A stretch of DNA of 64,000 nt, from assembly GCA_951394045.1 (NCBI GenBank), contig OX595999.1, positions 1,116,001 to 1,180,000 of the forward strand, given 5' to 3'. This DNA comes from Nitzschia sp. DOCU1. Its lineage: Eukaryota > Bacillariophyta > Bacillariophyceae > Bacillariales > Bacillariaceae. Below the pieces are notes generated by a model. It did no database searches. It worked only from the letters and a program-made list of their open reading frames with translations, and was not told where the DNA came from. Below are positions 1 through 64,000 of this stretch, piece by piece. How positions within the stretch are numbered: the first letter of the stretch is position 1; the number at the start of each line of letters is the position of its first letter. A program made the position numbers and the translations under genes.

Positions 1-1
1 T

Positions 2-1261
2 ACGCAGAAAGCCAAAACCTTTTTCGAGCAATTGAAAGAAAAAGAAAAAGAAAGGCCGAGTAAGCGACAAAAGACAAAGCAAGCATCGGCAGAAGTCACC
101 TTGGAACAAGTGGTGCCCATCCGCTACGACGTCATCGCCGCTCACCAATGGAAAGACGCCAAGTTGCTGCAAAAATTAGAAACGAAGAGCAATTACACGG
201 TGAGAAGCAAGGGAAAGCACCGTATCATCTTTAAAGAGGACAAAATTCCCGTACCTGAAACACTGCGGCGACCACTAATTGAATGGTACCACACAAACCT
301 ATGCCATCCGGGGACGGACCGGACAGAGCAAACAATCCGCCGCAGCTTCACATGGAAAAACATTCGTCGGGACGTCCGCCGGCACACAAAGAATTGTGAG
401 GAATGCCAGCGGTTGAAAACAAAAACGACAAAGTATGGCCACTTACCCGCAAAAAAAGCAGAGTACGTGCCATGGAGAAAATTATGTGTCGACCTCATCG
501 GTCCTTACAAAGTTCAAGACGGCAAGGGACGCGTCCACGAACTATTGGCTCTGACCATGATCGACCCCGCAACATCATGGTTCGAGATATGCGAAATACC
601 AAACAAAGAAAGTGAGACAGTTGCGTTGGCTCTCGACAGGCAATGGCTATGCCGATACCCTCGGCCTACTTACATTACCTTCGATCAAGGCGGAGAATTC
701 ACTGGGAAAGAATTCCAGGAAATGCTTGACAGCTACGGAATAAAGGCAAAGCCAGCGACAAGCAGAAACCCTCAGTCAAACAGTGTCGTCGAACGCGTTC
801 ACCTCACACTGCATAACATGTTACGCACCTTCGACCTCCAAGTCCGCGATATGGACCCCCTTGATCCCTGGTCTGGCTACCTCGCCGCCGTTGCGTTCGC
901 CATTCGCAGCACATACCACACCACCACTAGAGCCACGCCGGCTGAACTCGTTTTTGGGCGCGATATGATCATGGAGAAATCATTCGAAGCCAACTGGGAC
1001 GACATCAGACGACAGAAGCAAAAATTAATCAACGATAACAACACACGAGAAAACAAAAAACGAAAATACCACGACTACCGAGTCGGTGACCAAGTACTGT
1101 ACCGACGACGAAAAACAGCGAAACACAATCGCCCATACGATGGCCCATTTACAATCACCCACGTGCATTCCAATGGCAACGTAACCATTGCTCGTGACAG
1201 CCGCGTTAAGCAACGCGTAAATATACGACTCCTTCACCCATTTTCCCCTCGCACATCGTGA
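2..1261 (+). CDS. Ty3/gypsy-type retrotransposon integrase, 5'-truncated by window edge
   Basis: The frame is open from the first bases of the window, so this is the 3' part of a longer pol polyprotein and no start codon should be assigned. It encodes the integrase that inserts retrotransposon cDNA. An N-terminal zinc-binding HHCC module is visible (WYHTNLCHP followed by NCEECQRLK). The catalytic core has the DDE triad: D in VDLIGPY, D in TFDQGGEF, E in SNSVVERVH. A C-terminal GPF/Y-like module (YDGPFTITHV) ends just before the stop, as in Ty3/gypsy elements. No frameshift or stop is seen in this part, so the copy may be intact upstream. Protease and reverse transcriptase would lie outside the window. 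A retroviral or Pao relative is less likely given the GPF/Y tail. Confidence 0.9.
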   Translation, partial: TQKAKTFFEQLKEKEKERPSKRQKTKQASAEVTLEQVVPIRYDVIAAHQWKDAKLLQKLETKSNYTVRSKGKHRIIFKEDKIPVPETLRRPLIEWYHTNLCHPGTDRTEQTIRRSFTWKNIRRDVRRHTKNCEECQRLKTKTTKYGHLPAKKAEYVPWRKLCVDLIGPYKVQDGKGRVHELLALTMIDPATSWFEICEIPNKESETVALALDRQWLCRYPRPTYITFDQGGEFTGKEFQEMLDSYGIKAKPATSRNPQSNSVVERVHLTLHNMLRTFDLQVRDMDPLDPWSGYLAAVAFAIRSTYHTTTRATPAELVFGRDMIMEKSFEANWDDIRRQKQKLINDNNTRENKKRKYHDYRVGDQVLYRRRKTAKHNRPYDGPFTITHVHSNGNVTIARDSRVKQRVNIRLLHPFSPRTS

Positions 1262-2023
1262 CGTGCCCTTGGAAGGAAGCGAGTGCAATACGCCCGCTGT
1301 CCCCTCGGGACTGGACGCACGATTCAACATTCGTCGCCCCTGACGTGGCGACCCAATACCGATATCTATAGAAAGATCCGTCCAGCCAGGAGAGCTCGAT
1401 AGATCTACCTTTACAATAGACTTATTATTTTCACCTACATCTACTTTTCATCGCTAGCGTAGTGCATGGAGAACAAATCGCATTTCCATGCAAAACCATA
1501 AATTACTACCGTCGGTGCTATGGAACATACGATATGTCGCTGGGAGGGTTTATATTTCGAATGATAAAAGACGGAACAAAGGAGTAGAAAACTTCCTTAT
1601 ACCGGGCCGCTGCATCTTAAAATGGGGGTCAACGTTAACGCAGGGCTCCCCAACAAAGCAGCTTTCATGCCGCTTTTGGAGCTGAAGCCAGTTGGTTCCC
1701 GGTGCAGGAGCTAGGTCGACTAGGTCGACCATCGATGAGCAGTAGTTCCAGCAGCAAGACGATACTAATAGCGAAACACTTCATCAGACACCGAATGACC
1801 AACTTGCGACTAGTTATAACCTTGCGCTAATAATGCCTTCATGTTCCGTTTGTACCAAAGTTTTTATGGCTCTGCTTGCAAGAAATTTCTTTCTGTGTAC
1901 CAAACAATTTTTTAGTGATGATCTAGTTTCAAATTTATATTTATATACAGAAGTTCAGAGCCAAGATCATTGGTTTCCTCTACCGTAGGCAAGCTAATGA
2001 TGCTTACCACGTGATGCAAAAAT
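1262..2023. other. Gene-free stretch after the gypsy fragment
   Basis: No coding frame with recognisable content. The 3' LTR of the gypsy element should lie near here, but its partner is outside the window, so it cannot be delimited. A short repeat of AGGTCGACT occurs near 1711-1730. The last 110 bp is the duplicated 3' flank of the first Lhcx gene. Confidence 0.6.
1914..2023 (-). repeat. Duplicated 3' flank of Lhcx copy A
   Basis: This segment downstream of the first Lhcx stop codon is nearly identical to 3663-3764 downstream of the second. The main difference is a short TTTATAT duplication here plus a few substitutions. The duplication unit therefore included the 3' UTR. Confidence 0.9.
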
Positions 2024-2659
2024 TTAACCCATGAAGTGCTCAAGGATTCCCTTGCCGTCGACCAATTCTTGGGCCATGAACCCAGCAGCAGCCAACATAG
2101 CAAGGCGACCGTTCTGCAACTCCTTCGTTTGCATGTTAAAGAAATCCTCAGCATTCTCGGGCTTCAAGCCAAGAGGATCAAACCCAAGGTCTCCGGGAAC
2201 GTAAGAGTCACGAAGAAGTCCGGGCTTTCCAACGGGGACATTCTTGGGCTCAACCCATCCAAGAGTAGCACGCTTTTGTTCGGCGGCACCGATGGAGATG
2301 GTCAACAGGATCCAGAAGAAAGCAGGGACTTGCTCAAGGTGGGTGATGGCAGGTCCAGAAACTTGGGCATCGAAGAGGAACGAAGATCCCTCAACCTTCT
2401 CACCAACCAAGAATCCAAGAACGGCAAGCATGGCAACACGTCCATGAGTCAACTCAGCCTCACGGTATCGCTTGAGGGTGGCCTCATCAGCCTTCTCGGC
2501 GAAACCAAGGGGGTCGAAAAGACCGACAGGGGCGAGAGCTCCAGGAATGGAGTCAGCGGTGAAAGCCTGGAGGGCGGTGGCCTTGTTGTTGCTGCTGCTG
2601 ACAGGAGCGAAGGCAGCGGCAGAGCCGGCAAGGGCAAGGATGGAGGCAGCGAGCTTCAT
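2024..2659 (-). CDS. Lhcx: Lhcx-type (LI818/LHCSR-like) chlorophyll a/c-binding protein, copy A, intronless
   Basis: A 211-residue light-harvesting protein of the stress-related Lhcx clade, whose members act in thylakoids in photoprotective energy dissipation (family knowledge). Residues 1-16 form a signal peptide ending AAA|FAP at residue 17, the diatom plastid import signature. Three membrane helices are visible: about 67-90 (EAELTHGRVAMLAV, with chlorophyll-ligand Glu and His/Arg), 113-135, and 179-200 (KELQNGRLAMLAAAGF). The GFDPLGLKP and GPAITHLEQVP segments match Lhcx rather than Lhcf or Lhcr proteins. The gene is one uninterrupted exon. Its neighbour at 3765-4489 is a near-identical tandem copy with an intron. 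Upstream sequence differs between the copies, so they may be regulated differently. Confidence 0.95.
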   Translation of the reverse strand: MKLAASILALAGSAAAFAPVSSSNNKATALQAFTADSIPGALAPVGLFDPLGFAEKADEATLKRYREAELTHGRVAMLAVLGFLVGEKVEGSSFLFDAQVSGPAITHLEQVPAFFWILLTISIGAAEQKRATLGWVEPKNVPVGKPGLLRDSYVPGDLGFDPLGLKPENAEDFFNMQTKELQNGRLAMLAAAGFMAQELVDGKGILEHFMG

Positions 2660-3662
2660 TTTGATTAAGATAAATGGTTTCTTGCTTTTTGAGATTCTGA
2701 ATTATGAGAACAGGAGGGTGTCGAAATCCAACAGACTCCTCCGCGATGATTTGGTGCCCCCATCAGTTTTGTTGCCAACGCATTCTCGCAACATCACCAA
2801 TCACATCACTGTCCGTTTCGATGTCCCTGCACATCCGATGTTTCTCAGCTGGTTTTCGAAACACGATATCTCTGTCGAGTCAGCCTTTGGAAAGTTTCTA
2901 ACGGTGTGATATCATCCTGTAGCACGTCATCCAATACTTAAATAAGCCTTGTTCTCTTCGGGGCATGTTTATGAACCTCATCGTCGCCTTCCCAGTGGAA
3001 CTGAGCCGGCGCGAAAACACCTGATGATTCAGTCGTGGGGTTGTCAATTGTGCGTCATCCAGTAGGAATGAGTCGAACCAATGCAAACCACCATTGTTGC
3101 ACATCTCGATCGGCAGTTTGGTCATGGTGCGTTGGCGTGATGGATGACTTTCTTGATAACGCTTCTGTACCAAAGAGCTCGACAAGAGGCAATCCGGTCT
3201 GTTGGGAAGGAAGCAGAGCCGTCACCCTAATCTGCTATCAAAGGGTGGATGGAAGCAAGAACGGTCAATGCAAACGACCGAGATACTGTACTGTAGAGAC
3301 CGTCGGATATCGATTCCCATTCAGGCTCAACAGAATTAGCCGCAACATACTAGGCAATCTACTAACTATGACCCGTCAATCTTTATGTAGACATATTTTA
3401 GCTTCTAGCTTTTCGGCGACGTCCGACCAAGGGCATCTTGGGCTGGTTGAGACCATGTACTTTCCCATCGAACTTTACGTTCACTTCCATCTCCATCTTA
3501 CGAGATTTGCAAGTGCACTAAGATTCGACCAAACATGAGGCTAGAGAAAAAATGTTATGTGGAGTAAAGCGCTTTGATTCAGCTTGTCCCAAAATTTTCA
3601 TCGCTGCGCATCGATAGATATTTCATGTCTACTGACCAAGAAAGCAAGGAAAACTGTATTCC
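2660..3662. other. Spacer between the two Lhcx genes
   Basis: About 1 kb separates the copies and should contain the promoter of copy A. The open frames here, including one of 167 codons at 3035-3538 on the plus strand, show no recognisable domain, so I see no supported gene. The sequence just upstream of the copy A start codon does not resemble that upstream of copy B. Confidence 0.6.
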
Positions 3663-3764
3663 AGTGATGATCTAGTTTCAAATTTATATACAGAAGTTTA
3701 GAGCCAAGATCATTGGTTTCATCTACCGTAGGCAAGCTAAGATGCTTGCCACGTGATGTAAAAA
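3663..3764 (-). repeat. Duplicated 3' flank of Lhcx copy B
   Basis: Partner of 1914-2023. Near-identity outside the coding region indicates a segmental tandem duplication rather than convergence of coding sequence. Confidence 0.9.
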
Positions 3765-4489
3765 TTAACCCATGAAGTGCTCGATGATTCCCTTGCCGTC
3801 GACCAATTCTTGGGCCATGAACCCAGCAGCCGCCAACATGGCAAGACGACCATTTTGCAACTCCTTCGTTTGCATGTTGAAGAAATCTTCAGCGTCCTCG
3901 GGCTTCAAGCCAAGAGGATCAAACCCAAGGTCTCCGGGAACGTAAGAGTCACGAAGAAGTCCGGCCTTGCCAACGGGGACATCCTTGGGGTCAACCCATC
4001 CAATGGTGGCTCGCTTTTCTTCGGCGGCACCAATGGCGACGGTCAAAAGGATCCAGAAGATGGCCGGGACTTGCTCAAGGTGGGTGATAGCAGGTCCAGA
4101 AACTTGGGCATCGAAGAGGAACGAAGATCCCTCAACCTTCTCACCAACCAAGAATCCAAGAGTCTGTAACGAACACAAAAAATAAAAGTTGTCGTTAGGT
4201 CGCTGACTTGGTCATTCACTAATCGAACAAAGCATCACCAGAGTACTGTACTTACTGCAAGCATGGCAACACGTCCATGAGTCAACTCAGCCTCACGGTA
4301 TCGCTTGAGGGTGGCCTCATCAGCCTTCTCGGCGAAACCAAGGGGGTCGAAAAGACCGACAGGTGCGAGAGCTCCAGGGATGGAGTCAGCGGTGAAGGCC
4401 TTGAGGGCGGTGGCCTTGTTGTTGTTGCTGACAGGGGCGAAGGCAGCGGCAGAACCGGCAAGGGCAAGGATGGAGGCAGCGAGTTTCAT
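3765..4489 (-). CDS. Lhcx: Lhcx-type chlorophyll a/c-binding protein, copy B, two exons
   Basis: Exon 1 is 4256-4489 and exon 2 is 3765-4163. The 92-bp intron at 4164-4255 is phase 0, with donor GTAAGTAC and acceptor TTACAG. Splicing gives 210 residues, almost the same as copy A. The differences include one fewer residue in the Ser/Asn stretch after the targeting signal and Thr for Val at the splice junction. The same AAA|FAP plastid signal, three helices and Lhcx-specific motifs are present. The start was placed at the ATG matching copy A (MKLAAS), because the longer upstream frame has no counterpart there. The intron falls inside the first membrane helix, just after GRVAMLA. The role is photoprotective antenna function, from family knowledge. 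Confidence 0.94.
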
Positions 4490-5021
4490 TTTGATGATGT
4501 TTGTGATATGATTGTCAAAGTCGGTCGTCGGAATTTTATGACAAGAAAAGGAGACTTTCTGACAGGATGGATACCCATCAAACAATCCTTCGCCGTCGTC
4601 ATTTTTTGCGTTCCGAAATTGACCACGTACGCGTTTCCCATCGGCAGTCTTGGGTGCACAAATTGATATTCAGTCATGCATAATGCCTCTGACTGTCTAA
4701 CGAAATTGCGTAGATTATACATGGCATGTAGAAGCTACATCTGATGTTACCAAAATCCATAATCCAGTGGCTGACGTCATCCTCATCATCCTTTGCCGGA
4801 AGTATAGAAACGTAAGCGGCCAAGACCACTGCAGGAATTGCGATAATAGCTTTTCCATTATCGATAGCCAATCTGTCTGCGCCACCTTCGTTCGGCTGCA
4901 TCCACCGCAACATTTTTGCTCAGCGTCTTGACTCTCACGTGGCATTGAGTTGAAGATTGCTTTGAAATTGCCTCATCGACCAGATCATTGAAAACCAGGC
5001 GTTGCCGACGTAGTAGTTGAA
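4490..5021. other. Divergent promoter region of Lhcx copy B and the plastid Rossmann-fold gene
   Basis: No supported gene. The 532 bp lie between two oppositely transcribed genes and should hold both promoters. No motif could be assigned. Confidence 0.5.
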
Positions 5022-6266
5022 ATGACGATGAAAGTTTCCAGCATCTGTCCCACCAATTTGCTGGTTGCCCTGGGGTGTGTCATCTTATCGTGTTGGCATG
5101 AAACCGGGGTGACGGGCTTCGCTGTGGACCATGGCAAGTTTAGCCCAGCCAAGCCCTCCTCCAATATTGAGACCTCTATACGGTTGGCGGCAGAGGACAA
5201 TGAAAATCCTGAAAGCGAGGCCGATCGCCTCCGACGACAGGCGGAAAAGTTGCGGGAACAAATTCGAGAAATGGAGGAAAGTCTCGGGGACACACCCCGA
5301 CCGCGTAACTATGATTCTCCTCCTCAGGCACCCATGGCGGCGATGCAAAAAGACGAGCCGATGTCTTTGAAGAAAAAACGAGTGCTCGTTGTCGGGGCTA
5401 ATGGGCGACTTGGTAGTATGGTTTGTCGACAGTTGCTCCGTAACAATCCCCAGACAGAAGTTGTTGCGTGTGTTCACTATGTTGGAGAAAATAGCCCAAC
5501 TGCTCGAGGCTACGGACGACTGAGTTACGAAGTCGGTGCTGAAGATGGTGTGGGATCGATTGGAGCGGCCTGGAGTGCTGAAGATCGAACAGCGACTTTT
5601 GAATACGCCGATTACATGCAAGACTATAATTTGCAAAATCTTCGACTGGTCGAGTGTGAATTATTGGATCCTGTACAATGCACGACCATTTGCGAAGGCG
5701 TCGACTCGGTAATTTGGTGTGCCACCGACTTTAATGGAAATCAACCGCGGGCGATCTCTGGACTGAACGTTGCCTTTTTGTTTCGAGCGATCGCGGCGCC
5801 TACCAAAGGCCGCGTCGAAATCGAAGGCTTGCGCAATATCTTGGGTGGATTGAAGACGCAACAGCAAGAAGTTAGGTATCAACAAAAGGCACCTAGCTCT
5901 TCTGACGTCCCGCAGCCGTTGAATGTTGTCCTAGTTTCTACTGCCCCCGACGCCTTCGAGGACTTTGAAACTCCATTTGGAACTTTCAATGGTTTAAAGC
6001 GAGAGGGCGAAGACATTCTCAAAAAGGAATTCCCAAGTTTGTCATACACAATTCTGCAAATGGGCAGATATGACGACAATTTCGTCGCGGAAAATTTGGA
6101 CGTGCAGATAGACGACACTGCGACTCGATCGAGCCAGGACGATGCGAGACAACTCGGTAGACGAAGGATCAACCGAAGAGACGCTGCTCGTGCCGCAGTG
6201 GAGGCGCTAACAAACGACGACCTACGGGGCAAGTCGGTGGCGGTGTGGACCGCAGAAAGAGGATAG
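5022..6266 (+). CDS. Plastid-targeted NAD(P)-binding Rossmann-fold protein (atypical SDR)
   Basis: A 414-residue protein with a hydrophobic signal (LLVALGCVILSC) followed by VTG|FAVD near residue 33, an ASAFAP-like plastid import junction. Residues 65-90 are a charged, probably coiled segment (EADRLRRQAEKLREQIREM). The nucleotide-binding fold begins near residue 120 with VLVVGANGRLGS (GxxGxxG at 125-131). It continues to a conserved-looking C-terminal block around NGLKREGED and YTILQMGRYDDN. The organisation resembles the atypical SDR group that includes TIC62 and photosystem-II assembly factors such as HCF173 and HCF244. No catalytic YxxxK is evident, so a scaffold or assembly role is as likely as an enzymatic one. 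ATG codons occur at 5022 and 5028; either could be used. Confidence 0.8.
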   Translation: MTMKVSSICPTNLLVALGCVILSCWHETGVTGFAVDHGKFSPAKPSSNIETSIRLAAEDNENPESEADRLRRQAEKLREQIREMEESLGDTPRPRNYDSPPQAPMAAMQKDEPMSLKKKRVLVVGANGRLGSMVCRQLLRNNPQTEVVACVHYVGENSPTARGYGRLSYEVGAEDGVGSIGAAWSAEDRTATFEYADYMQDYNLQNLRLVECELLDPVQCTTICEGVDSVIWCATDFNGNQPRAISGLNVAFLFRAIAAPTKGRVEIEGLRNILGGLKTQQQEVRYQQKAPSSSDVPQPLNVVLVSTAPDAFEDFETPFGTFNGLKREGEDILKKEFPSLSYTILQMGRYDDNFVAENLDVQIDDTATRSSQDDARQLGRRRINRRDAARAAVEALTNDDLRGKSVAVWTAERG

Positions 6267-6491
6267 CTTTTCAGATTTTAGCAACATCCTGTCTTCACCT
6301 TCGACTCAAGATAACTTGCAGTACCTGTAGTCGTAGCTGGAACCCTAGAGAGTGGATGTGGAGCTCGTCTAGCTAGTAGTACAATCGAGTGCTGGCCAAC
6401 TGTAGGGTGCAACAAAACGAAATCGAGCTGCAAATTAGAGTTATTTTGTTTGAAAGACTAGCGCCAAAAGGTTGCGGAAGAGTCGTTCTTC

Positions 6492-8666
6492 CTAATGGCC
6501 TCCCATGATGACTGGCAAATCTTGAATAATCAGTGCTTGCTTTTCATGGTCATCCGCGTCCACATCGTCGTAGCCGTCGGCAGATCGCCGAAAGAGCTTT
6601 TCGATATCCTCCAACGATAAGCCCTTGGTTTCGGGAAGAGCAAAATAAAGCCAGCAGTATCCCGCTAACGCCACCCACCCATACAATCCAAAGGCCCCAT
6701 AGGCCGTCAAGGCCGCAGGGCTGCTCAAGGAGAGAAATGTGGCACTCACGACCAAGTTACCAATCCAATTGGTGGCAGTGGAGAAGCTTACAGCGAGTGA
6801 CCGAAATTTCAAAGGATAAATTTCCGAGTTGATGGTCCACGGCATACCCCCCATTCCAATTCCAAATGCCAAGAGGTACATGACCATGAAAAAGACAGAC
6901 AATCGACCGTACGGATTGGAGCACGTGTCATAACTCCATGCACTCGCTTCCATGTTGCCCCCTTGACAAAATTCCGGTTCAAACGGTCCCGTCGCATTGC
7001 CTTGTACACAATGTCCATTGCAATAGCCACATCCAGGAATACTGGCACAGTCATAACAGTATGCTGTTTCACCACTCCAAATCGTCGCCGGCTGCATTTG
7101 ACACAGCGGCTGTGAATGATGCACTTCTTGCGAATAAATGCGGGACATGTAAAACGACGTGGCCAGTCCTAGGAGGGAGAGTGCGACAAAGCCCAACGAT
7201 GTCAATACCAGCGTTCGTCGCCCAGCTCGATCGACCAAAAAGATACTTGCAAAAATACCCACAACCTGAGCCAGGGCCGTAAATCCACTCAACCAAACCG
7301 ACGTCAACTCATCAAAGCCACTCATTTCATAAATACTCGCCGCATAGTACATGACCGTGTTGATTCCTGAAAATTGTTGTACGGCCATGAGACCACACCC
7401 CAGCATCAAGGCACGTCGAGTGGGTGCATGAGACAGCATTTCATGACACCGATAGAAAAAACTGTCTTCATTGACCGAGAATGTAGTGGAGTCATCTTGC
7501 TGCGTAGTAGTGGTAGCCGTCGAATCTCGACTTTCCAACGATGTGTCGCTTCCATATTTTAACGACCGCGGACTTTTCTGCGAGGACGCACTACCATAGC
7601 TATGACCACTACTGTTGCTGGTAGTGGAAGGCATGGCACCGGCAGCAATTTCTTGTAATTCCATCTCCGCTTCATGTTGCGTTTCCCGGAGCGTATACAA
7701 GACTTGTGTCGCTTCCTTGAAACGTCCTTTACCCGCCAACCATCGAGGCGATTCTGGCAACTTTAAAAATCCTACCCACATGACTAGAGACGGCAGAGCC
7801 GCCAATCCCAACATGAAACGCCATCCATCCACTGGAAAATATTGATCAAAGGCTCCATCGACCATACCCGCAAAGAATTGTCCAAAGGTAATCATCAATG
7901 TGTTGATGGTCACTAATTGTCCTCGCATTCGTGGCAGTGCCACTTCGGCAATATACACGGGCGTTGTCAAACTAGCAATGCCAATACCCACACCTAAAAT
8001 GATTCGTCCCACTACCAACATTTCGTAATTGACTGCCACTGCTAAAATGAGACTTCCCAGAGTAAAAATGGCTGCAGCGACTAAAATGCTCGATCGACGT
8101 CCGAATTTGTGATTCAGCGTTCCTCCCGCCAAGGAACTCACAAAGGCAGCAAAGACGGTCGAACTGACAATCACCTCTTGTTGCGACGGCGTTAAATCAA
8201 AGGCTCGTCTCATGGGAAGCATGGCTCCACTAATCACGCCTTTTAGAACCAGAGAGTCGAGCAGGTGAGAAAAAGAACTTTGCAGAAACTGCATTCAGTG
8301 TTGTCATGACGTACCCGTATCATACCCAAAGAGAAAGCCACCAATGGCAGCCATGCCCGTGAGATATTGCATCCTTCTCATGACTTGTTGCCGACGCAAT
8401 GGATCTATCAGGACATCCTCTGCATTTATACTCGCTAATGGATCTTCGCCTGACGATGAGGATTGCAGTTGGGTGTGCAAAGGAACTGCCATATTGTTAT
8501 TGTTGTTATTAGAGCTGTGATTCATCAGACTATCGGAAGAAGAATGAAGCTCGGATTGTGGTGCCTTGTTGGAGAGTTCAATGACAATGGACCTTCGTTT
8601 CATACAAAGTTGCTTGCTGGAAGTAATATGGAAAGAAGAACAAATGAATGACACACACACATTCAT
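6492..8666 (-). CDS. MFS sugar/myo-inositol transporter with cysteine-rich extracellular loop, two exons
   Basis: Exon 1 runs from about 8666 to 8315 and exon 2 from 8239 to 6492. The 75-bp intron (8240-8314, donor GTACGT, acceptor TAAAAG) splits the codon joining FGYDTG to VISGAML, restoring the first-helix motif of sugar porters. Other family signatures are [21 protein letters not shown] after helix 8, and [15 protein letters not shown]. The long cytoplasmic loop is Ser/Thr-rich. A large Cys-rich loop between helices 9 and 10 ([17 protein letters not shown]) resembles the loop of H+/myo-inositol symporters of the SLC2A13/HMIT group. The substrate is inferred, not proven. The first ATG in frame is 8666; 8603 (MKRRS) is an alternative. 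The protein is about 680-700 residues, mostly plasma-membrane helices. Confidence 0.88.
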
Positions 8667-8717
8667 TCTTTGGGAGAGTTGTTGTGGCGTTCGGTTTGTG
8701 AAGATGTTGGACCTCAC

Positions 8718-9901
8718 ATGATCTCTTCGCCGGCAACCAAACTTGTCGTGTCATGATTCATTCGAAGCCCGAACTTGAAGTCGGCGATTTGCCGGGTGGG
8801 GCAGAATTCGCGTGAGCTCGCGAAGGGCCGACGACCGAAAGTACGTTATCATGGATCCAACGATTGGTAGGCCATATATAAAATTGGTACAAAACGTTCA
8901 CGGTAAACTGAAACCGAATGATGATTGGCTGTACCGGCATTCTGGAACCTCCCGAGGCTTGATTTACCGGAAGATTGTGGCAGCCAAAGGACACGCGATA
9001 TCGTTATGACGTGAATTCGGCGATGACGTGGTACGGCTTTGATGTGTTCTGCCGCCACGAAGAAGATATGCGAAGCAATACACGTCATGGCATCACTTTC
9101 ATTGGAGGAAAGTGCAAAACGAACATCCGCGAACATGATGCCGGCAGATGGTTTGGTAGTCAAAGGAGTCTACTTCCGACTAGAATGAGTAGCTAACATA
9201 GCTTTCTATCAAACTTAGTTTTCGCTGCTTTAATACAGTAGATTACATTCATCCAGAACAGAGAGGTATCAACGTGCAATAACAGATATTAGAATGCCGC
9301 ATTGACTAGATTTTCTGTCATTTCCAGTGCTTGCTTCTAGGCCATGCGCAACTTGGCGCCTTTTGGTGGGACGATCGTACAACATCATACCAACACCAGC
9401 AAGAATAGCAACTACAATGAACAATTTTCTAGAAGGGACACGCAGAAATAAACATTCTACTACAAGACGACTTTAGAGGCGATAGTCGGTTCAGATACCT
9501 GGGACCTGATGCAGGGAAGATTGCAAGGCGAAGACGCCCTGCTTCCGGCGTTCCCGTCGCGTCGCCTCCGGCACCAAATGGAGGGGGTCGCTTGAGTCGC
9601 ATTGAAGACTAATCCGAGCAAAAATGGCGCGTCCGTCTGTCAGTCGTGAGAGCGAGTTCAGAGTGATGTGCCTCACGACGACGATGATATGTGTTTGACC
9701 CATCAGCCGATGTTCCATGGCCATGACGGCTGGACATAAAAACAAACAAACATCCAATAGTTGTTGTGGCTTCCGCGGCACCTTGGAAATGTACATCAGC
9801 CCAAGGGAGATGAGTGGATCACACTACGCATGATATAGAGCAATTGGGGAGATCGCCAGATCGGTGAAGGGGAAAGATTCCAAGATCTAATTTTGGTGGA
9901 G
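8718..9901. other. Intergenic region between transporter and GT32 gene
   Basis: No confident gene. A minus-strand frame at 9491-9796 is followed at about 9490 by a possible donor (GTATCT) and, downstream on that strand, by a hydrophobic frame ending in basic residues (LYDRPTKRR). The phases do not match across the apparent intron, so I did not annotate it. Confidence 0.4.
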
Positions 9902-11224
9902 ATGTCGGCTGGGAGAACACCTGTCGCTACCCGGCGACCGGTGCTTGGGTATTCCAGAGACTCGCTGTACTTTGTACTATTTATTGGGATGGTGATCTAT
10001 CACTTTTATTCGAGCTATTCTGCCTTGATCCTCGTGCCGTCAACCTCGGCCTCACAGCGGCGGGAGGTTGAGTCCGCCTTTCTTCCATTCAAACCGAGTT
10101 CACCTTCTGGGCCTTCAAGAGTGAAAGACGATCCATCACCCACACCACTCGACCAATTGACATTATCGACGACATTACAGTGCGACGATGGCCTGGTTTA
10201 TCTACCCAATCGTATCCTTTCTGCAAAGAATGTCACGGCCGCCAATTCCAGAAAAATCCCCAAAATTGTGCACATGACTTCCAAATCTAGGTGCTTCACA
10301 CCTAATTTTGTGGAGAATATAAAATTGTGGGAGTTCCCGGACCATGAGCTCTACATTCATGACGATGAGGCCGTCGAGCGATTACTCACCAAATATTGGG
10401 AAAGCTTTCCTCATATCCCTGTCGCCCGAAAATGCTTGAGAAGTGGCGCTGGCTTGGCAGACCTCTGGAGATATCTAGTTCTATGGGAATATGGAGGAAT
10501 TTATACTGGTGAGTCTAACGTGAGCCACTACTCGCAAATTGCGATGTTCGTTTCTCTCGCCGCAGCCTTTTGCTTGGGCTAGTTCCTCGTTTTCACCTCG
10601 CTTCAATGTCTCATTGCGCCTCGGGGCTTTCTTCGTGTTATAGACATTGACAATGCACCAGGTCGATTTTGGACAGCCGATACAATCAAGCAGGACGACG
10701 ACGCTTTCTTTGTCATAGAAAAGTTGGGCGTCTTGAGTCAGTATTTTATGGCAGCATCACCGAAACACCCTCTCATGTATCTAGCGGTTCATCTGAGTCT
10801 AAAACGCGTGATTGAACTCGATCACGTTGGAAAGCAAAACATTCCAGTCGTCACTGGTCCTGGAGCATTGAAGGTCGCCTTTAAGTATTTTATGCGGACC
10901 CAAGAGATTCTGACGGGGGAAGAAGAGGCACAGTGGAAACGGCAAAATCCGAACGGCACTCGGTATGGTCGGGTCAAGAATGGAACCTTTGTCGGGGTGG
11001 GAGAGCGGAGTGTTACCATCGCTGGAACCAAGGAAACGGCATCACGACTGGTCATTCGCGGGAGTGTTTATGGTAAAAGTGAGGGGTATCAGAAGATGGG
11101 AATGAAACACTTTTCTCAGATCGCCAAGAAAAAATTCAACGAGTCCTGTCTTGTTCATCTATGGAACCAGGAGTATGGGCTTGAATCAGCGACAGGTACC
11201 AAGTTCAACTTAACAAACTGGTAA
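9902..11224 (+). CDS. GT32-family (Och1-like) glycosyltransferase, two exons
   Basis: Exon 1 is 9902-10508 and exon 2 is 10644-11224. The 135-bp intron (donor GTGAGT, acceptor TTATAG) splits the first Asp codon of the catalytic DXD. Splicing gives GGIYTDIDNAPG, where DID is the metal- and sugar-nucleotide-binding motif. The product is 395 residues with a short basic N-terminus and one membrane span at about 21-45, a type II Golgi topology. The KIPKIVHMTSKSR block and ADLWRYLVLWEYGGIY match the Gly_transf_sug domain of alpha-mannosyltransferases and related enzymes. The donor sugar is unknown. Start: an ATG at 9902; upstream in-frame codons are not ATG. Several N-glycosylation sequons lie in the lumenal part. 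Confidence 0.88.
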
Positions 11225-12490
11225 TGAAATTCAATCCAGACCTCTATTTCTCTTTGGGTACACCGATCACTAAGGCGACAACCTCTTATAGCGACTGTAA
11301 GTGGTCGGCCGATGTTTGGCTGCGATGCGGCGGCCCAGGGACAGCATCATAGTCCTCTCCCTGCTTAGCCATATAAAGATCATTACTGGGTTGGCTTGAA
11401 TGCCGTTTTTGGTGGTTCTGCGCAACCGACAATTAGGAAACATTTGGATCCACCACTACTTCCATGCCTTGCTGAATTTGGATCCACCACTACTTCCATG
11501 CCTTGCTGAGTTGGTAGATCGGCAGTCCTCAGTCACTTCATCTGAAGTAGCACTGCTATGCAAGCGCAGATATCGACCAGTTAGGTACCATTAGGAGGGG
11601 ATCCCTTGAAGAATCTACCGGTAGGTACCGATTCATTCCAAGTCCATACATTTGATATCGCAATCGAAAGAACAAAGATCCAAGGAGAAGTACAGGCTAC
11701 TATTAATAACCTCTTTCGTTGAAATTCCACATACATATGCTCCCACTTCGCGATAGTAAAGCCGGGAACAGGACAAACATTTCTTGTCCGAGGACCAGAG
11801 GCTGCTGTAGATCCTACTGACCAGAGTAACAATGTCAACGGGCCAAAATAGCACAGTAGCGCCTGGAGTTGTGTTTGTTCTCGATAAAAAAGCCGTCAGT
11901 CGGTACGGTAGGGGGAATACAATCAATATTTAGTGATGTCACTCTTAAGAAGACTCACTCCCCACTGTAAGAGATACCAGAATCCCCACAACAAAGAATC
12001 AATCGACTCAGCATATTTGTAACATATCAAGGAACGGTTCGCTCGGACCATGGGACCAACTGCAAGGCGACTATAGTGGCCATGGCTAAAGCGAGCGCAC
12101 TGTGGCGAAAGAGAGAGGGTTAAATATCCAGGATTTATTAATTGTAGGACGGGACATAGGTAGCATCCCGAGTGGTCATAGCTTCGCACCGGTTTTTTTG
12201 TTTGTAGAAGAACGATGAAGAACGACTATAGTTAATAGCTCATGAAAGTCCCCATAAACAGTTCCAAAGCGAAGACATATTGAACTACGGTCGGTAGAAC
12301 TTTCAGCATTTTGGTGACTGGCCAACCGAAGCAGAATACCGTACCTAGACAACGATGTTGGCAGAGAAAGCACGACGTGCACGCATTCTAAGGATTCTTT
12401 TGGAAAGCCATCCATTTTTTCTTCTACTGGTAAAGCAGCTTTGTCCAAAGTTGTAAATTTGTCAAAGGAGAGCTCTAGAAGCAACTACTG
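11225..12490. other. 1.27-kb gene-free region
   Basis: Only short unrecognised frames on both strands. It contains a two-copy 34-bp tandem repeat (11443-11510). The 3' end should include the promoter of the HMG-box gene. Confidence 0.55.
11443..11510. repeat. Two-copy 34-bp tandem repeat
   Basis: Copies at 11443-11476 and 11477-11510 are identical except for the last base. The unit begins TTTGGATCCACCACTACTTC. No coding role is apparent. Confidence 0.95.
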
Positions 12491-14482
12491 ATGATGCATC
12501 CGTCGTTTTCGTCCTCTAACACTGGTGACAATGACGATGGTGCTGGAGTTCATGGTCGTGCCGTGCTGAAAAATGGGGACGGCGGCGAACTGGACGAGAG
12601 TCCATTGTCAGACAATACAGGCCTCCCCTCTGATGCACTGCTCCAGGCCTATCTTAATAGTCATGCAATGGGGGTTGAAACGGATTTCTCGTCTATTTTA
12701 AACCAGGGGCAGCAACACCGACAGGACGAAATAAGATCAGACAGTGGCACGACAGAACAACAAATAAACTATGATGGCACAACAAATAATACGAATGCTC
12801 TCTCGTCAATGACGATACCACCAAAACATCAAATTTCACCACAGCAGCAGTCGTTCGGTCTTGGATTTGGTAATACTGGTAGTGGCGCCAGCACCATACA
12901 AGATGGTATGATGAGGATGTATTCTCAGCAACGTGGAGGCGGGGGATTGCACCCGATGCTCATACAAAACTTGATCAGTCAACAGCAGCAACAAATGTTG
13001 TTTTTGAGACAGCAGCAACATACTATCATGCAACAGAATGATGAACAAGAATTTGCTTCTGCCCCCTGTCCTCCAGAAATGTTTCAGTACCAGCAGCGTT
13101 TTAGTGGTGGTTCCCTTGTTAGACCGAACAATGCCAATGTCGGTGTTCGTACTACTAGTGGTAGCGGCGCACACGAAGCACCACCGGCATCCTCTACTTT
13201 CGGAGCAAGTATGATGACATCACCAGTAAATGTTGCAGTGTCCTTTTTCCCACAGGCGCCTTCTCGGCCAGCCGGACGAGATGGCCAAGAACAAGAAAAT
13301 GCTGCTGGAAGCAGCAGTAGCACCAGCAGAGGAGGAGGTGGTGGTCTTCTTCTTGAATCTTTTCTTCGTCCTCCCCTCCGCGGGGACGAGAGTAATGCTA
13401 GCACTACTAACTCAGCAGGAGACGGGAATGCGCAAGGAGGGCGAGGTCCCTCGTCGCTCTTACAGCAATCTTATGGTAAGAGGAAGGAGGAATTAGTAAA
13501 ACTCGTTGCTTGCAGTCAGGTGTTACTAATTTCCCCTATCTCGTCGTTCTCTCTTCTTCTTGCTCTAGTAGCCAGCAGTGATGGGATGCCAAGGAACATG
13601 ATGGTGGGGAATCTCACCAATAGTACCTGGTTATTCCCCCCACAGCCACGCCCTCTCGAAGATATGAAGAACTATAGTGCTGGTGGTGTTCCGTTGTCCT
13701 CTCCTTCTTCGACTAAGAACGAGGACGAAATGAGGAACATGATGCGCGATATGCCGCCGTTTGTTGGGTTTCCGAGAAACGCATCTAGTACCGATATGGT
13801 CACTGCTGAAGAGTTTGGCTGGCGTCCAGAGATACTGGGGGCGCTGTTTGGAGCAAAACAAGGAGGTGGTGGTGGTGGCGTCGGTGTCGACGAGGAGGAG
13901 ATGGCAGGAGCAGCCAATCCCGACAAACAACAAGACGAATTGAAACAAAATAGATTGGGTCGTGGCACTGATACTGGGAGTGGCTCATCAATAGGCGATG
14001 ACGGTCAACTTCGCAACCCGATGGTGGGAGCATGGAGCGCGGCATCTGCTGAACTCTTAGGTGATCTGGAGCTATCTACCCGTGAGAAGGCAAATCGGTC
14101 CAGAAAGAAACCCAAGAACAAGCCTAAACGCCCTCTCTCCGCCTACAACATCTTTTTCAAAGAGGAACGAGAGCGAATATTAGAAGCGATCCCAGATGAA
14201 ATGGCAGAGGGCATTTCTTCTTCTTCTTTACCTCGAAAGGGAAAGAAAACGCCACATGGAAAGATCGGCTTTCAAAGCCTTGCCAAGGCGGTCGGTAGGC
14301 GATGGCAGAGCTTGTCTCTAGAGCGCATGGAGGTTTACAAGGCCAAGGCAAACGCCGATTTGGACCGTTACAAGCGAGAAATGGAGGAGTACGTCAGAAA
14401 CAGAGCGTTGGAAACGAAACATTCCAAAGAAGAGGGGGAAGGAGAAAATTCAAGCAACGACGATCCGATCGAAGTAGCATGA
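12491..14482 (+). CDS. HMG-box DNA-binding protein with long low-complexity N-terminus
   Basis: The open frame encodes 663 residues. The first ~520 are rich in Gln, Ser, Gly and Asn, with no fold recognised. A single HMG box lies near the C-terminus, from [21 protein letters not shown] through [19 protein letters not shown] to [16 protein letters not shown], preceded by a basic stretch ([10 protein letters not shown]). A loop insert sits between helix 1 and helix 2 of the box. HMG boxes bind and bend DNA, so a nuclear regulatory role is expected. The segment 13476-13568 has a GTAAGA donor, a pyrimidine-rich tract and a CTCTAG acceptor. It is 93 nt, keeps frame and has no stop, so it is probably an intron; removal leaves 632 residues. 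The stop is 51 bp from the convergent sulfotransferase stop. Confidence 0.85.
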
Positions 14483-14533
14483 AGGCAAGCTTATATACTC
14501 TAGGATAACGTCACTTCTTGAGCTGACTGCATT

Positions 14534-15886
14534 CTAAACATCGGGGTCCTGGAATATCTTGTCGATGCATTTATACCCACATCCGTAGTCACCAGCATAA
14601 CAATTTTCGCTTGATTCTTTCCATTGAATCGTCCCATTGGACGAGCAAGGTCCTTGCACCTGCCCGCGACACGTTCGATCTGCCTTTTCAATAAGGTGCT
14701 GGAATTCTTCCAAATTCTCGCGAAAGTCTTCTTCGCCGAAGTCTTGAATCGTCCGGTCGAGGCTCAAATTGGCCGCCATGTGCAGCAGGTAGTCTCCGTA
14801 CATCATGGCATGCCATTCATCACTCTTAAGATAGCTTATCACCTGTGGATCGTTCAAGGTCTCGTTGGAAAGATGTACAAGTGGGACACAGGACATACCT
14901 CCGCCCTTGTCGTGGATTGGCAGGTACCCTGGTTCTTGTTCTTGCGCTTGGTTGTTGGCGTTGCCGCGTCGCCAGGCTCGTTTTGAAGAAAATACCAGCA
15001 CATCCCGGACCGGCACACCCAAGAGCATAGCAAGAGCTACCAATGATTCTTCCATACGTTCGGTTACCAGCAAGAAATTGTAGGCGTCCAAAACGTCCAC
15101 CACATTCTGCTCCACTCGGTCCACTCGTACTACATACTCTGGAAAGCTCGGCTTCCATGCCGAGTGTTTGGGAATCTCTATATGACTAGTAAACGCCAGC
15201 TGTATTCCTCCTCTTCCTTCCGACTTTTGTACAGCTCCCAAACGGTCCATGGATCGCAAGGATTCCAAAAGGGTACTCACCGCCAAGACTTTCGATCGTT
15301 GAGTCCTGGATGACTCATAGGCAATGTAACTCAACGCTCGTTGCGCAGGATCCCGGACCGACGTAAAGAGAAATGAATTCCCCATGTTTCGTCTATGAAA
15401 AGCGTACTCTTGACCCGAGGAATGGTCATAGTGTACTGGAACATGATGTGTTTTGGCAACCCGAAGAGCCGCGCCAGCAATGGTGGAAGATCCCGTTTTC
15501 GGGACTTTGACATATAATAATCCATTGAACAAGGACATGGATGGAGGAGGTAAACTCCATGTTTGATTCCGAGAGGAAATAAAACTCCGTGCCAATGACT
15601 CTGCCTTTCTTTGGATGCAATCCAATCGAACACAAGGAGCATCTTTGGGTTGTTTTCGTTGGCGTTGCATCGAAGTCATATTGCCAACATGATTGGGCCG
15701 CTTGCGTTCACCTCTCTTCAAGGAACCACGTTTGCCTTTGATAGCGAGAAGGTCACTCGGGCGGGCATCATTATTGGAAGGATGAATGACTTGCACAATG
15801 ATCCAAACATTCCAAAGTCCAATCAACGCCAAAAGCACACGAGTGGCGCTGATGGGGCGAAGACGCGATGGCGGCCGATGGGGCAT
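14534..15886 (-). CDS. Golgi-type carbohydrate sulfotransferase
   Basis: A 450-residue type II membrane protein: basic N-terminus, one span at about 17-36, then a lumenal domain. The PAPS-binding motifs are visible: the 5'-phosphosulfate loop KVPKTGSST at 127-135 and the 3'-phosphate motif SVRDPAQRALSY at 176-187. These mark the membrane sulfotransferase superfamily, which transfers sulfate from PAPS to sugars or proteins. The closest animal type (HS2ST, galactose-3-O or chondroitin) cannot be told from motifs alone. A sulfated cell-surface polysaccharide is a reasonable substrate guess in a diatom. The C-terminus is Cys-rich (CYAGDYGCGYKCID). A copia element lies about 145 bp upstream of the start codon, so the original promoter may be displaced. 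Confidence 0.82.
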   Translation of the reverse strand: MPHRPPSRLRPISATRVLLALIGLWNVWIIVQVIHPSNNDARPSDLLAIKGKRGSLKRGERKRPNHVGNMTSMQRQRKQPKDAPCVRLDCIQRKAESLARSFISSRNQTWSLPPPSMSLFNGLLYVKVPKTGSSTIAGAALRVAKTHHVPVHYDHSSGQEYAFHRRNMGNSFLFTSVRDPAQRALSYIAYESSRTQRSKVLAVSTLLESLRSMDRLGAVQKSEGRGGIQLAFTSHIEIPKHSAWKPSFPEYVVRVDRVEQNVVDVLDAYNFLLVTERMEESLVALAMLLGVPVRDVLVFSSKRAWRRGNANNQAQEQEPGYLPIHDKGGGMSCVPLVHLSNETLNDPQVISYLKSDEWHAMMYGDYLLHMAANLSLDRTIQDFGEEDFRENLEEFQHLIEKADRTCRGQVQGPCSSNGTIQWKESSENCYAGDYGCGYKCIDKIFQDPDV

Positions 15887-16026
15887 GCGGGCCTGTTTTA
15901 CCTTATAGTAATGGCTCGTTCATTGCTGGTCCGGAGCGACTTTTGCAACTAGAATCGGCTGGTGCCGTGACAATCTGAACCACCTTGGTTGTTGTGAGAC
16001 TTTTGCCATTGTCTTCATCGCATGTC

Positions 16027-16032
16027 AAAGTG
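16027..16032. repeat. Target-site duplication, left copy
   Basis: AAAGTG abuts the 5' LTR and recurs at 22147-22152. Five bases is usual for copia elements. The sixth match may be chance, because the base before the 3' LTR is also G. Confidence 0.8.
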
Positions 16033-16279
16033 TGTTGGAATAATACGATTCAACACGAGTCCAGTTCCACGACTCAAATACGACTGACTCAGAGGAGCTA
16101 CAACACAACTATTTCGAAGAGTCTCTAAGAAGCCTATGGAGAGAAATCGAATTCTAAGAGGCGGTGGACTCTACATTGCACTCTAAACTGAATAGCTCAT
16201 TAATTTCACTATAGAACAAGCTAGTTCATCGAGCCCCAATTCGAGTAGCTGCCGAGCTAGGAACTACCGAATTGTAACA
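16033..16279 (+). repeat. 5' LTR
   Basis: 247 bp beginning TGTTGGAATAATACG and ending GAATTGTAACA. It appears identical to 21900-22146. It should contain the element promoter, but no TATA box could be assigned with confidence. Confidence 0.97.
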
Positions 16280-16294
16280 CGCTTCCTCTGCGCC
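16280..16294 (+). promoter_or_regulatory. Putative primer-binding site matching internal initiator tRNA-Met
   Basis: The 15 bases directly after the 5' LTR (CGCTTCCTCTGCGCC) do not begin with TGG, so they cannot pair with a tRNA 3' CCA end. Their reverse complement, GGCGCAGAGGAAGCG, matches the D-stem/D-loop region of eukaryotic initiator tRNA-Met, recalled as GGCGCAGNGGAAGCG. This suggests priming by an internal tRNA fragment, as described for Drosophila copia. The match rests on remembered tRNA sequence, so it is an inference. Confidence 0.6.
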
Positions 16295-16336
16295 AAGAAG
16301 AAGTAAACCGAAGCTACGGTAAAGCTATCGAGCTAG

Positions 16337-17665
16337 ATGGCGGACAACAACGAAAACTTTCAGGACCCCGTCAACAATGGCGACGCCCAGCCTCCCGCAG
16401 CGGAAAATGCAAACGTCCCATTCGCTTTGACTCCGGCGAGAATCAACAACGACCATGTCATCGACTACAGCACCAAGGAAGGCAGATCGATCTGGGTCGG
16501 AGCCACCAAACCGCTCTGTGACCAGAAATTCGATTGCACCGCCGATGGACTTCGAGTTATCCTGAAACTGCTTGACAGCCGCAGTACCCAGTATGGGTGG
16601 AACGACTCAGTCCTGTTTATTCCGGATGTGCCAGGACAGCATATGGGAAACGGCAAGGACTTCATCAAGTACCATGGAACCTTCACCTACGATTACCTCA
16701 AGCAAGTTGCCGCGACGTACATTGATCAAGAATGTCGAGCCGCGCAAGATTCCATGCAACTCTACTCATGCCTTGAGTCAACCCTCTCAACCGTCGGTCT
16801 CAGCAAGGTCACACTGCGAGAGAGCGAGTACACGGTCAACGGAATCAAGTCTGGCGTCCTATTCCTCAAAACAATCATCCAGACAAGCGTTATCGATACC
16901 AATGCGACCACTCACAGTATCAGGAACGCTCTCAACTCGCTTGACACATACCTGGCGACGGTCGACTACGACATTGAGAAACTCAATCAACATGTCAAGA
17001 CTCAACTGGAGGCGCTGCGAGCCAGAGGACAAGAGACCCACGACCTGCTGAATAACCTCTTTAAGGCGTACCGTTCCGTCAAGGATGAGAACTTTGCCCA
17101 GTACATCCAACTGAAGGAGAGTTCCTACGAGGAAGGGAGCATCAACCTGGAGCCGGAAACACTCATGCAACTTGCCGAAACCCGATTCAAGATCCTGAAG
17201 GAAAAAGGGACCTGGAACGCACCATCAGCGTCAGAGGAGAAAATTGTCGCCCTCCAAGCCAGACTCAACAAGCTACTGAACCAAAACAAGAAGGCAGGCA
17301 AAGAAGGCAAGCGCGACAACAATAAACAAAAGGGAAAGCAGACGGGCAAAAGCAATCGCAAGCAATATGAACCGGAGCCATGGATGTACAAGCCTCCGAA
17401 GGACAATGAACCTAAGGAGAAGCAGTACAACGGGAAGGCCTGGTACTGGTGCAAGAACCATGAGAAATGGGTCACTCACCGTCCCGAAGACTGCAAAGGC
17501 AAAGGAACCGACAAGCCGAATAAAAATAAGTTTGCAAAATCCGAGAGCAAGCGCGAGCCTGGCGACAAGAACAAGAAAGTATCATTCGACAAGAACGACC
17601 CGAAACTGGTCCGTGCCACGGCGGCCATCGCTCAGTATTCGGAGGAGTCGTCCGACGACGAGTGA
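16337..17665 (+). CDS. Copia-type Gag
   Basis: A 442-residue capsid-like protein starting at an ATG 58 bp after the 5' LTR. The first ~300 residues are mostly helical with no recognisable name. The following region is Lys/Asn/Gln-rich and basic. Near residue 372 is a zinc-knuckle-like motif, WCKNHEKWVTHRPEDC, of C-x2-H...H-x4-C form rather than the usual CCHC. The acidic C-terminus (EESSDDE) ends at a UGA in the same frame as pol, four codons before the pol ATG. Gag packages element RNA and assembles particles. Confidence 0.88.
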   Translation: MADNNENFQDPVNNGDAQPPAAENANVPFALTPARINNDHVIDYSTKEGRSIWVGATKPLCDQKFDCTADGLRVILKLLDSRSTQYGWNDSVLFIPDVPGQHMGNGKDFIKYHGTFTYDYLKQVAATYIDQECRAAQDSMQLYSCLESTLSTVGLSKVTLRESEYTVNGIKSGVLFLKTIIQTSVIDTNATTHSIRNALNSLDTYLATVDYDIEKLNQHVKTQLEALRARGQETHDLLNNLFKAYRSVKDENFAQYIQLKESSYEEGSINLEPETLMQLAETRFKILKEKGTWNAPSASEEKIVALQARLNKLLNQNKKAGKEGKRDNNKQKGKQTGKSNRKQYEPEPWMYKPPKDNEPKEKQYNGKAWYWCKNHEKWVTHRPEDCKGKGTDKPNKNKFAKSESKREPGDKNKKVSFDKNDPKLVRATAAIAQYSEESSDDE

Positions 17666-17677
17666 CTGTGGACTCGA

Positions 17678-20600
17678 ATGCGACTGGAACTAGTGTCAAG
17701 GCTACTCGTGTGGATGCACGTTGGGTTAGCCTACACTATTGTCTTGATTTGGGTATTGTTCTACGCTAATGACGGCTACGTCCGATATGTGCCCAAGCGA
17801 TACCGATGGCGATACAGAATGGCGCAGTATTTGGCGTACCTGAAAGCGTGGCGCAAACGACTGCCGACACCGCGAGAGGCGTTCCGCCAATGGCAACTAA
17901 GGCGGAAACGAAGAGCACTGGAGAAGCAACTTGTGTCCATGGCAACGGAGATTCTACGCAAGGAGAGGGGTCCAGCCTCAGAGGGAGCCCTAGTCGAGCT
18001 ACTACTGGCGTTCGAAGCCATCCTGGCCAAGCAAGCAGCAACGAGCCGTCCGGACGCGACCGACTTTGTCTTGGACTCCGATTCAAGAAAACTTGGCATC
18101 GACAATCGAGCCACGGCGTTCATATCAGGCGATATCAACGACTTTGAGGGTCCCCTGAGCGATTCAGGAAAAGTTGTGAGAGGATTTGGTGGTCAACGCG
18201 TCACAGGTGCGATGGTTGGAACCGCTGTCATCCGACTCGAAGATGACAATGGCATGATCCACAAGTTTCGACTTCCAAACTCCTACTACGTACCAGGGAG
18301 CAAGGATAGGTTGTTCAGCCCGCAGCATTGGGCCCAGGAGCTACGAAAGCAAAAGTTGGGACCGGCAACCGAAACTACCGACGCCGACAAGGTTGTTTTG
18401 CAATGGGGTCCCCATCGACGGACCATATGCTTGGACCCGCGGACCAATGTGGCTACAATTCGAACGGCGCCATCCTACGATCGATTTGTGGCCTACTGTG
18501 CCGAGGCAGGATTTGACGACCCAACCTTGCGAGACTATCCCATTGCGTTTGACGCCGCCATGATTTCGGATGACGAGAACTCCAGCAGTGACGATGATTC
18601 GAGTTTGCCAAGTGCCAGGGGGGATGAGGATGAACAGTGGACGGAAAGCCACTTGCCAAACACCAATCTACGATCTACCACTCCGAATCTCGTCGAGCAA
18701 GACGAGAACCTCCCTCCAAAGACGACCGACGAGGCACAGCTGCTCGACATTCACAACAACTTTGGTCACGCCCACTTCTCAAAACTACAAGAGATGGCAA
18801 AGCAAGGAACCATTCCGAGACGGCTAGCAAGGTGTCGCATTCCACTCTGTGCGGCCTGCATGTTTGGAAAGGCAACAAAGCGACCGTGGCGAAGCAAGTT
18901 GTCGGATAACCGAGCGGAAGCATTTTCGCCAACCCGTCCTGGACAGGTGGTCGCTGTCGACCAATTGAAAAGCCCAACACCTGGCTTCATCGCCCACCTC
19001 ACTGGGAAATTAACAACCAGCCGATACACCTACGCAACCGTGTTTGTGGATGTCTACTCGGGTCGAGGCTACGTCCACCTACAGAAGACACAAAGCGGTG
19101 CAGAAACGCTGGAAGCAAAATTGGCTTGGGAGCGAATTTGCCAACAAGAGGGCATCAAGGTCGAGCACTATCACGCGGATAACGGAATCTTCCGTGGCTT
19201 CGAATGGATGGCGGACTGCCTGAAGAAAGGACAAGGCATGACCTTTGCAGGTGTCGATGCACATCATCAAAACGGAAAGGCAGAGGCGCGCATCCGACGA
19301 CTACAAGAATTAACAAGGTCTATGTTATTGCATGCCAAGCGAAAGTGGCCGCAAGAGATATCAGCCAACCTATGGCCATATGCCCTACGAATGGCCAATG
19401 AGTCAATCAACGCGACTCCCAACATGAGTGACAAGCAGCGTCGCTCACCGGATCAAATCTTCTCAGGAACCGAAGTGACAACCAACCCAAAGCACTGGAA
19501 GCCCTTCGGATGCCCTGTATACGTGCTGGACCCAAGCTTGAGAGGCAGCACACGAATCCATCACAAGTGGAAGGATCGATCTCGAGTCGGAATTTACCTA
19601 GGACGATCTCCGCATCACAATCGCAACGTGGCGCTGGTGCTAAACCCAGAGACCGGCTTGGTCTCACCGCAATATCATGTCAAGTTTGACCCACACTTCG
19701 ACACCGTCAAGCAGCTATACGGCGAAGGGACAAAGCATATGTCCATGTGGCAGGTCAAGGCAGGATTGGTGCGCAACGAAGAGCAAGCGAAAGCCCTCGC
19801 TAAGCAACAGCAATCATCCCAACAGTTGGATGGCGAAAGTGTTACAAGTGTCAGCGAAAAGTTGACACAAACAGGCAAGCGCGGAGAAGGGACGCCCGAG
19901 CGCGCGGCGTTCAAAGAGGTACCAGCTGAGTACCCACCAGAGGGAGCTGCGGGCAGCGAGCAAGGCAAGCCTGCACCCTCAAACGGAGCTGATTCAGCCC
20001 CAGATACTGACCCGGGAGCTCACCCGGCGGATCAGTCGGCGAGCATGGCCGACCACAACAAAATTCCAACACAAACTCGACGATCACAACGCAAACGCAA
20101 ACCTGTGGAGCGGCTCATCGAAGCGCAAGCTGTGGAGATAGAGGAGAGCACCGGAGCTACGAGTGAGATATTCTCCTACCAGGCACTATTCCCACGTGAC
20201 AACGATGACCACAGTACAGAAATCTACGCGCTCAAAGCGAAAGCGGATCCGGACACACTCTATTTGCACGAGGCAATGCGACAACCAGATTGGGAGCACT
20301 TTGGTCAGGCAATGGAGACCGAAATTGAGGAGCAAATCTCAAAGGGACTCTATACCCTCCGGAGAAGAAGCGAAGTCCCAGAGGGAGCCAAGATTCTAAA
20401 GGCTGTGTGGCAACTACGACGCAAGCGAGATATTCGAACAAACGAGATCAAAAAGTACAAGGCCAGATGCAACATCGACGGATCCAAGATGGTCTACGGT
20501 GAGCACTACAAGGAAACCTATGCACCGGTTGCAGGATGGACAGCAATCCGCCTATTGTTGGCGTTGGTGCTACTGTGCAACTGGAAGACAGTCCAGCTTG

Positions 20601-21856
20601 ACTACGTACTGGCGTTTCCCCAGGCCCCGGCAGTTCGAGACCTCTACATGGAGATTCCAAAGGGGTTTACACTGGATGGCGTTGACAATCCAAAGGAATG
20701 GGTATTACAAGTGAACCGAAACCTCTATGGAGGAAAAGATGCTGGCCGCACCTGGTTTCTATTCCTGAAGACGAAGTTGGAGCAGCTGGGATTTGAGCAG
20801 TCAAAACATGACGATTGCATATTCTACAAGGGCAATATGATCTATGTCCTCTACACGGACGACAGCATACTTGCAGGCCCAGACCAACGAGAAATCGACA
20901 AGACGGTTGAAGAAATTTCCAAGGCGCTGGATATCACAGTTGAGGGATCACTGACAGACTTTCTTGGCGTCAACATCGATCGGCGCGACGACGGAACGAT
21001 CAAGTTATCACAACCAAAACTGATCGACCAAGTCTTGGAGGATTTGCACTTGAACCAGAAGAATACGACTACCAGAGAGACCCCAATGATATCATCCAAG
21101 ATCCTATCACGACATGAAGATGACCGGCCGTTTGACAAGCACTTTGACTACCGAAGTGTCATTGGGAAACTGCATTATCTGGTCGCTGGTTCGAGAAACG
21201 AGTTGGCATACTCGGTCCACCAATGTGCAAGGTTCTCTCATGAACCTAAGATGAAGCATGCACAGGCAGTGAAGAATATTGGACGGTACTTGAAAGGAAC
21301 ACGTGTCGAGGGTACAATAATGCGGCCTGATCCAAGCAAACCGTTGGAGGTTTATGTGGATGCGGACTTTGCGGGCAACTATGATCCACTATTGGCGGGA
21401 CGAGACCGAACGACGGCAAGGTCAAGACACGGGTTCTACATACTCTACGGTGGAATCCCAATCGCATGGAAGTCAACTCTACAGACGGAGATTGCATTGT
21501 CGACGACAGAAGCCGAGGTCACCGGTTTATCCTATGCACTACGAGAGGCGATACCTGTGATGAATTTACTAATCGAGATGAAAGAGCGAGGATACCCGGT
21601 CAACGCTGGAGGACCGAAAGTTCACTGCAGAGTATTCGAAGATAACAGTGGCGCGGTGGAAATTGCAAAGACGCACAAGTTTCGCCCGAGGACCAAGCAC
21701 CTCAACAACAGGTTGTTCCACTTTCGATCCTATGTCGACAAGGGACTAATCACAATCCATCCCATCGACACCAAGAACCAACCGGCGGACATTCTCACCA
21801 AACCACTCAATGAAGAAGAATTTAAGCACCACCGCAAGGTCATCAACGGGTGGTAG
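17678..21856 (+). CDS. Copia-type Pol: protease, integrase, reverse transcriptase, RNase H
   Basis: 1,392 residues with no interruption. A basic N-terminal part with one hydrophobic stretch (residues ~13-30) precedes the protease, whose active site reads GIDNRAT instead of the usual DS/TG. The pre-integrase zinc region is HNNFGH...CAACMFGK. The integrase DDE residues are at about D427 (VAVDQL), D501 (HADNG) and E536 (GKAEARI). The reverse transcriptase shows QLDYVLAFPQA and a YTDD box at 1059-1062. RNase H shows YVDADFAGN, LSTTEAEV, EDNSGAVEIAKTHKF and the terminal QPADILTKPL. The domain order defines Ty1/copia. It lies in the same frame as gag, separated by one UGA and four sense codons, so expression may use readthrough or its own ATG. 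Confidence 0.96.
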   Translation: MRLELVSRLLVWMHVGLAYTIVLIWVLFYANDGYVRYVPKRYRWRYRMAQYLAYLKAWRKRLPTPREAFRQWQLRRKRRALEKQLVSMATEILRKERGPASEGALVELLLAFEAILAKQAATSRPDATDFVLDSDSRKLGIDNRATAFISGDINDFEGPLSDSGKVVRGFGGQRVTGAMVGTAVIRLEDDNGMIHKFRLPNSYYVPGSKDRLFSPQHWAQELRKQKLGPATETTDADKVVLQWGPHRRTICLDPRTNVATIRTAPSYDRFVAYCAEAGFDDPTLRDYPIAFDAAMISDDENSSSDDDSSLPSARGDEDEQWTESHLPNTNLRSTTPNLVEQDENLPPKTTDEAQLLDIHNNFGHAHFSKLQEMAKQGTIPRRLARCRIPLCAACMFGKATKRPWRSKLSDNRAEAFSPTRPGQVVAVDQLKSPTPGFIAHLTGKLTTSRYTYATVFVDVYSGRGYVHLQKTQSGAETLEAKLAWERICQQEGIKVEHYHADNGIFRGFEWMADCLKKGQGMTFAGVDAHHQNGKAEARIRRLQELTRSMLLHAKRKWPQEISANLWPYALRMANESINATPNMSDKQRRSPDQIFSGTEVTTNPKHWKPFGCPVYVLDPSLRGSTRIHHKWKDRSRVGIYLGRSPHHNRNVALVLNPETGLVSPQYHVKFDPHFDTVKQLYGEGTKHMSMWQVKAGLVRNEEQAKALAKQQQSSQQLDGESVTSVSEKLTQTGKRGEGTPERAAFKEVPAEYPPEGAAGSEQGKPAPSNGADSAPDTDPGAHPADQSASMADHNKIPTQTRRSQRKRKPVERLIEAQAVEIEESTGATSEIFSYQALFPRDNDDHSTEIYALKAKADPDTLYLHEAMRQPDWEHFGQAMETEIEEQISKGLYTLRRRSEVPEGAKILKAVWQLRRKRDIRTNEIKKYKARCNIDGSKMVYGEHYKETYAPVAGWTAIRLLLALVLLCNWKTVQLDYVLAFPQAPAVRDLYMEIPKGFTLDGVDNPKEWVLQVNRNLYGGKDAGRTWFLFLKTKLEQLGFEQSKHDDCIFYKGNMIYVLYTDDSILAGPDQREIDKTVEEISKALDITVEGSLTDFLGVNIDRRDDGTIKLSQPKLIDQVLEDLHLNQKNTTTRETPMISSKILSRHEDDRPFDKHFDYRSVIGKLHYLVAGSRNELAYSVHQCARFSHEPKMKHAQAVKNIGRYLKGTRVEGTIMRPDPSKPLEVYVDADFAGNYDPLLAGRDRTTARSRHGFYILYGGIPIAWKSTLQTEIALSTTEAEVTGLSYALREAIPVMNLLIEMKERGYPVNAGGPKVHCRVFEDNSGAVEIAKTHKFRPRTKHLNNRLFHFRSYVDKGLITIHPIDTKNQPADILTKPLNEEEFKHHRKVINGW

Positions 21857-21889
21857 CTATTACTTATAGAGTCGACTTCACTAGACTCG

Positions 21890-21899
21890 TGAGAGGGAG
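21890..21899 (+). promoter_or_regulatory. Polypurine tract
   Basis: A purine-rich run ending GAGAGGGAG directly before the 3' LTR, the usual primer for plus-strand DNA synthesis. Confidence 0.75.
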
Positions 21900-22146
21900 T
21901 GTTGGAATAATACGATTCAACACGAGTCCAGTTCCACGACTCAAATACGACTGACTCAGAGGAGCTACAACACAACTATTTCGAAGAGTCTCTAAGAAGC
22001 CTATGGAGAGAAATCGAATTCTAAGAGGCGGTGGACTCTACATTGCACTCTAAACTGAATAGCTCATTAATTTCACTATAGAACAAGCTAGTTCATCGAG
22101 CCCCAATTCGAGTAGCTGCCGAGCTAGGAACTACCGAATTGTAACA
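21900..22146 (+). repeat. 3' LTR
   Basis: Identical by eye to the 5' LTR over 247 bp, ending GAATTGTAACA and followed by the right target duplication AAAGTG. It should supply the element's polyadenylation signal. Confidence 0.97.
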
Positions 22147-22474
22147 AAAGTGGTTTTTTCTCGTGCCTCTGTTTTTTCTCAGGTTGCGAAAATGACTACT
22201 TCGACCAAGCCGTCGGCGGACAGGCGGGCGGGGGATTTGGCGGATATGACTACTTCGACCACATGCCGTCATCGAACTTCGCATCCGGTGTCATAGCAAG
22301 GAGTACGAAGTAGTCGGCGATTTCAATGCTGATATCCATAGCTCGAGGAGAGACGCATAGGATGACATCTACAGTCATTTACAAAATGCACCATGTGTCT
22401 AATGTTATCACAATTACGTAGCTGTCGTCCGAGCTAGCCTTTATTTGCATTCCGAAACGAAACAAGCTAGACTA
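22147..22474. other. Right flank of the copia element
   Basis: No gene seen. It contains repeated GACTACTTCGACCA units at 22193-22262. It holds the 3' UTR of the aldolase gene on the minus strand. Confidence 0.5.
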
Positions 22475-23977
22475 CTATACGGGAAGGCCACCTCGTCGGG
22501 GACCCAAAACATTGCTGGCCGTTTGGGCTTGGCCAAGTCCTAGGATGTTTTGGCACTTGAGATCTTCAAAGCACTTGCTCAATCGAGCGACAGTGTTGAT
22601 TTCGGCAGCACGCATCAATTCACGAGGCTGGGCAGCAGGACATGGAAACGACAACGCGAAAAAATGTCAGAAATGCCCGTCTGGGTCAAAAAGTTGCATG
22701 CCGATTATTGTCCACTTACATCATAGTACTTCTTGTTTGGCTTGTCCTCTCCCTCGGGGTTTCCGATTTGCGATTGAAGGTAGTCGTGGTATTTAGCCTC
22801 AAAGTTCTTGATGCCCTCCCAGTAGCTCCATTGTGTGTCAGTGTCAATGTTCATCTTGATGACACCGTAGCTGAGAGCTTCTTGGATATCCGAGACTTCC
22901 GAACCACTGCCTCCATGGAAGACAAAGGAGACAGGGAGCTTGTTCTTGGGTGCCTTGTCACCCAACTTGTCCGTAATGTATTTTTGAGCCTTGTCCAAAA
23001 TCTTGGGCTCGAGCTTGACATTTCCGGGCTTGTAGACACCGTGCACGTTGCCAAAGGCGGCAGCGATCGTGAATTTGTCAGAAACTTCGCTCAGCTTTTG
23101 GTACGTCTCATAGATTTCCTCGGGTTTGGAATACAAGTCTTCAATGGGTCGGTCAGAGTTGTCGACACCGTCTTCTTCTCCTCCTGTAATTCCCAATTCC
23201 ATTTCCAAAAGCAAACCAATCTTTTCCATGCGCTTAAGGTAATCCTGGCAGATTTCCAGGTTTTCTTCAAGAGGCTCTTCCGACAGATCAATCATGTGCG
23301 AAGAAAAGAGGGGCTCACCGTGTGTTTGGTAGTATCGTTCCGAGGCGGCGATGAGACCGTCGACCCATGGCAAAAGCTTCTTCGAGCAATGGTCCGTGTG
23401 AAGAATGACAGGAACTCCGTATTGCTCCGCCATTGTTCGGACGTGGAAGGCACCCGAAACCGCACCAGCAATGGCGGCACGGTAATTTGAGTTGTCCAAT
23501 CCCTTGCCACCGTAGAATTGGGATCCACCGCTAGAAAACTGGATGATGATGGGGGCATCGTTGGCACGAGCAGCCTCCAAACAGGCGTTGATTCCAGAGT
23601 TGGATACACAGTTCACAGCTGGAATGGCGTAACCTGTGGGGTTTCGTGGTCAGAAAAAGTGACAAATGAAAGAATGAGATTTCGTCGGAGTTCGTCGACA
23701 CCATAATACAAGCATTCTACCGTAAAATCTCTTCCTTCAACTTACCGTTCTCTTTCGCGTGGTTCAACAAATCCATCATGGCCTGACCGCTGAGGACACC
23801 AGGGTGAACACTCGCTGGGAGGTTAGGGAAACTTTCGAGAGCACATTCGTCCTCGCAAGGGATTCCGACCTCATCGGACATCTTCTTCAGGGGCTTGACA
23901 GCCCCCATGCGCCCCGTCGGGGCAGGAACAAAGGCATTGGCACATGCAAACGAGATGGCAACAATCGCGAGTTTCAT
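22475..23977 (-). CDS. FBA: Plastid class II fructose-1,6-bisphosphate aldolase, three exons
   Basis: Exons are 23746-23977, 22720-23633 and 22475-22627, with GT-AG introns of 112 and 92 bp (donors GTAAGT). The joined product is 432 residues. The N-terminus MKLAIVAISFACANA|FVPAP is a signal peptide plus ASAFAP-like junction, so the enzyme goes to the plastid. It catalyses reversible aldol cleavage of fructose-1,6-bisphosphate in the Calvin cycle and plastid glycolysis. Zn and substrate residues are visible in HTDHC (156-160), AFGNVHGVY, and FHGGSGS. The start was placed at MKLAIV because the longer upstream frame lacks a signal at its own start. Exon 3 (PRELMRAAE ... RRGGLPV) restores the usual class II C-terminus after KKYYD. 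Class II plastid aldolases are typical of diatoms. Confidence 0.95.
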
Positions 23978-24807
23978 CGTGCAAGCAAGGCAATGTAATG
24001 AAAAATGGGAATGCGACGATGCAAATGCAGAAGATACGGGCGCTGACAAATAAATTCAGCTATGGCGACACGAAAGATTACACAGATGGTCGGTATTTTG
24101 CGGCGTAAGATCCCCGACACCAATTCTCCCGCTCGCCCGAAGAGTATCTACGCACGAAGTTGAGGGCGTTCGATAGAGGATCGGTCGTCGCCGTCGGTGG
24201 CGGCATGTTCTACCACCAATGGATTTCAAACGGCAAATGTCAACACGTCACCGTCCCCACCAAGGAGACAAGCGTGACGGCGACATCGGCCACCGACCAC
24301 GCATTGCATATTTGCACCCCAATCCAAAAGTGGCGCATGTGCTACAGCAATGCGAACCGCCCACAGAAAACGCGCACACGCGAAGAAAAATGAAGTGAGG
24401 GATCGCGCGCGTTGCCGACACGCTCGCGATCTTGCAGGGTTTAACGAAAAAATGACGAGGTGGAATCAAACCAAGTGACGATGACGATGAGAGGGCGACC
24501 AAATGTGTTTGGGAATTCAAGCAACACTCGTCCATTAGTAGACCATTTGCCAGGAATTTCTACTAATAGCGCTGGGCGTTACCACATCACCGTCCATAAC
24601 GATCACTCAACAGGGAACTGCCGGCTCACGGCTTGAGCTCGAACCCTCGAATTTTCTTTTTGCCGAAATGGGACAGACCTTTCATTTTTCTGGCTGAGAT
24701 TCTGCCGGTGGCCTACGACTTTCACTTTGTGCTTTTGAGCCGTGTCCTTCGGAGCGAAAGAGGTGGGACGCTAGGCGTGGTATAACGACCTCCTTCCTTT
24801 AGTTTTT
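23978..24807. other. Divergent promoter region of aldolase and TatD genes
   Basis: 830 bp between oppositely transcribed genes, with no supported coding frame. Both promoters should lie here. No specific motif could be assigned. Confidence 0.5.
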
Positions 24808-25791
24808 ATGCCGTCTTTGGTGGCAATTCTGAGGAACCGTATCCTCGCAGTTCTGTTGCTTTCGCACATTGCAAAAGCAATGAATATCGAGAAAGTCTCG
24901 GAGAAGTCCCCAATCGCCAAGCCAATTCTAACCGGAGCTGTCGAATTCTCGTCGCCCATGCGTCCCCGTGTGGTAGATATCGGCGTCAACTTGACGCACA
25001 AAGCTTTCCAAAATCGATGGAAGGATGTGGTTCGACAGGCAATTGTCGCGGGTGTGGATACAATTCTGCTGACAGGGACTTGTTTGGATCGATCACGCCA
25101 GTGCATGGAAATGGCTCAGCAATGGCTGGATGAAGAAGGTGGTACTCCTAATCTTTTCTTCACGGTCGGTGTTCATCCTCACGATGCCAAGACGTGGAGA
25201 GATGATGTCACATCAACACAAGCCATGAAAGAACTATTAAAGCACCCCCTGGCGGTTGCCGTGGGCGAGTGTGGGCTGGACTATAACCGCAACTTTAGCT
25301 CGAAGGAAGAACAAAACCTTGCGTTTCTTCGTCAAGTGGAGCTAGCGTGTGAGTGCAATCTCCCGCTCTTTCTTCATGAACGAGAAGGCCATGAGGATCT
25401 AGTCAAGGTGCTGGATGAGGTTGCCAAGACAAAGACGTTGCCACCGATTGTTGTACATTGCTTTACAGGTACAGAGGCTGAAGCCTTGGCATACATCGAA
25501 CGAGGCTACTTTATTGGCTTTACGGGAACCATTTGCAAGAAGGAACGGGGGGCACCATTGCGTGCATTGTTGCCTAAGCTTCCATTGGACCGTCTGATGG
25601 TAGAAACAGATGCCCCCTTCATGGGCTTTCAAAAGGGCAAGAGGAGCAGCTCTCCAGCTGATTGCGCCGACGTTGCCAAAAAATTGGCCGAGACGATGGG
25701 GATTTCGTTGGAGCATGCGTGCCAAACCACGACGGAGACAGCACTAAGTTTTTTCCAAATCCCCAAGGACTTGACCATGCCGAAGAAATGA
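24808..25791 (+). CDS. TatD-family metal-dependent deoxyribonuclease (TATDN1-like)
   Basis: 327 residues, a TIM-barrel hydrolase of the TatD group, which removes nucleotides from DNA ends in DNA repair and apoptosis-like DNA degradation. The first strand reads VVDIGVNLTHKAF, which lacks the bacterial HxH as eukaryotic TATDN1 proteins do. Further metal and catalytic residues are in VGECGLDY, LFLHERE, VVHCFTG and MVETDAPFM. The spacing and length match the family. The first ~25 residues are hydrophobic with a few basic residues (MPSLVAILRNRILAVLLLSHIAKA), which suggests a signal or mitochondrial presequence absent from cytosolic homologues. A second ATG at MNIEKV could give a form lacking it. 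Confidence 0.92.
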   Translation: MPSLVAILRNRILAVLLLSHIAKAMNIEKVSEKSPIAKPILTGAVEFSSPMRPRVVDIGVNLTHKAFQNRWKDVVRQAIVAGVDTILLTGTCLDRSRQCMEMAQQWLDEEGGTPNLFFTVGVHPHDAKTWRDDVTSTQAMKELLKHPLAVAVGECGLDYNRNFSSKEEQNLAFLRQVELACECNLPLFLHEREGHEDLVKVLDEVAKTKTLPPIVVHCFTGTEAEALAYIERGYFIGFTGTICKKERGAPLRALLPKLPLDRLMVETDAPFMGFQKGKRSSSPADCADVAKKLAETMGISLEHACQTTTETALSFFQIPKDLTMPKK

Positions 25792-26275
25792 ACAGATTTT
25801 TTAATTTTGAAGCGCTCCCAAACTTTTGCACGTTCAGGTGGGCAAAGTGGGCGCCTGAGGAGTAATCGGGCAGAATATTGTCTTTGCCCCATCACGACTA
25901 GTAGTAGTTTTCGAAGCGGTGTCGCAGCAACAGTCTAAATAATATTGTCTTCGGCAGTTGCTTTCCAGAGTGAAATGAAGTTCCTATTCGTATGTATACG
26001 AATACGAATCTAGCTGGACGACAGGGCAGATAGTAGCAGAAACCCCATCAGGATGGATGACGAGGTCGAATTATGTAGTCCGTGGAGTCAAACGCCCGGA
26101 TTTGGCCTCCTCGGCGGGAAAGATACGGTTTCGCCCGACGAAGAAACGGGAGAGCGAAGACCATGAAGAGAGGAGGGAGTCAATGAAAGCCAGTCACGTG
26201 ATCATCGTAGCATTCAACTCTGTTGCGGTGCTTCTTTTGTTCGCTGATCTTCATATACCGTAGTCACCTACGACA
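25792..26275. other. Intergenic region upstream of msrA
   Basis: No supported gene in 484 bp. A small frame at 26057-26263 has no recognisable content. It should include the msrA promoter. Confidence 0.5.
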
Positions 26276-26866
26276 ATGAGTTGCGGGGGTGGTACTTGTC
26301 GCCGCCAAGGTGCAGAAGCATTTTCGTCCCAATCCCATCACGACGATAACAGCGACGAAGAAGAACTGGAATCGTGCCGCAAATTAGAGCTTGTGCCAAG
26401 TTCGCCAGGCAATGACTTGTTAATTGTTGGGTGTGGATGATTCTGGACAGGCCAGCTAAAATATCAACGTCTGGATGGTGTGGTGCAAGTTATGGCGGGC
26501 TATTCCGGCGGTCTTCAACCCAACCCAACGTACAATGATGTGTTGGACCACTCCGAAGCGCTGTGGATTGAATACGATCCGTCTCAAGTATCTCTAGAAG
26601 AGCTGCTAGTTGCTTGGACCAAAATGCACAAACCTGAAAAGCCCGTCGCTCGCCAATACCGCTCGGCAGTCTGGTTTCTAAACGAGGCTCAAAGGGTAGC
26701 TGCCAACAAAGTTGTTTCTGAATGGACTGAAACTCACAAGGAAAAGCTAGGAGATTCACCTGCTGTTCTCTACACAACTGTGGAACCCGCTACATTTTTC
26801 TATCAGGCCGAGTCCTATCACCAAGACTATTACATCCGAACCGGCCAAGCCCGCTTCGTACAGTAG
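26276..26866 (+). CDS. msrA: Selenocysteine-containing peptide methionine sulfoxide reductase A, in-frame UGA at codon 55
   Basis: Translation from the ATG at 26276 is open to 26866 except for one TGA at 26438-26440. Reading that TGA as selenocysteine (U) gives GCGUFWTGQLKYQRLDGV. The U falls exactly where MsrA enzymes have the catalytic Cys of GCFWG. Downstream are the family blocks GYSGG, PTYNDV, YDPSQVS, QYRSAVWF and AESYHQDYY. The product is 196 residues. MsrA reduces methionine-S-sulfoxide in proteins, and a Sec active site makes the reaction faster. A SECIS-like hairpin lies about 30 nt after the TAG stop, which strongly supports Sec insertion over a pseudogene. No targeting signal is evident, so the enzyme is probably cytosolic. 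The N-terminus carries Cys residues (MSCGGGTC) and an acidic run. Sec-MsrA is known from Chlamydomonas. Confidence 0.93.
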
Positions 26867-26895
26867 CAGACTGCAGCTCTGGCTCGTCATTTTGC

Positions 26896-26975
26896 ATTCA
26901 TGATCCCGGGAATGACAGGCCTTGAAACTATTTGTCACCAACATAGCTTCTAGACCTTGAAGCATGGGAATGAAT
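26896..26975 (+). promoter_or_regulatory. SECIS-like stem-loop in the msrA 3' UTR
   Basis: Helix I pairs ATTCAT (26896-26901) with ATGAAT (26970-26975), and TCCC (26904-26907) with GGGA (26966-26969). After an internal loop comes the SECIS core, ATGA at 26912-26915 against TGAA at 26958-26961, giving tandem G.A pairs. Helix II runs 26917-26931 against 26943-26957 with three isolated mismatches. An AAA run (26925-26927) lies about 9-10 nt after the ATGA, close to the spacing of the conserved SECIS AA. The apical loop is 11 nt. Found by hand pairing. Confidence 0.85.
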
Positions 26976-26989
26976 ATCAAATGCAATGA

Positions 26990-27505
26990 GAATATCCCAC
27001 CAAGCCCGATCCGAAACTCCAAGAATGGTCGAATGAGTCGTGGTGGCGTCTTCCCGTCCATCCGCCGTCTCACACCCCTAAATTCGATGACGTGGCGTGC
27101 CACTTTCGGCGTATCACGTGGCGAACTGTGAAAGTACATTTTTACGTGAAATTAGTACTGGACCAAGAACACGATCTTTCGAAAGACGCAGTTTTCCACC
27201 GCGCGCTTCCGAACCCTCTCGTGGCCACTGACGACGAGATCTCGAGGTGATGTCCTTTCGTGGACGCATCGACGTATCTTCACACTTTCTTTCGAACACA
27301 TCCAACGGTAGTTTCCAGCTCTAAAGTTCATTAGCTTTTGGGTCTGTCTTCCCAGATCCACTTGTCATTTCAGCTGTTTGTCTGTTGCCTTGTTGCATTC
27401 TTCAACAGTCTCTCAGTTGTTTCCTAAAGCCAAAAGCACACGAGCGACAAACTTTTCACCTATTACCCGAAAGCCTCGTTTATTTTATCCAACTGCACCA
27501 AGACC
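26990..27505. other. Intergenic region between msrA and clpS
   Basis: 516 bp with no supported gene. It includes the clpS promoter. Confidence 0.5.
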
Positions 27506-28003
27506 ATGTGCCGATCCATTTCCAAGTCTATCCTTGCTGGAGTTTTTTTTCTTTGGTTGTCCCTAGCAGGACACACCCATGCCTTTTCCCAGCGCCCGGC
27601 CTTTGTGAAAGCCACAGTCCAGGCCTCTACCACCACCAGCTCGCCTTCCTTTGCTTCCCCCCTTATTATGAGCAGTGGCCCCGCCATTTTGGATCGACCA
27701 GAGACGGTGGAAGAGGTGGATGTTGACGAAGACAAAAAGACAGAACGTGAGAACAAATTAGGAGGCGAAGGCTGGGAGATTCGATTGTTCAACGACCCCT
27801 TCAACAAGCGAGAATTTGTCGCTCGTTGCCTGGCTACGATTTGTGGCAAATCGGACACGGAATCCTACCAAATCATGATGGAAGCCCACAAAAATGGAAT
27901 GGGAGTAGTGGGTCGATACCAGTTTGAAATTGCGGAACTCTACCATGGCTCGTTGCGTGAAAATGGACTCGTGGTGGACATGGTTCCTGTGGATGACGAA
28001 TAA
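27506..28003 (+). CDS. clpS: Plastid ClpS-like N-recognin adaptor
   Basis: 165 residues. An N-terminal signal peptide (SILAGVFFLWLSLAGHTHA|FSQRP) with an ASAFAP-like junction is followed by a Ser/Thr-rich transit region. The ClpS core begins near residue 90 with IRLFNDPFNKREFVARCLATI and continues through IMMEAHKNGMGVVGRYQFEIAELYHGSL. ClpS proteins deliver N-degron substrates to the Clp protease. The Asn-Asp pair in LFNDP and the His of MEAHKNG correspond to the residues that hold the substrate N-terminus in bacterial ClpS. The length fits the family once targeting sequence is removed. It should act in the plastid stroma with ClpC. Confidence 0.88.
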   Translation: MCRSISKSILAGVFFLWLSLAGHTHAFSQRPAFVKATVQASTTTSSPSFASPLIMSSGPAILDRPETVEEVDVDEDKKTERENKLGGEGWEIRLFNDPFNKREFVARCLATICGKSDTESYQIMMEAHKNGMGVVGRYQFEIAELYHGSLRENGLVVDMVPVDDE

Positions 28004-28854
28004 GAAGCAACGCTTGCTGCTTGACGGCATGTATTTCTATTGTACGAACAAGAACCGAAAATAACCACAGCAAGTGTATTTTCGACCAGAAAGGCGCCAC
28101 TGTAGATATTATTCATTTCATTCATTTAAACACCCACATTTTGCTACTTCTTAGAGCAGAGCCCATAAAGAATTTGAGTTCTACGAGGATGCTTCAAAAC
28201 CTGTTTCGTCCTATGCAAATCATTCGAAACTACACTGTAACACCATCAACGCCCCAGAAAATCATGTGCTGGTGTTAACTCCAATGACAAATTAATCAAT
28301 CGATATTGATCATTTACCGAAACGAAGCATTGCGGGCTACAGTAGCCCGTAGTAGAGTTGCCCCCCTCACCCAGGAGCCTTTTTCCAAGGCTGTGTCCCT
28401 TTAGTTGATATGCCCACTGAAATACTTTCGCAATAGAGTCCTTAACTTCCAGTCCAATGTTATTAGTCTTCTAATCCGCTTGTTTGCAAACTGCCTCATC
28501 TCTGCCACCGTGCTCTCGCTCACTATGTAGCTATCGGTACTATGGCATCATTATTTTAGGGAATCCGGCATCCTCTCTTTCCGAAATTTTGTTTCGCTTT
28601 TTCTCGGTTCCCGAGCGGCCGGCGGCGCGCGCGCATGCACTCACAATGTCGCTCCCATCCACCATGCATGGACCATGGTGATGCCAGTTGATTTCATAGC
28701 TCGTTCAAACCCTTTTTATCTAAAGTGGATACATCTTGTATCCATCGGGAGGGGGCTAACGTCGAGACTGATCATTATTCACTTGGTGACAGTCGGTGGA
28801 GCTTGAATCGGTGGTCGAAAATCGAGTAGTAAACGCAATCTTTTTGAAATCACC
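28004..28854. other. Intergenic region upstream of the TPR gene
   Basis: 851 bp without a supported gene. It contains a GC-rich alternating tract (GGCGGCGCGCGCGCATGC) near 28620. It should contain the TPR promoter. Confidence 0.5.
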
Positions 28855-31800
28855 ATGGCGTCCGAAACGGATGATGGCCCGTCGGCTTCCACCTGGGCGA
28901 AAGCCCGTGAAGCATCACATCAGATGATTTTACAAGCGGCCTTGGAAGATGTGGAGAGCAAGGCCGCTCAGTTGGCTCAAGAGCTTTTGACCGCCAAGGA
29001 GACGGTCGAGGCTCAAAAGTCAAAAATTGCCGCCCTGGAGGGAGACAAGTCCACGCTGCAAACGACATTGGAAGCACAGACAACGGAGATTGGCAAACTC
29101 AAGGGGAGTTTGCAGAAGGAGTCTGCAAAAGTCGAGTCGTTGGAGGAGTCTCAGACGCAAACAACGGAGCGCATGGATCGTTTGCAGGCTGAGAGCGATA
29201 CGCTGCGGGACGAGATTAGGTATGTTTCAAGTTTTGGAAGTTGACACCTGGTTTTCGCTTCAAAGGCTCTGTGGGGCTCACATTCTTTCCTTTTTTGCTT
29301 ACTAGTCGATTGACAAAGTCCAATCTCGAATACAAGGAAAAAATCGTTCAAATGGAGACACAAGCAACGCTGGGGGATTCAGAGGTTGTTCCACTTAAGT
29401 TTCAGGTGGATCGCTTGACTACAGAAGTGGACACACTTTCGTCGCACAACTCTTGGCTGAATGCTCAATTGCAGTCCACTACGGAGCAGCTAGCCAAGGT
29501 TCGTTCAGATCATGCCACAGAAATGGCATCTCTGCGATCGTCTCTGGCGGAATCTCGAGAAAAGCAAGAAGAGACATCTGCAGAGCTGTCTCGACTGCAA
29601 CGGCAGTTGACAACGCTCGAATCGCAAAATGAGCGGCTTTCCAAGGAGCTACGCGATACAAAGACTAGTGCGGCTGACGAGAAGGCTTCGGCCGAGGAAG
29701 AATTGAATCATGCGCAGAGTGTCGTGCGAATGCAAAAGAATCAACTTGAGTTGCTCCAGCGAAAGCATGATAGTCTCGCTACACAGCTGGAGAGTCTCCG
29801 CAATCATGCCTTACAAGCCGAACAGGAGAGCGAGCGAGCAATGCAATTACGCCAGCAAGAATTGGAACGAAAGTCGAAGCAAATCCTTCAGAATCAGGCC
29901 GAAGCTTTTCAAGAACAGATTGCCGCGTTGGAGCAACAGCTCCAAACGGCTAGTCGCCGTTTGAGGGATGCTGAAGATGGTCTCTTGTTAACGAATACAC
30001 CTGCTCGTAGAGTAGCTGGCGGTACACCCGCTCGAACATTGGCGATTCGGGATCGTGCTGAAGCGGCTGGTACGGATGACGAGCCCCTCAACTTGACGGA
30101 CCTGTATTCACGACTTGCAGAGACGGAAGATGCCTTGGCAGCTGAAACTCTTCGGCGAAGGAAGACAGAAATCATGTTAGAGCGGATCAAGACGGAAATA
30201 GAAGCGAGTGCTCCAACTTATATCCGCCAGCGCCAAGAGTTCGAAGAAGCCCTGGAGCGTCAGGAAGAATACAAGAAGCGACTTGACGCCGCGTTGGACG
30301 AAGCCAAGGCAGCGAGAGAAGAGTCTAAAGACTACCAGGCTGAATTGGGTCGTCTTCAATCTCGGAACAAGGATCTCGAGGAGGAAACGAGGGAGTTGGC
30401 AAGCCAAGTGCAAACGTTGCTCGTTTCTCGAAGTTCGTCTGGCAGCTTTGGTTTGGGTGGCGGAGCCACCCCTACTGCGCCAACGGCGGCAGTAGTCCAG
30501 ATGCAAACGAACAACCAGAAACTGTCGGCCCAGGTCCGAAAGATGGCAGCCACCATAAAAGAACTGGAGGAAAAGCTTCAAGCAGATACTCTCCGAAACC
30601 AGGTAGAAACGTATGAAAAGGATCTTGCAGCTTTGCGTGAGGAGCGCAAGCGGCAAGAAGTCATGGTGGAGAGCATTGTCCAACAACGAGATCTTTATCG
30701 TGCGTTGTTGGCAAAACAAGATAGTCATCTGCTCGGATCTCCTGCCGAGGAAGCCTCGGCACTCCAAATTGTCAAGAAGCAATCGGAACGCGCCAAACTT
30801 TTGGAGCAAGAAAAGAAGAAATTAGAAGTGGATCTCGCTAAGGTTCGAGCTGAGCTAGCCACATTGGACCAAGACAAGGAAGCCGCATCGGAACGCTTGG
30901 CTCGGTACGAAGCATTGAATGAGGAGCTCACCAAGTCGGTGGACCAGTTGCAAGTTGAAATTTCCAAGGCGAAGGCCGACGTTGCGCGAGGTGCTGCCGA
31001 AGTTAGCTTCTACCGTGACAAGGCCGCTCGTCTGGAGGAGACCGTGGAACGCAGCCGTAACGAGGCATCTCGCGTGGCAGCGAGTAAGGGCGACCTTCAG
31101 CGCATCAACGCTGAGCTGCAAGGTGCTTTATCCAGGGCCAATGCAGATGTGGCCCGCATGGAAAGTGAACTATCGCAAATGAAGATGAAGCTGCGTTTGG
31201 CGGAGTCGCAGGCAGAACAGGCTAAGGCCGCGGAACAGAGAATGGCCGACGAGGCCAACCAACTCCGTAACGAGATTTCTCGACAGGGAGCTCTCATTGA
31301 ATCTATCCAGCGTATCGAAGCCAGTTTGTCGGCCAAGGCAACCTCGGAGGAGGAGTCTTTGAAGGCGCAGATTGATTCCTTGACTCAAAAATTGTCAGCG
31401 GCCGAATCGAAAAATAGCACGCAGATTGAGAATCTTAATGGCAAGGTTGCAGACCAGGAGACGATGATCAAAGATCTCGAAACTCAACGAGCGCAAGCTA
31501 CCAAGGAGACTTTGGAGGCCAAAAAGGAGACTCTCAAAGTATCTACCGAGCTTCAGGCTGCAAAGAAAAAGTCTTCTTTGCTCGAAGCCCAACTGCGTGC
31601 TGCCAAGAAGAAGCTTGGTGAATCAGGTGATGATCAAGATGTGGAGGGAGAACTCCGCAGCAAGATCTCGAGTCTGACCGAGGAGCTCGAGGCCGCAAGA
31701 AAGGAAGTCGAGTCGCTGAAGGAGCGGGCTGCGACGTACGAGAAGTTGGCCAAGGATAACGAAGCTGCGATTGCCGATCAAACCAAGGCTGCCAATGCCG

Positions 31801-34706
31801 CCAGTGCGGCGCACAAAGAGGAAGTGGCCACTCTCAAGAGCCAGCTGGAAGCTGCGACAACTGAGTCTTCCAAAAGTAAGGAAATTATCACTGAACTCAC
31901 GAATGATTTGGCCTCCCAGCGTGATGATCGAGCGAAGGAACTCGGGGAGGTCAAGAAGCGTATCATAGAATTGGAAAGCCAAGTGGAAATGTACCAAAAG
32001 GATGCCGAATCGACACAAGGCCGATATGCGCAACTCGAATCTGAGGTGGTTGTGCTTCGGACTGATGTTGCTAGCGCCCAGACGAACTATGAGCGTGAGT
32101 TAGCCCTTCATGCAGCCGCTCGAACGGACCTTCGTGCTGCAAAAGAGGAAGCCGAGGCAGAATCGCGACTCAGAAAGGCCGCCGAAGAGCAGTCTGCTGC
32201 TGCAAAGAGTGAGCTCGAAGAACAAAAGACTCTTTTTGAACAAGAGAAGGCATCGATGGAGAAGATACTGAAGGAGTACGAAAAGAACCTGGAGGAAATC
32301 CGTGCTCAGAACCAGCTTCTACATAGTCAGCTCGAGAAGATTGGGGACCAAATTGAGAAAATCCAGGGAGGCAAAGGATCCTCGGAGGCTACCTCCGAAG
32401 CATCGACTGACGAGGCCACCTCTCTCCAAAAGACCGTCACGGAGCTTCGAGAAGTCGTTAAGTTCGTGCGAGCTGAGAAGGAGATGGTACAGTCTCAGCT
32501 GGACGCTGCCCGCCGAGCGGCGGAAAGAGAGCGTGCGGCAGCGGCTGTTGCGAAGCGCAGTCTGGAAGAAGCCCGCTCCGAACTCAAGATTTATCAGAAC
32601 AGTTCAGGAGGTGGTTCATCGGATATGGACGCGCTAAAGGAGAAGCTCAAACACTCGGAACACCAGGCTAGACTTCTCGGTGAAAGCAACTCGCATCTCC
32701 GTGAAGAAGTAACAAAGTTGGAGGCCATCCTTTCGAGCCTGAAGGGCGAACTTGAGTCCTCCAAGTTGGCATCGATCCCGTCCGAGAAGCGCCTGAAGGA
32801 ACTCGAAACTGAAAGGGCGGGCCTTGTAGCGGAGAAAGAGAGCCTGCTGCGAGAAATCGAAGATTGGAAGGGTAGAGTCCAGAGTCTGGTGTCCAAATTC
32901 AACCAAGTCGACCCTGCCGAGCATGCTAGTCTGGTGAAGAAGGCCGAGTCGCTAGAGGCGCAAGTCAAGGCCCTAGAGGCCCAAAAACAGTCCGCGGAAG
33001 ACGAGAGCAAGAGGATCAGAGCTCTTGCTAGCCGTGTAAGCAAGGAACTTACGCAGAACAAGGCCCTCGTAGAGTCTCACAAGAAAACGATAGCAACCTT
33101 GACCAGCGAAAAGGAAGCACTCGATAAGGCGCAAAAGGACGGCGCTTCGAATAAGGAACTTTCCGAAGCCAAGGATAAATTGGCGAAGTTGGAGTCCGAA
33201 AGGGCTAACGAAAAGATTCAGCTGACAGGGGCGCAAGAAATGAACGACAAGCTTCGCGAACGCCTCCGACAGTTCCAGAAAATGATGATGGACATGCGGA
33301 AGAAAGAGGCCGCCGCGGAGAAGGAACTCAAGGAAACCAAAGAAGAGCTGGAAAAGCAAAAGCAAGCGTTGGAGACTGCACCCCCCAGCCACCCCGAAGA
33401 CGCAAAGAAAGCTCCATCTCTTTTGGCCCCCGAAGTTTCTTTACCGAAGATGGCTGCGAAAACTGTCGAGAAGGAAAGTACAGAAAAGGTGGTACCTGCT
33501 ATTCCAAAAGAGGCAACCCAAGAACCAGCTGTTGCCAAGAAACCTGAAAAGGTAACGATGCCAGAAGTTCCCCCTGGTGGATTCAATTTCGCGCCTAGCG
33601 CTCCTGAGCAGTCGAAGGCAGGTCTCAAAGAAGCACCCGTGGCGGCACCTGCAGTAGAAAGTGTCAAACCTTCAAGCCCTACCCGCGCTTCCAATAAACG
33701 CCCTGCCGAACCGTCAGTGGAATCTTCTGAACCAAAGAAGGCCAAGGCTCCTGATACCATGGCAGCGGAACCGAGCCAGAGCGCCGGGGAAGACGCTGTT
33801 GCGGAGGACAAAGCAAGCGAAAGCACTGCCGAGGGTTCGAAATTGCAACGACGAGCATCTGGTGAGACGAAAGAGCTTTCGATGAAGGAGAAGCTTCTGG
33901 AGAAGAAGCGAAAGCTTATGCTAGCTTTGGAGAAAAAGAAAGAAGTGGGGAAACAGAGAGAACTTATTGAGAACAAACCCACGAAGGAAGAACCACCGGA
34001 AAAGAAGGTGAAGGTGGAAGGTGGTGATGCGATCGAAACGTCCATGTCCAAGGAATCGGAAGTATCCGTTGCTAGCGGAAAGGACCAAGACGATGTGGAA
34101 GTGGTGGTAGAAACTGTTGGCGAGAAAGAGGCGGGTGAAGCGTCAAAAGAACAAGACAGTGGCGCCCCCGCCCCATCAGCTCTTAATCCGTCAGCGCCTC
34201 CTTTCAATCCATTTGGTGCGAGCGCAAGCTCAAGTAAGCCATTATTTGGTGCTGCCACTGGAGGCTTTGGCTCGGGAGGTTTGTCCTCCGGTTTCGGGAG
34301 CGTTTCTAGTGGACAACCCGCCACTCTCGGTCAAACTAGTGGGTTTGGTGTTCCTTCCTCGGGAACAGGTCTCTTCGGGTCAAAGGCAGCCGCTCCGGCA
34401 ACAGGCAGTGGGTTTGGTGGCGGGTCTGCTTTCCTCAATATGAAACCCCCAGGCAGTTCCTCTGTCGCGCCGACCTTTACCTTTGGATCTTCGGCTTCCA
34501 TTGTACTCCCAACGCCTGCCAACCCGTCCCCCCAAGCAAATATGTTTAGCGCCTTTTCTTCCCCGAGCCCTTCTACGACCTTTTCGGCGAAGCCGTTGTT
34601 CGGTGTGGTCAAGGATGAGCCTACCAAGGAGGAGGAAGAGGACAAGGAAGAAGGGGAAGAGGGTGAATTGGAGGAAATCGAACAACCTCAAGAGCCTGAA
34701 TCGTAG
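28855..34706 (+). CDS. TPR/Mlp/NUA-like nuclear pore basket protein, two exons, with FG-rich tail
   Basis: Exon 1 is 28855-29219 and exon 2 is 29306-34706. The 86-bp intron has donor GTATGT and acceptor ACTAG. The spliced product is 1,921 residues. About 1,450 residues are near-continuous coiled coil, starting in exon 1. The segment SHNSWLNAQLQSTTEQL matches the conserved early block of TPR/Mlp1 proteins. The C-terminal ~450 residues are Pro/Ala/Lys/Glu-rich and probably disordered, with a basic KR-rich stretch. They contain FG-type repeats (GGFGSGG, SSGFGSVSSG, TSGFGVPSSG, LFGSKAA, PLFGVV) and end in an acidic tail. TPR proteins form nuclear-basket filaments and work in mRNA export and chromatin organisation. 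The FG repeats are unusual for TPR. Other long coiled-coil proteins are possible, but the FG tail supports a pore location. Confidence 0.82.
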
Positions 34707-34857
34707 GCGGCCGATTGAGACAATTACAAACGAATTGTACCCCATGTAGATTGGTGAATGATTGAACAAGACAATCAGACTATAACTGAGCAAAATGTTT
34801 TTCTATGTTGTCTATTATCGCAGCGAGAACGCAGCCTTCACGATAGAACCAGCTCTA

Positions 34858-35376
34858 CTATCGCTTCTGTCCCTCTCTTTCCGATTGTCGTCGCTCCATC
34901 GCTCCTGCATCAGGTTCGCCATTTCGCTCCGCAAAGGTCCCAGATTTCGCCTGCAGCAATCCTTCCGTCGCCTCTTCCACAGTAGTTCGATGCTTGATCC
35001 AATATTTATCATTCAAATGGAGAACTGGAATATCGTATTTGTATTTCGAGTACCACTCTTGATGCACGTCATCGGTAATGTCGATTTGTTCCAAAGAATG
35101 AGGGTGGGCGTCTCGTACCTCCATCAACACATCCTTGACTTTATCACAAAGTGTGCATCCCTCCTTGGTAAATAGTTTGACTATAGGAGCAGATGTATCC
35201 TCTGATGTGTAGACACGCCCCGTCACACTGGCAAAGGTTCGCGAGTGCTTGACAGGCAAGGGACGCACGAACAACAACGTCGACGACGATCGGACAAAGG
35301 CAGTGGCTCTTGTCGGTACTTTGAAAACCACCACACCCATCACAACGGATAGTACTCCGTTGCCAAACACTTTCAT
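34858..35376 (-). CDS. Plastid glutaredoxin-like (DUF836 type) protein
   Basis: 172 residues from the first true ATG (35376). The N-terminus is a signal peptide ending ATA|FVRSS, an ASAFAP-like plastid signal. A thioredoxin-fold domain follows, starting VKLFTKEGCTLCDKVKDVL with a CxxC active site (CTLC) and containing YDIPVLHLNDKYW with the cis-Pro. This layout matches the small glutaredoxin-like DUF836 family rather than classical GSH glutaredoxins. A thiol-disulfide role in the plastid is likely, but the substrate is unknown. The tail is polar and charged. The gene converges with TPR, with 151 bp between stop codons. Confidence 0.85.
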   Translation of the reverse strand: MKVFGNGVLSVVMGVVVFKVPTRATAFVRSSSTLLFVRPLPVKHSRTFASVTGRVYTSEDTSAPIVKLFTKEGCTLCDKVKDVLMEVRDAHPHSLEQIDITDDVHQEWYSKYKYDIPVLHLNDKYWIKHRTTVEEATEGLLQAKSGTFAERNGEPDAGAMERRQSEREGQKR

Positions 35377-35691
35377 CTTTGTATTCTTTAGCGAGACTAC
35401 GAGGCCCACTCAAACTGTTGTTAGTCTCATGCATCATCGGCGTCTCGTCAAGGCGATTTTCTCTCTGCGTGATGGACGGCACAACATGGCAGTCCGGTTC
35501 GTGACTCAATGCTTCTGACGTCACTCTTCTCCTACCGCGAAAATCTTTTCACCATACGACGTTGATGACGAGTAAAGCAATACCATGGCGGGAATGTTCA
35601 TAGCGGCACTTGTCCGACATGTGTGCTCGTGTGACATTGTTTACCTCGAAGTCTCCTTGCGGTCGGTAGAGTAGGCCTGTTCATTCACAAC

Positions 35692-36813
35692 ATGGCACTT
35701 CGGTTACTTTCGCGATCTACCCGGCAGTTTCGGCCACGAACAAGAAGCAGCAATGCGCTCCTGAACTTGGAAGATGCGGCGATTTCCTTGGGCGAATTCC
35801 GAGTTTGGTGTTACAGGGCTGACAAGGCTCGAATACGAGTATTCTCGACCACACCTCCCAACGTGCCAAACTCCAATACTACGTCAGATCCTCCCATTTT
35901 GACATGGATCGATGACTATCTCCCGACTAGGTTTCAGCCTTACGCGAGACTGGCGAGAATGGACAAGCCAATTGGCACTTGGTTATTGTTGTGGCCATGC
36001 GCCTGGTCCACGGCCTTGGCGGCCGAAATGGGTCACTGGCCAGATCCCAAACTCCTTGGTTTGTTTACTGTGGGCGCTTTTGTTATGCGAGGAGCGGGAT
36101 GTACCATTAATGATTTATGGGATCAAGATATTGATGCCAAGGTTGCTCGGACGGCCCTTCGGCCATTGGCAGCTGGCGATTTGACTACGCGACAAGCAAT
36201 TGGATTTTTGGCATTGCAATTGAGTGCGGGTCTGGGAGTTTTGTTGAGTTTGCCGCAGTTGCAGTATTGTTTTGTGTGGGGTGCTGCTTCGTTGCCCTTG
36301 GTTGTGGCGTATCCACTCATGAAGCGCTTTTCGGACTATCCACAACTTGTACTCGGATTGACATTTAATTGGGGTGCTTGGATGGGCTGGGCAGCGACCT
36401 ATGGGACAATGGATTACAGTCTGATTGCACCATTGTATCTATCGGGCGTCACTTGGACGTTGGTATACGATACGATTTATGCCAATCAAGACAAGATCGA
36501 TGACGCTAAATTGGGTTTGAAATCTACGGCTTTGACGTTTGGGAGTGACGAACAGCAACATAAACGAATATTGCATGGGCTTGCTGCCATGACGTATTTG
36601 CAATGGCTTTTGGTGGGATATACGGGAAGCGAAGCCGCTTTGTTATCCTTCTGGCCGTATGCTGTCGGCGTTTCATCGTCGTATGCACATTTGGTGTGGC
36701 AAATTCAAACTGCCGAGTTGGACAATCCCAACAATCTGGCGGAACGATTCCGATCCAACACTACTGTAGGGGCCATGGTCTTTGGATCCATTGTAGCGGG
36801 TAAACTTTTCTAG
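35692..36813 (+). CDS. COQ2: Mitochondrial 4-hydroxybenzoate polyprenyltransferase (COQ2/UbiA)
   Basis: 373 residues. It attaches the polyprenyl tail to 4-hydroxybenzoate, an early membrane step of ubiquinone synthesis. The N-terminus is rich in Arg and Ser with no acidic residues (MALRLLSRSTRQFRPRTRSS), a mitochondrial presequence. UbiA signatures are present: RLARMDKPIGTWLLLWP, the first Asp motif NDLWDQDID (140-148), RTALRPLAAGDL, and the second Asp region YDTIYANQDKIDD. About eight membrane helices are predicted by eye. It converges with the MDR gene, with only 41 bp between the stop codons. Other UbiA enzymes (tocopherol, chlorophyll) are less likely, given the match to COQ2 blocks and the presequence. 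Confidence 0.93.
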   Translation: MALRLLSRSTRQFRPRTRSSNALLNLEDAAISLGEFRVWCYRADKARIRVFSTTPPNVPNSNTTSDPPILTWIDDYLPTRFQPYARLARMDKPIGTWLLLWPCAWSTALAAEMGHWPDPKLLGLFTVGAFVMRGAGCTINDLWDQDIDAKVARTALRPLAAGDLTTRQAIGFLALQLSAGLGVLLSLPQLQYCFVWGAASLPLVVAYPLMKRFSDYPQLVLGLTFNWGAWMGWAATYGTMDYSLIAPLYLSGVTWTLVYDTIYANQDKIDDAKLGLKSTALTFGSDEQQHKRILHGLAAMTYLQWLLVGYTGSEAALLSFWPYAVGVSSSYAHLVWQIQTAELDNPNNLAERFRSNTTVGAMVFGSIVAGKLF

Positions 36814-36854
36814 TGCTCTTAATAGAAAGATTCCATACAAATATCACACAGGTT

Positions 36855-37988
36855 CTACGCCTTGGCGACTTCAACCACGACCTTGCCTTGTCCATGACGG
36901 GTTTCTTGGACTCGAAAGGCTTTTCGGATACCTTCAGTAGTAAAAGGAAAGGGCCCACGTGGATCCACCACAGCACTGATGATTCCTTTGCGGGCCATTT
37001 CCAAGGTTCGGGTCAAGTGCGAACGCTCGCTATCCAGCGACATGGCGAACGAATACTTGGGCAGCTTGCTTCGGCCCCAGAGACGAGACTTGAGAGCACG
37101 CCAAAGAGGAATAAAGAGAAAGAGTTTCATTGCGGCAGGTACGGTATGAATTTCGAAAATGGCCGTATCCGGAGTCAAAGTCAAGTAGCGGCCTCCTTGT
37201 GACGCAGGTTTGACAATCGATTTGATTCCCTTTTCGGAAGAGCGGACAATGGAAAGCCAGCCTCCAACTCCTGCCAGGTCAACCACCACATCAAAAGGCT
37301 TCTCTTGAAATTCTGCGACGGAGAATGGATCTTCTTTGGTATAGTCGAGAATCTTGTCATAGGACATGGGTGCCTTCATGAGACGATCCGGAGATTGCTG
37401 CGATGCACCAGCAATAAAGGAAGCCCCTTGGCTCCTCATGATTTGACAAGTCAAACTTCCTACGCCACCACCCGCGCCCAAAATCAAGACACGTTCATTG
37501 GGACAAATGCGTTCGCCGAGCAAGGTGGCTGGGCAACCACCCGCCAGAGCTGCTGCGTCGACGGAACTGATTTCTTCCGGAATCTTTTCGCAAACGGCTT
37601 GATGAACAACCGCATATTCGGCCAGGGCATCACGAGGTCCCACGGAAAAGCGAGCTGCGACGCGATCGCCAACTTGGAATGGACAATCCTTGTTTTCTTC
37701 TGGAATTTCCACCACTACTCCCGAACAATCGCCACACGGAATGTACGGCATGGAAGGAGGCCCTTGCAATTCTCGAGTCAAACCCGACAAGACCCGACAG
37801 TCTCCACAGGCCAAGGCGACAGCATGCGTCCGAATCACCATGATATTCTTTCGTTGGCTCTTGGTATAATCGGCTAGCGTCGGATACGGAACGCCATCTT
37901 CGACCAACAACATTTGGTCAATGTCGCCGTAATCCTTGGCTTGCGCCGCCTTCATTGTTTTGGGTAAATTTGATTCCATAAGCTGCAT
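36855..37988 (-). CDS. Zinc-independent MDR oxidoreductase (quinone reductase-like)
   Basis: About 377 residues from the ATG at 37988 (MQLMESNLPKTMKAAQ). The frame is open to an ATG at 38171, but the extra 61 residues look non-domain. The GroES-like N-terminal domain is recognisable (VIRTHAVALACGDCRVLSG, PYIPCGDCSGVVVEI, FQVGDRVAARF). The Rossmann domain follows, with VLILGAGGGVGSLTCQI as nucleotide-binding loop. The catalytic-zinc ligands of alcohol dehydrogenases are not evident, which points to the NADPH:quinone reductase/enoyl reductase branch. The substrate is unknown. A hydrophobic stretch (FEIHTVPAAMKLFLFIPLW) near the C-terminus might contact membrane. Adjacency to COQ2 is suggestive but could be chance. 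Confidence 0.85.
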   Translation of the reverse strand: MQLMESNLPKTMKAAQAKDYGDIDQMLLVEDGVPYPTLADYTKSQRKNIMVIRTHAVALACGDCRVLSGLTRELQGPPSMPYIPCGDCSGVVVEIPEENKDCPFQVGDRVAARFSVGPRDALAEYAVVHQAVCEKIPEEISSVDAAALAGGCPATLLGERICPNERVLILGAGGGVGSLTCQIMRSQGASFIAGASQQSPDRLMKAPMSYDKILDYTKEDPFSVAEFQEKPFDVVVDLAGVGGWLSIVRSSEKGIKSIVKPASQGGRYLTLTPDTAIFEIHTVPAAMKLFLFIPLWRALKSRLWGRSKLPKYSFAMSLDSERSHLTRTLEMARKGIISAVVDPRGPFPFTTEGIRKAFRVQETRHGQGKVVVEVAKA

Positions 37989-38499
37989 GCTGGGGAAGAT
38001 TTCAAGAGTTGAAATGATTTTATGAACTCTTTGTAGTTTGTTGTACTTGTTTGACCGGTCATGAGAACTTTGGACTTCAAAGATATTTTGCTTCGAGGGG
38101 GGCTCGTGCACCGATAGCGCCCCTTCACTTTGTGACTCCCGCGAGCCGAAACACGAAAGATTCGGGAACATCCAAGAACACCCGGACGGCGGCTTGGCGG
38201 TAGCACAGCAACCAGTTTTTGAATGTGATAATTCGGATTTTGCCTACGCGGAGTGAAGATGGGATTCCCGATTCCATCTATGTCAGGTGTAGATAGTCTT
38301 TCGCCCCTTTCTGCTGTTGTTGACTGCTACCAGGTACATTGCTTTTGGAAGTTGTCGTAGCACGAGACACATGGACACCGCCCTCTAGCTAGAGTAGTAG
38401 CAGTACTAAGACAAGCAGCAGTGGTGGGCTGCGGTGGTACTACTAGTAGCGTTGTTGGCTTATCAAATGATACTAGTAGTACCTCCTAGTTTTGGTAAG
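37989..38499. other. Region between MDR and HSF genes
   Basis: No separate gene is supported. It contains repeated TACTAGTAG-type triplets around 38390-38490. It should hold the MDR promoter and the HSF 3' UTR. Confidence 0.5.
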
Positions 38500-39792
38500 T
38501 TAAATAGCCAACGTGGAATAACCCATGTTGATGAGTTCTTCGATGGTGCTATTCGTTGCCTGAGCCAAGAGCTCCGCATCTTCGCCGTCGTATGCTGGGA
38601 CATCGTCTCCGCAGCAAGTGACATCCATCGCCTCATCCAACACCAATGCAGGAAGTTCACCAGGGGCGTCTTCAATAAAACGGAAGGCTTTGCCGCCAAA
38701 GGCATACACAACATCTCCATCGTGAGGCGAGACGCCAAGTTTCTCCTCCTTCTGGCTGCTGCCTTCAGTCTTCTTGTTTGCCTCGAGCTGCGCCGCCAAG
38801 GAAGCACCAGTAACTAGGATGTTTTGGATCGCTTGCGTCCAGTCCATCGATTTCTCCTGCTGTTGATTCACTGCTTGGTTCGAAACGCACTGAATGCTAT
38901 TGATGGTGAATGTGCTGTTTCTCTTGGGAGCTCGCTCATCCTCGCACCCGCTAGTATCACCACTCCTCAAGCTATCCGATCGAGCACGCTTGCGAGACTG
39001 CTGTTCCTGCAAGGAACTCGCACAGCTCCCAGATGGAGTAATGATTGGCGCAGACACCACTTGATCTTTCTTTGGAATCTTTCCCTTGATTTTGTGTGGG
39101 GTCAAGGAACGGCACAAGGACTTTTTACCGCGGACAAATAGGGGATGAGCGTAGGCCCCTGCCTCCGCACCCCTTGGTGTCCGGACAAAGTCGTAAAGGT
39201 GCAACTGGCGTTGGAAACTCTTGTACTTGGATTGGTTGAAGTAGTGTGGGATGATTTTTTGTACAAAGGACTTGGGTTTGTGCACCCGGAACCCCTTCCC
39301 GTGGGGCAACCACGAGACGATATGATCGTCTCCGGTCTTCTCCACATCGTCCAACATCTCGTGTAGTTTCCAGAGAAATGGAAGTTTTGATGAGGACAGA
39401 TCTTGTCCGATCCGTATATTGTTAATATTCAATGAAGTATTCGGTAACACTTTCGATCCTCCCGCCGTTCTTGGGAACTCTGCTGCGTTGCTCGAAAGGC
39501 TGAAGCACGGGTAATTGCCAAGACTTTTGGAGGGAATGCACTCCAGCAAATCTTCATACATTTTTCCTTTCGCAAGCCCCAACAGATCGCATAACTCAAT
39601 TCTCGACGATGAGCATATTTCGACGTGCATGATTGTAGTTGGTTTAGAAGTAGATTGTACCCTTGCTCTCTTACTACTGGTGCATTTGGGTTGTGGTTTA
39701 TCAAAATTATGAGAGCCCTGTCTACTGGCCGCTTTTGGGTTTTGCAGCATGAGGCCTACCTCTAAATATGGTGATAGGCCTCTCTTCCGCAT
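38500..39792 (-). CDS. Heat shock factor-type transcription factor
   Basis: 430 residues with an HSF DNA-binding domain at about 137-230: LPFLWKLHEMLDDV, HIVSWLPHGKGFRVHKPKSF, then the recognition helix region KYKSFQRQLHLYDF. HSFs bind heat-shock elements, and diatoms have a greatly expanded HSF family that also covers non-heat responses. Here the domain is preceded by a 136-residue polar leader, whereas many HSFs start with it. No clear hydrophobic heptad repeat (HR-A/B) follows, so trimerisation is uncertain. The rest is Ser/Gln-rich with basic patches (KKDQ, SRKRARSD) that could act in nuclear import. The start ATG at 39792 is the first in frame; shorter starts are possible. Confidence 0.9.
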   Translation of the reverse strand: MRKRGLSPYLEVGLMLQNPKAASRQGSHNFDKPQPKCTSSKRARVQSTSKPTTIMHVEICSSSRIELCDLLGLAKGKMYEDLLECIPSKSLGNYPCFSLSSNAAEFPRTAGGSKVLPNTSLNINNIRIGQDLSSSKLPFLWKLHEMLDDVEKTGDDHIVSWLPHGKGFRVHKPKSFVQKIIPHYFNQSKYKSFQRQLHLYDFVRTPRGAEAGAYAHPLFVRGKKSLCRSLTPHKIKGKIPKKDQVVSAPIITPSGSCASSLQEQQSRKRARSDSLRSGDTSGCEDERAPKRNSTFTINSIQCVSNQAVNQQQEKSMDWTQAIQNILVTGASLAAQLEANKKTEGSSQKEEKLGVSPHDGDVVYAFGGKAFRFIEDAPGELPALVLDEAMDVTCCGDDVPAYDGEDAELLAQATNSTIEELINMGYSTLAI

Positions 39793-40257
39793 ATGTGATT
39801 GATGTATAGCGCTTCGCTGTACTAACTTTCTATGTACTTAGAGGCGGGGAACCCAAAAGAACGTAATCATTGCTATCTTTAGGCTCTTCCGCTCGTGCCA
39901 CATCATCCGCGTTCGGGTTAACACAGGCTTCTTATTTCCCGAACTCGGTCTTTCGCCTCCGTGTCGCAGGCGTCTTCCGAGTGTCGTAGGCTGTTGGATG
40001 TCAGGCTTTATCCATTTTGATTCCACGTGGAAATAAAAAAGGTTGACACCCGCCGCCGAAAAAATCTTTCCCGACGACGGACCAGCAGCAAAGATTCCTT
40101 CGAGATCCTGACGTGGGCCATATCAACATGTGATAGTAGCAATGCGGCCAATGATGGTGATCGGATGTAGAAACAGCTTCGACTGCATGTCATTGCATCG
40201 CGATCATCCCCAACCCAAGCGAACCAGTATCACATCTGTCGTAACTCTCTCATCATC
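39793..40257. other. Divergent promoter region of HSF and WS/DGAT genes
   Basis: 465 bp without supported coding sequence between oppositely transcribed genes. Confidence 0.5.
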
Positions 40258-42018
40258 ATGGCATTTCCTTGGTTAGCAGCAGCAAGGTCAGCTAGGCTAG
40301 CCCTCCAACAATACGGCGCCCCCACCTTGGCAGCAGGTGGATTGGTGGTTTCGTTCTCAGTGTCCCCTGCTTCTGGTAATCGTTCGAAGGATGGATATTC
40401 GTTCCATGGACGTTCCCTGGCAACATCCTGTGAAGCCGCCACTTCTTCGTCGGACAACAAAGCGGATACTCCAGCAGCGTTTCTCTCGCCGAAACGAGGA
40501 CAGTACAAGGATGTGGATATCGCGGCCTTGCGACGACGCATGACCAATGTCGGTCGGTTCAGTCTGTTGAGCGAAACGGCGACTAACCCTTCAGTGCCCG
40601 TCTTGATTTTATGCTTGAGTGGCAAGCCCTGGACCGCAAAGGATTTTACGGCTTTGTATGAGGAGCGTGGCATTTCCGAAAAACACGAACGATTCCGATC
40701 CGTGTTGGATCCAAAATCGCATCACTTTGTAGTCAAGGATGAGGATGATAGTGATTCGGCGTTGCCGGTATATGACATGCTGGTATATCCGCAGATTTAT
40801 CGACGCGAACTCAAGTCGATGATTATGGATGCGTTGCTACAACCTTTGGAGTTGAATGAGACTCTGTGGCAAGCTTGGGCAGGAACGGGTGGCAGGATTG
40901 GTCAGTCGGGAGCCATTCCACCCTCGACCAGCAGCGCGACTAGTACCAATGCCGTGGAGTCCCTGTTACTGTTTCGAGCCCATCATTGCATGGCGGATGG
41001 TGTTTCCTTGGGAGCCATTTTTGGTGACTTGATGGATGAAGGCAAGGAGTTTCAAGCCATGATTCAAGACAAACTCAAAGTATTTCAACGAAAAAAGAAC
41101 TCCTGGTGGCAAAAGCTAAAAATCTTTCTCTACTATTGGTGCTGGGGATCACTTCGTGCGATTGGGTATCAACTCTACTTGTATTATTATTCTCTTTTCA
41201 AGGCTCCACCAAATCCATGGAAGATTCTAGAGGGAACGGTAGCGCCCACGGAGGATGATCAACAACGCACACTTTCTTGGGTTCAAGTTGCGACAGTAGA
41301 CGAAGTCAAGCAAGTCGCAGACTATTTTACAAAACAACATCAGAAGCAAAATCGTGGTCTCTCCAAACGACAAAAAATGACAGTTAATGACATCTTCTGC
41401 AGCTGTGTCGCCGGTGCTACTGCGAAGCTCATCGAGTATCACCGACAAAACCAATGGTCGTCGTCATTGGATATCGAGTTGCCGTATATGAATTTGGTCA
41501 TGCCCGTACACATGCAGGGTGGTCTACTTTTACCAGGACAGTCCATGGGGAACAAAATTGGTGCCATTGTGAGTCAAGTGCCAGCGGAAGCCACTCTCAA
41601 CGCGGTCGAACGACTTCATCAAGTCCATGAAACGCTTTGGGCTCGAAAGCAAACTCCGACTGCCGTACTTTCTTATTTTGTGGCACAAGCGTTTGGAGGA
41701 ACTTTGGGAACCCTACTTGGACCTCGCCTCACGTCGTGGCTCTTTTCCAAGGCACACGCCAATGCCGCCGTGGTGGTGACCAATGTCAAGGGTCCTGAAA
41801 CGGCAGCGCATCTGGGTGGTCGAACGGTCGAAGCAAATCTAGGATTTTTGCCATTGCCCCCAGGAGTACCGATTGGCATGGTGGTCATGTCGTACAATCA
41901 AAAGATCACCTTGACCATCATGGCCGAACCATGGGCGGTTCCGGATGCAGATCGATTCTTGTCGTGGGTGGTGGAGGAATATCAAGAGCTACTACAGCAA
42001 TCTCAACAGTCGACTTGA
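40258..42018 (+). CDS. WS/DGAT-family acyltransferase (wax ester synthase/diacylglycerol acyltransferase)
   Basis: 586 residues. The catalytic HHxxxDG motif is HHCMADG at 242-248. The family C-terminal region follows, with MNLVMPVHMQGG, NKIGAIVSQVP, VVVTNVKGPE and NLGFLPLPPGVPIGMVVMSYN. These enzymes esterify acyl-CoA to fatty alcohols or diacylglycerol, making wax esters or storage lipid. A hydrophobic, aromatic stretch (WWQKLKIFLYYWCWGSL...YQLYLYYYSLF) after the active site suggests membrane association at the ER or lipid droplet. The N-terminal ~80 residues are low-complexity and might include a targeting signal. Which acceptor is used cannot be told from sequence. Confidence 0.9.
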   Translation: MAFPWLAAARSARLALQQYGAPTLAAGGLVVSFSVSPASGNRSKDGYSFHGRSLATSCEAATSSSDNKADTPAAFLSPKRGQYKDVDIAALRRRMTNVGRFSLLSETATNPSVPVLILCLSGKPWTAKDFTALYEERGISEKHERFRSVLDPKSHHFVVKDEDDSDSALPVYDMLVYPQIYRRELKSMIMDALLQPLELNETLWQAWAGTGGRIGQSGAIPPSTSSATSTNAVESLLLFRAHHCMADGVSLGAIFGDLMDEGKEFQAMIQDKLKVFQRKKNSWWQKLKIFLYYWCWGSLRAIGYQLYLYYYSLFKAPPNPWKILEGTVAPTEDDQQRTLSWVQVATVDEVKQVADYFTKQHQKQNRGLSKRQKMTVNDIFCSCVAGATAKLIEYHRQNQWSSSLDIELPYMNLVMPVHMQGGLLLPGQSMGNKIGAIVSQVPAEATLNAVERLHQVHETLWARKQTPTAVLSYFVAQAFGGTLGTLLGPRLTSWLFSKAHANAAVVVTNVKGPETAAHLGGRTVEANLGFLPLPPGVPIGMVVMSYNQKITLTIMAEPWAVPDADRFLSWVVEEYQELLQQSQQST

Positions 42019-42434
42019 TCGATAGATCGATTTACTAGAATACAGCAATGAAATAATAGTGGCAAGTATCTGACTTTCATGGAGACTCGGACTTTTTCAA
42101 TCCTTGGAACTGGAAAGGAGTACAAGCATCTACAGGTAGTAAATTTGGAGGATTTTCGTCGCCATAATTCACTATTCGGGGGCCACTTCTTTATTAACCC
42201 CTCCCCCTTTGAGCGCGTTATTACAAGAAATTTACCCCCCAAAAAAGGGGTTGATGACCATGACGACGGAGAGCATAAAAAGCGAAAGGCAGGGTCATTT
42301 CGAAGGTCACCTGTACTGCTGTGTTGGTGGTATATGTTATGATTTTGTGTGCTCGCCCCTTCATGTCGGTTCTATCCATGATATCCACCTCTCCGCTCCA
42401 CGTCCAGGTGTAACTCTTTGAAAGTCCCTACACC
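42019..42434. other. Short intergenic region
   Basis: 416 bp between two plus-strand genes with no supported coding frame. It should hold the promoter of the GT49 gene. Confidence 0.5.
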
Positions 42435-43721
42435 ATGACTGCTCCGACAAGAAGGAGAATTCTGATGGAACGGATGCTGTTCTGTGCATTGATTGCTCTG
42501 TGGTTTGTTCAAGAACAGCTTTCAGCGCTGCACCAGGCGACCTCAAGCCTGCCGACAGAGGAAGTGGACAATTCCCCATCTTGTTTTGAGTCTCTGGTGG
42601 GTCGAAATAAGGAGGAGAATATATCCCAAAATAACTCCACAGTGGGTTCTCCTTCTGGCCTCCAAAGGACGAAGCTGTCGGTCTTGGATCTTTTTGACAA
42701 TGCCCTTCCGACGTACGAGCAAGCTGGTGGCAAACTCTCAAAGCCTCTTGTCTTGACGAATATCATTCGCCGATCTCAGTCCAATGTGGTAACTGCTGAT
42801 GATATTGTGCTGGTGACACAAATGGGCGTGTCGAAAGCTTCTATATTGCTGGTTCTACTGGAATACTGGAATGGTCCTGCTTCTGTGGCCGTCTACATCA
42901 AGGACCGTGAATCCATTGAAACATTCTTTGATTTCGTACAAGAGCATGCTTCAGCGTTGGTAAATGCTACCTTTCATTTGGCAATGGAGAAGCCTGACAG
43001 CCCAGATGGTCCCGGCCCCGCATATCCTCACAATATACTTCGAAATGTCGCCCTGGAGACGGTAGAATCCGATTTTGTGATCTTGTTAGACGTCGATTTC
43101 ATTCCAAGCCCCAATGCACATGAAAAGCTGTCCTCTTGGCTGCGAGACCCCAAAATGGACTTGAAGCATAACATGCAGAAGAATCGGACTGTTTACGTCG
43201 TGCCTGCCTTTGAATTGCTCCCACCACGTCGCAACACCTCTTCTGCATTACCTCACATGTTGCCTCGATCAAAAAGTGAGCTGGTACAAATGTATAACAA
43301 TCACAGTGTGTATCCATTCAAAACAACGTGGATTTTGGGTCACTTTCCGACCAATTTCGCGTATTGGATGAAATTGGCCCAAAGACCGCGCACGAAACAG
43401 AATGCTGGACGCTATTCCTATCCCATAGAATTCGTTGGCAGGACCAAGGAATTTTTCGAGCCCTACATCGTGGCGTATCGGCCAATTCTACCTCGCTACT
43501 GGGAACACTTTCGTGGTTTTGGTCAAAACAAGGTCAGCTTTTACAAGGAACTTTTGCGTCCAAAATACGCCATACACTGGGAGGCCTTTCGAGATTTATA
43601 TTGTATCCATTTGGACCACCCAACGCTACCAATCGACGACAAACAAATATTTGAGAAGGCCAACAAACCATTCCGGAAAGCTTTTGACAGGTACTTGGAG
43701 GCCAGATATCCAAACGACTAA
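42435..43721 (+). CDS. GT49-family (LARGE/B4GAT1-like) glycosyltransferase
   Basis: 428 residues, type II membrane topology with a span at about 14-30. The catalytic block begins at DDIVLVTQMGVSKASILLVLLEYW and contains the metal-binding DVD of FVILLDVDFIP (near 219). Further family-like segments are NILRNVALETV, YVVPAFELLP, and EPYIVAYRPILPRYWEHFRGFGQNK. In animals GT49 enzymes add glucuronic acid or GlcNAc to glycans such as dystroglycan matriglycan; the diatom acceptor is unknown. Several N-glycosylation sequons lie in the lumenal part. The stop is 36 bp from that of the convergent ABC-F gene, so 3' UTRs probably overlap. Confidence 0.87.
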   Translation: MTAPTRRRILMERMLFCALIALWFVQEQLSALHQATSSLPTEEVDNSPSCFESLVGRNKEENISQNNSTVGSPSGLQRTKLSVLDLFDNALPTYEQAGGKLSKPLVLTNIIRRSQSNVVTADDIVLVTQMGVSKASILLVLLEYWNGPASVAVYIKDRESIETFFDFVQEHASALVNATFHLAMEKPDSPDGPGPAYPHNILRNVALETVESDFVILLDVDFIPSPNAHEKLSSWLRDPKMDLKHNMQKNRTVYVVPAFELLPPRRNTSSALPHMLPRSKSELVQMYNNHSVYPFKTTWILGHFPTNFAYWMKLAQRPRTKQNAGRYSYPIEFVGRTKEFFEPYIVAYRPILPRYWEHFRGFGQNKVSFYKELLRPKYAIHWEAFRDLYCIHLDHPTLPIDDKQIFEKANKPFRKAFDRYLEARYPND

Positions 43722-43757
43722 TGGGCACATTCGCTAGAAAAACTTCCTTGAGTTTTC

Positions 43758-45665
43758 TTATATATATTCTACTCGTACTCGCCCATACCCCACTGACCAT
43801 ACTTGGGTAGCAGGATACTTTTCGCAAAAGTAATCATCGTGAGAAATAGCCAGAACGGCAGCCGAAAAGCCTTCCATCGACTCCAACAAGGAATCCGTCG
43901 TTTCCGAATCCAAATTCTCTGTGACTTCATCCAAAATCAATAGAGCAGGTTTGTTCTCGTAGAATTCTCTTGACAACCATAATCGAACGCGTTGACCCGC
44001 AGATAGAGTTCGAATCTCTCGAACAGCCACATTACCCTTGAGTCCAAACCGGCCCAAGTAAGTTCGTGCGTCCAGAACTGTCAAGTGTTGGTTGCGAGTT
44101 TGCAAAAAGTCGACGGGTGTCTTGTGTCCATATTGTCGAATCAAATCCGCCAGAGCATCTTGATGAAAATGTGCAATAGTGTTGGTGGATCGACGAACAT
44201 CTCCATTGGTAGGCTGCAACTCGCCTAAAATCATCTTGGCCAAGGTCGACTTGCCTTGTCCATTGGCTCCTTGCACCAATATTTTGTCGGTTCCAGCAAT
44301 TTGACAATTGACATATTCCAACAACATCATGTCTTGCGAAACTTCATATTGAAAATCCACATCTACCAATTCCACCAAGGGTCGATCTGTAGCAGCCTGA
44401 GTACCCTGCAATTCGAGAGGCGCAACTTTGGCTTGTAATAATAGTGCGTGTTTTTCTTCTTGCACTTTGACTTGTTGTTGCGTTCGTTTCAATTTGGCAG
44501 CCGCACTATGATCCGCATGTTGTTTGGCTTCCTTACATTTTCCTCGAAGATATCCATTATTACTGGCTTGTCCATATTCCGAATTTTTGGCCTTGTAGGT
44601 TTGTTCTCGTTTGCGGAGTTGTTGTCGAATCTGACCCAAGGATTGTTGTGCCTGTTGTTGTACGGATTCGGCTTGGTCTTTGGATTTTTGGGCCGATGCG
44701 ACGCGATCGGCATGAGCGGCTTGAAAGTCCAAAAAGCCACAATGATAGACCGTCAATGTGCGACTGGCGGGATTCAAGTAAAGAATCCGATCACACAATT
44801 CTTCTAGCAGTGCCTCCTTGTGTGAGATCAAGACAATCATGGTATTATGAGATTTGGACAATGTCTGTAATTGTGATACGAGCCATGCAGTCGCTTGAGT
44901 ATCCAAAAAGGAAGGTTCGTCAATAATCATCAAGTCGGGTCGAGTCAATAGAGTCGACACTAGTTGACACTTGTACTTCCAACCACTCGACAAGGTCCCA
45001 AAGGCTTGGTTGGGATAGTACTCTCCAAATTGTAAATCGGCAAACATTTGTTCTAGCAGCGTCGTTGCTTCTTGTTCTAAATCATCCTTGGTTTCGTAAA
45101 GTTCACCTAAAAGGTTGCTGAGCTGTTCCATTTCTTCTTCCTCAGTCGTGTGTTCCAAGGATGCTTCCATTTCGTCAATGGTTTGTTCGAGTTGTTGGAC
45201 TCGTAGAGCCACGCGACTCAAACAGTAGTCTCGGGCCGAGGCTGTCATGAGAACTTCTTGTTCCTTTTTACTTTTAGCGGCTGCCAAGAGTAGTGAATCC
45301 ATATCGGCTGCTAGATATTCGACGCGGAAATTAGTGGGAAAGCCAGGTAATTTCGGTAGAGCTCGTACCAGTGACGTTTTGCCACTCCCATTGGGTGCTA
45401 CCAATCCATAAATACAACCGCGTTCCAATGCGACATGAGCGTCTTGAAAGAGCTCCAAACCATCATATCCTAACGACCCATCCAACGACAAGACTTGACC
45501 CGTAAACGAACACGTCGTGTTGGTACTCCAAACAGCGAGATCATCATCGTCATCGTCATCATCAATGATGCGAGGATTGTTCTTGTCATTCGTCTTGTTC
45601 GTAGTAGTAGTGCTGGGAGGAGTAAAGGCAGTAGATGTAGCAGCAGCAGCAGCAGTAGTAGTCAT
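43758..45665 (-). CDS. ABC-F-type ATPase with two divergent nucleotide-binding domains
   Basis: 635 residues from the first true ATG (45665). There are no membrane spans but two ABC cassettes: Walker A at about 88-97 (APNGSGKTS) and 466-474 (GANGQGKST), and Walker B at LMIIDEPS and ALLILDEVTE. The signature motifs are degenerate: LSSGW in the first and LSAGQ in the second. ABC-F proteins act on ribosomes in translation and antibiotic resistance, but in most of them the Walker B runs DEPTNHLD; here it is DEPSFLD and DEVTENLD. The linker between the cassettes is long, charged and coiled. An Asp run (41-48) and low-complexity start precede cassette 1. A role on the ribosome is inferred. Confidence 0.85.
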   Translation of the reverse strand: MTTTAAAAATSTAFTPPSTTTTNKTNDKNNPRIIDDDDDDDDLAVWSTNTTCSFTGQVLSLDGSLGYDGLELFQDAHVALERGCIYGLVAPNGSGKTSLVRALPKLPGFPTNFRVEYLAADMDSLLLAAAKSKKEQEVLMTASARDYCLSRVALRVQQLEQTIDEMEASLEHTTEEEEMEQLSNLLGELYETKDDLEQEATTLLEQMFADLQFGEYYPNQAFGTLSSGWKYKCQLVSTLLTRPDLMIIDEPSFLDTQATAWLVSQLQTLSKSHNTMIVLISHKEALLEELCDRILYLNPASRTLTVYHCGFLDFQAAHADRVASAQKSKDQAESVQQQAQQSLGQIRQQLRKREQTYKAKNSEYGQASNNGYLRGKCKEAKQHADHSAAAKLKRTQQQVKVQEEKHALLLQAKVAPLELQGTQAATDRPLVELVDVDFQYEVSQDMMLLEYVNCQIAGTDKILVQGANGQGKSTLAKMILGELQPTNGDVRRSTNTIAHFHQDALADLIRQYGHKTPVDFLQTRNQHLTVLDARTYLGRFGLKGNVAVREIRTLSAGQRVRLWLSREFYENKPALLILDEVTENLDSETTDSLLESMEGFSAAVLAISHDDYFCEKYPATQVWSVGYGRVRVEYI

Positions 45666-46040
45666 GGAGGGTGTTTGTATCTTCAACGGCAGTCTCTCGA
45701 CTCTTGAGAGGAATGAATTTGTGCGGAACTTCGCACTTTTTGCTGGAGGCTGTCATATGATGTCACCAAAAGACCACGTTTCGAGAACCCCTCTGTTTCA
45801 CGAACCCTCGCGACTTCCCGTCTGGCCCAGTCGTGCATGCTCGGCGACCTCGCCGTTGAGGCTGAGAGTCAGGCCCGCTTGAATGATCCATTCGACTCAC
45901 TCATTCGTCAGCATCCAAACAAAATGACACCGACGGACAATGACCATGGCCAGCACCACCACCGATTGCCAACATCCCTATCTTGTACAAATAGCCACGC
46001 CTTTCACACTCCCTGCTCTTACTAGATCTACAATACAACA
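45666..46040. other. Divergent promoter region of ABC-F and sulfatase genes
   Basis: About 375 bp with no supported coding frame. It should hold both promoters. Confidence 0.5.
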
Positions 46041-47465
46041 ATGACTGGCGTCTCTTCGTTATTCCAAGATGCTACCAAACGCCCGAATGTTTTGCTCATT
46101 ATTACCGATCAAGAACGCTCCCTCCAACATTGGCCACGGAGTTTTTATGAGGACCACTTGCCCAGCATGTGTCGCTTGCTACAAAATGGCATGGAATTTA
46201 CAAATTACTTTACGAATGCATGCATGTGTTCTCCTAGCCGAGCGACACTTTTGACCAGTCAATTTCCAGTCGTAACAGGTGTCACAACCACGGGATCACC
46301 GGAACCACGACATGGCTTGCCGACTGACATTGTGAATTTGGCGACTCTGTTTCGTCAAGCCGGATATCATACCGAATGGCATGGCAAGTGGCATTTAGGT
46401 GGACATCCTAGCGAGTATGGTTTTGAAGGATGGAAACCACCCGATGCTGGGAATTATTTGACATTGAATGAAACACTGGGAGGAGGTGATCCGAACAATG
46501 ATGGTCGCTTTTTACAAGAAATTCTAGAATTTTTGGAATCTCGATCATCCGCGACAACCGATACCCAACAACCATTCTTGTTGGTGGCCAGTTTTGTCAA
46601 TCCTCATGATGTCTACGTCGCACAACATGAACCTGCCTTGGGATATACACTGGAAGATTTTCAGAAATTGCATGTGCCGCTTCCTACCAATTGGACGGAA
46701 GATTTGGATTCCAACAACAAACCTCGAGCTCAAGCACAAATGTCCATTCCGTACGTGCCCTTTGTGAATCAACCCCAAGACTATGTCAACTTTTATGCGC
46801 ATTTACATACCGTGGTAGATGAACAAATTGGTCAAGTCTTGAATGCCTTGGATCGGTTGGGTTTGACACACCAGACATTGATTGTACGAACGGCCGATCA
46901 TGGAGAACAAGCTCTTTGTCATTCTTTGGTGGAAAAATTTTACAATGCCTATGAAGAAAGTATTCATATACCTTTTGTGGTCAGCAATCCAGTGGCATTT
47001 CCTACCGCCATACAAACGACAGCATTGGCATCCCATGTCGATATTTTGCCGACCTTTCAACGATTATTGGGTCTTGCTACTACGGCAAACGACTTTGGTG
47101 GCCACGATTTGACACCGATTCTCGATCAATCATCTTTGAAAAATGTTCCGTCCAGCATTCATTTTACCTATGATGATATACCCTGCCCTGGGGCTCCTTC
47201 CATTTTGAGGTGTATTCGTACCATGCGTTTCAAATATACGGTATATTTTACTCTGGAGGGTACCGATGCCGATTGGGAATTATATGACCTCCAAAAGGAT
47301 CCCTTGGAAAATCACAATGTGGCGGGACAAGCCAGCTTTGCTACCCTCCAAGCACGATTGGACGAACAACTCGTGGAACGTATGCGACACTACAAAACGT
47401 TACCCACGACATTTGTGTGGCCACCGAAAGCCACGAAACATAGTCGAGGAATTCAACAATCCTAA
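46041..47465 (+). CDS. Sulfatase (formylglycine-dependent)
   Basis: 474 residues of the alkaline-phosphatase/sulfatase superfamily. RPNVLLIITDQE supplies Asp23 and Gln24 at the metal site. The core sulfatase signature is CSPSRATLLTS at 63-73, whose Cys63 would be converted to formylglycine. EWHGKWHLGGHP and RTADHGEQ are further active-site blocks. The enzyme would remove sulfate from an ester substrate. No cleavable signal peptide is seen at the ATG used, so it may be cytosolic; a start lost upstream cannot be excluded. The overall pattern is like choline-sulfatase or iduronate-type sulfatases, but specificity is not decided here. Confidence 0.93.
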   Translation: MTGVSSLFQDATKRPNVLLIITDQERSLQHWPRSFYEDHLPSMCRLLQNGMEFTNYFTNACMCSPSRATLLTSQFPVVTGVTTTGSPEPRHGLPTDIVNLATLFRQAGYHTEWHGKWHLGGHPSEYGFEGWKPPDAGNYLTLNETLGGGDPNNDGRFLQEILEFLESRSSATTDTQQPFLLVASFVNPHDVYVAQHEPALGYTLEDFQKLHVPLPTNWTEDLDSNNKPRAQAQMSIPYVPFVNQPQDYVNFYAHLHTVVDEQIGQVLNALDRLGLTHQTLIVRTADHGEQALCHSLVEKFYNAYEESIHIPFVVSNPVAFPTAIQTTALASHVDILPTFQRLLGLATTANDFGGHDLTPILDQSSLKNVPSSIHFTYDDIPCPGAPSILRCIRTMRFKYTVYFTLEGTDADWELYDLQKDPLENHNVAGQASFATLQARLDEQLVERMRHYKTLPTTFVWPPKATKHSRGIQQS

Positions 47466-47866
47466 TCATTAAACTGCGATAGACTGTTTGTTGGGTCTGT
47501 GACCGGTCTACTACTAGGAGCTGGCGTTGCTTCCCCATCCGTAGAAAGGCACCGTTCTGGGTATTTGTAGCAGTGTGACGTCTGGCTTTCCGATAGTCAT
47601 GAAATCGAGTCTCCTAGAAACAAGCAACTATGGCAACAATGACAGCATCGTCCCGCGTAACGATCTATCTTGGGCGAGCTACATACCGATGGAGATGAGC
47701 CGGACCGACAAGATGCGTCGGTTTGGAAGGAACGTGTCCACGGGACCATTTCAGGTGAAGCTACCGAGATTACCGAGGGCCCAGAAAAACGCCTCATGGA
47801 TAGCGGGCAAAAAATGGGCAATCGCACCAGCCACGCCAACAAACACATGCAGCCACAACCTCGTCA
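47466..47866. other. Intergenic region with weak small frame
   Basis: A plus-strand frame from the ATG at 47599 to 47883 would give 94 residues (MKSSLLETSNYGNND...), overlapping the end of the methyltransferase. No domain or homologue is recognised and codon content is not distinctive, so it is not called. Confidence 0.35.
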
Positions 47867-49027
47867 TCATCTGGCTACGATAAATATGGACTTTCGTTCA
47901 CTATTCCAGTTGCCATCTTGGTGTTTCTCTGTATTTTCCAGGTCGGTCTCAATGACCTCATGTGCTCGGCCCTGAAAACACTCCGCTAGCATGTAGCAAT
48001 ACTTGTGATATGGCTTGTCCGAGCTCAATACCTGCGACACATCCAGTTCCATTTGAGGTGCAGACAAAGCGAGCGGATTGGAGCGCTCCACAACTTGGGG
48101 ACAAATCTGTTTGTAGTGACCATAGGCGAGGCAGTTCCAGCAGGGGATGGTCGCTTTGTGAAAGGCTCGACGTATTCGTTCTTGTTCGAGAACCGGCAAC
48201 GTGGGTAGAATCGGGCAGTCAATGAGGCCATGTGTTTCATCTTTGCAATGGAAGCACGGCCCATTTCTTGGTTTTCGTTTCATCCGCCCTCTGCGATCCA
48301 TGTAGTCCCTGCGACTTTGACGCTCCTCTTGTGTTTCCTGGAGTTGAATTGCTAGTAGCCATGATTTTTCATTGCTTTTCCCCTTTTGTGCCGTGATTGC
48401 CCGTGGCAAACAGCAGGGAGCAAGACACGCATAAATACATTTGGATCCCAGGCCGTTGACTAGACCACAAAAGGAGGGACCGAGCTGTTTGCACAAATGG
48501 ATTCCCGTCATGGCGACAGGAAGCGGCAGCTCTAGGATTCGATCCAAAACATCATCGTAATCATGCAAATTGGTGTTCTCCCAAATGGTGATGTACGGAC
48601 GCCCTTCTTCTTGAGCGGTTGGATTGGCACCTTGTCGAATATGATACCAGTTGATGGCAGCTTTTTCCAGCATGATAATTTCTTTTACATGTGGAGGTTT
48701 CAAGTAGGACAAAAGAAAGGAAAACAGTCCCTTTCCCGCACAAATATCCATGACAATAATGCTCTTCTCTTCTCGGTCCGACGTTGCTTCTAGCAAATGA
48801 TGAATGGCGACAATCGACTCTTCCACTTCCTTGTGCAAGGTGTTCTTGTTCAACATCGAACGCCACTCTGGATGACCACACCATTTCTCTCCCCACTCTC
48901 GAAGGATTGCAATGATTCGTGGCGTGAGCTCGGGGTAAAAGACCTGTTGCACGGCCTCCAATTCGTCAATCGCCGACCAAACGTTCCAATGACTTCCATC
49001 GATCATTTGTACTTTCTTTTCCGGCAT
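47867..49027 (-). CDS. SAM-dependent methyltransferase-like protein with two CCHC zinc knuckles
   Basis: 386 residues from the first true ATG; the frame stays open a little upstream, so a further exon is possible. A Rossmann methyltransferase core is suggested by IIVMDICAGKGLFSFLLSYL (glycine-rich SAM loop), followed by IIMLEKAAINWYHIRQG, GIHLCKQLGPS and CIYACLAPCCLPR. That order resembles the Methyltransf_32/TRM13-like group. Two CCHC-like zinc knuckles follow: CFHCKDETHGLIDC and CWNCLAYGHYKQIC, which usually bind single-stranded RNA. I infer an RNA methyltransferase. The knuckles could instead point to a retroelement Gag remnant, but the methyltransferase core argues against that. Confidence 0.72.
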   Translation of the reverse strand: MPEKKVQMIDGSHWNVWSAIDELEAVQQVFYPELTPRIIAILREWGEKWCGHPEWRSMLNKNTLHKEVEESIVAIHHLLEATSDREEKSIIVMDICAGKGLFSFLLSYLKPPHVKEIIMLEKAAINWYHIRQGANPTAQEEGRPYITIWENTNLHDYDDVLDRILELPLPVAMTGIHLCKQLGPSFCGLVNGLGSKCIYACLAPCCLPRAITAQKGKSNEKSWLLAIQLQETQEERQSRRDYMDRRGRMKRKPRNGPCFHCKDETHGLIDCPILPTLPVLEQERIRRAFHKATIPCWNCLAYGHYKQICPQVVERSNPLALSAPQMELDVSQVLSSDKPYHKYCYMLAECFQGRAHEVIETDLENTEKHQDGNWNSERKSIFIVAR

Positions 49028-49965
49028 TTGTGGCTGCTCACTCTTCGTCACCGCCTCCACAAAGATAAGCGTTGTCGCTAATACGGGCAGATGCAGATCG
49101 AAGCAGTAAAGGTTGCAAATGGAGGTTGTGCAACAGTACCATAAACGCCGCCAAAGGTCTCATCATCATCTCATCGCCATGGCCGCTGTTTGATTTTGGG
49201 GGAGGGCGGGAATTCTGGTGGCTGGAAACAGCTCCAAGCAAATGCTTTTCTACTCGATCGAGTCAAAAACTATTTCTGAAGAAGAAAGGGTCCAAGGGAC
49301 TACCAGTAGTGCCGAATGGCCCTTCCTTCTCCCGAGAACCCGAAGTTGACATTTTCATCCAATCCCGTACGATAAAAAGAAATCGTTCGCGTTCCAATCC
49401 ATATAAAGGGATAAATATCTGCCCAATAATTCCTCTCTAGGGGAGAAAGTCCTGAAGAGAACTTTGAGAACCACGGTTGGGCGAACCAAAGGACAACAAC
49501 ACAGTGTAGTAGTAAAGTGTTATGAGGCCATGCTATAATATTTGTTTGGCCCAAGCACGCGGATGACCCGTCTAATCATGTGAATATTTATGTCATGGGC
49601 GAATGACCCTTTGCCTCGGTTGGCGGCAAAAAAGGTGTCTATGCCGGCTGTCCACTCACACCACGAGATGCAAGCTTGCCCGTCGATCCCCAAGAAGCAA
49701 AAGGCGGAAAAGTTTTGGCTCCCAACACACTCCGAAGGCACGTGCGGTTCGACGAATGAATCTTCGCGTCCATGACACACACAGGACCATCTCCAATCCC
49801 AGTCGTATTGTTCTTTCTCGATCATTTTATTTTATTTCAATCTCGCCCGCGTCTACTGCTTGGTAGAATAGCGGCTATTACAACAATTGATCCAAGGACC
49901 GTCGGGAGTTACAAATCACCGATACGCCAAGAACTCACATCAACGATACACCAACTTCGTAGAAA
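49028..49965. other. Gene-free region
   Basis: About 940 bp without a frame I can support, divergent between the methyltransferase and the small plus-strand gene at 49966. Confidence 0.5.
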
Positions 49966-50406
49966 ATGGCTCTCGAATCTTATTTGAAGGGATTGGTCGG
50001 CCCATCATCTTCACGAGTCCGTATTGTCAGCGACAATTCCACATCAAGATTATTAAATTCTGCAGCGTTTGATGAATCCTTCAGCCATCCTCTTTGCGAT
50101 GCCGGGGAATCTAGCAGTCGGCACTCTCGAACGCTCCTTCAATCAAACCGTTCCAATAACAACTCAAACGATATGTCGTCATCTTCCGTTACGATGCGAG
50201 CGCTGGAAGAAGACTACCCCATGACTCCAGTTCCTACAAGAAGCCAGGACGAAAGAGGAATAAGGGGCAATCCTGAGGTATCAATAGAGGGGTTTTTAGA
50301 GCGTCAACGCTGCATCCGCCAAAGCATGTCTCCAGGAGTTTATCCCCAACGAAGTCCACATCGACGGGCCAAATCACCACCACCGACGCAACCTTTTACA
50401 CTTTAG
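49966..50406 (+). CDS. Short disordered protein of unknown function
   Basis: 146 residues from an ATG, rich in Ser, Arg, Asn and Pro, with no recognised domain, signal or membrane span. It contains possible phosphorylation-site clusters (TPVPTRSQDE, SPGVYPQRSPHRRAKSPPP). The even composition and clean ATG-to-stop frame make it plausible, but it could be chance. No function is assigned. Confidence 0.45.
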   Translation: MALESYLKGLVGPSSSRVRIVSDNSTSRLLNSAAFDESFSHPLCDAGESSSRHSRTLLQSNRSNNNSNDMSSSSVTMRALEEDYPMTPVPTRSQDERGIRGNPEVSIEGFLERQRCIRQSMSPGVYPQRSPHRRAKSPPPTQPFTL

Positions 50407-51137
50407 GGCGCCGGGAGTTTTCTGTCAGGGAGACGAAGCTAAAGGCCAAGATTAATATTACTAGAGCGGGTTTGATACATCGTCGTCGCTATAGAATCCA
50501 AAGAAATTAGTATCGAAAGGTAGCATTATATTACTACAACAACTAGCTCGAGTCAGCATGCCATCTTTCTCGAATAGCAGATCCACGAATGCAACATTGA
50601 ACGGTTGTGTGGCCACTACCACCTTCGCTTGCTTTGAACATCATCCTGTTATCACCTTGGACACGGGGTGGCCAATACAGCTGTAGTTTCCTTCTGCCTG
50701 GTGCAGATGTTGATGGGCGGCTTCTGATAGTTTCGCCCTCTCCGCCGACCCTCTATGTTGTTGTAGGCGCGGTGTATGATAATATGATGGGAGTGTGCGA
50801 TCTCACATATTGTACGTATGATGACAAGTGATGAAGAGCAAACCATAGAGTCCGTAGTGGGGTCCCGTCGTGCTGTAACGAATTCAAGATCTCAGTTTAA
50901 AAAAATGAAGAGGAAGTTCCTTTTCGTCAATGGAGTTCTGGGGCAATTTCTAATCCCATAAGCCCTTGCGAACACTGAGTTCCTTATGGAGTTCGACTGA
51001 AGACAATTGTGACCACGACTTGGTCTTGCCAAGAAGTGAATTTAGCTATGTAGATACCTGTCTTAAATATGTATATTATTACGACCGTTCCTTCCAACTA
51101 ACATCCCCATGCAAGAGAGCAACACTTTGCCTCTCGT
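50407..51137. other. Gene-free region downstream of the cyclase
   Basis: 731 bp with only short unrecognised frames. It probably includes the cyclase 3' UTR. Confidence 0.5.
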
Positions 51138-53977
51138 CTATTGGTCTGATGTTCCCGGAACTTCAGCCAAAGTCGGTAGTTTGTCTTTCTCCAAGTCATG
51201 AGAAGGCCGAGATATTGGAAACTTGACTTTGCATTTCAGCCACCAAGTCTGCATCATCCCTTTCCCTTTCGCTGCAACTTCTCCTTCCCGCTTGACAATC
51301 CAGGACTCTTTTCCCGCTTCGATCAAAAGTTTGGCTGTACTTTCGCTCAACTGGATTCGGTTTCTTACGCTGGTACTTTCCATTCTTGCTGCAGTATTCA
51401 CGGTGTCCCCAAACAACTGGAAGCGTGCGCGCTCCCCACGCAAAACTCCCGCTGTCACAGGCCCGGAGTGAATGCCTTCGACCACAAGAGACCCAATTAT
51501 TAAAGCGTTAGTTAGCTAGTTCTGGACAAGTTGAGCTCGACTTTGAAACAACAATGCACCTAACGACTACTCACCAACTCGCATTGCTAGAGATGCCGTA
51601 GAACTTCCCAGAACTGGGACTAGCTTTCCAAGTTCCTCCGACATGGTCTGCAACATGTCACGGGCAAACTTGGCCATGATGACGGCGTGATCGTCACGTT
51701 TCACTGGAATCCCCGAAACGGCCACATAGCAGTCGCCGATGGTCTCTACCTTGAAGATACCCCTTCGCGTCGCAAGATGGTCGAACGCTCCATAGCAAGT
51801 TTCCAAAAGGGTGAAAACATCTGCCGGAGAACGATCTGAGCTCCAAGACGTGAAGCCGACCATGTCTGTTACATTGGCAGACAAGACAAAACAACTTGAG
51901 AAAGGCCCCTTATGCGAGCAACTAACAAAATAAACACACCGCGAGTCGTACCTGCAAAAAAGACAGTTGCGTGCTCATACAGCTCTGCGATTGGGGGACC
52001 TTCAAGTTTCCTGGCTCCTGCCAGATTTCCAATGGCTTTGCCCATGTCATCTCCGTGCTTGCTCCCACCATCTAGTTCCTGGTTCGCCTTATTTCGTTCC
52101 CACACGGCACTCCGTTTCGCAGTCAATGTTGGCAAAGTCATAGTGCTGCTGGACGCCTGCTCGCCTTCCTCTCTAAAACTCGTTGATATGACGGGCTGGT
52201 CGGCAAGCGCAGCAGATGAGGCGGGAGCAACTTTGCTCTTCTTCGCCACATCGTTGTTCTGGTAAAGTCTTTCTTTCACGCCGCTGGGGAACAAGGAAGA
52301 CACGATGGCATCTGATTGAACCGCCGTTCGAAGCACTAGCTTTTGTCGCCTCTCGACCAGCCAGTTGTAGAACTGAAACATGGCAGCTGCCATGATAGCG
52401 ATCACGAGCACAACAGCCATGTACACGGCAGGCTGAGATGTCCTATAAGACTCTTCGAGCTCCTCAGACGGGTATATTCGGAAGCGATATTCGACCCAAT
52501 CTTCGTCCAAATAAGCTCCCGAATGAGACGAGTTTTGCGCCGATGGACCAAGATGCTCGCCGAAGACAAATGTTTCTTCAAGATCATCATAGTTCTTATC
52601 GTGCATATCGCCTTCTCCAACAAAGGTTACTTTTGCCCCATCAAGCCTGTATGTAAAGGTTTGATCGACGTTGTTCTCGATGACCACGATGACACCCGTG
52701 GCTGTGCTGGGCAAAATGTCGCTCAGATAGTCTTCCCAGTATATATCGGCACCCAAGAAACCGACCACAACGTCCGCAGCCATATCCTCCGGATGAATAG
52801 ACTCATAAATGGGGTACAGCATGGTGGTAATATATCCCGGCACAATACCATCCGTCCAAGCAATGCCAAGGACGGCATGGCCCGTTTCTTCGGACAGAAC
52901 GGTTGAATTGTAAAAGTCGTCAAATTGCGCATAGTTTTGATTGATGGTCGACTGCAAATACGATGACATAGGAGCAACTTGCCATTGTGGAAAGTAAAAG
53001 TCGCGCTCCGGATAGATGAACGGTCCATCGAGCGTTTCATTATTGGGATCCCATCCGCCAAAGATCTGGTCTGATATTCCAACAGAGAAGTCAGGGTTGT
53101 TATAGTTAACTTTTTCTTCTCCCCACAGAACGTCAATCCAAGTTTCGTTGCCCGCAGGAATAATTTCCCCTGATTCTCCAGTCATTTGTAGTTGTGCAGA
53201 ATAGCTTTCGTTGACCCAATGCCTGTTCTCTAGTGAGTAACTTTCCCACTTCTCCCTATCCTCATGTGCCACAATCGGGAAGAGAAGGATATCAAAAGCA
53301 TCCGTCAAAGACTTCATCGAATCAACCGTTTCCTCGAAAAAGGGCACCGTCACAAAGGGCCAGCTCGAGTTTGAATTAAAGGCATACGCCTCCATCTGTA
53401 AGGCCAACGCTCCGACGGCTTCGAGCCGATTCTGAGCCGACGTTTGAACTGCGTCGGTGATTTGTAGGGAAAATACCACAAAAGTTTCCTGAAATTCACT
53501 TGTCTCGACGTTGCGCGTGTAAGTAAAGACTGCAGCCGCAAATCCTCCAAAGGCAACGAACATGAGCGCCAAAAGGATAAATCTGATACGTCGGACAGCC
53601 CTCGTTTCCTTGGCTGCCAATACAGGTGTCATAGCACGGCCATTCAGTTCCTCATCGCCGGTATCATGCGTATGAACGCTCTTGTCGAATTCCCCGCTTT
53701 CGGAGATCTGCTCCGAAATGGACGCAGAAAACGCGTCCAAGAATCCCGGGCCACTGCCTGATCGCCTACTTACGGAAAGTCGTTTTGCAGAAGGAGGAAG
53801 CGCTGCTTCTTGCTGGTCCACTTTATAATTGGTGGTGGGAGCAGGAACAGCAACCGGTGGTGCCTGCTCAGCAAACTTCAACGCAACGTAATGATCGTCG
53901 CGATCATCATCGAACGAGGCGGTGGATGCCACCGAGCTCGATTCGTCTGGCACTTCTTCTTCTCCCTCCGAGACCAT
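51138..53977 (-). CDS. Receptor-type class III guanylate/adenylate cyclase, three exons
   Basis: Exons are 51952-53977, 51575-51865 and 51138-51475, joined by GT-AG introns of 86 and 99 bp, both phase 1. The product is 884 residues. A disordered acidic N-terminus is followed by a membrane span (~132-152), a large extracytoplasmic sensor region of about 370 residues with N-glycosylation sites, and a second span (~515-540). A linker and the cyclase domain complete the protein. Splicing restores FADMVGFTSW (metal Asp), KVETIGDCYVAVSG (second metal Asp), and GDTVNTAARMES (Asn and Arg of the transition state). Glu in KVETIGD fits GTP, but the position usually Cys in guanylate cyclases (RFQLFGD) is Gln, so nucleotide choice is uncertain. 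The start is the ATG at MVSEGEEE. The topology fits a plasma-membrane receptor. Confidence 0.9.
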
Positions 53978-54825
53978 GATTTTGAAAGTAGTAGATATTC
54001 GATAATCGGTAGTATTCAAATGCCAAACGAGCTGATCCCTCCAAAAAGGTCCCTCTGCGTATTTTTCCAATTGATTTACCCTTTCCAATGAAACGAGAAC
54101 AGTCAAATATCAGCTCGCTGGATTCCTCAGTTGCAAATGCGGCGACTGCAAATAAAAATAACGCGATAGGGCCTCATCGATTGAATGTAAAGATAGCTTG
54201 TTGGTTGAAGCATCTCGGAAGAATACAAGAGGCACCAAAACCACGGAGAAAATATGCAAATTTTCCACCAATTGGAAATATTAATAATACTGGTTAGTAC
54301 AGAATCGTTTCACAGTTGGGACAACATCGGACTACTCCGCCTGTCTATTGTTATTCTCTGGTGTTTCATTCGCCAAGGAAATAATATCAATGCTTCGGGG
54401 CATATCTTTTAATAACAACCGTTTTGCAGGCCCCGGAGAATCCCATCCAGGAATTGGCATATCAAACGCTTTCATGTCAGATTAGCACGAGCGAATGTCA
54501 AAATCCAGATGCAATCTTTCAAATTGGGGCGAATGCTCGCATTTGCAAGCTCGACCTTGGATCTTCGAAACGTTTGGTCTGAGAGTGAAACAAAAGACAT
54601 GCCATCACGTGCATGATACGCGCGCGCCGAAGGATGAAGATTGGATTGTGTGGTGCTGTGACAATGGCGTCTGATCTCCACATCAATTCGCTTTTGTCAC
54701 GCCTCTCTTCACTCTCAACGACCTACAGGCGACCACCCGGCAATAGACTTGATCCAACAGCATAATCTTGGCAGAAGAGCGAAGGAACAATCTCTGCTTA
54801 TTATTTTGAGAGTTACGATTTAATC
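53978..54825. other. Divergent promoter region
   Basis: 848 bp between the cyclase and the rhodanese gene with no supported coding frame. Confidence 0.5.
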
Positions 54826-56154
54826 ATGGTGCAATCGCATTCTTCGACCGCCGATGATGACGACCAAGAAGCTCAGCAACATTCGACTTGGAGAATAGCG
54901 CTGTACTATATCTACATTGACCTTTCGTCGAACGGTAATAAACAGTTGGAGGGACAAATAGAACTGCATCAAAAATTGTGCGAACAGCGTGATTTGAAAG
55001 GACGGATACGCATCAGCCCCGAGGGTATCAATGGTGTGTTGAGCGGCAAGTTCCAGCTCTTGCAAGAATACGAACAGTTGGTCACTCAAATACTACAAGA
55101 GATATCCGGAAATACTATCAATTTAAATGTCAAATACTGTTTGTTGCGAGAAGATCTTCCAATCCAGCCGCAGTTATTTGACAATTTGATTGTTAAGAAA
55201 ACCCAGACGGTGATCAGTCTGTTTGGTGCCGATGAATCCTTTGGGGGCGAGGATGTCAATGGTGCAAAACTATCCAAAAAAGCCAAGGCAAAGCGAAAGA
55301 AAAATGCTCTAATTGATAATACTGCGGTGGAGGAGAAACATGAGTCAATAATAGTCGAAGAAGGAACCACCCATCAACTAAACATGGCGAAAATCCAAAA
55401 GGATATGACATGTCTCCACCCTTCTCCCCACTTGACGCCGGACGAGTGGAATTCTCACTTGCTGCTAGCAGGAGGTGACAAAGAAAACAACACGAACGCT
55501 TTGTTACTGGATGTCCGCAACGTTTATGAATCGCGTGTGGGGCACTTTTCCGCCCCCAATGTTCCGACCTTGCTCACGAACACACGGAAATACTCGGATC
55601 TGCCCCACCTCCTAGCCAACAATCCTCACATTCAAGAAAAGAGCGATATCTACATGTACTGTACCGGAGGCGTGCGTTGCGAAAGAGTGAGCATGCTGGT
55701 ACAGTCTCTCTATCCGGAAAAACGAGTTTATCAATTAGGTGGCGGTATTCAAACTTATTTGGAGGCTCAAGCTAGCTCAGCGCACTCCGCTACTACAAGT
55801 AGCAATCTATTTTTGGGCAAAAACTTTGTCTTTGACCCTCGAAGGACGGACCCTGTCCATGGTCCCGCGGCTATCATTGGGAGGTGTTTGGTGTGTGCGA
55901 AACTTCACGATGACTACGACAATGGCCATGCACCGAGCGAACAAAAAGAGGCACGGTGCAACACGTGCCGAATGCTCATCCTCATCTGCAATGATTGTCG
56001 TCCCAATTATGTATGTTTTGGAGAAGCCTTGTCGTCAAACGGTTGCTCGGAAAAAAGGCCATTGTTGTATTGCGGGTTGGAAAAGTGCGTCCACGAAGGA
56101 GCAGCTCCTGCACCCGAGTTGGTCGAGCCACCCACTTCTACCAACATCTCGTGA
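54826..56154 (+). CDS. TrhO/YceA-like rhodanese (tRNA uridine hydroxylase family, TSTD2-like)
   Basis: 442 residues. The N-terminal acylphosphatase-like part (GRIRISPEGINGVLSG at 60-74) precedes a rhodanese domain whose catalytic Cys is C279 in CTGGVRCE. LLLDVRNVYESRVGHF and VYQLGGGIQTYLE match the bacterial TrhO/YceA proteins, which hydroxylate uridine 34 of certain tRNAs. The C-terminus has Cys pairs (CLVCAKLH, CNTCRM, CNDC) that could bind zinc, as in the eukaryotic TSTD2 group. An insertion of about 60 Lys/Glu-rich residues lies between the two domains. No targeting signal is evident. The stop is 52 bp from that of the next, convergent gene. Confidence 0.88.
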   Translation: MVQSHSSTADDDDQEAQQHSTWRIALYYIYIDLSSNGNKQLEGQIELHQKLCEQRDLKGRIRISPEGINGVLSGKFQLLQEYEQLVTQILQEISGNTINLNVKYCLLREDLPIQPQLFDNLIVKKTQTVISLFGADESFGGEDVNGAKLSKKAKAKRKKNALIDNTAVEEKHESIIVEEGTTHQLNMAKIQKDMTCLHPSPHLTPDEWNSHLLLAGGDKENNTNALLLDVRNVYESRVGHFSAPNVPTLLTNTRKYSDLPHLLANNPHIQEKSDIYMYCTGGVRCERVSMLVQSLYPEKRVYQLGGGIQTYLEAQASSAHSATTSSNLFLGKNFVFDPRRTDPVHGPAAIIGRCLVCAKLHDDYDNGHAPSEQKEARCNTCRMLILICNDCRPNYVCFGEALSSNGCSEKRPLLYCGLEKCVHEGAAPAPELVEPPTSTNIS

Positions 56155-56206
56155 GAGAACAAGGTTTGTTAATGTGTAGACCATAACATCTCAAAAGATT
56201 CCATCA

Positions 56207-57388
56207 TCATGTTCCCATGTTCAATGTTACATCAGTAATTTCCTCCAGGCTCCCGTCCGTGATGTGCTTTTCCAGGTATGCCACGTGTCGAACTGCAATG
56301 TTGGAAGTACTATTCAATCTCGAGTCTCCTTCTTCTGGCTCGTCGTTGAAGCATGGTGGGCCGATCATTGACAGGAAGGTCGTTTCGAGCTCTGAACGAT
56401 AGTCCAAGTCGGCGACCAGTTGTGTGTTTTGAAACAATTGCAACTTTCCTGCTTGTTCAGAGTAAGATAGGGTCACCACGTGATACTCCATTACTTGAAA
56501 AGGCAGTTGTACAACTGTGGTCGAATCCTTGCCTCGACCGCAGGAGCCCAAGCCGATCGAGTTGTCGGGCTCGTAACAAACAGCGAACGAACTCGGGGAC
56601 CCATCAGCTTTTTCGCCCAGAAAGATGATGTCGACCTTTTCGTCGTCTGAATTTGCCAAGCGCGCCCCCGCAAAGGACAAGGTCCAATCATGATCTGGTC
56701 CCAGCTCAATGGGGCTCTTGTTGTCAAGTTCCACAAAGTAGTCATCGCTGGTTTGGATATGAGGTAGGATGCCAAGGACGGCAATGGATTTGGCTGTCGG
56801 CTGCACGCCGCCCCATCCAAGAAGTGCATCTTTTTCGCTGTCGTATGGCGCCTTGACAACGCTAAGAGGACACACATCCATATCATCATGAAGGATCCAT
56901 CTTGACGGATCCGTGGGGTCAGACACAACCCGAAGATCAAGGACCGGGTTCCAAAAGGGTTCATTGTAGAAAACGTCATCGCCATATTCCGCCGCGGGGT
57001 TCGGATCCATCATGCTACTAGACATCATAGGGAGGGGATGTCCCGTCTGTTTGGATGGTGTAGCTTTGCCGCTGCTCGTGAGTAAAATAGCACTTGCAAT
57101 CAAAGTAAACACCACCAGGAAACAAATCGACATGGATATAACCTTGGTGGGGCACACACGTGTGTGATTGTTCCGGGGTCGGCCAGGATTTCCAACTTCA
57201 TGTTTGGGCGTGGCCTGTAAGGCAACCTCCACCGATCCCATCACACATTCTTGCTTGTCATCGTTGTCGGCATCCCCGTCGTGCCCCACAGTCGCAATCG
57301 TGCTGCCAGTGGACCAGCCGAGGGATACGGTTCTCTTGTCGAAACTTAAACTCTCGACATCCCTGTCGTCCTCAATAATAGTCTTCAT
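56207..57388 (-). CDS. Type II membrane protein with possible concanavalin-like lumenal domain
   Basis: 393 residues from the first true ATG (57388). The N-terminal ~80 residues are cytosolic and charged. One span (VISMSICFLVVFTLIASAILL) precedes a lumenal or extracellular region of about 290 residues. Strand-like segments such as WTLSFAGARLA, FAVCYEPDN, YHVVTLSYSEQAGKLQLFQN and VADLDYRSELETTF resemble a LamG/concanavalin-like sandwich, as in many carbohydrate-binding proteins, but I cannot name the family. It may be a surface or Golgi protein. Function unknown. Confidence 0.7.
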   Translation of the reverse strand: MKTIIEDDRDVESLSFDKRTVSLGWSTGSTIATVGHDGDADNDDKQECVMGSVEVALQATPKHEVGNPGRPRNNHTRVCPTKVISMSICFLVVFTLIASAILLTSSGKATPSKQTGHPLPMMSSSMMDPNPAAEYGDDVFYNEPFWNPVLDLRVVSDPTDPSRWILHDDMDVCPLSVVKAPYDSEKDALLGWGGVQPTAKSIAVLGILPHIQTSDDYFVELDNKSPIELGPDHDWTLSFAGARLANSDDEKVDIIFLGEKADGSPSSFAVCYEPDNSIGLGSCGRGKDSTTVVQLPFQVMEYHVVTLSYSEQAGKLQLFQNTQLVADLDYRSELETTFLSMIGPPCFNDEPEEGDSRLNSTSNIAVRHVAYLEKHITDGSLEEITDVTLNMGT

Positions 57389-58250
57389 TGCCAATCAATA
57401 AGATTTACTAAAAGGCAAGAACTATTCCTCAAAGTTGTGTTGTTGTCAATATTGCATCTTGATGTCTGGGTGTTGCAAGGAAATCTGATGGTGCAAGAAA
57501 AGAGGATGATGGTTCTTGTCAAATATGTTTTATGTAATCGCGAGAAACTGCCCGTCTTGCAGAAAATTCCCACGATCGCGGCGCCACACGGAATGACCGA
57601 CTGCTATCGGAGGCGGAAAGTTGGGATGGTTGCATGTGTACGAACTTGACCGCGTGCACACACGGAAAGTTTTCGGCCATCTGTCCGGCACCACTATTAT
57701 TTCGCCAAAGAATTTGGCACGACTGCGCAAATCACCATAGTGGAGGAGAGGGGAAGAGATCAATACCGGTAGGCGGGGAGGAAACGACGAAAGGGGGATC
57801 CCTCTTTCCTGTAGGATTCGATCCATTGGAATGTGATGACGGAAATTTCGCACCATCGATGTGCTTGCCAAAGATCCATAGCAATAGAATGGTGAATAGA
57901 ACGTTATGGGAAGTATCGAAGCCACAGTTATATGGATAAGTTCATCTCATGGCAGGTGGTAACGAGCAAATTGTTGCCTTTTCTATTCTTGCGTGCGGAT
58001 TTCCATTTAGATCCTCCCATACCTATGAAGAATCTCGTTTGCTATACTTCACTCTAGGCCACATTTGAATCCTAGTAAGAAGTGGTCCAATTATGCAGCG
58101 ATTATTGTTACATCCGTATATGGCCAAAACTTACAGGCCTCCTCGTCGAATCGTCAGCAGAATAGCACGGTTTACCGTCAGGGTTTCCCTTCTGCAACGC
58201 CAACGCCAAGCTCTCACCAGCTTTTGGCCCGCTCATGATTCCAGCTTTAA
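57389..58250. other. Intergenic region
   Basis: 860 bp with no supported gene. A minus-strand frame of 131 codons (57530-57925) has no recognisable content. Confidence 0.45.
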
Positions 58251-58950
58251 TTAAAAGAACAAGTATCCATAGCTGCCAAATGGTTTGCCCATGAGTGTGT
58301 ATCCGGCATAGGTCGCTCCGACCGCACCTAAACCTAGCGCACCACCCAACGCCGCTACTCGAATTCCAGAAGGCGCGTAATAGGTTGCTCCAGTCATCAT
58401 CGCTGCCAGTGGGGGAGAAAGGGAGTCTACTCCAGTATATCGCTCCAAATCCAGCTACACCCAGTGAGTCATTCCAAAAAAGGCGATTCCGAAAATAACA
58501 GGAGAAAACAATTGAGCAACCAAATTCACAATCGTAAATTTCCATTCCGGACCCTTGCCCACTACTACTACTCACGTTGTCTCCAATTCCTTCATATAAT
58601 GAATACATGACAGCAAATACTCCCAGAGTATTTCCTGCCTTACTTCCATATCGTCCACAGTGGTTGAGTACCGAGTTGACCTGAACCTTGAGTTTCGAGC
58701 TGGGCGTCGAGGCAATTCCCTTTTGAAAGCCATACAGACCACCTCCCACAATTCCTAGCAAATAGCTGACTCCTGTATTGGCAAACATGGTCACAACGAG
58801 TCCTCGACCCTTTTGATCGTAGTCCAAATAATCGGGTTGTTGCGAGCTGCCCACACCCAAGGCCGGTGCAATAGTGTCCAATCGGATTTGCCCCGTGGAA
58901 AAATCGGGCAGCGGAGCTCCCGCGTCTCCTTCAAATTCTTTATTTGACAT
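58251..58950 (-). CDS. Tim17/22/23-family mitochondrial translocase subunit (TIM23-like), two exons
   Basis: Exon 1 is 58576-58950 and exon 2 is 58251-58454, with a 121-bp phase 0 intron (donor GTGAGT, acceptor GTGTAG). The product is 192 residues. Membrane segments include FANTGVSYLLGIVGGGLYGFQ, NTLGVFAVMYSLYEGIGDN, and after splicing ATYYAPSGIRVAALGGALGLGAVGATYAGYTL, which together fit the four-helix Tim17/22/23 fold. The hydrophilic first ~70 residues are characteristic of Tim23 rather than Tim17. TIM23 forms the presequence channel of the mitochondrial inner membrane. Start: the first ATG in frame (MSNKEFEG). Confidence 0.88.
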
Positions 58951-59360
58951 TTTATATATTACGGACTTGTCAGATATATGCAATGTTGCAATAGATATGG
59001 CTGTGTTGGATGGTTCGCAACAACAACAACAACAATACGATCAGACGATCAAGGAGAAGAGACTGGGATCGAAGCACCATTTTTGTGTGGCGCGCTGGAT
59101 GGAACGAAAGGAGGAAAGGACGTGGCAAGACTGACGACGACAGACCAAACGACTGGCGGGCAGTTGGCTGTGTCTTCTGATCTCGCGCCAGAATTTGACT
59201 CATGCGATCCTTCGGGACATTAACGTATGACGGCAAGATCTAATTGACTCCTTCGATTTCAACAAACTAAGATGACGCACGCGCATCTTTGGCTTCATTT
59301 TTTCGACGTCCCGAAAGCGTTGGTAAAAAGGTGTCAGAACCACAATACAAGTGACCATCG
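58951..59360. other. Divergent promoter region
   Basis: 410 bp between TIM23-like and the SDR gene. A CAA microsatellite lies at about 59020-59038. Confidence 0.5.
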
Positions 59361-60557
59361 ATGACGAGTGTGTATTGCAATTTTTCCTGTCGAATCATAG
59401 TCATGAACATGAATTCGTGGTTTCTGATTCAAACGTGGGTGTTGTTGCTACTTTGTGATGTCACCAGCAACGGCTGGTCGGCGGCGGCATTTCCTCTCCC
59501 CGGGCCCGTCATGGCTTTTGCACCGATTGTGCCAGGGCGGCAACAACAACAACAACAACGACAAGGTCGGAATTGTGCCCTAATTCATCGGCAAGCCGTC
59601 CATGCCGAAGATGTGGATGGAACGGTGACTCGCCGGGATTTTGCCTTTTCGGCTGCAAGTCAGTTGTTGTTGGCAACAGCAGCCCTGACGGCCAATGTCG
59701 TGGTCGTTCCAGCCGCCGCCGACGCTTCGGATTTGTTGAACTACGGCTCCTCTCCGGATCACCCAGTGGCAGTCATTGGTGCCAATGGTCGGACAGGTAT
59801 GGAAGTAGTACAAGCATTGGCGAAACAGGGTATCTACACGGTCACGTTGACTCGCACGGGGAACGACCCCTTTCGATTGGTGAAACTACCAGCCGACCAA
59901 AAGCAGTATGTGCAACATTATGATCAACCAGTAGTCTTGCCCGCACTGGATACCCTACAGAATGCAGTGTCCACTACACACGCTTCGGCATTGATTTATT
60001 GTGCTTCGGCGTCCAAACAAGGTGGATCAGCATTTCAAGTGGACGATGTGGGAGTTGGAGCGGCGGCGCAAGTGGCAGAAGCAGTCAATGCCAGGCTTGT
60101 TGTGATTTCCGCACTGGCAGTGGATCGTCCCGACTCGAAAAGTTTTCAAATTACCAATACCATTGGTGGTAACTACAACGGAATCATGGACGCCAAGCGC
60201 CAAGGCGAAGAAAAGGTCCGGCAGATTATGAAGAAAAGTAAGAATTATATCATACTACGACCGGGAGTCTTGTTGAGTGGCAAGGGAAGTGGAAGCGCTC
60301 TTGACTTGGAGTTAAATCAAGGAGATACCGTTGGAGGAGGGTTGAGTCGAGATGAGTTGGCACAGCTCGCAGTGGCAGCTTTGGCGGCATCTAATAAAGG
60401 TGGTGTGACAGTGGAAGCCTATCGTAAGAAAACGGCAACCAAACTGCAGCCAGAGTTTGCCGTTCCCAGTGGACGAGAACTGACTTCTAATACGTATGTT
60501 GGTTTATTCAAGAAGGCGTTGCCAGATGAGGGTGGCATGCCCTACCTGCCGAAGTAG
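59361..60557 (+). CDS. NAD(P)-binding Rossmann-fold protein with apparent signal, transit and Tat lumen-targeting sequences
   Basis: 398 residues. Three targeting elements appear in order: a hydrophobic signal (about 20-32), an FAP-type junction (MAFAPIVP at 51-58), and a twin-arginine signal (TRRDF at 90-94, then a hydrophobic stretch ending AAADA at 118-122). This suggests import into the plastid and then export to the thylakoid lumen by Tat, which is inferred. The domain begins VAVIGANGRTGMEVV (137-151), an NmrA/atypical-SDR Rossmann fold. No clear catalytic Tyr-Lys pair is seen. ATG codons at 59403 and 59409 are alternative starts. A similar fold is encoded at 5022 but without the Tat element. 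Confidence 0.78.
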   Translation: MTSVYCNFSCRIIVMNMNSWFLIQTWVLLLLCDVTSNGWSAAAFPLPGPVMAFAPIVPGRQQQQQQRQGRNCALIHRQAVHAEDVDGTVTRRDFAFSAASQLLLATAALTANVVVVPAAADASDLLNYGSSPDHPVAVIGANGRTGMEVVQALAKQGIYTVTLTRTGNDPFRLVKLPADQKQYVQHYDQPVVLPALDTLQNAVSTTHASALIYCASASKQGGSAFQVDDVGVGAAAQVAEAVNARLVVISALAVDRPDSKSFQITNTIGGNYNGIMDAKRQGEEKVRQIMKKSKNYIILRPGVLLSGKGSGSALDLELNQGDTVGGGLSRDELAQLAVAALAASNKGGVTVEAYRKKTATKLQPEFAVPSGRELTSNTYVGLFKKALPDEGGMPYLPK

Positions 60558-61074
60558 TAGTCGTCGCAAGATGAAAACGTTTCGGTCCCGGGTCGACAAC
60601 ATGTCAAGTAGTACTTGAGCACCGAAGTGAAAATAAGGTACGCGTGTTGAGGACCTTGCAAGGAATACAACTACTGCATCCTATTAAACCGCATAGCTCG
60701 TCCGAAGATACATACCATCTTTGCACTGGTGGTAGAGGCAGTGACACCCTTTTATTTGACCAGTTTCCAACGTGGTGGTCCGCGACAAGAAGTGTGTTGT
60801 CCACGCGAATGAATGATGATGCCGGCTTATCCTAACAAGTTAATTTGCTTGTCGAACCAAACTTATTTGTATGTCGATGATCTTAATATTGGGAGCTGAT
60901 GCGAAACAGGCGACAGAATGGTGGCATGGAAAATTACTTTCTCTCTCAATTTGTATTCGAAAGAAATTCTGCCACATGATGTTCGGCGTTTCGGATGATG
61001 ATCTGAAGGGTCTAGGATTGAAGTAGCTAGAAGTAGCGCTAGCTGTTACTACTTGCTCATTCTTAGGGTTAGGA

Positions 61075-61097
61075 GTCAGAATGCCCAACGCGAAATC
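61075..61097 (+). repeat. 23-bp direct repeat, copy 1
   Basis: Sequence beginning GTCAGAATGCCCAACGCG, identical to 61299-61321. Confidence 0.95.
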
Positions 61098-61298
61098 GTA
61101 TGTCTGTGTTCTTCTCGCACTGTACATGCTCGACCGGCAGTAAAAAAACATCCTCTTCCAACAGCATTGAAATCTGCGGTCAGCCCTACCGGTAGCGTAA
61201 CCTCAACGAAAATTCAGCTCTCGAGCTGGGCATCACCCTGCGCGTTCTCCACCAATAGTACCCAAGGCAATTAATGAACGAAAAAGAAAGAGAACCCA

Positions 61299-61321
61299 GT
61301 CAGAATGCCCAACGCGAAATC
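61299..61321 (+). repeat. 23-bp direct repeat, copy 2
   Basis: Second copy of the 23-bp repeat at 61075-61097, 224 bp apart. The context of both differs outside the repeat. Confidence 0.95.
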
Positions 61322-61365
61322 TTATGGCCAATAGTACCAGGCTTTACTTAACGGATATTTACCCA

Positions 61366-61404
61366 CGAGACTGAATTCGGTCTCAGAGACCGAATTCAGT
61401 CTCG
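61366..61404. repeat. Perfect palindrome with 19-bp arms
   Basis: CGAGACTGAATTCGGTCTC and its reverse complement, separated by one A at 61385. Each arm is itself nearly symmetrical around GAATTC. It could form a cruciform or hairpin. Confidence 0.95.
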
Positions 61405-62836
61405 CTTTACTACTTACATACCTCTACAGCCGTTGAGTTTCAATAATTTTCTCCATTAATTAATATCTGAATCACATTTGTATTGGGTTGGATTCGGCAT
61501 AAAAAGGCCGCATTCGTGTAGAGGGAAAGCCGCGCAGATAGCTTTTTGTGAACCAAAAGTGGAAAAATTTTGCGCGCATCATTAAAAATTGGCTCCATCC
61601 GAAGAAGACCATGGGCATTGGGGCCATCGTTTCTACCCTTTTCACGGATGCTCCACCCATCTGGCGACATCAGGGTGCGGTAACAATCAACCAGATGGGG
61701 TTTGGAAGTTGTCTGGCTTGTTTGGCTTGCGTTTGATGGGTGGAAAAGCCAAGGAAAGTGCCAAATGGCAATGCGTTCCCCAACATCGCTGTTTCTGCTG
61801 GAAAGTTGGTGGTAATTGAAAACAAGGGCCCCATTGATGGCTCTTTTCGACCCTATTGGTTGCCAAGAGCAACACTGGACTTCAGTGGAGGAAGAAAGGC
61901 TGCAGAAAGAATGCTGGCAGCGTTTCAGCCAAGGATACTCGGGCCCCGGCCCCTGATGAACTTGGCGGCTGTCAACTACTGTCCCCATGGTTCACCCCCC
62001 TGAAACTGTCCCACAACCATCAGGGACAGTCATGGAAGTAGCTGGGAGCTCGGGCATGGTATTATTTGCATTAGAAAGGGCAGTGGACCCCAAAATGTTG
62101 AGCTCCACCTCGCTCAGTGGCGAGAATTTTAAACAACAATCCACCTTTTTGAGCTGTTCTTCATGAGATATGGTGTCAAAAACATTATATCGCCCTTGGC
62201 CAACAAGCAAAATCAATGAGGGAGGGCGTTTCATGTGATGGGGGCTGGTGTTGAATTGGATTGTAGCTTTTATATCTACAATCTAAGGACAAAGGCCACG
62301 TGCTTTTGCCACTGGATTTCTAGATTGCATGGTGCCCCCTACTGGTTAGAAGGGCTAGTTTCTAGATCAAGACTTGAGGCTGTTTTATTTGCATTATACT
62401 ACACAACAATCAATCAACATTCAGAGGATTTGGCGGCTGACTGGTGGCCATTCCACGCTTTCACATGCCCGCAGTGCCAGCACCAAAATGTGCATCATGG
62501 TTAAGAATGCAGTCCATATCCTTTGCAATCCAATTGAGACACTTGAATTCGATGCAACCAGTTGGAGACATGATCACCAATCAATATTTGAATGAAGAGA
62601 AAGATGCGAAAGATGGTCAACAGAAGTGTAAATCCTGCTCAAGGCGCCGACCAACATCCCAAAAAAATGCACATTTCGAGGCGCGCAGCTTGTCAAAACT
62701 GGGGTCGTTATGCCCCGAGGAAGCATTGTAGGCGTTCACCAAGGGTTGGGGTGATTGCAGATGCACCCTGGAGCAACCCTGTGTAGATATTGCTTCCCTG
62801 AACATCGTATTCAGGTTGAGCAAGCTGTAGATAGTA

Positions 62837-62854
62837 GAGACTGAATTCGGTCTC
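62837..62854. repeat. Copy of the GAATTC-centred palindromic motif
   Basis: GAGACTGAATTCGGTCTC, identical to the left arm of 61366-61404. Confidence 0.95.
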
Positions 62855-63025
62855 GGCCGCCCCTCAACAAATTGCCGACCAAAAGTGGTCTCGTTCGTAG
62901 CTATAAAGCAAAATAATCATATACATGTTATATATCAAAATAAAGCTCGACAAGAGTAGAGTTAGAATATGCTGTCTACAGTTTTGTATACATTGAATGA
63001 TTTTTAGGTATGGTGGGAAGAACCG

Positions 63026-63042
63026 AGACCGAATTCGGTCTT
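63026..63042. repeat. Related GAATTC-centred palindrome
   Basis: GAGACCGAATTCGGTCT, with a perfect 16-bp palindrome at 63027-63042. It differs from the other copies at one central pair. Confidence 0.9.
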
Positions 63043-64000
63043 TTTTGCGGGAAAACATCCGTTAATGATTGCATGCGTGCTCTTTCACACGTTGAATTTA
63101 TGACCCCAAATGGTACAGTGGTGCATAATAAATGAGTTATTCGGTTCAGCGAAGTACGTGATTTGGAGAAGCACTCTGATGTGGTTCGCAATCCTACTTC
63201 CCGATACTGAAGAGGAAGCATCATTCATCGATCATCACAACGCGGCGGCAATAGTACTATTCGATGGCTCGTTTCGCTTTTCCTTTGTTCGACAAGAACA
63301 AGCAAGAAGCAGCCAGCGTGGAATCAGTTTAGCAGCATAGTAGCCTAAAGTGCAACGGGGGCAATAGTTGTAGCTAGTAGTACCCCACAAGAAGTCTTCT
63401 TGTCTCCTTCTTGCATCAAGAATAAAGCCTATCAGGTAATACAGGGCCCCAACCATCGAGCCTGCTGTGCTCCAACTATGCCACTACAAAATGCAAAAGT
63501 ACCGTAGTAGGCATGCACCATGTATTTGCCGGCGGCGGCACTATTCGCGCTCGTCGTTCTTGTTGTGCCTTCTTCTTTTCCCATGATGTTGAAGAATTCC
63601 CAAAACAAGAACAATCAGTAGATTGGCATAACAATTATGTTTTTGCAGTGGGTGGTGTCTACCAGTAGTACAAAAGTACAGTAAAGAAAGAATCATAGTA
63701 GTAGACATCGTGTCAAAGTCAAGCGCGGACAAGAAGCACGGAACACCGCTCACGATGAACAAGCACGAACATAGCGGTTGCGACGTTTCAGGTACAATGT
63801 CTTCAATCATTATGTGTCCTCCTCAGAGAAGGCCTTGGGAGACGGCGACGACGAGGGTAGTATGCTCTATTCTTATAAACCTGTGCCTTCTCTATATACT
63901 ACTAGCATGGGCGCCGGAAAGCGGGACTGTTGTCGAGAAGCAAGAAGAAGAAGTAGATGATTCCTCGTCGGCATCTTCTTGTCCGGATGATGATGCTCGA

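Follow-up and report, generated by a model that had tools for sequence, protein, structure and literature searches.

A very probable selenocysteine-containing methionine-S-sulfoxide reductase and its candidate SECIS element in the genome of a probable diatom

An otherwise intact frame for a methionine-S-sulfoxide reductase (MsrA) that is crossed by a TGA at its catalytic residue raises the question of whether this codon is a stop, an error or a codon for selenocysteine (Sec), and, if the last, which element 3' of the gene would serve it. The initial annotation of the locus had offered Sec as the simplest reading and had proposed a hand-folded hairpin in the 3' UTR as the SECIS element. Here, we analyze this gene (MsrA1) in its window, a 64-kb stretch of DNA (C15:1116001-1180000) from a 52.08-Mb eukaryotic assembly of 63 contigs, along with related genes elsewhere in the same assembly. 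The homologs, the TGA-bearing paralogs, the Sec machinery and the SECIS candidate all support that reading: the gene very likely encodes a selenoprotein methionine-S-sulfoxide reductase (Sec-MsrA), with Sec, we infer, inserted at the UGA itself.

The MsrA1 frame and its in-frame TGA

The MsrA1 frame (Table 1) contains one in-frame TGA ahead of its TAG stop, which turns the expected catalytic Cys into the U of a GUFW motif. The Pfam profile PF01625 matches residues 50-190, that is, both sides of the TGA (E 4.5e-32, 111.8 bits against a cut-off of 23.7), and TIGR00401 scores just under its cut-off on the same frame (102.5 vs 108.1). The frame also matches 30 distinct PDB sequences, and in the three alignments examined the TGA stands opposite the catalytic Cys, with GCFW there and GUFW here. 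The coincidence of the single TGA with the catalytic residue, on which the proposal of Sec had been founded, is thus borne out by these structures and by the Cys or Trp that full-length homologs carry at the same position (see below). Likewise, only the part after the TGA (26480-26866, 128 aa) survives in this frame as an ordinary ORF of at least 60 aa, as had been anticipated. An intron with GT..AG ends across the TGA (26431-26450) was considered by eye and rejected, as at 20 nt it is too short, shifts the frame and removes the active site.

MsrA1 is 54-72% identical to the homologs P0001-P0010 and has the N-terminal MSCxxxxCRR in common with P0001. The DHSE motif is common to it and PDB entry 4u66; this entry and 4lwj-4lwl we take to be MsrA of Clostridium oremlandii. 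All its cysteines (Cys3, Cys8, Cys34 and Cys53) precede the Sec position. In the proposed mechanism, the Sec selenol would attack the sulfoxide of Met-S-O and release Met. Because no Cys follows Sec, the resulting selenenic acid would be resolved either by a preceding Cys, namely Cys53 of the CGU motif or the N-terminal Cys3 or Cys8, or by a thiol from outside the protein, glutaredoxin or glutathione for example. Insertion of Sec would presumably involve SBP2. Just upstream on the same strand lies an ORF (24808-25791), by eye a putative TatD-type hydrolase, that ends on a TGA.

Table 1. Features of the MsrA1 locus in window coordinates, with the tandem tRNA-Sec genes in contig coordinates
Feature	Position	Strand	Basis
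Predicted Sec-MsrA coding frame, 196 codons plus TAG	26276..26866	+	ATG 26276, translation, PF01625, homolog alignment
In-frame TGA, proposed Sec codon, residue 55, catalytic nucleophile	26438..26440	+	Frame, alignments, homologs
Active-site motif G-C-G-U-F-W; Cys53 two residues ahead of Sec	26429..26446	+	
TAG stop codon	26864..26866	+	
SECIS element candidate, 3' UTR	26898..26977	+	Match of model R1, 15.2 bits
Lower stem UCCC, partner of GGGA 26966-26969	26904..26907	+	
SECIS core 5' half, AUGA; GGGA before, C after (GGGA-AUGA-C 26908-26916)	26912..26915	+	
Helix II 5' strand; 8 of 10 positions pair with 26948-26957	26917..26926	+	
Apical A-run AAA, 9 nt past AUGA; two bases could pair in helix II instead	26925..26927	+	
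Apical mini-stem CUAU/AUAG, 26928-26931 with 26943-26946	26928..26946	+	
Helix II 3' strand	26948..26957	+	
SECIS core 3' half, UGAA	26958..26961	+	
Lower stem GGGA, partner of UCCC 26904-26907	26966..26969	+	
Four tRNA-Sec genes in tandem (L009-L011, L013); fifth gene on C6	C5:639526-640069		

Paralogs, homologs and the Sec machinery

MsrA-like sequences were found at 11 places in the genome, MsrA1 included, eight of which were read, that is, all but three weak matches (C13:1161527, C2:314508 and C1:5033263). The three paralogs closest to MsrA1 (L002, L003 and L004) carry a TGA at the same codon, again within GUFW. In L003 the motif lies within one exon; in L002 and L004 it lies in the first exon, ahead of introns that we read as 77 and 73 bases long. 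The Cys of CGU (Cys53 of MsrA1) recurs in MsrA3 and MsrA4, with SGU instead in MsrA2, and each TGA-bearing paralog has a candidate SECIS element 3' of its stop. More distant copies (L005-L008) have Cys: GCFW in L005-L007 and, at the start of the matched stretch, QCFW in L008. A stop-free copy that would expose the TGA as an error, named at the outset as a finding that would refute Sec, did not turn up among the copies read; the closest copies are precisely those with a TGA at this codon.

To place the site among its relatives, we collected 226 different proteins from the best 120 of 151 and the best 120 of 7697 matches (7994 candidates scored). Among these matches, the residue aligned with the TGA is Cys in 138, Trp in 11 and any other residue in none; a further 66 start after the site, and in 11 the residues before it are unalignable. 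The Trp at the position of a catalytic nucleophile probably reflects gene callers misreading a TGA, to judge from the alignments. The late starts fit a TGA too, and contig ends or introns may explain some of them. The Sec reading of MsrA1 corrects an annotation otherwise truncated or split, as apparently befell those late-starting homologs among the matches listed.

A tree of 48 chosen rows, 44 of them from the 226 proteins and picked to represent all three classes (Cys, Trp and truncated), groups MsrA1 with the truncated P0004 and P0008 (96/91), MsrA2 with the Trp-bearing P0134 (99/93) and MsrA3 with the truncated P0136 (99/92); MsrA4 is not placed. The group of MsrA2 includes P0178, which has the UniRef name of a diatom, Entomoneis paludosa; on this basis the assembly, too, is probably that of a diatom. 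The TGA of MsrA looks old and not like a recent error, because the homologs with which three of the four paralogs group are different ones in each case, and are Trp-bearing or truncated. The Cys forms P0001-P0003, which are among the closest relatives of MsrA1 in the matches listed, cluster together (99/91) within the wider MsrA1 group (96/92), and two more Cys rows (P0124 and P0130) fall within the wider clade. If a TGA underlies the Trp residues and late starts, the Sec codon would be older than the species and Sec would have given way to Cys in a sister lineage.

These patterns bear on the reading of MsrA1 as a pseudogene or a sequencing error, with a chance TGA in place of TGC or TGT. One base separates TGA from either Cys codon and the Cys homologs P0001-P0003 do exist; however, three divergent paralogs have the TGA at the same codon, many homologs have Trp at the site or begin after it, and the genome encodes Sec machinery, so that we regard such an accident as highly improbable.

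This machinery includes five tRNA-Sec genes that score 72-74 bits against the Rfam cut-off of 47; of three of their sequences compared, two are identical and the third differs by one base. ARAGORN reports tRNA-Sec with the anticodon tca in the two loci scanned. On control genomes the same Rfam search gave some match in 14 of 14 and one over the cut-off in 5 of 14. SepSecS is encoded on C3, the fourth domain of eEFSec on C5 (two matches, one crossing a TAG) and SPS2 on C10, with an in-frame TGA of its own (KGUACK). A search for KTI12/PSTK yielded five matches in three places, in which PSTK and KTI12 are not distinguishable. A reassignment of TGA to Cys or Trp across the nuclear genome could, at face value, appeal to the Trp seen at the site in those 11 of 226 listed homologs. 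It would have to contend with a tRNA-Sec bearing the anticodon tca and with the adjacent ORF (24808-25791) that stops on TGA, and can be given almost no credence. The in-frame TGAs read in this genome sit, we take it, at the Sec positions of selenoprotein families, which also counts against reassignment.

The candidate SECIS element

The initial annotation had called for the hairpin to be checked with a eukaryotic SECIS model. The Rfam model SECIS_1 (RF00031) gave no match at the MsrA locus and none in the genome as a whole at E 10, where 134 of 977 first-look candidates were scored; since it matches nowhere in the genome, it cannot judge the MsrA1 element. A model was instead built from the genome itself, and this does pick out the hairpin in question. 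To this end, other TGA-bearing genes (three GPx, SelT-like, PDI, thioredoxin-like, SPS2 and SelU-like genes) were searched for SECIS elements. An initial scan that demanded an AA following NTGA was abandoned, having yielded a clean ATGA-type element in GPx1 alone; with that demand dropped (UGA ... GA plus an adjoining helix), strong candidates emerged in GPx1, GPx2, SelT, PDI and SPS2, while the thioredoxin-like and SelU-like elements were chosen with AATGA also demanded. Direct MAFFT alignment of the full elements failed in the 3' half, and the apical loops were trimmed instead. The resulting model, R1, comprises nine trimmed and aligned elements of seven selenoprotein genes and no MsrA. At each of the 10 pairs of its training helix II both partners vary, and the covariation is 1.05 versus 0.30 in shuffles, a value favoured by the choice of elements for having a helix.

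In the window, the best R1 match is 26898-26977 on the plus strand (15.2 bits, E 0.61), followed by one of 9.9 bits; within 26276-27506 the same match has E 0.012, on a rough calibration, and the next scores 4.6 bits. The best score was 13.6, and none reached 15.2, across 91,023 bases (both strands) of 28 control loci, which came from 55 thioredoxin-family matches and were not read as genes; two others of the 55 carry TGA. R1 was also run on 25 loci (87,189 bases), among which L001 repeats the window's own site and L003 and L069 overlap. Elements outside the training set scored 16.8 (GPx3), 16.5 (MsrA4), 12.1 (MsrA3), 11.3 (MsrA2) and 11.2 bits (SelU1); SelU3 reached 36.8 bits, being a near copy of a training element. 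Scores of 11-12, as in MsrA2 and MsrA3, are not distinctive alone, because L005 and L070, loci in which no TGA gene was seen, score 13.4 and 13.1 and a control 13.6; the 15.2 of MsrA1 tops the controls by a small margin.

A second model, R2, adds MsrA3 and MsrA4 to the R1 set. It again places the MsrA1 site first in the window (16.9 vs 11.4 for the next; E 0.29), but by an alignment that covers the 5' part with an implausible zero-length loop and is not a sound structure, and so brings no better reading of this hairpin. R2 scores MsrA2 at 18.1 and GPx3 at 17.1, against 12.4 for the best control, and finds no SECIS for SelM, a gene with its own in-frame TGA, where its best match is 7.3.

As for the hairpin itself, the parts recognized by hand folding, namely the AUGA/UGAA quartet, the A-run and the lower stem, are present; the AUGA/GA core lies 3' of the MsrA stop on the same strand, in the presumed 3' UTR. 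AA occurs at offsets 9 and 10 from AUGA, in agreement with an expected AA or CC 10-13 nt on. The pairing is rare in its surroundings: of 76 AATGA..TGA pairs on both strands of the window, the MsrA1 hairpin alone combines 8 or more of 10 in-register pairs with pairing at the first three positions; in the control loci the same test is passed by 2 of 171, and 1 of 171 has at least 12 of 15. Energy folding is less favourable to the hairpin. The bases of the lower stem pair with a probability of 0.63-0.97 across three folded stretches. The hairpin core, at -10.0 kcal/mol vs -15.1 for the preferred alternative, is not the minimum-energy fold. Helix II has 12 possible pairs with 1x1 mismatches, their probabilities are 0.10-0.14, and the hairpin makes up about 13% in unconstrained folding. 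The 3' UTR of MsrA folds no better than shuffles (z -0.09). A failure of the computed structure to give a SECIS fold had been named as grounds for rejection; this came about in part, as the energy minimum is another fold, and yet R1 ranks the hairpin first in the window. Summed over helix II, the pair probability of MsrA1 is 1.2, the lowest of 16 elements, the 15 others having at least 6.4. In these predicted folds MsrA1 does stand apart from the other elements, which is the main weakness of the case. The energy model gives no credit to a non-Watson-Crick core or to bound protein. We take 26898-26977 to be the SECIS element of MsrA1 with moderate confidence.

The weak fold can be accommodated in two other ways. 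In one, UGA would encode Sec, with the working SECIS elsewhere in the 3' UTR (downstream or across an intron) or as another fold of the same stretch. The energy minimum, the silence of the Rfam model at MsrA and the failure of R2 on SelM are all compatible with this; both models nevertheless put 26898-26977 first in the window, the next R1 match near the gene being that of 4.6 bits, and we think a different element unlikely. In the other, MsrA1 would be a Sec-MsrA on its way to losing Sec, with the TGA still in place, the SECIS decaying and little full-length enzyme made, as in a lineage whose sisters P0001-P0003 are now Cys forms. Here the weakest fold of 16 and the supported nesting of those Cys forms within the wider MsrA1 group would be expected; against it, the protein is intact before and after the TGA and its frame has no other stop, its identity to P0001-P0010 is 54-72%, and the core motif GGGAAUGAC and UGAA are retained. 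Such decay appears quite unlikely, and a Sec-MsrA served by the hairpin 26898-26977 is the reading that we prefer.

Known systems, the apical motif and other selenoprotein genes

Sec-MsrA is already known in diatoms and other algae, and MsrA1 adds a member. It is not a new kind of gene, because PMC2375036 counts one MsrA among the 16 selenoproteins of Thalassiosira pseudonana and PMC7539508 names MSRA as one of the most widespread algal Sec proteins. As far as these two sources describe them, the algal forms (T. pseudonana, Ostreococcus and Chlamydomonas) agree with the present one in Sec, in a 3' UTR SECIS and in belonging to an aquatic microalga; in contrast, four divergent Sec-MsrA genes occur here in one genome, a comparison made on published descriptions. 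These four seemingly old paralogs, together with the Cys forms nested beside one of them, offer a natural series on the retention and loss of Sec at one catalytic site. The bacterial enzyme of C. oremlandii (PDB match 4lwm; PMC4479559) likewise carries Sec at its catalytic position with no Cys downstream; unlike MsrA1 with its four Cys, it has no Cys and carries an extra C-terminal helical domain. The same paper gives its Sec form as 20-fold more active than the Cys form and the Sec enzyme without Cys as reduced by glutaredoxin and not by thioredoxin.

The elements of this genome resemble the eukaryotic SECIS (RF00031, and the search pattern of PMC2375036) in the AUGA ... GA core, a helix of about 10 positions, the lower stem, the internal loop and the location in the 3' UTR. 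They differ from RF00031, apart from its lack of matches, in that apical AA/CC is not enriched and that AUGA is commonly preceded by GA and followed by C. Bacterial SECIS are of a different kind from eukaryotic ones. AA or CC at offsets 10-13 after AUGA is present in 4 of 15 distinct elements as against 40% of 1006 ATGA sites, and at offsets 9-16 in 6 of 15 as against a background of 65%, counts with which an AA or CC deeper in the apical loop remains compatible. On the other hand, A precedes AUGA in 15 of 15 (partly demanded by the filters), G precedes that A in 14 and C directly follows AUGA in 13; the elements of L062, L063, L064, L065, L066, L067, L068, L069, L071 and L072 for the most part have the core GAAUGAC in common, without enrichment of apical AA/CC. 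We tentatively raise the possibility, in which we place limited confidence, that the SECIS of this lineage need no apical AA/CC (AAR) and are recognized via an extended core (GAAUGAC ... UGAN) and helix II. AA/CC is demanded by the search pattern of PMC2375036, the AAR motif is named as part of the eukaryotic element in PMC2746813, and PMC3706390 treats it as essential, one of two essential motifs. Standard patterns demanding AA/CC would overlook 11 of the 16 elements, among them the ones behind three of the four Sec-MsrA genes; were AA/CC truly dispensable, the rule of two essential motifs (PMC3706390) would need revision for this lineage. In the literature searched, which mostly does not extend to subscription papers, no paper on diatom SECIS without enriched AA/CC was found.

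Several other selenoprotein genes have features of their own. At the SelU-like locus L071, R1 has a match of 14.8 bits (2417-2487) about 400 bases past the presumed SECIS of SelU1 (11.2 bits). Two SelU-like copies (L072, C3:3142227; L074, C38:8759) are near-identical; both contain LGUPLC, and their SECIS candidates hardly differ. The SelM-like gene (L084, C3:272000) has CSGUQLK in frame, and its frame continues long past the domain. A thioredoxin/PDI-like gene on C5 (L062:1032-1949) combines an unusual active site, VGUGYC, with a strong SECIS candidate directly 3' of its stop. Finally, the 3' UTR of SPS2 (L068:1679-2296, C10) holds three SECIS-like elements in a row with near-identical helix arms, which score 41.7, 49.7 and 21.2 bits with R1, of whose training set they are part.
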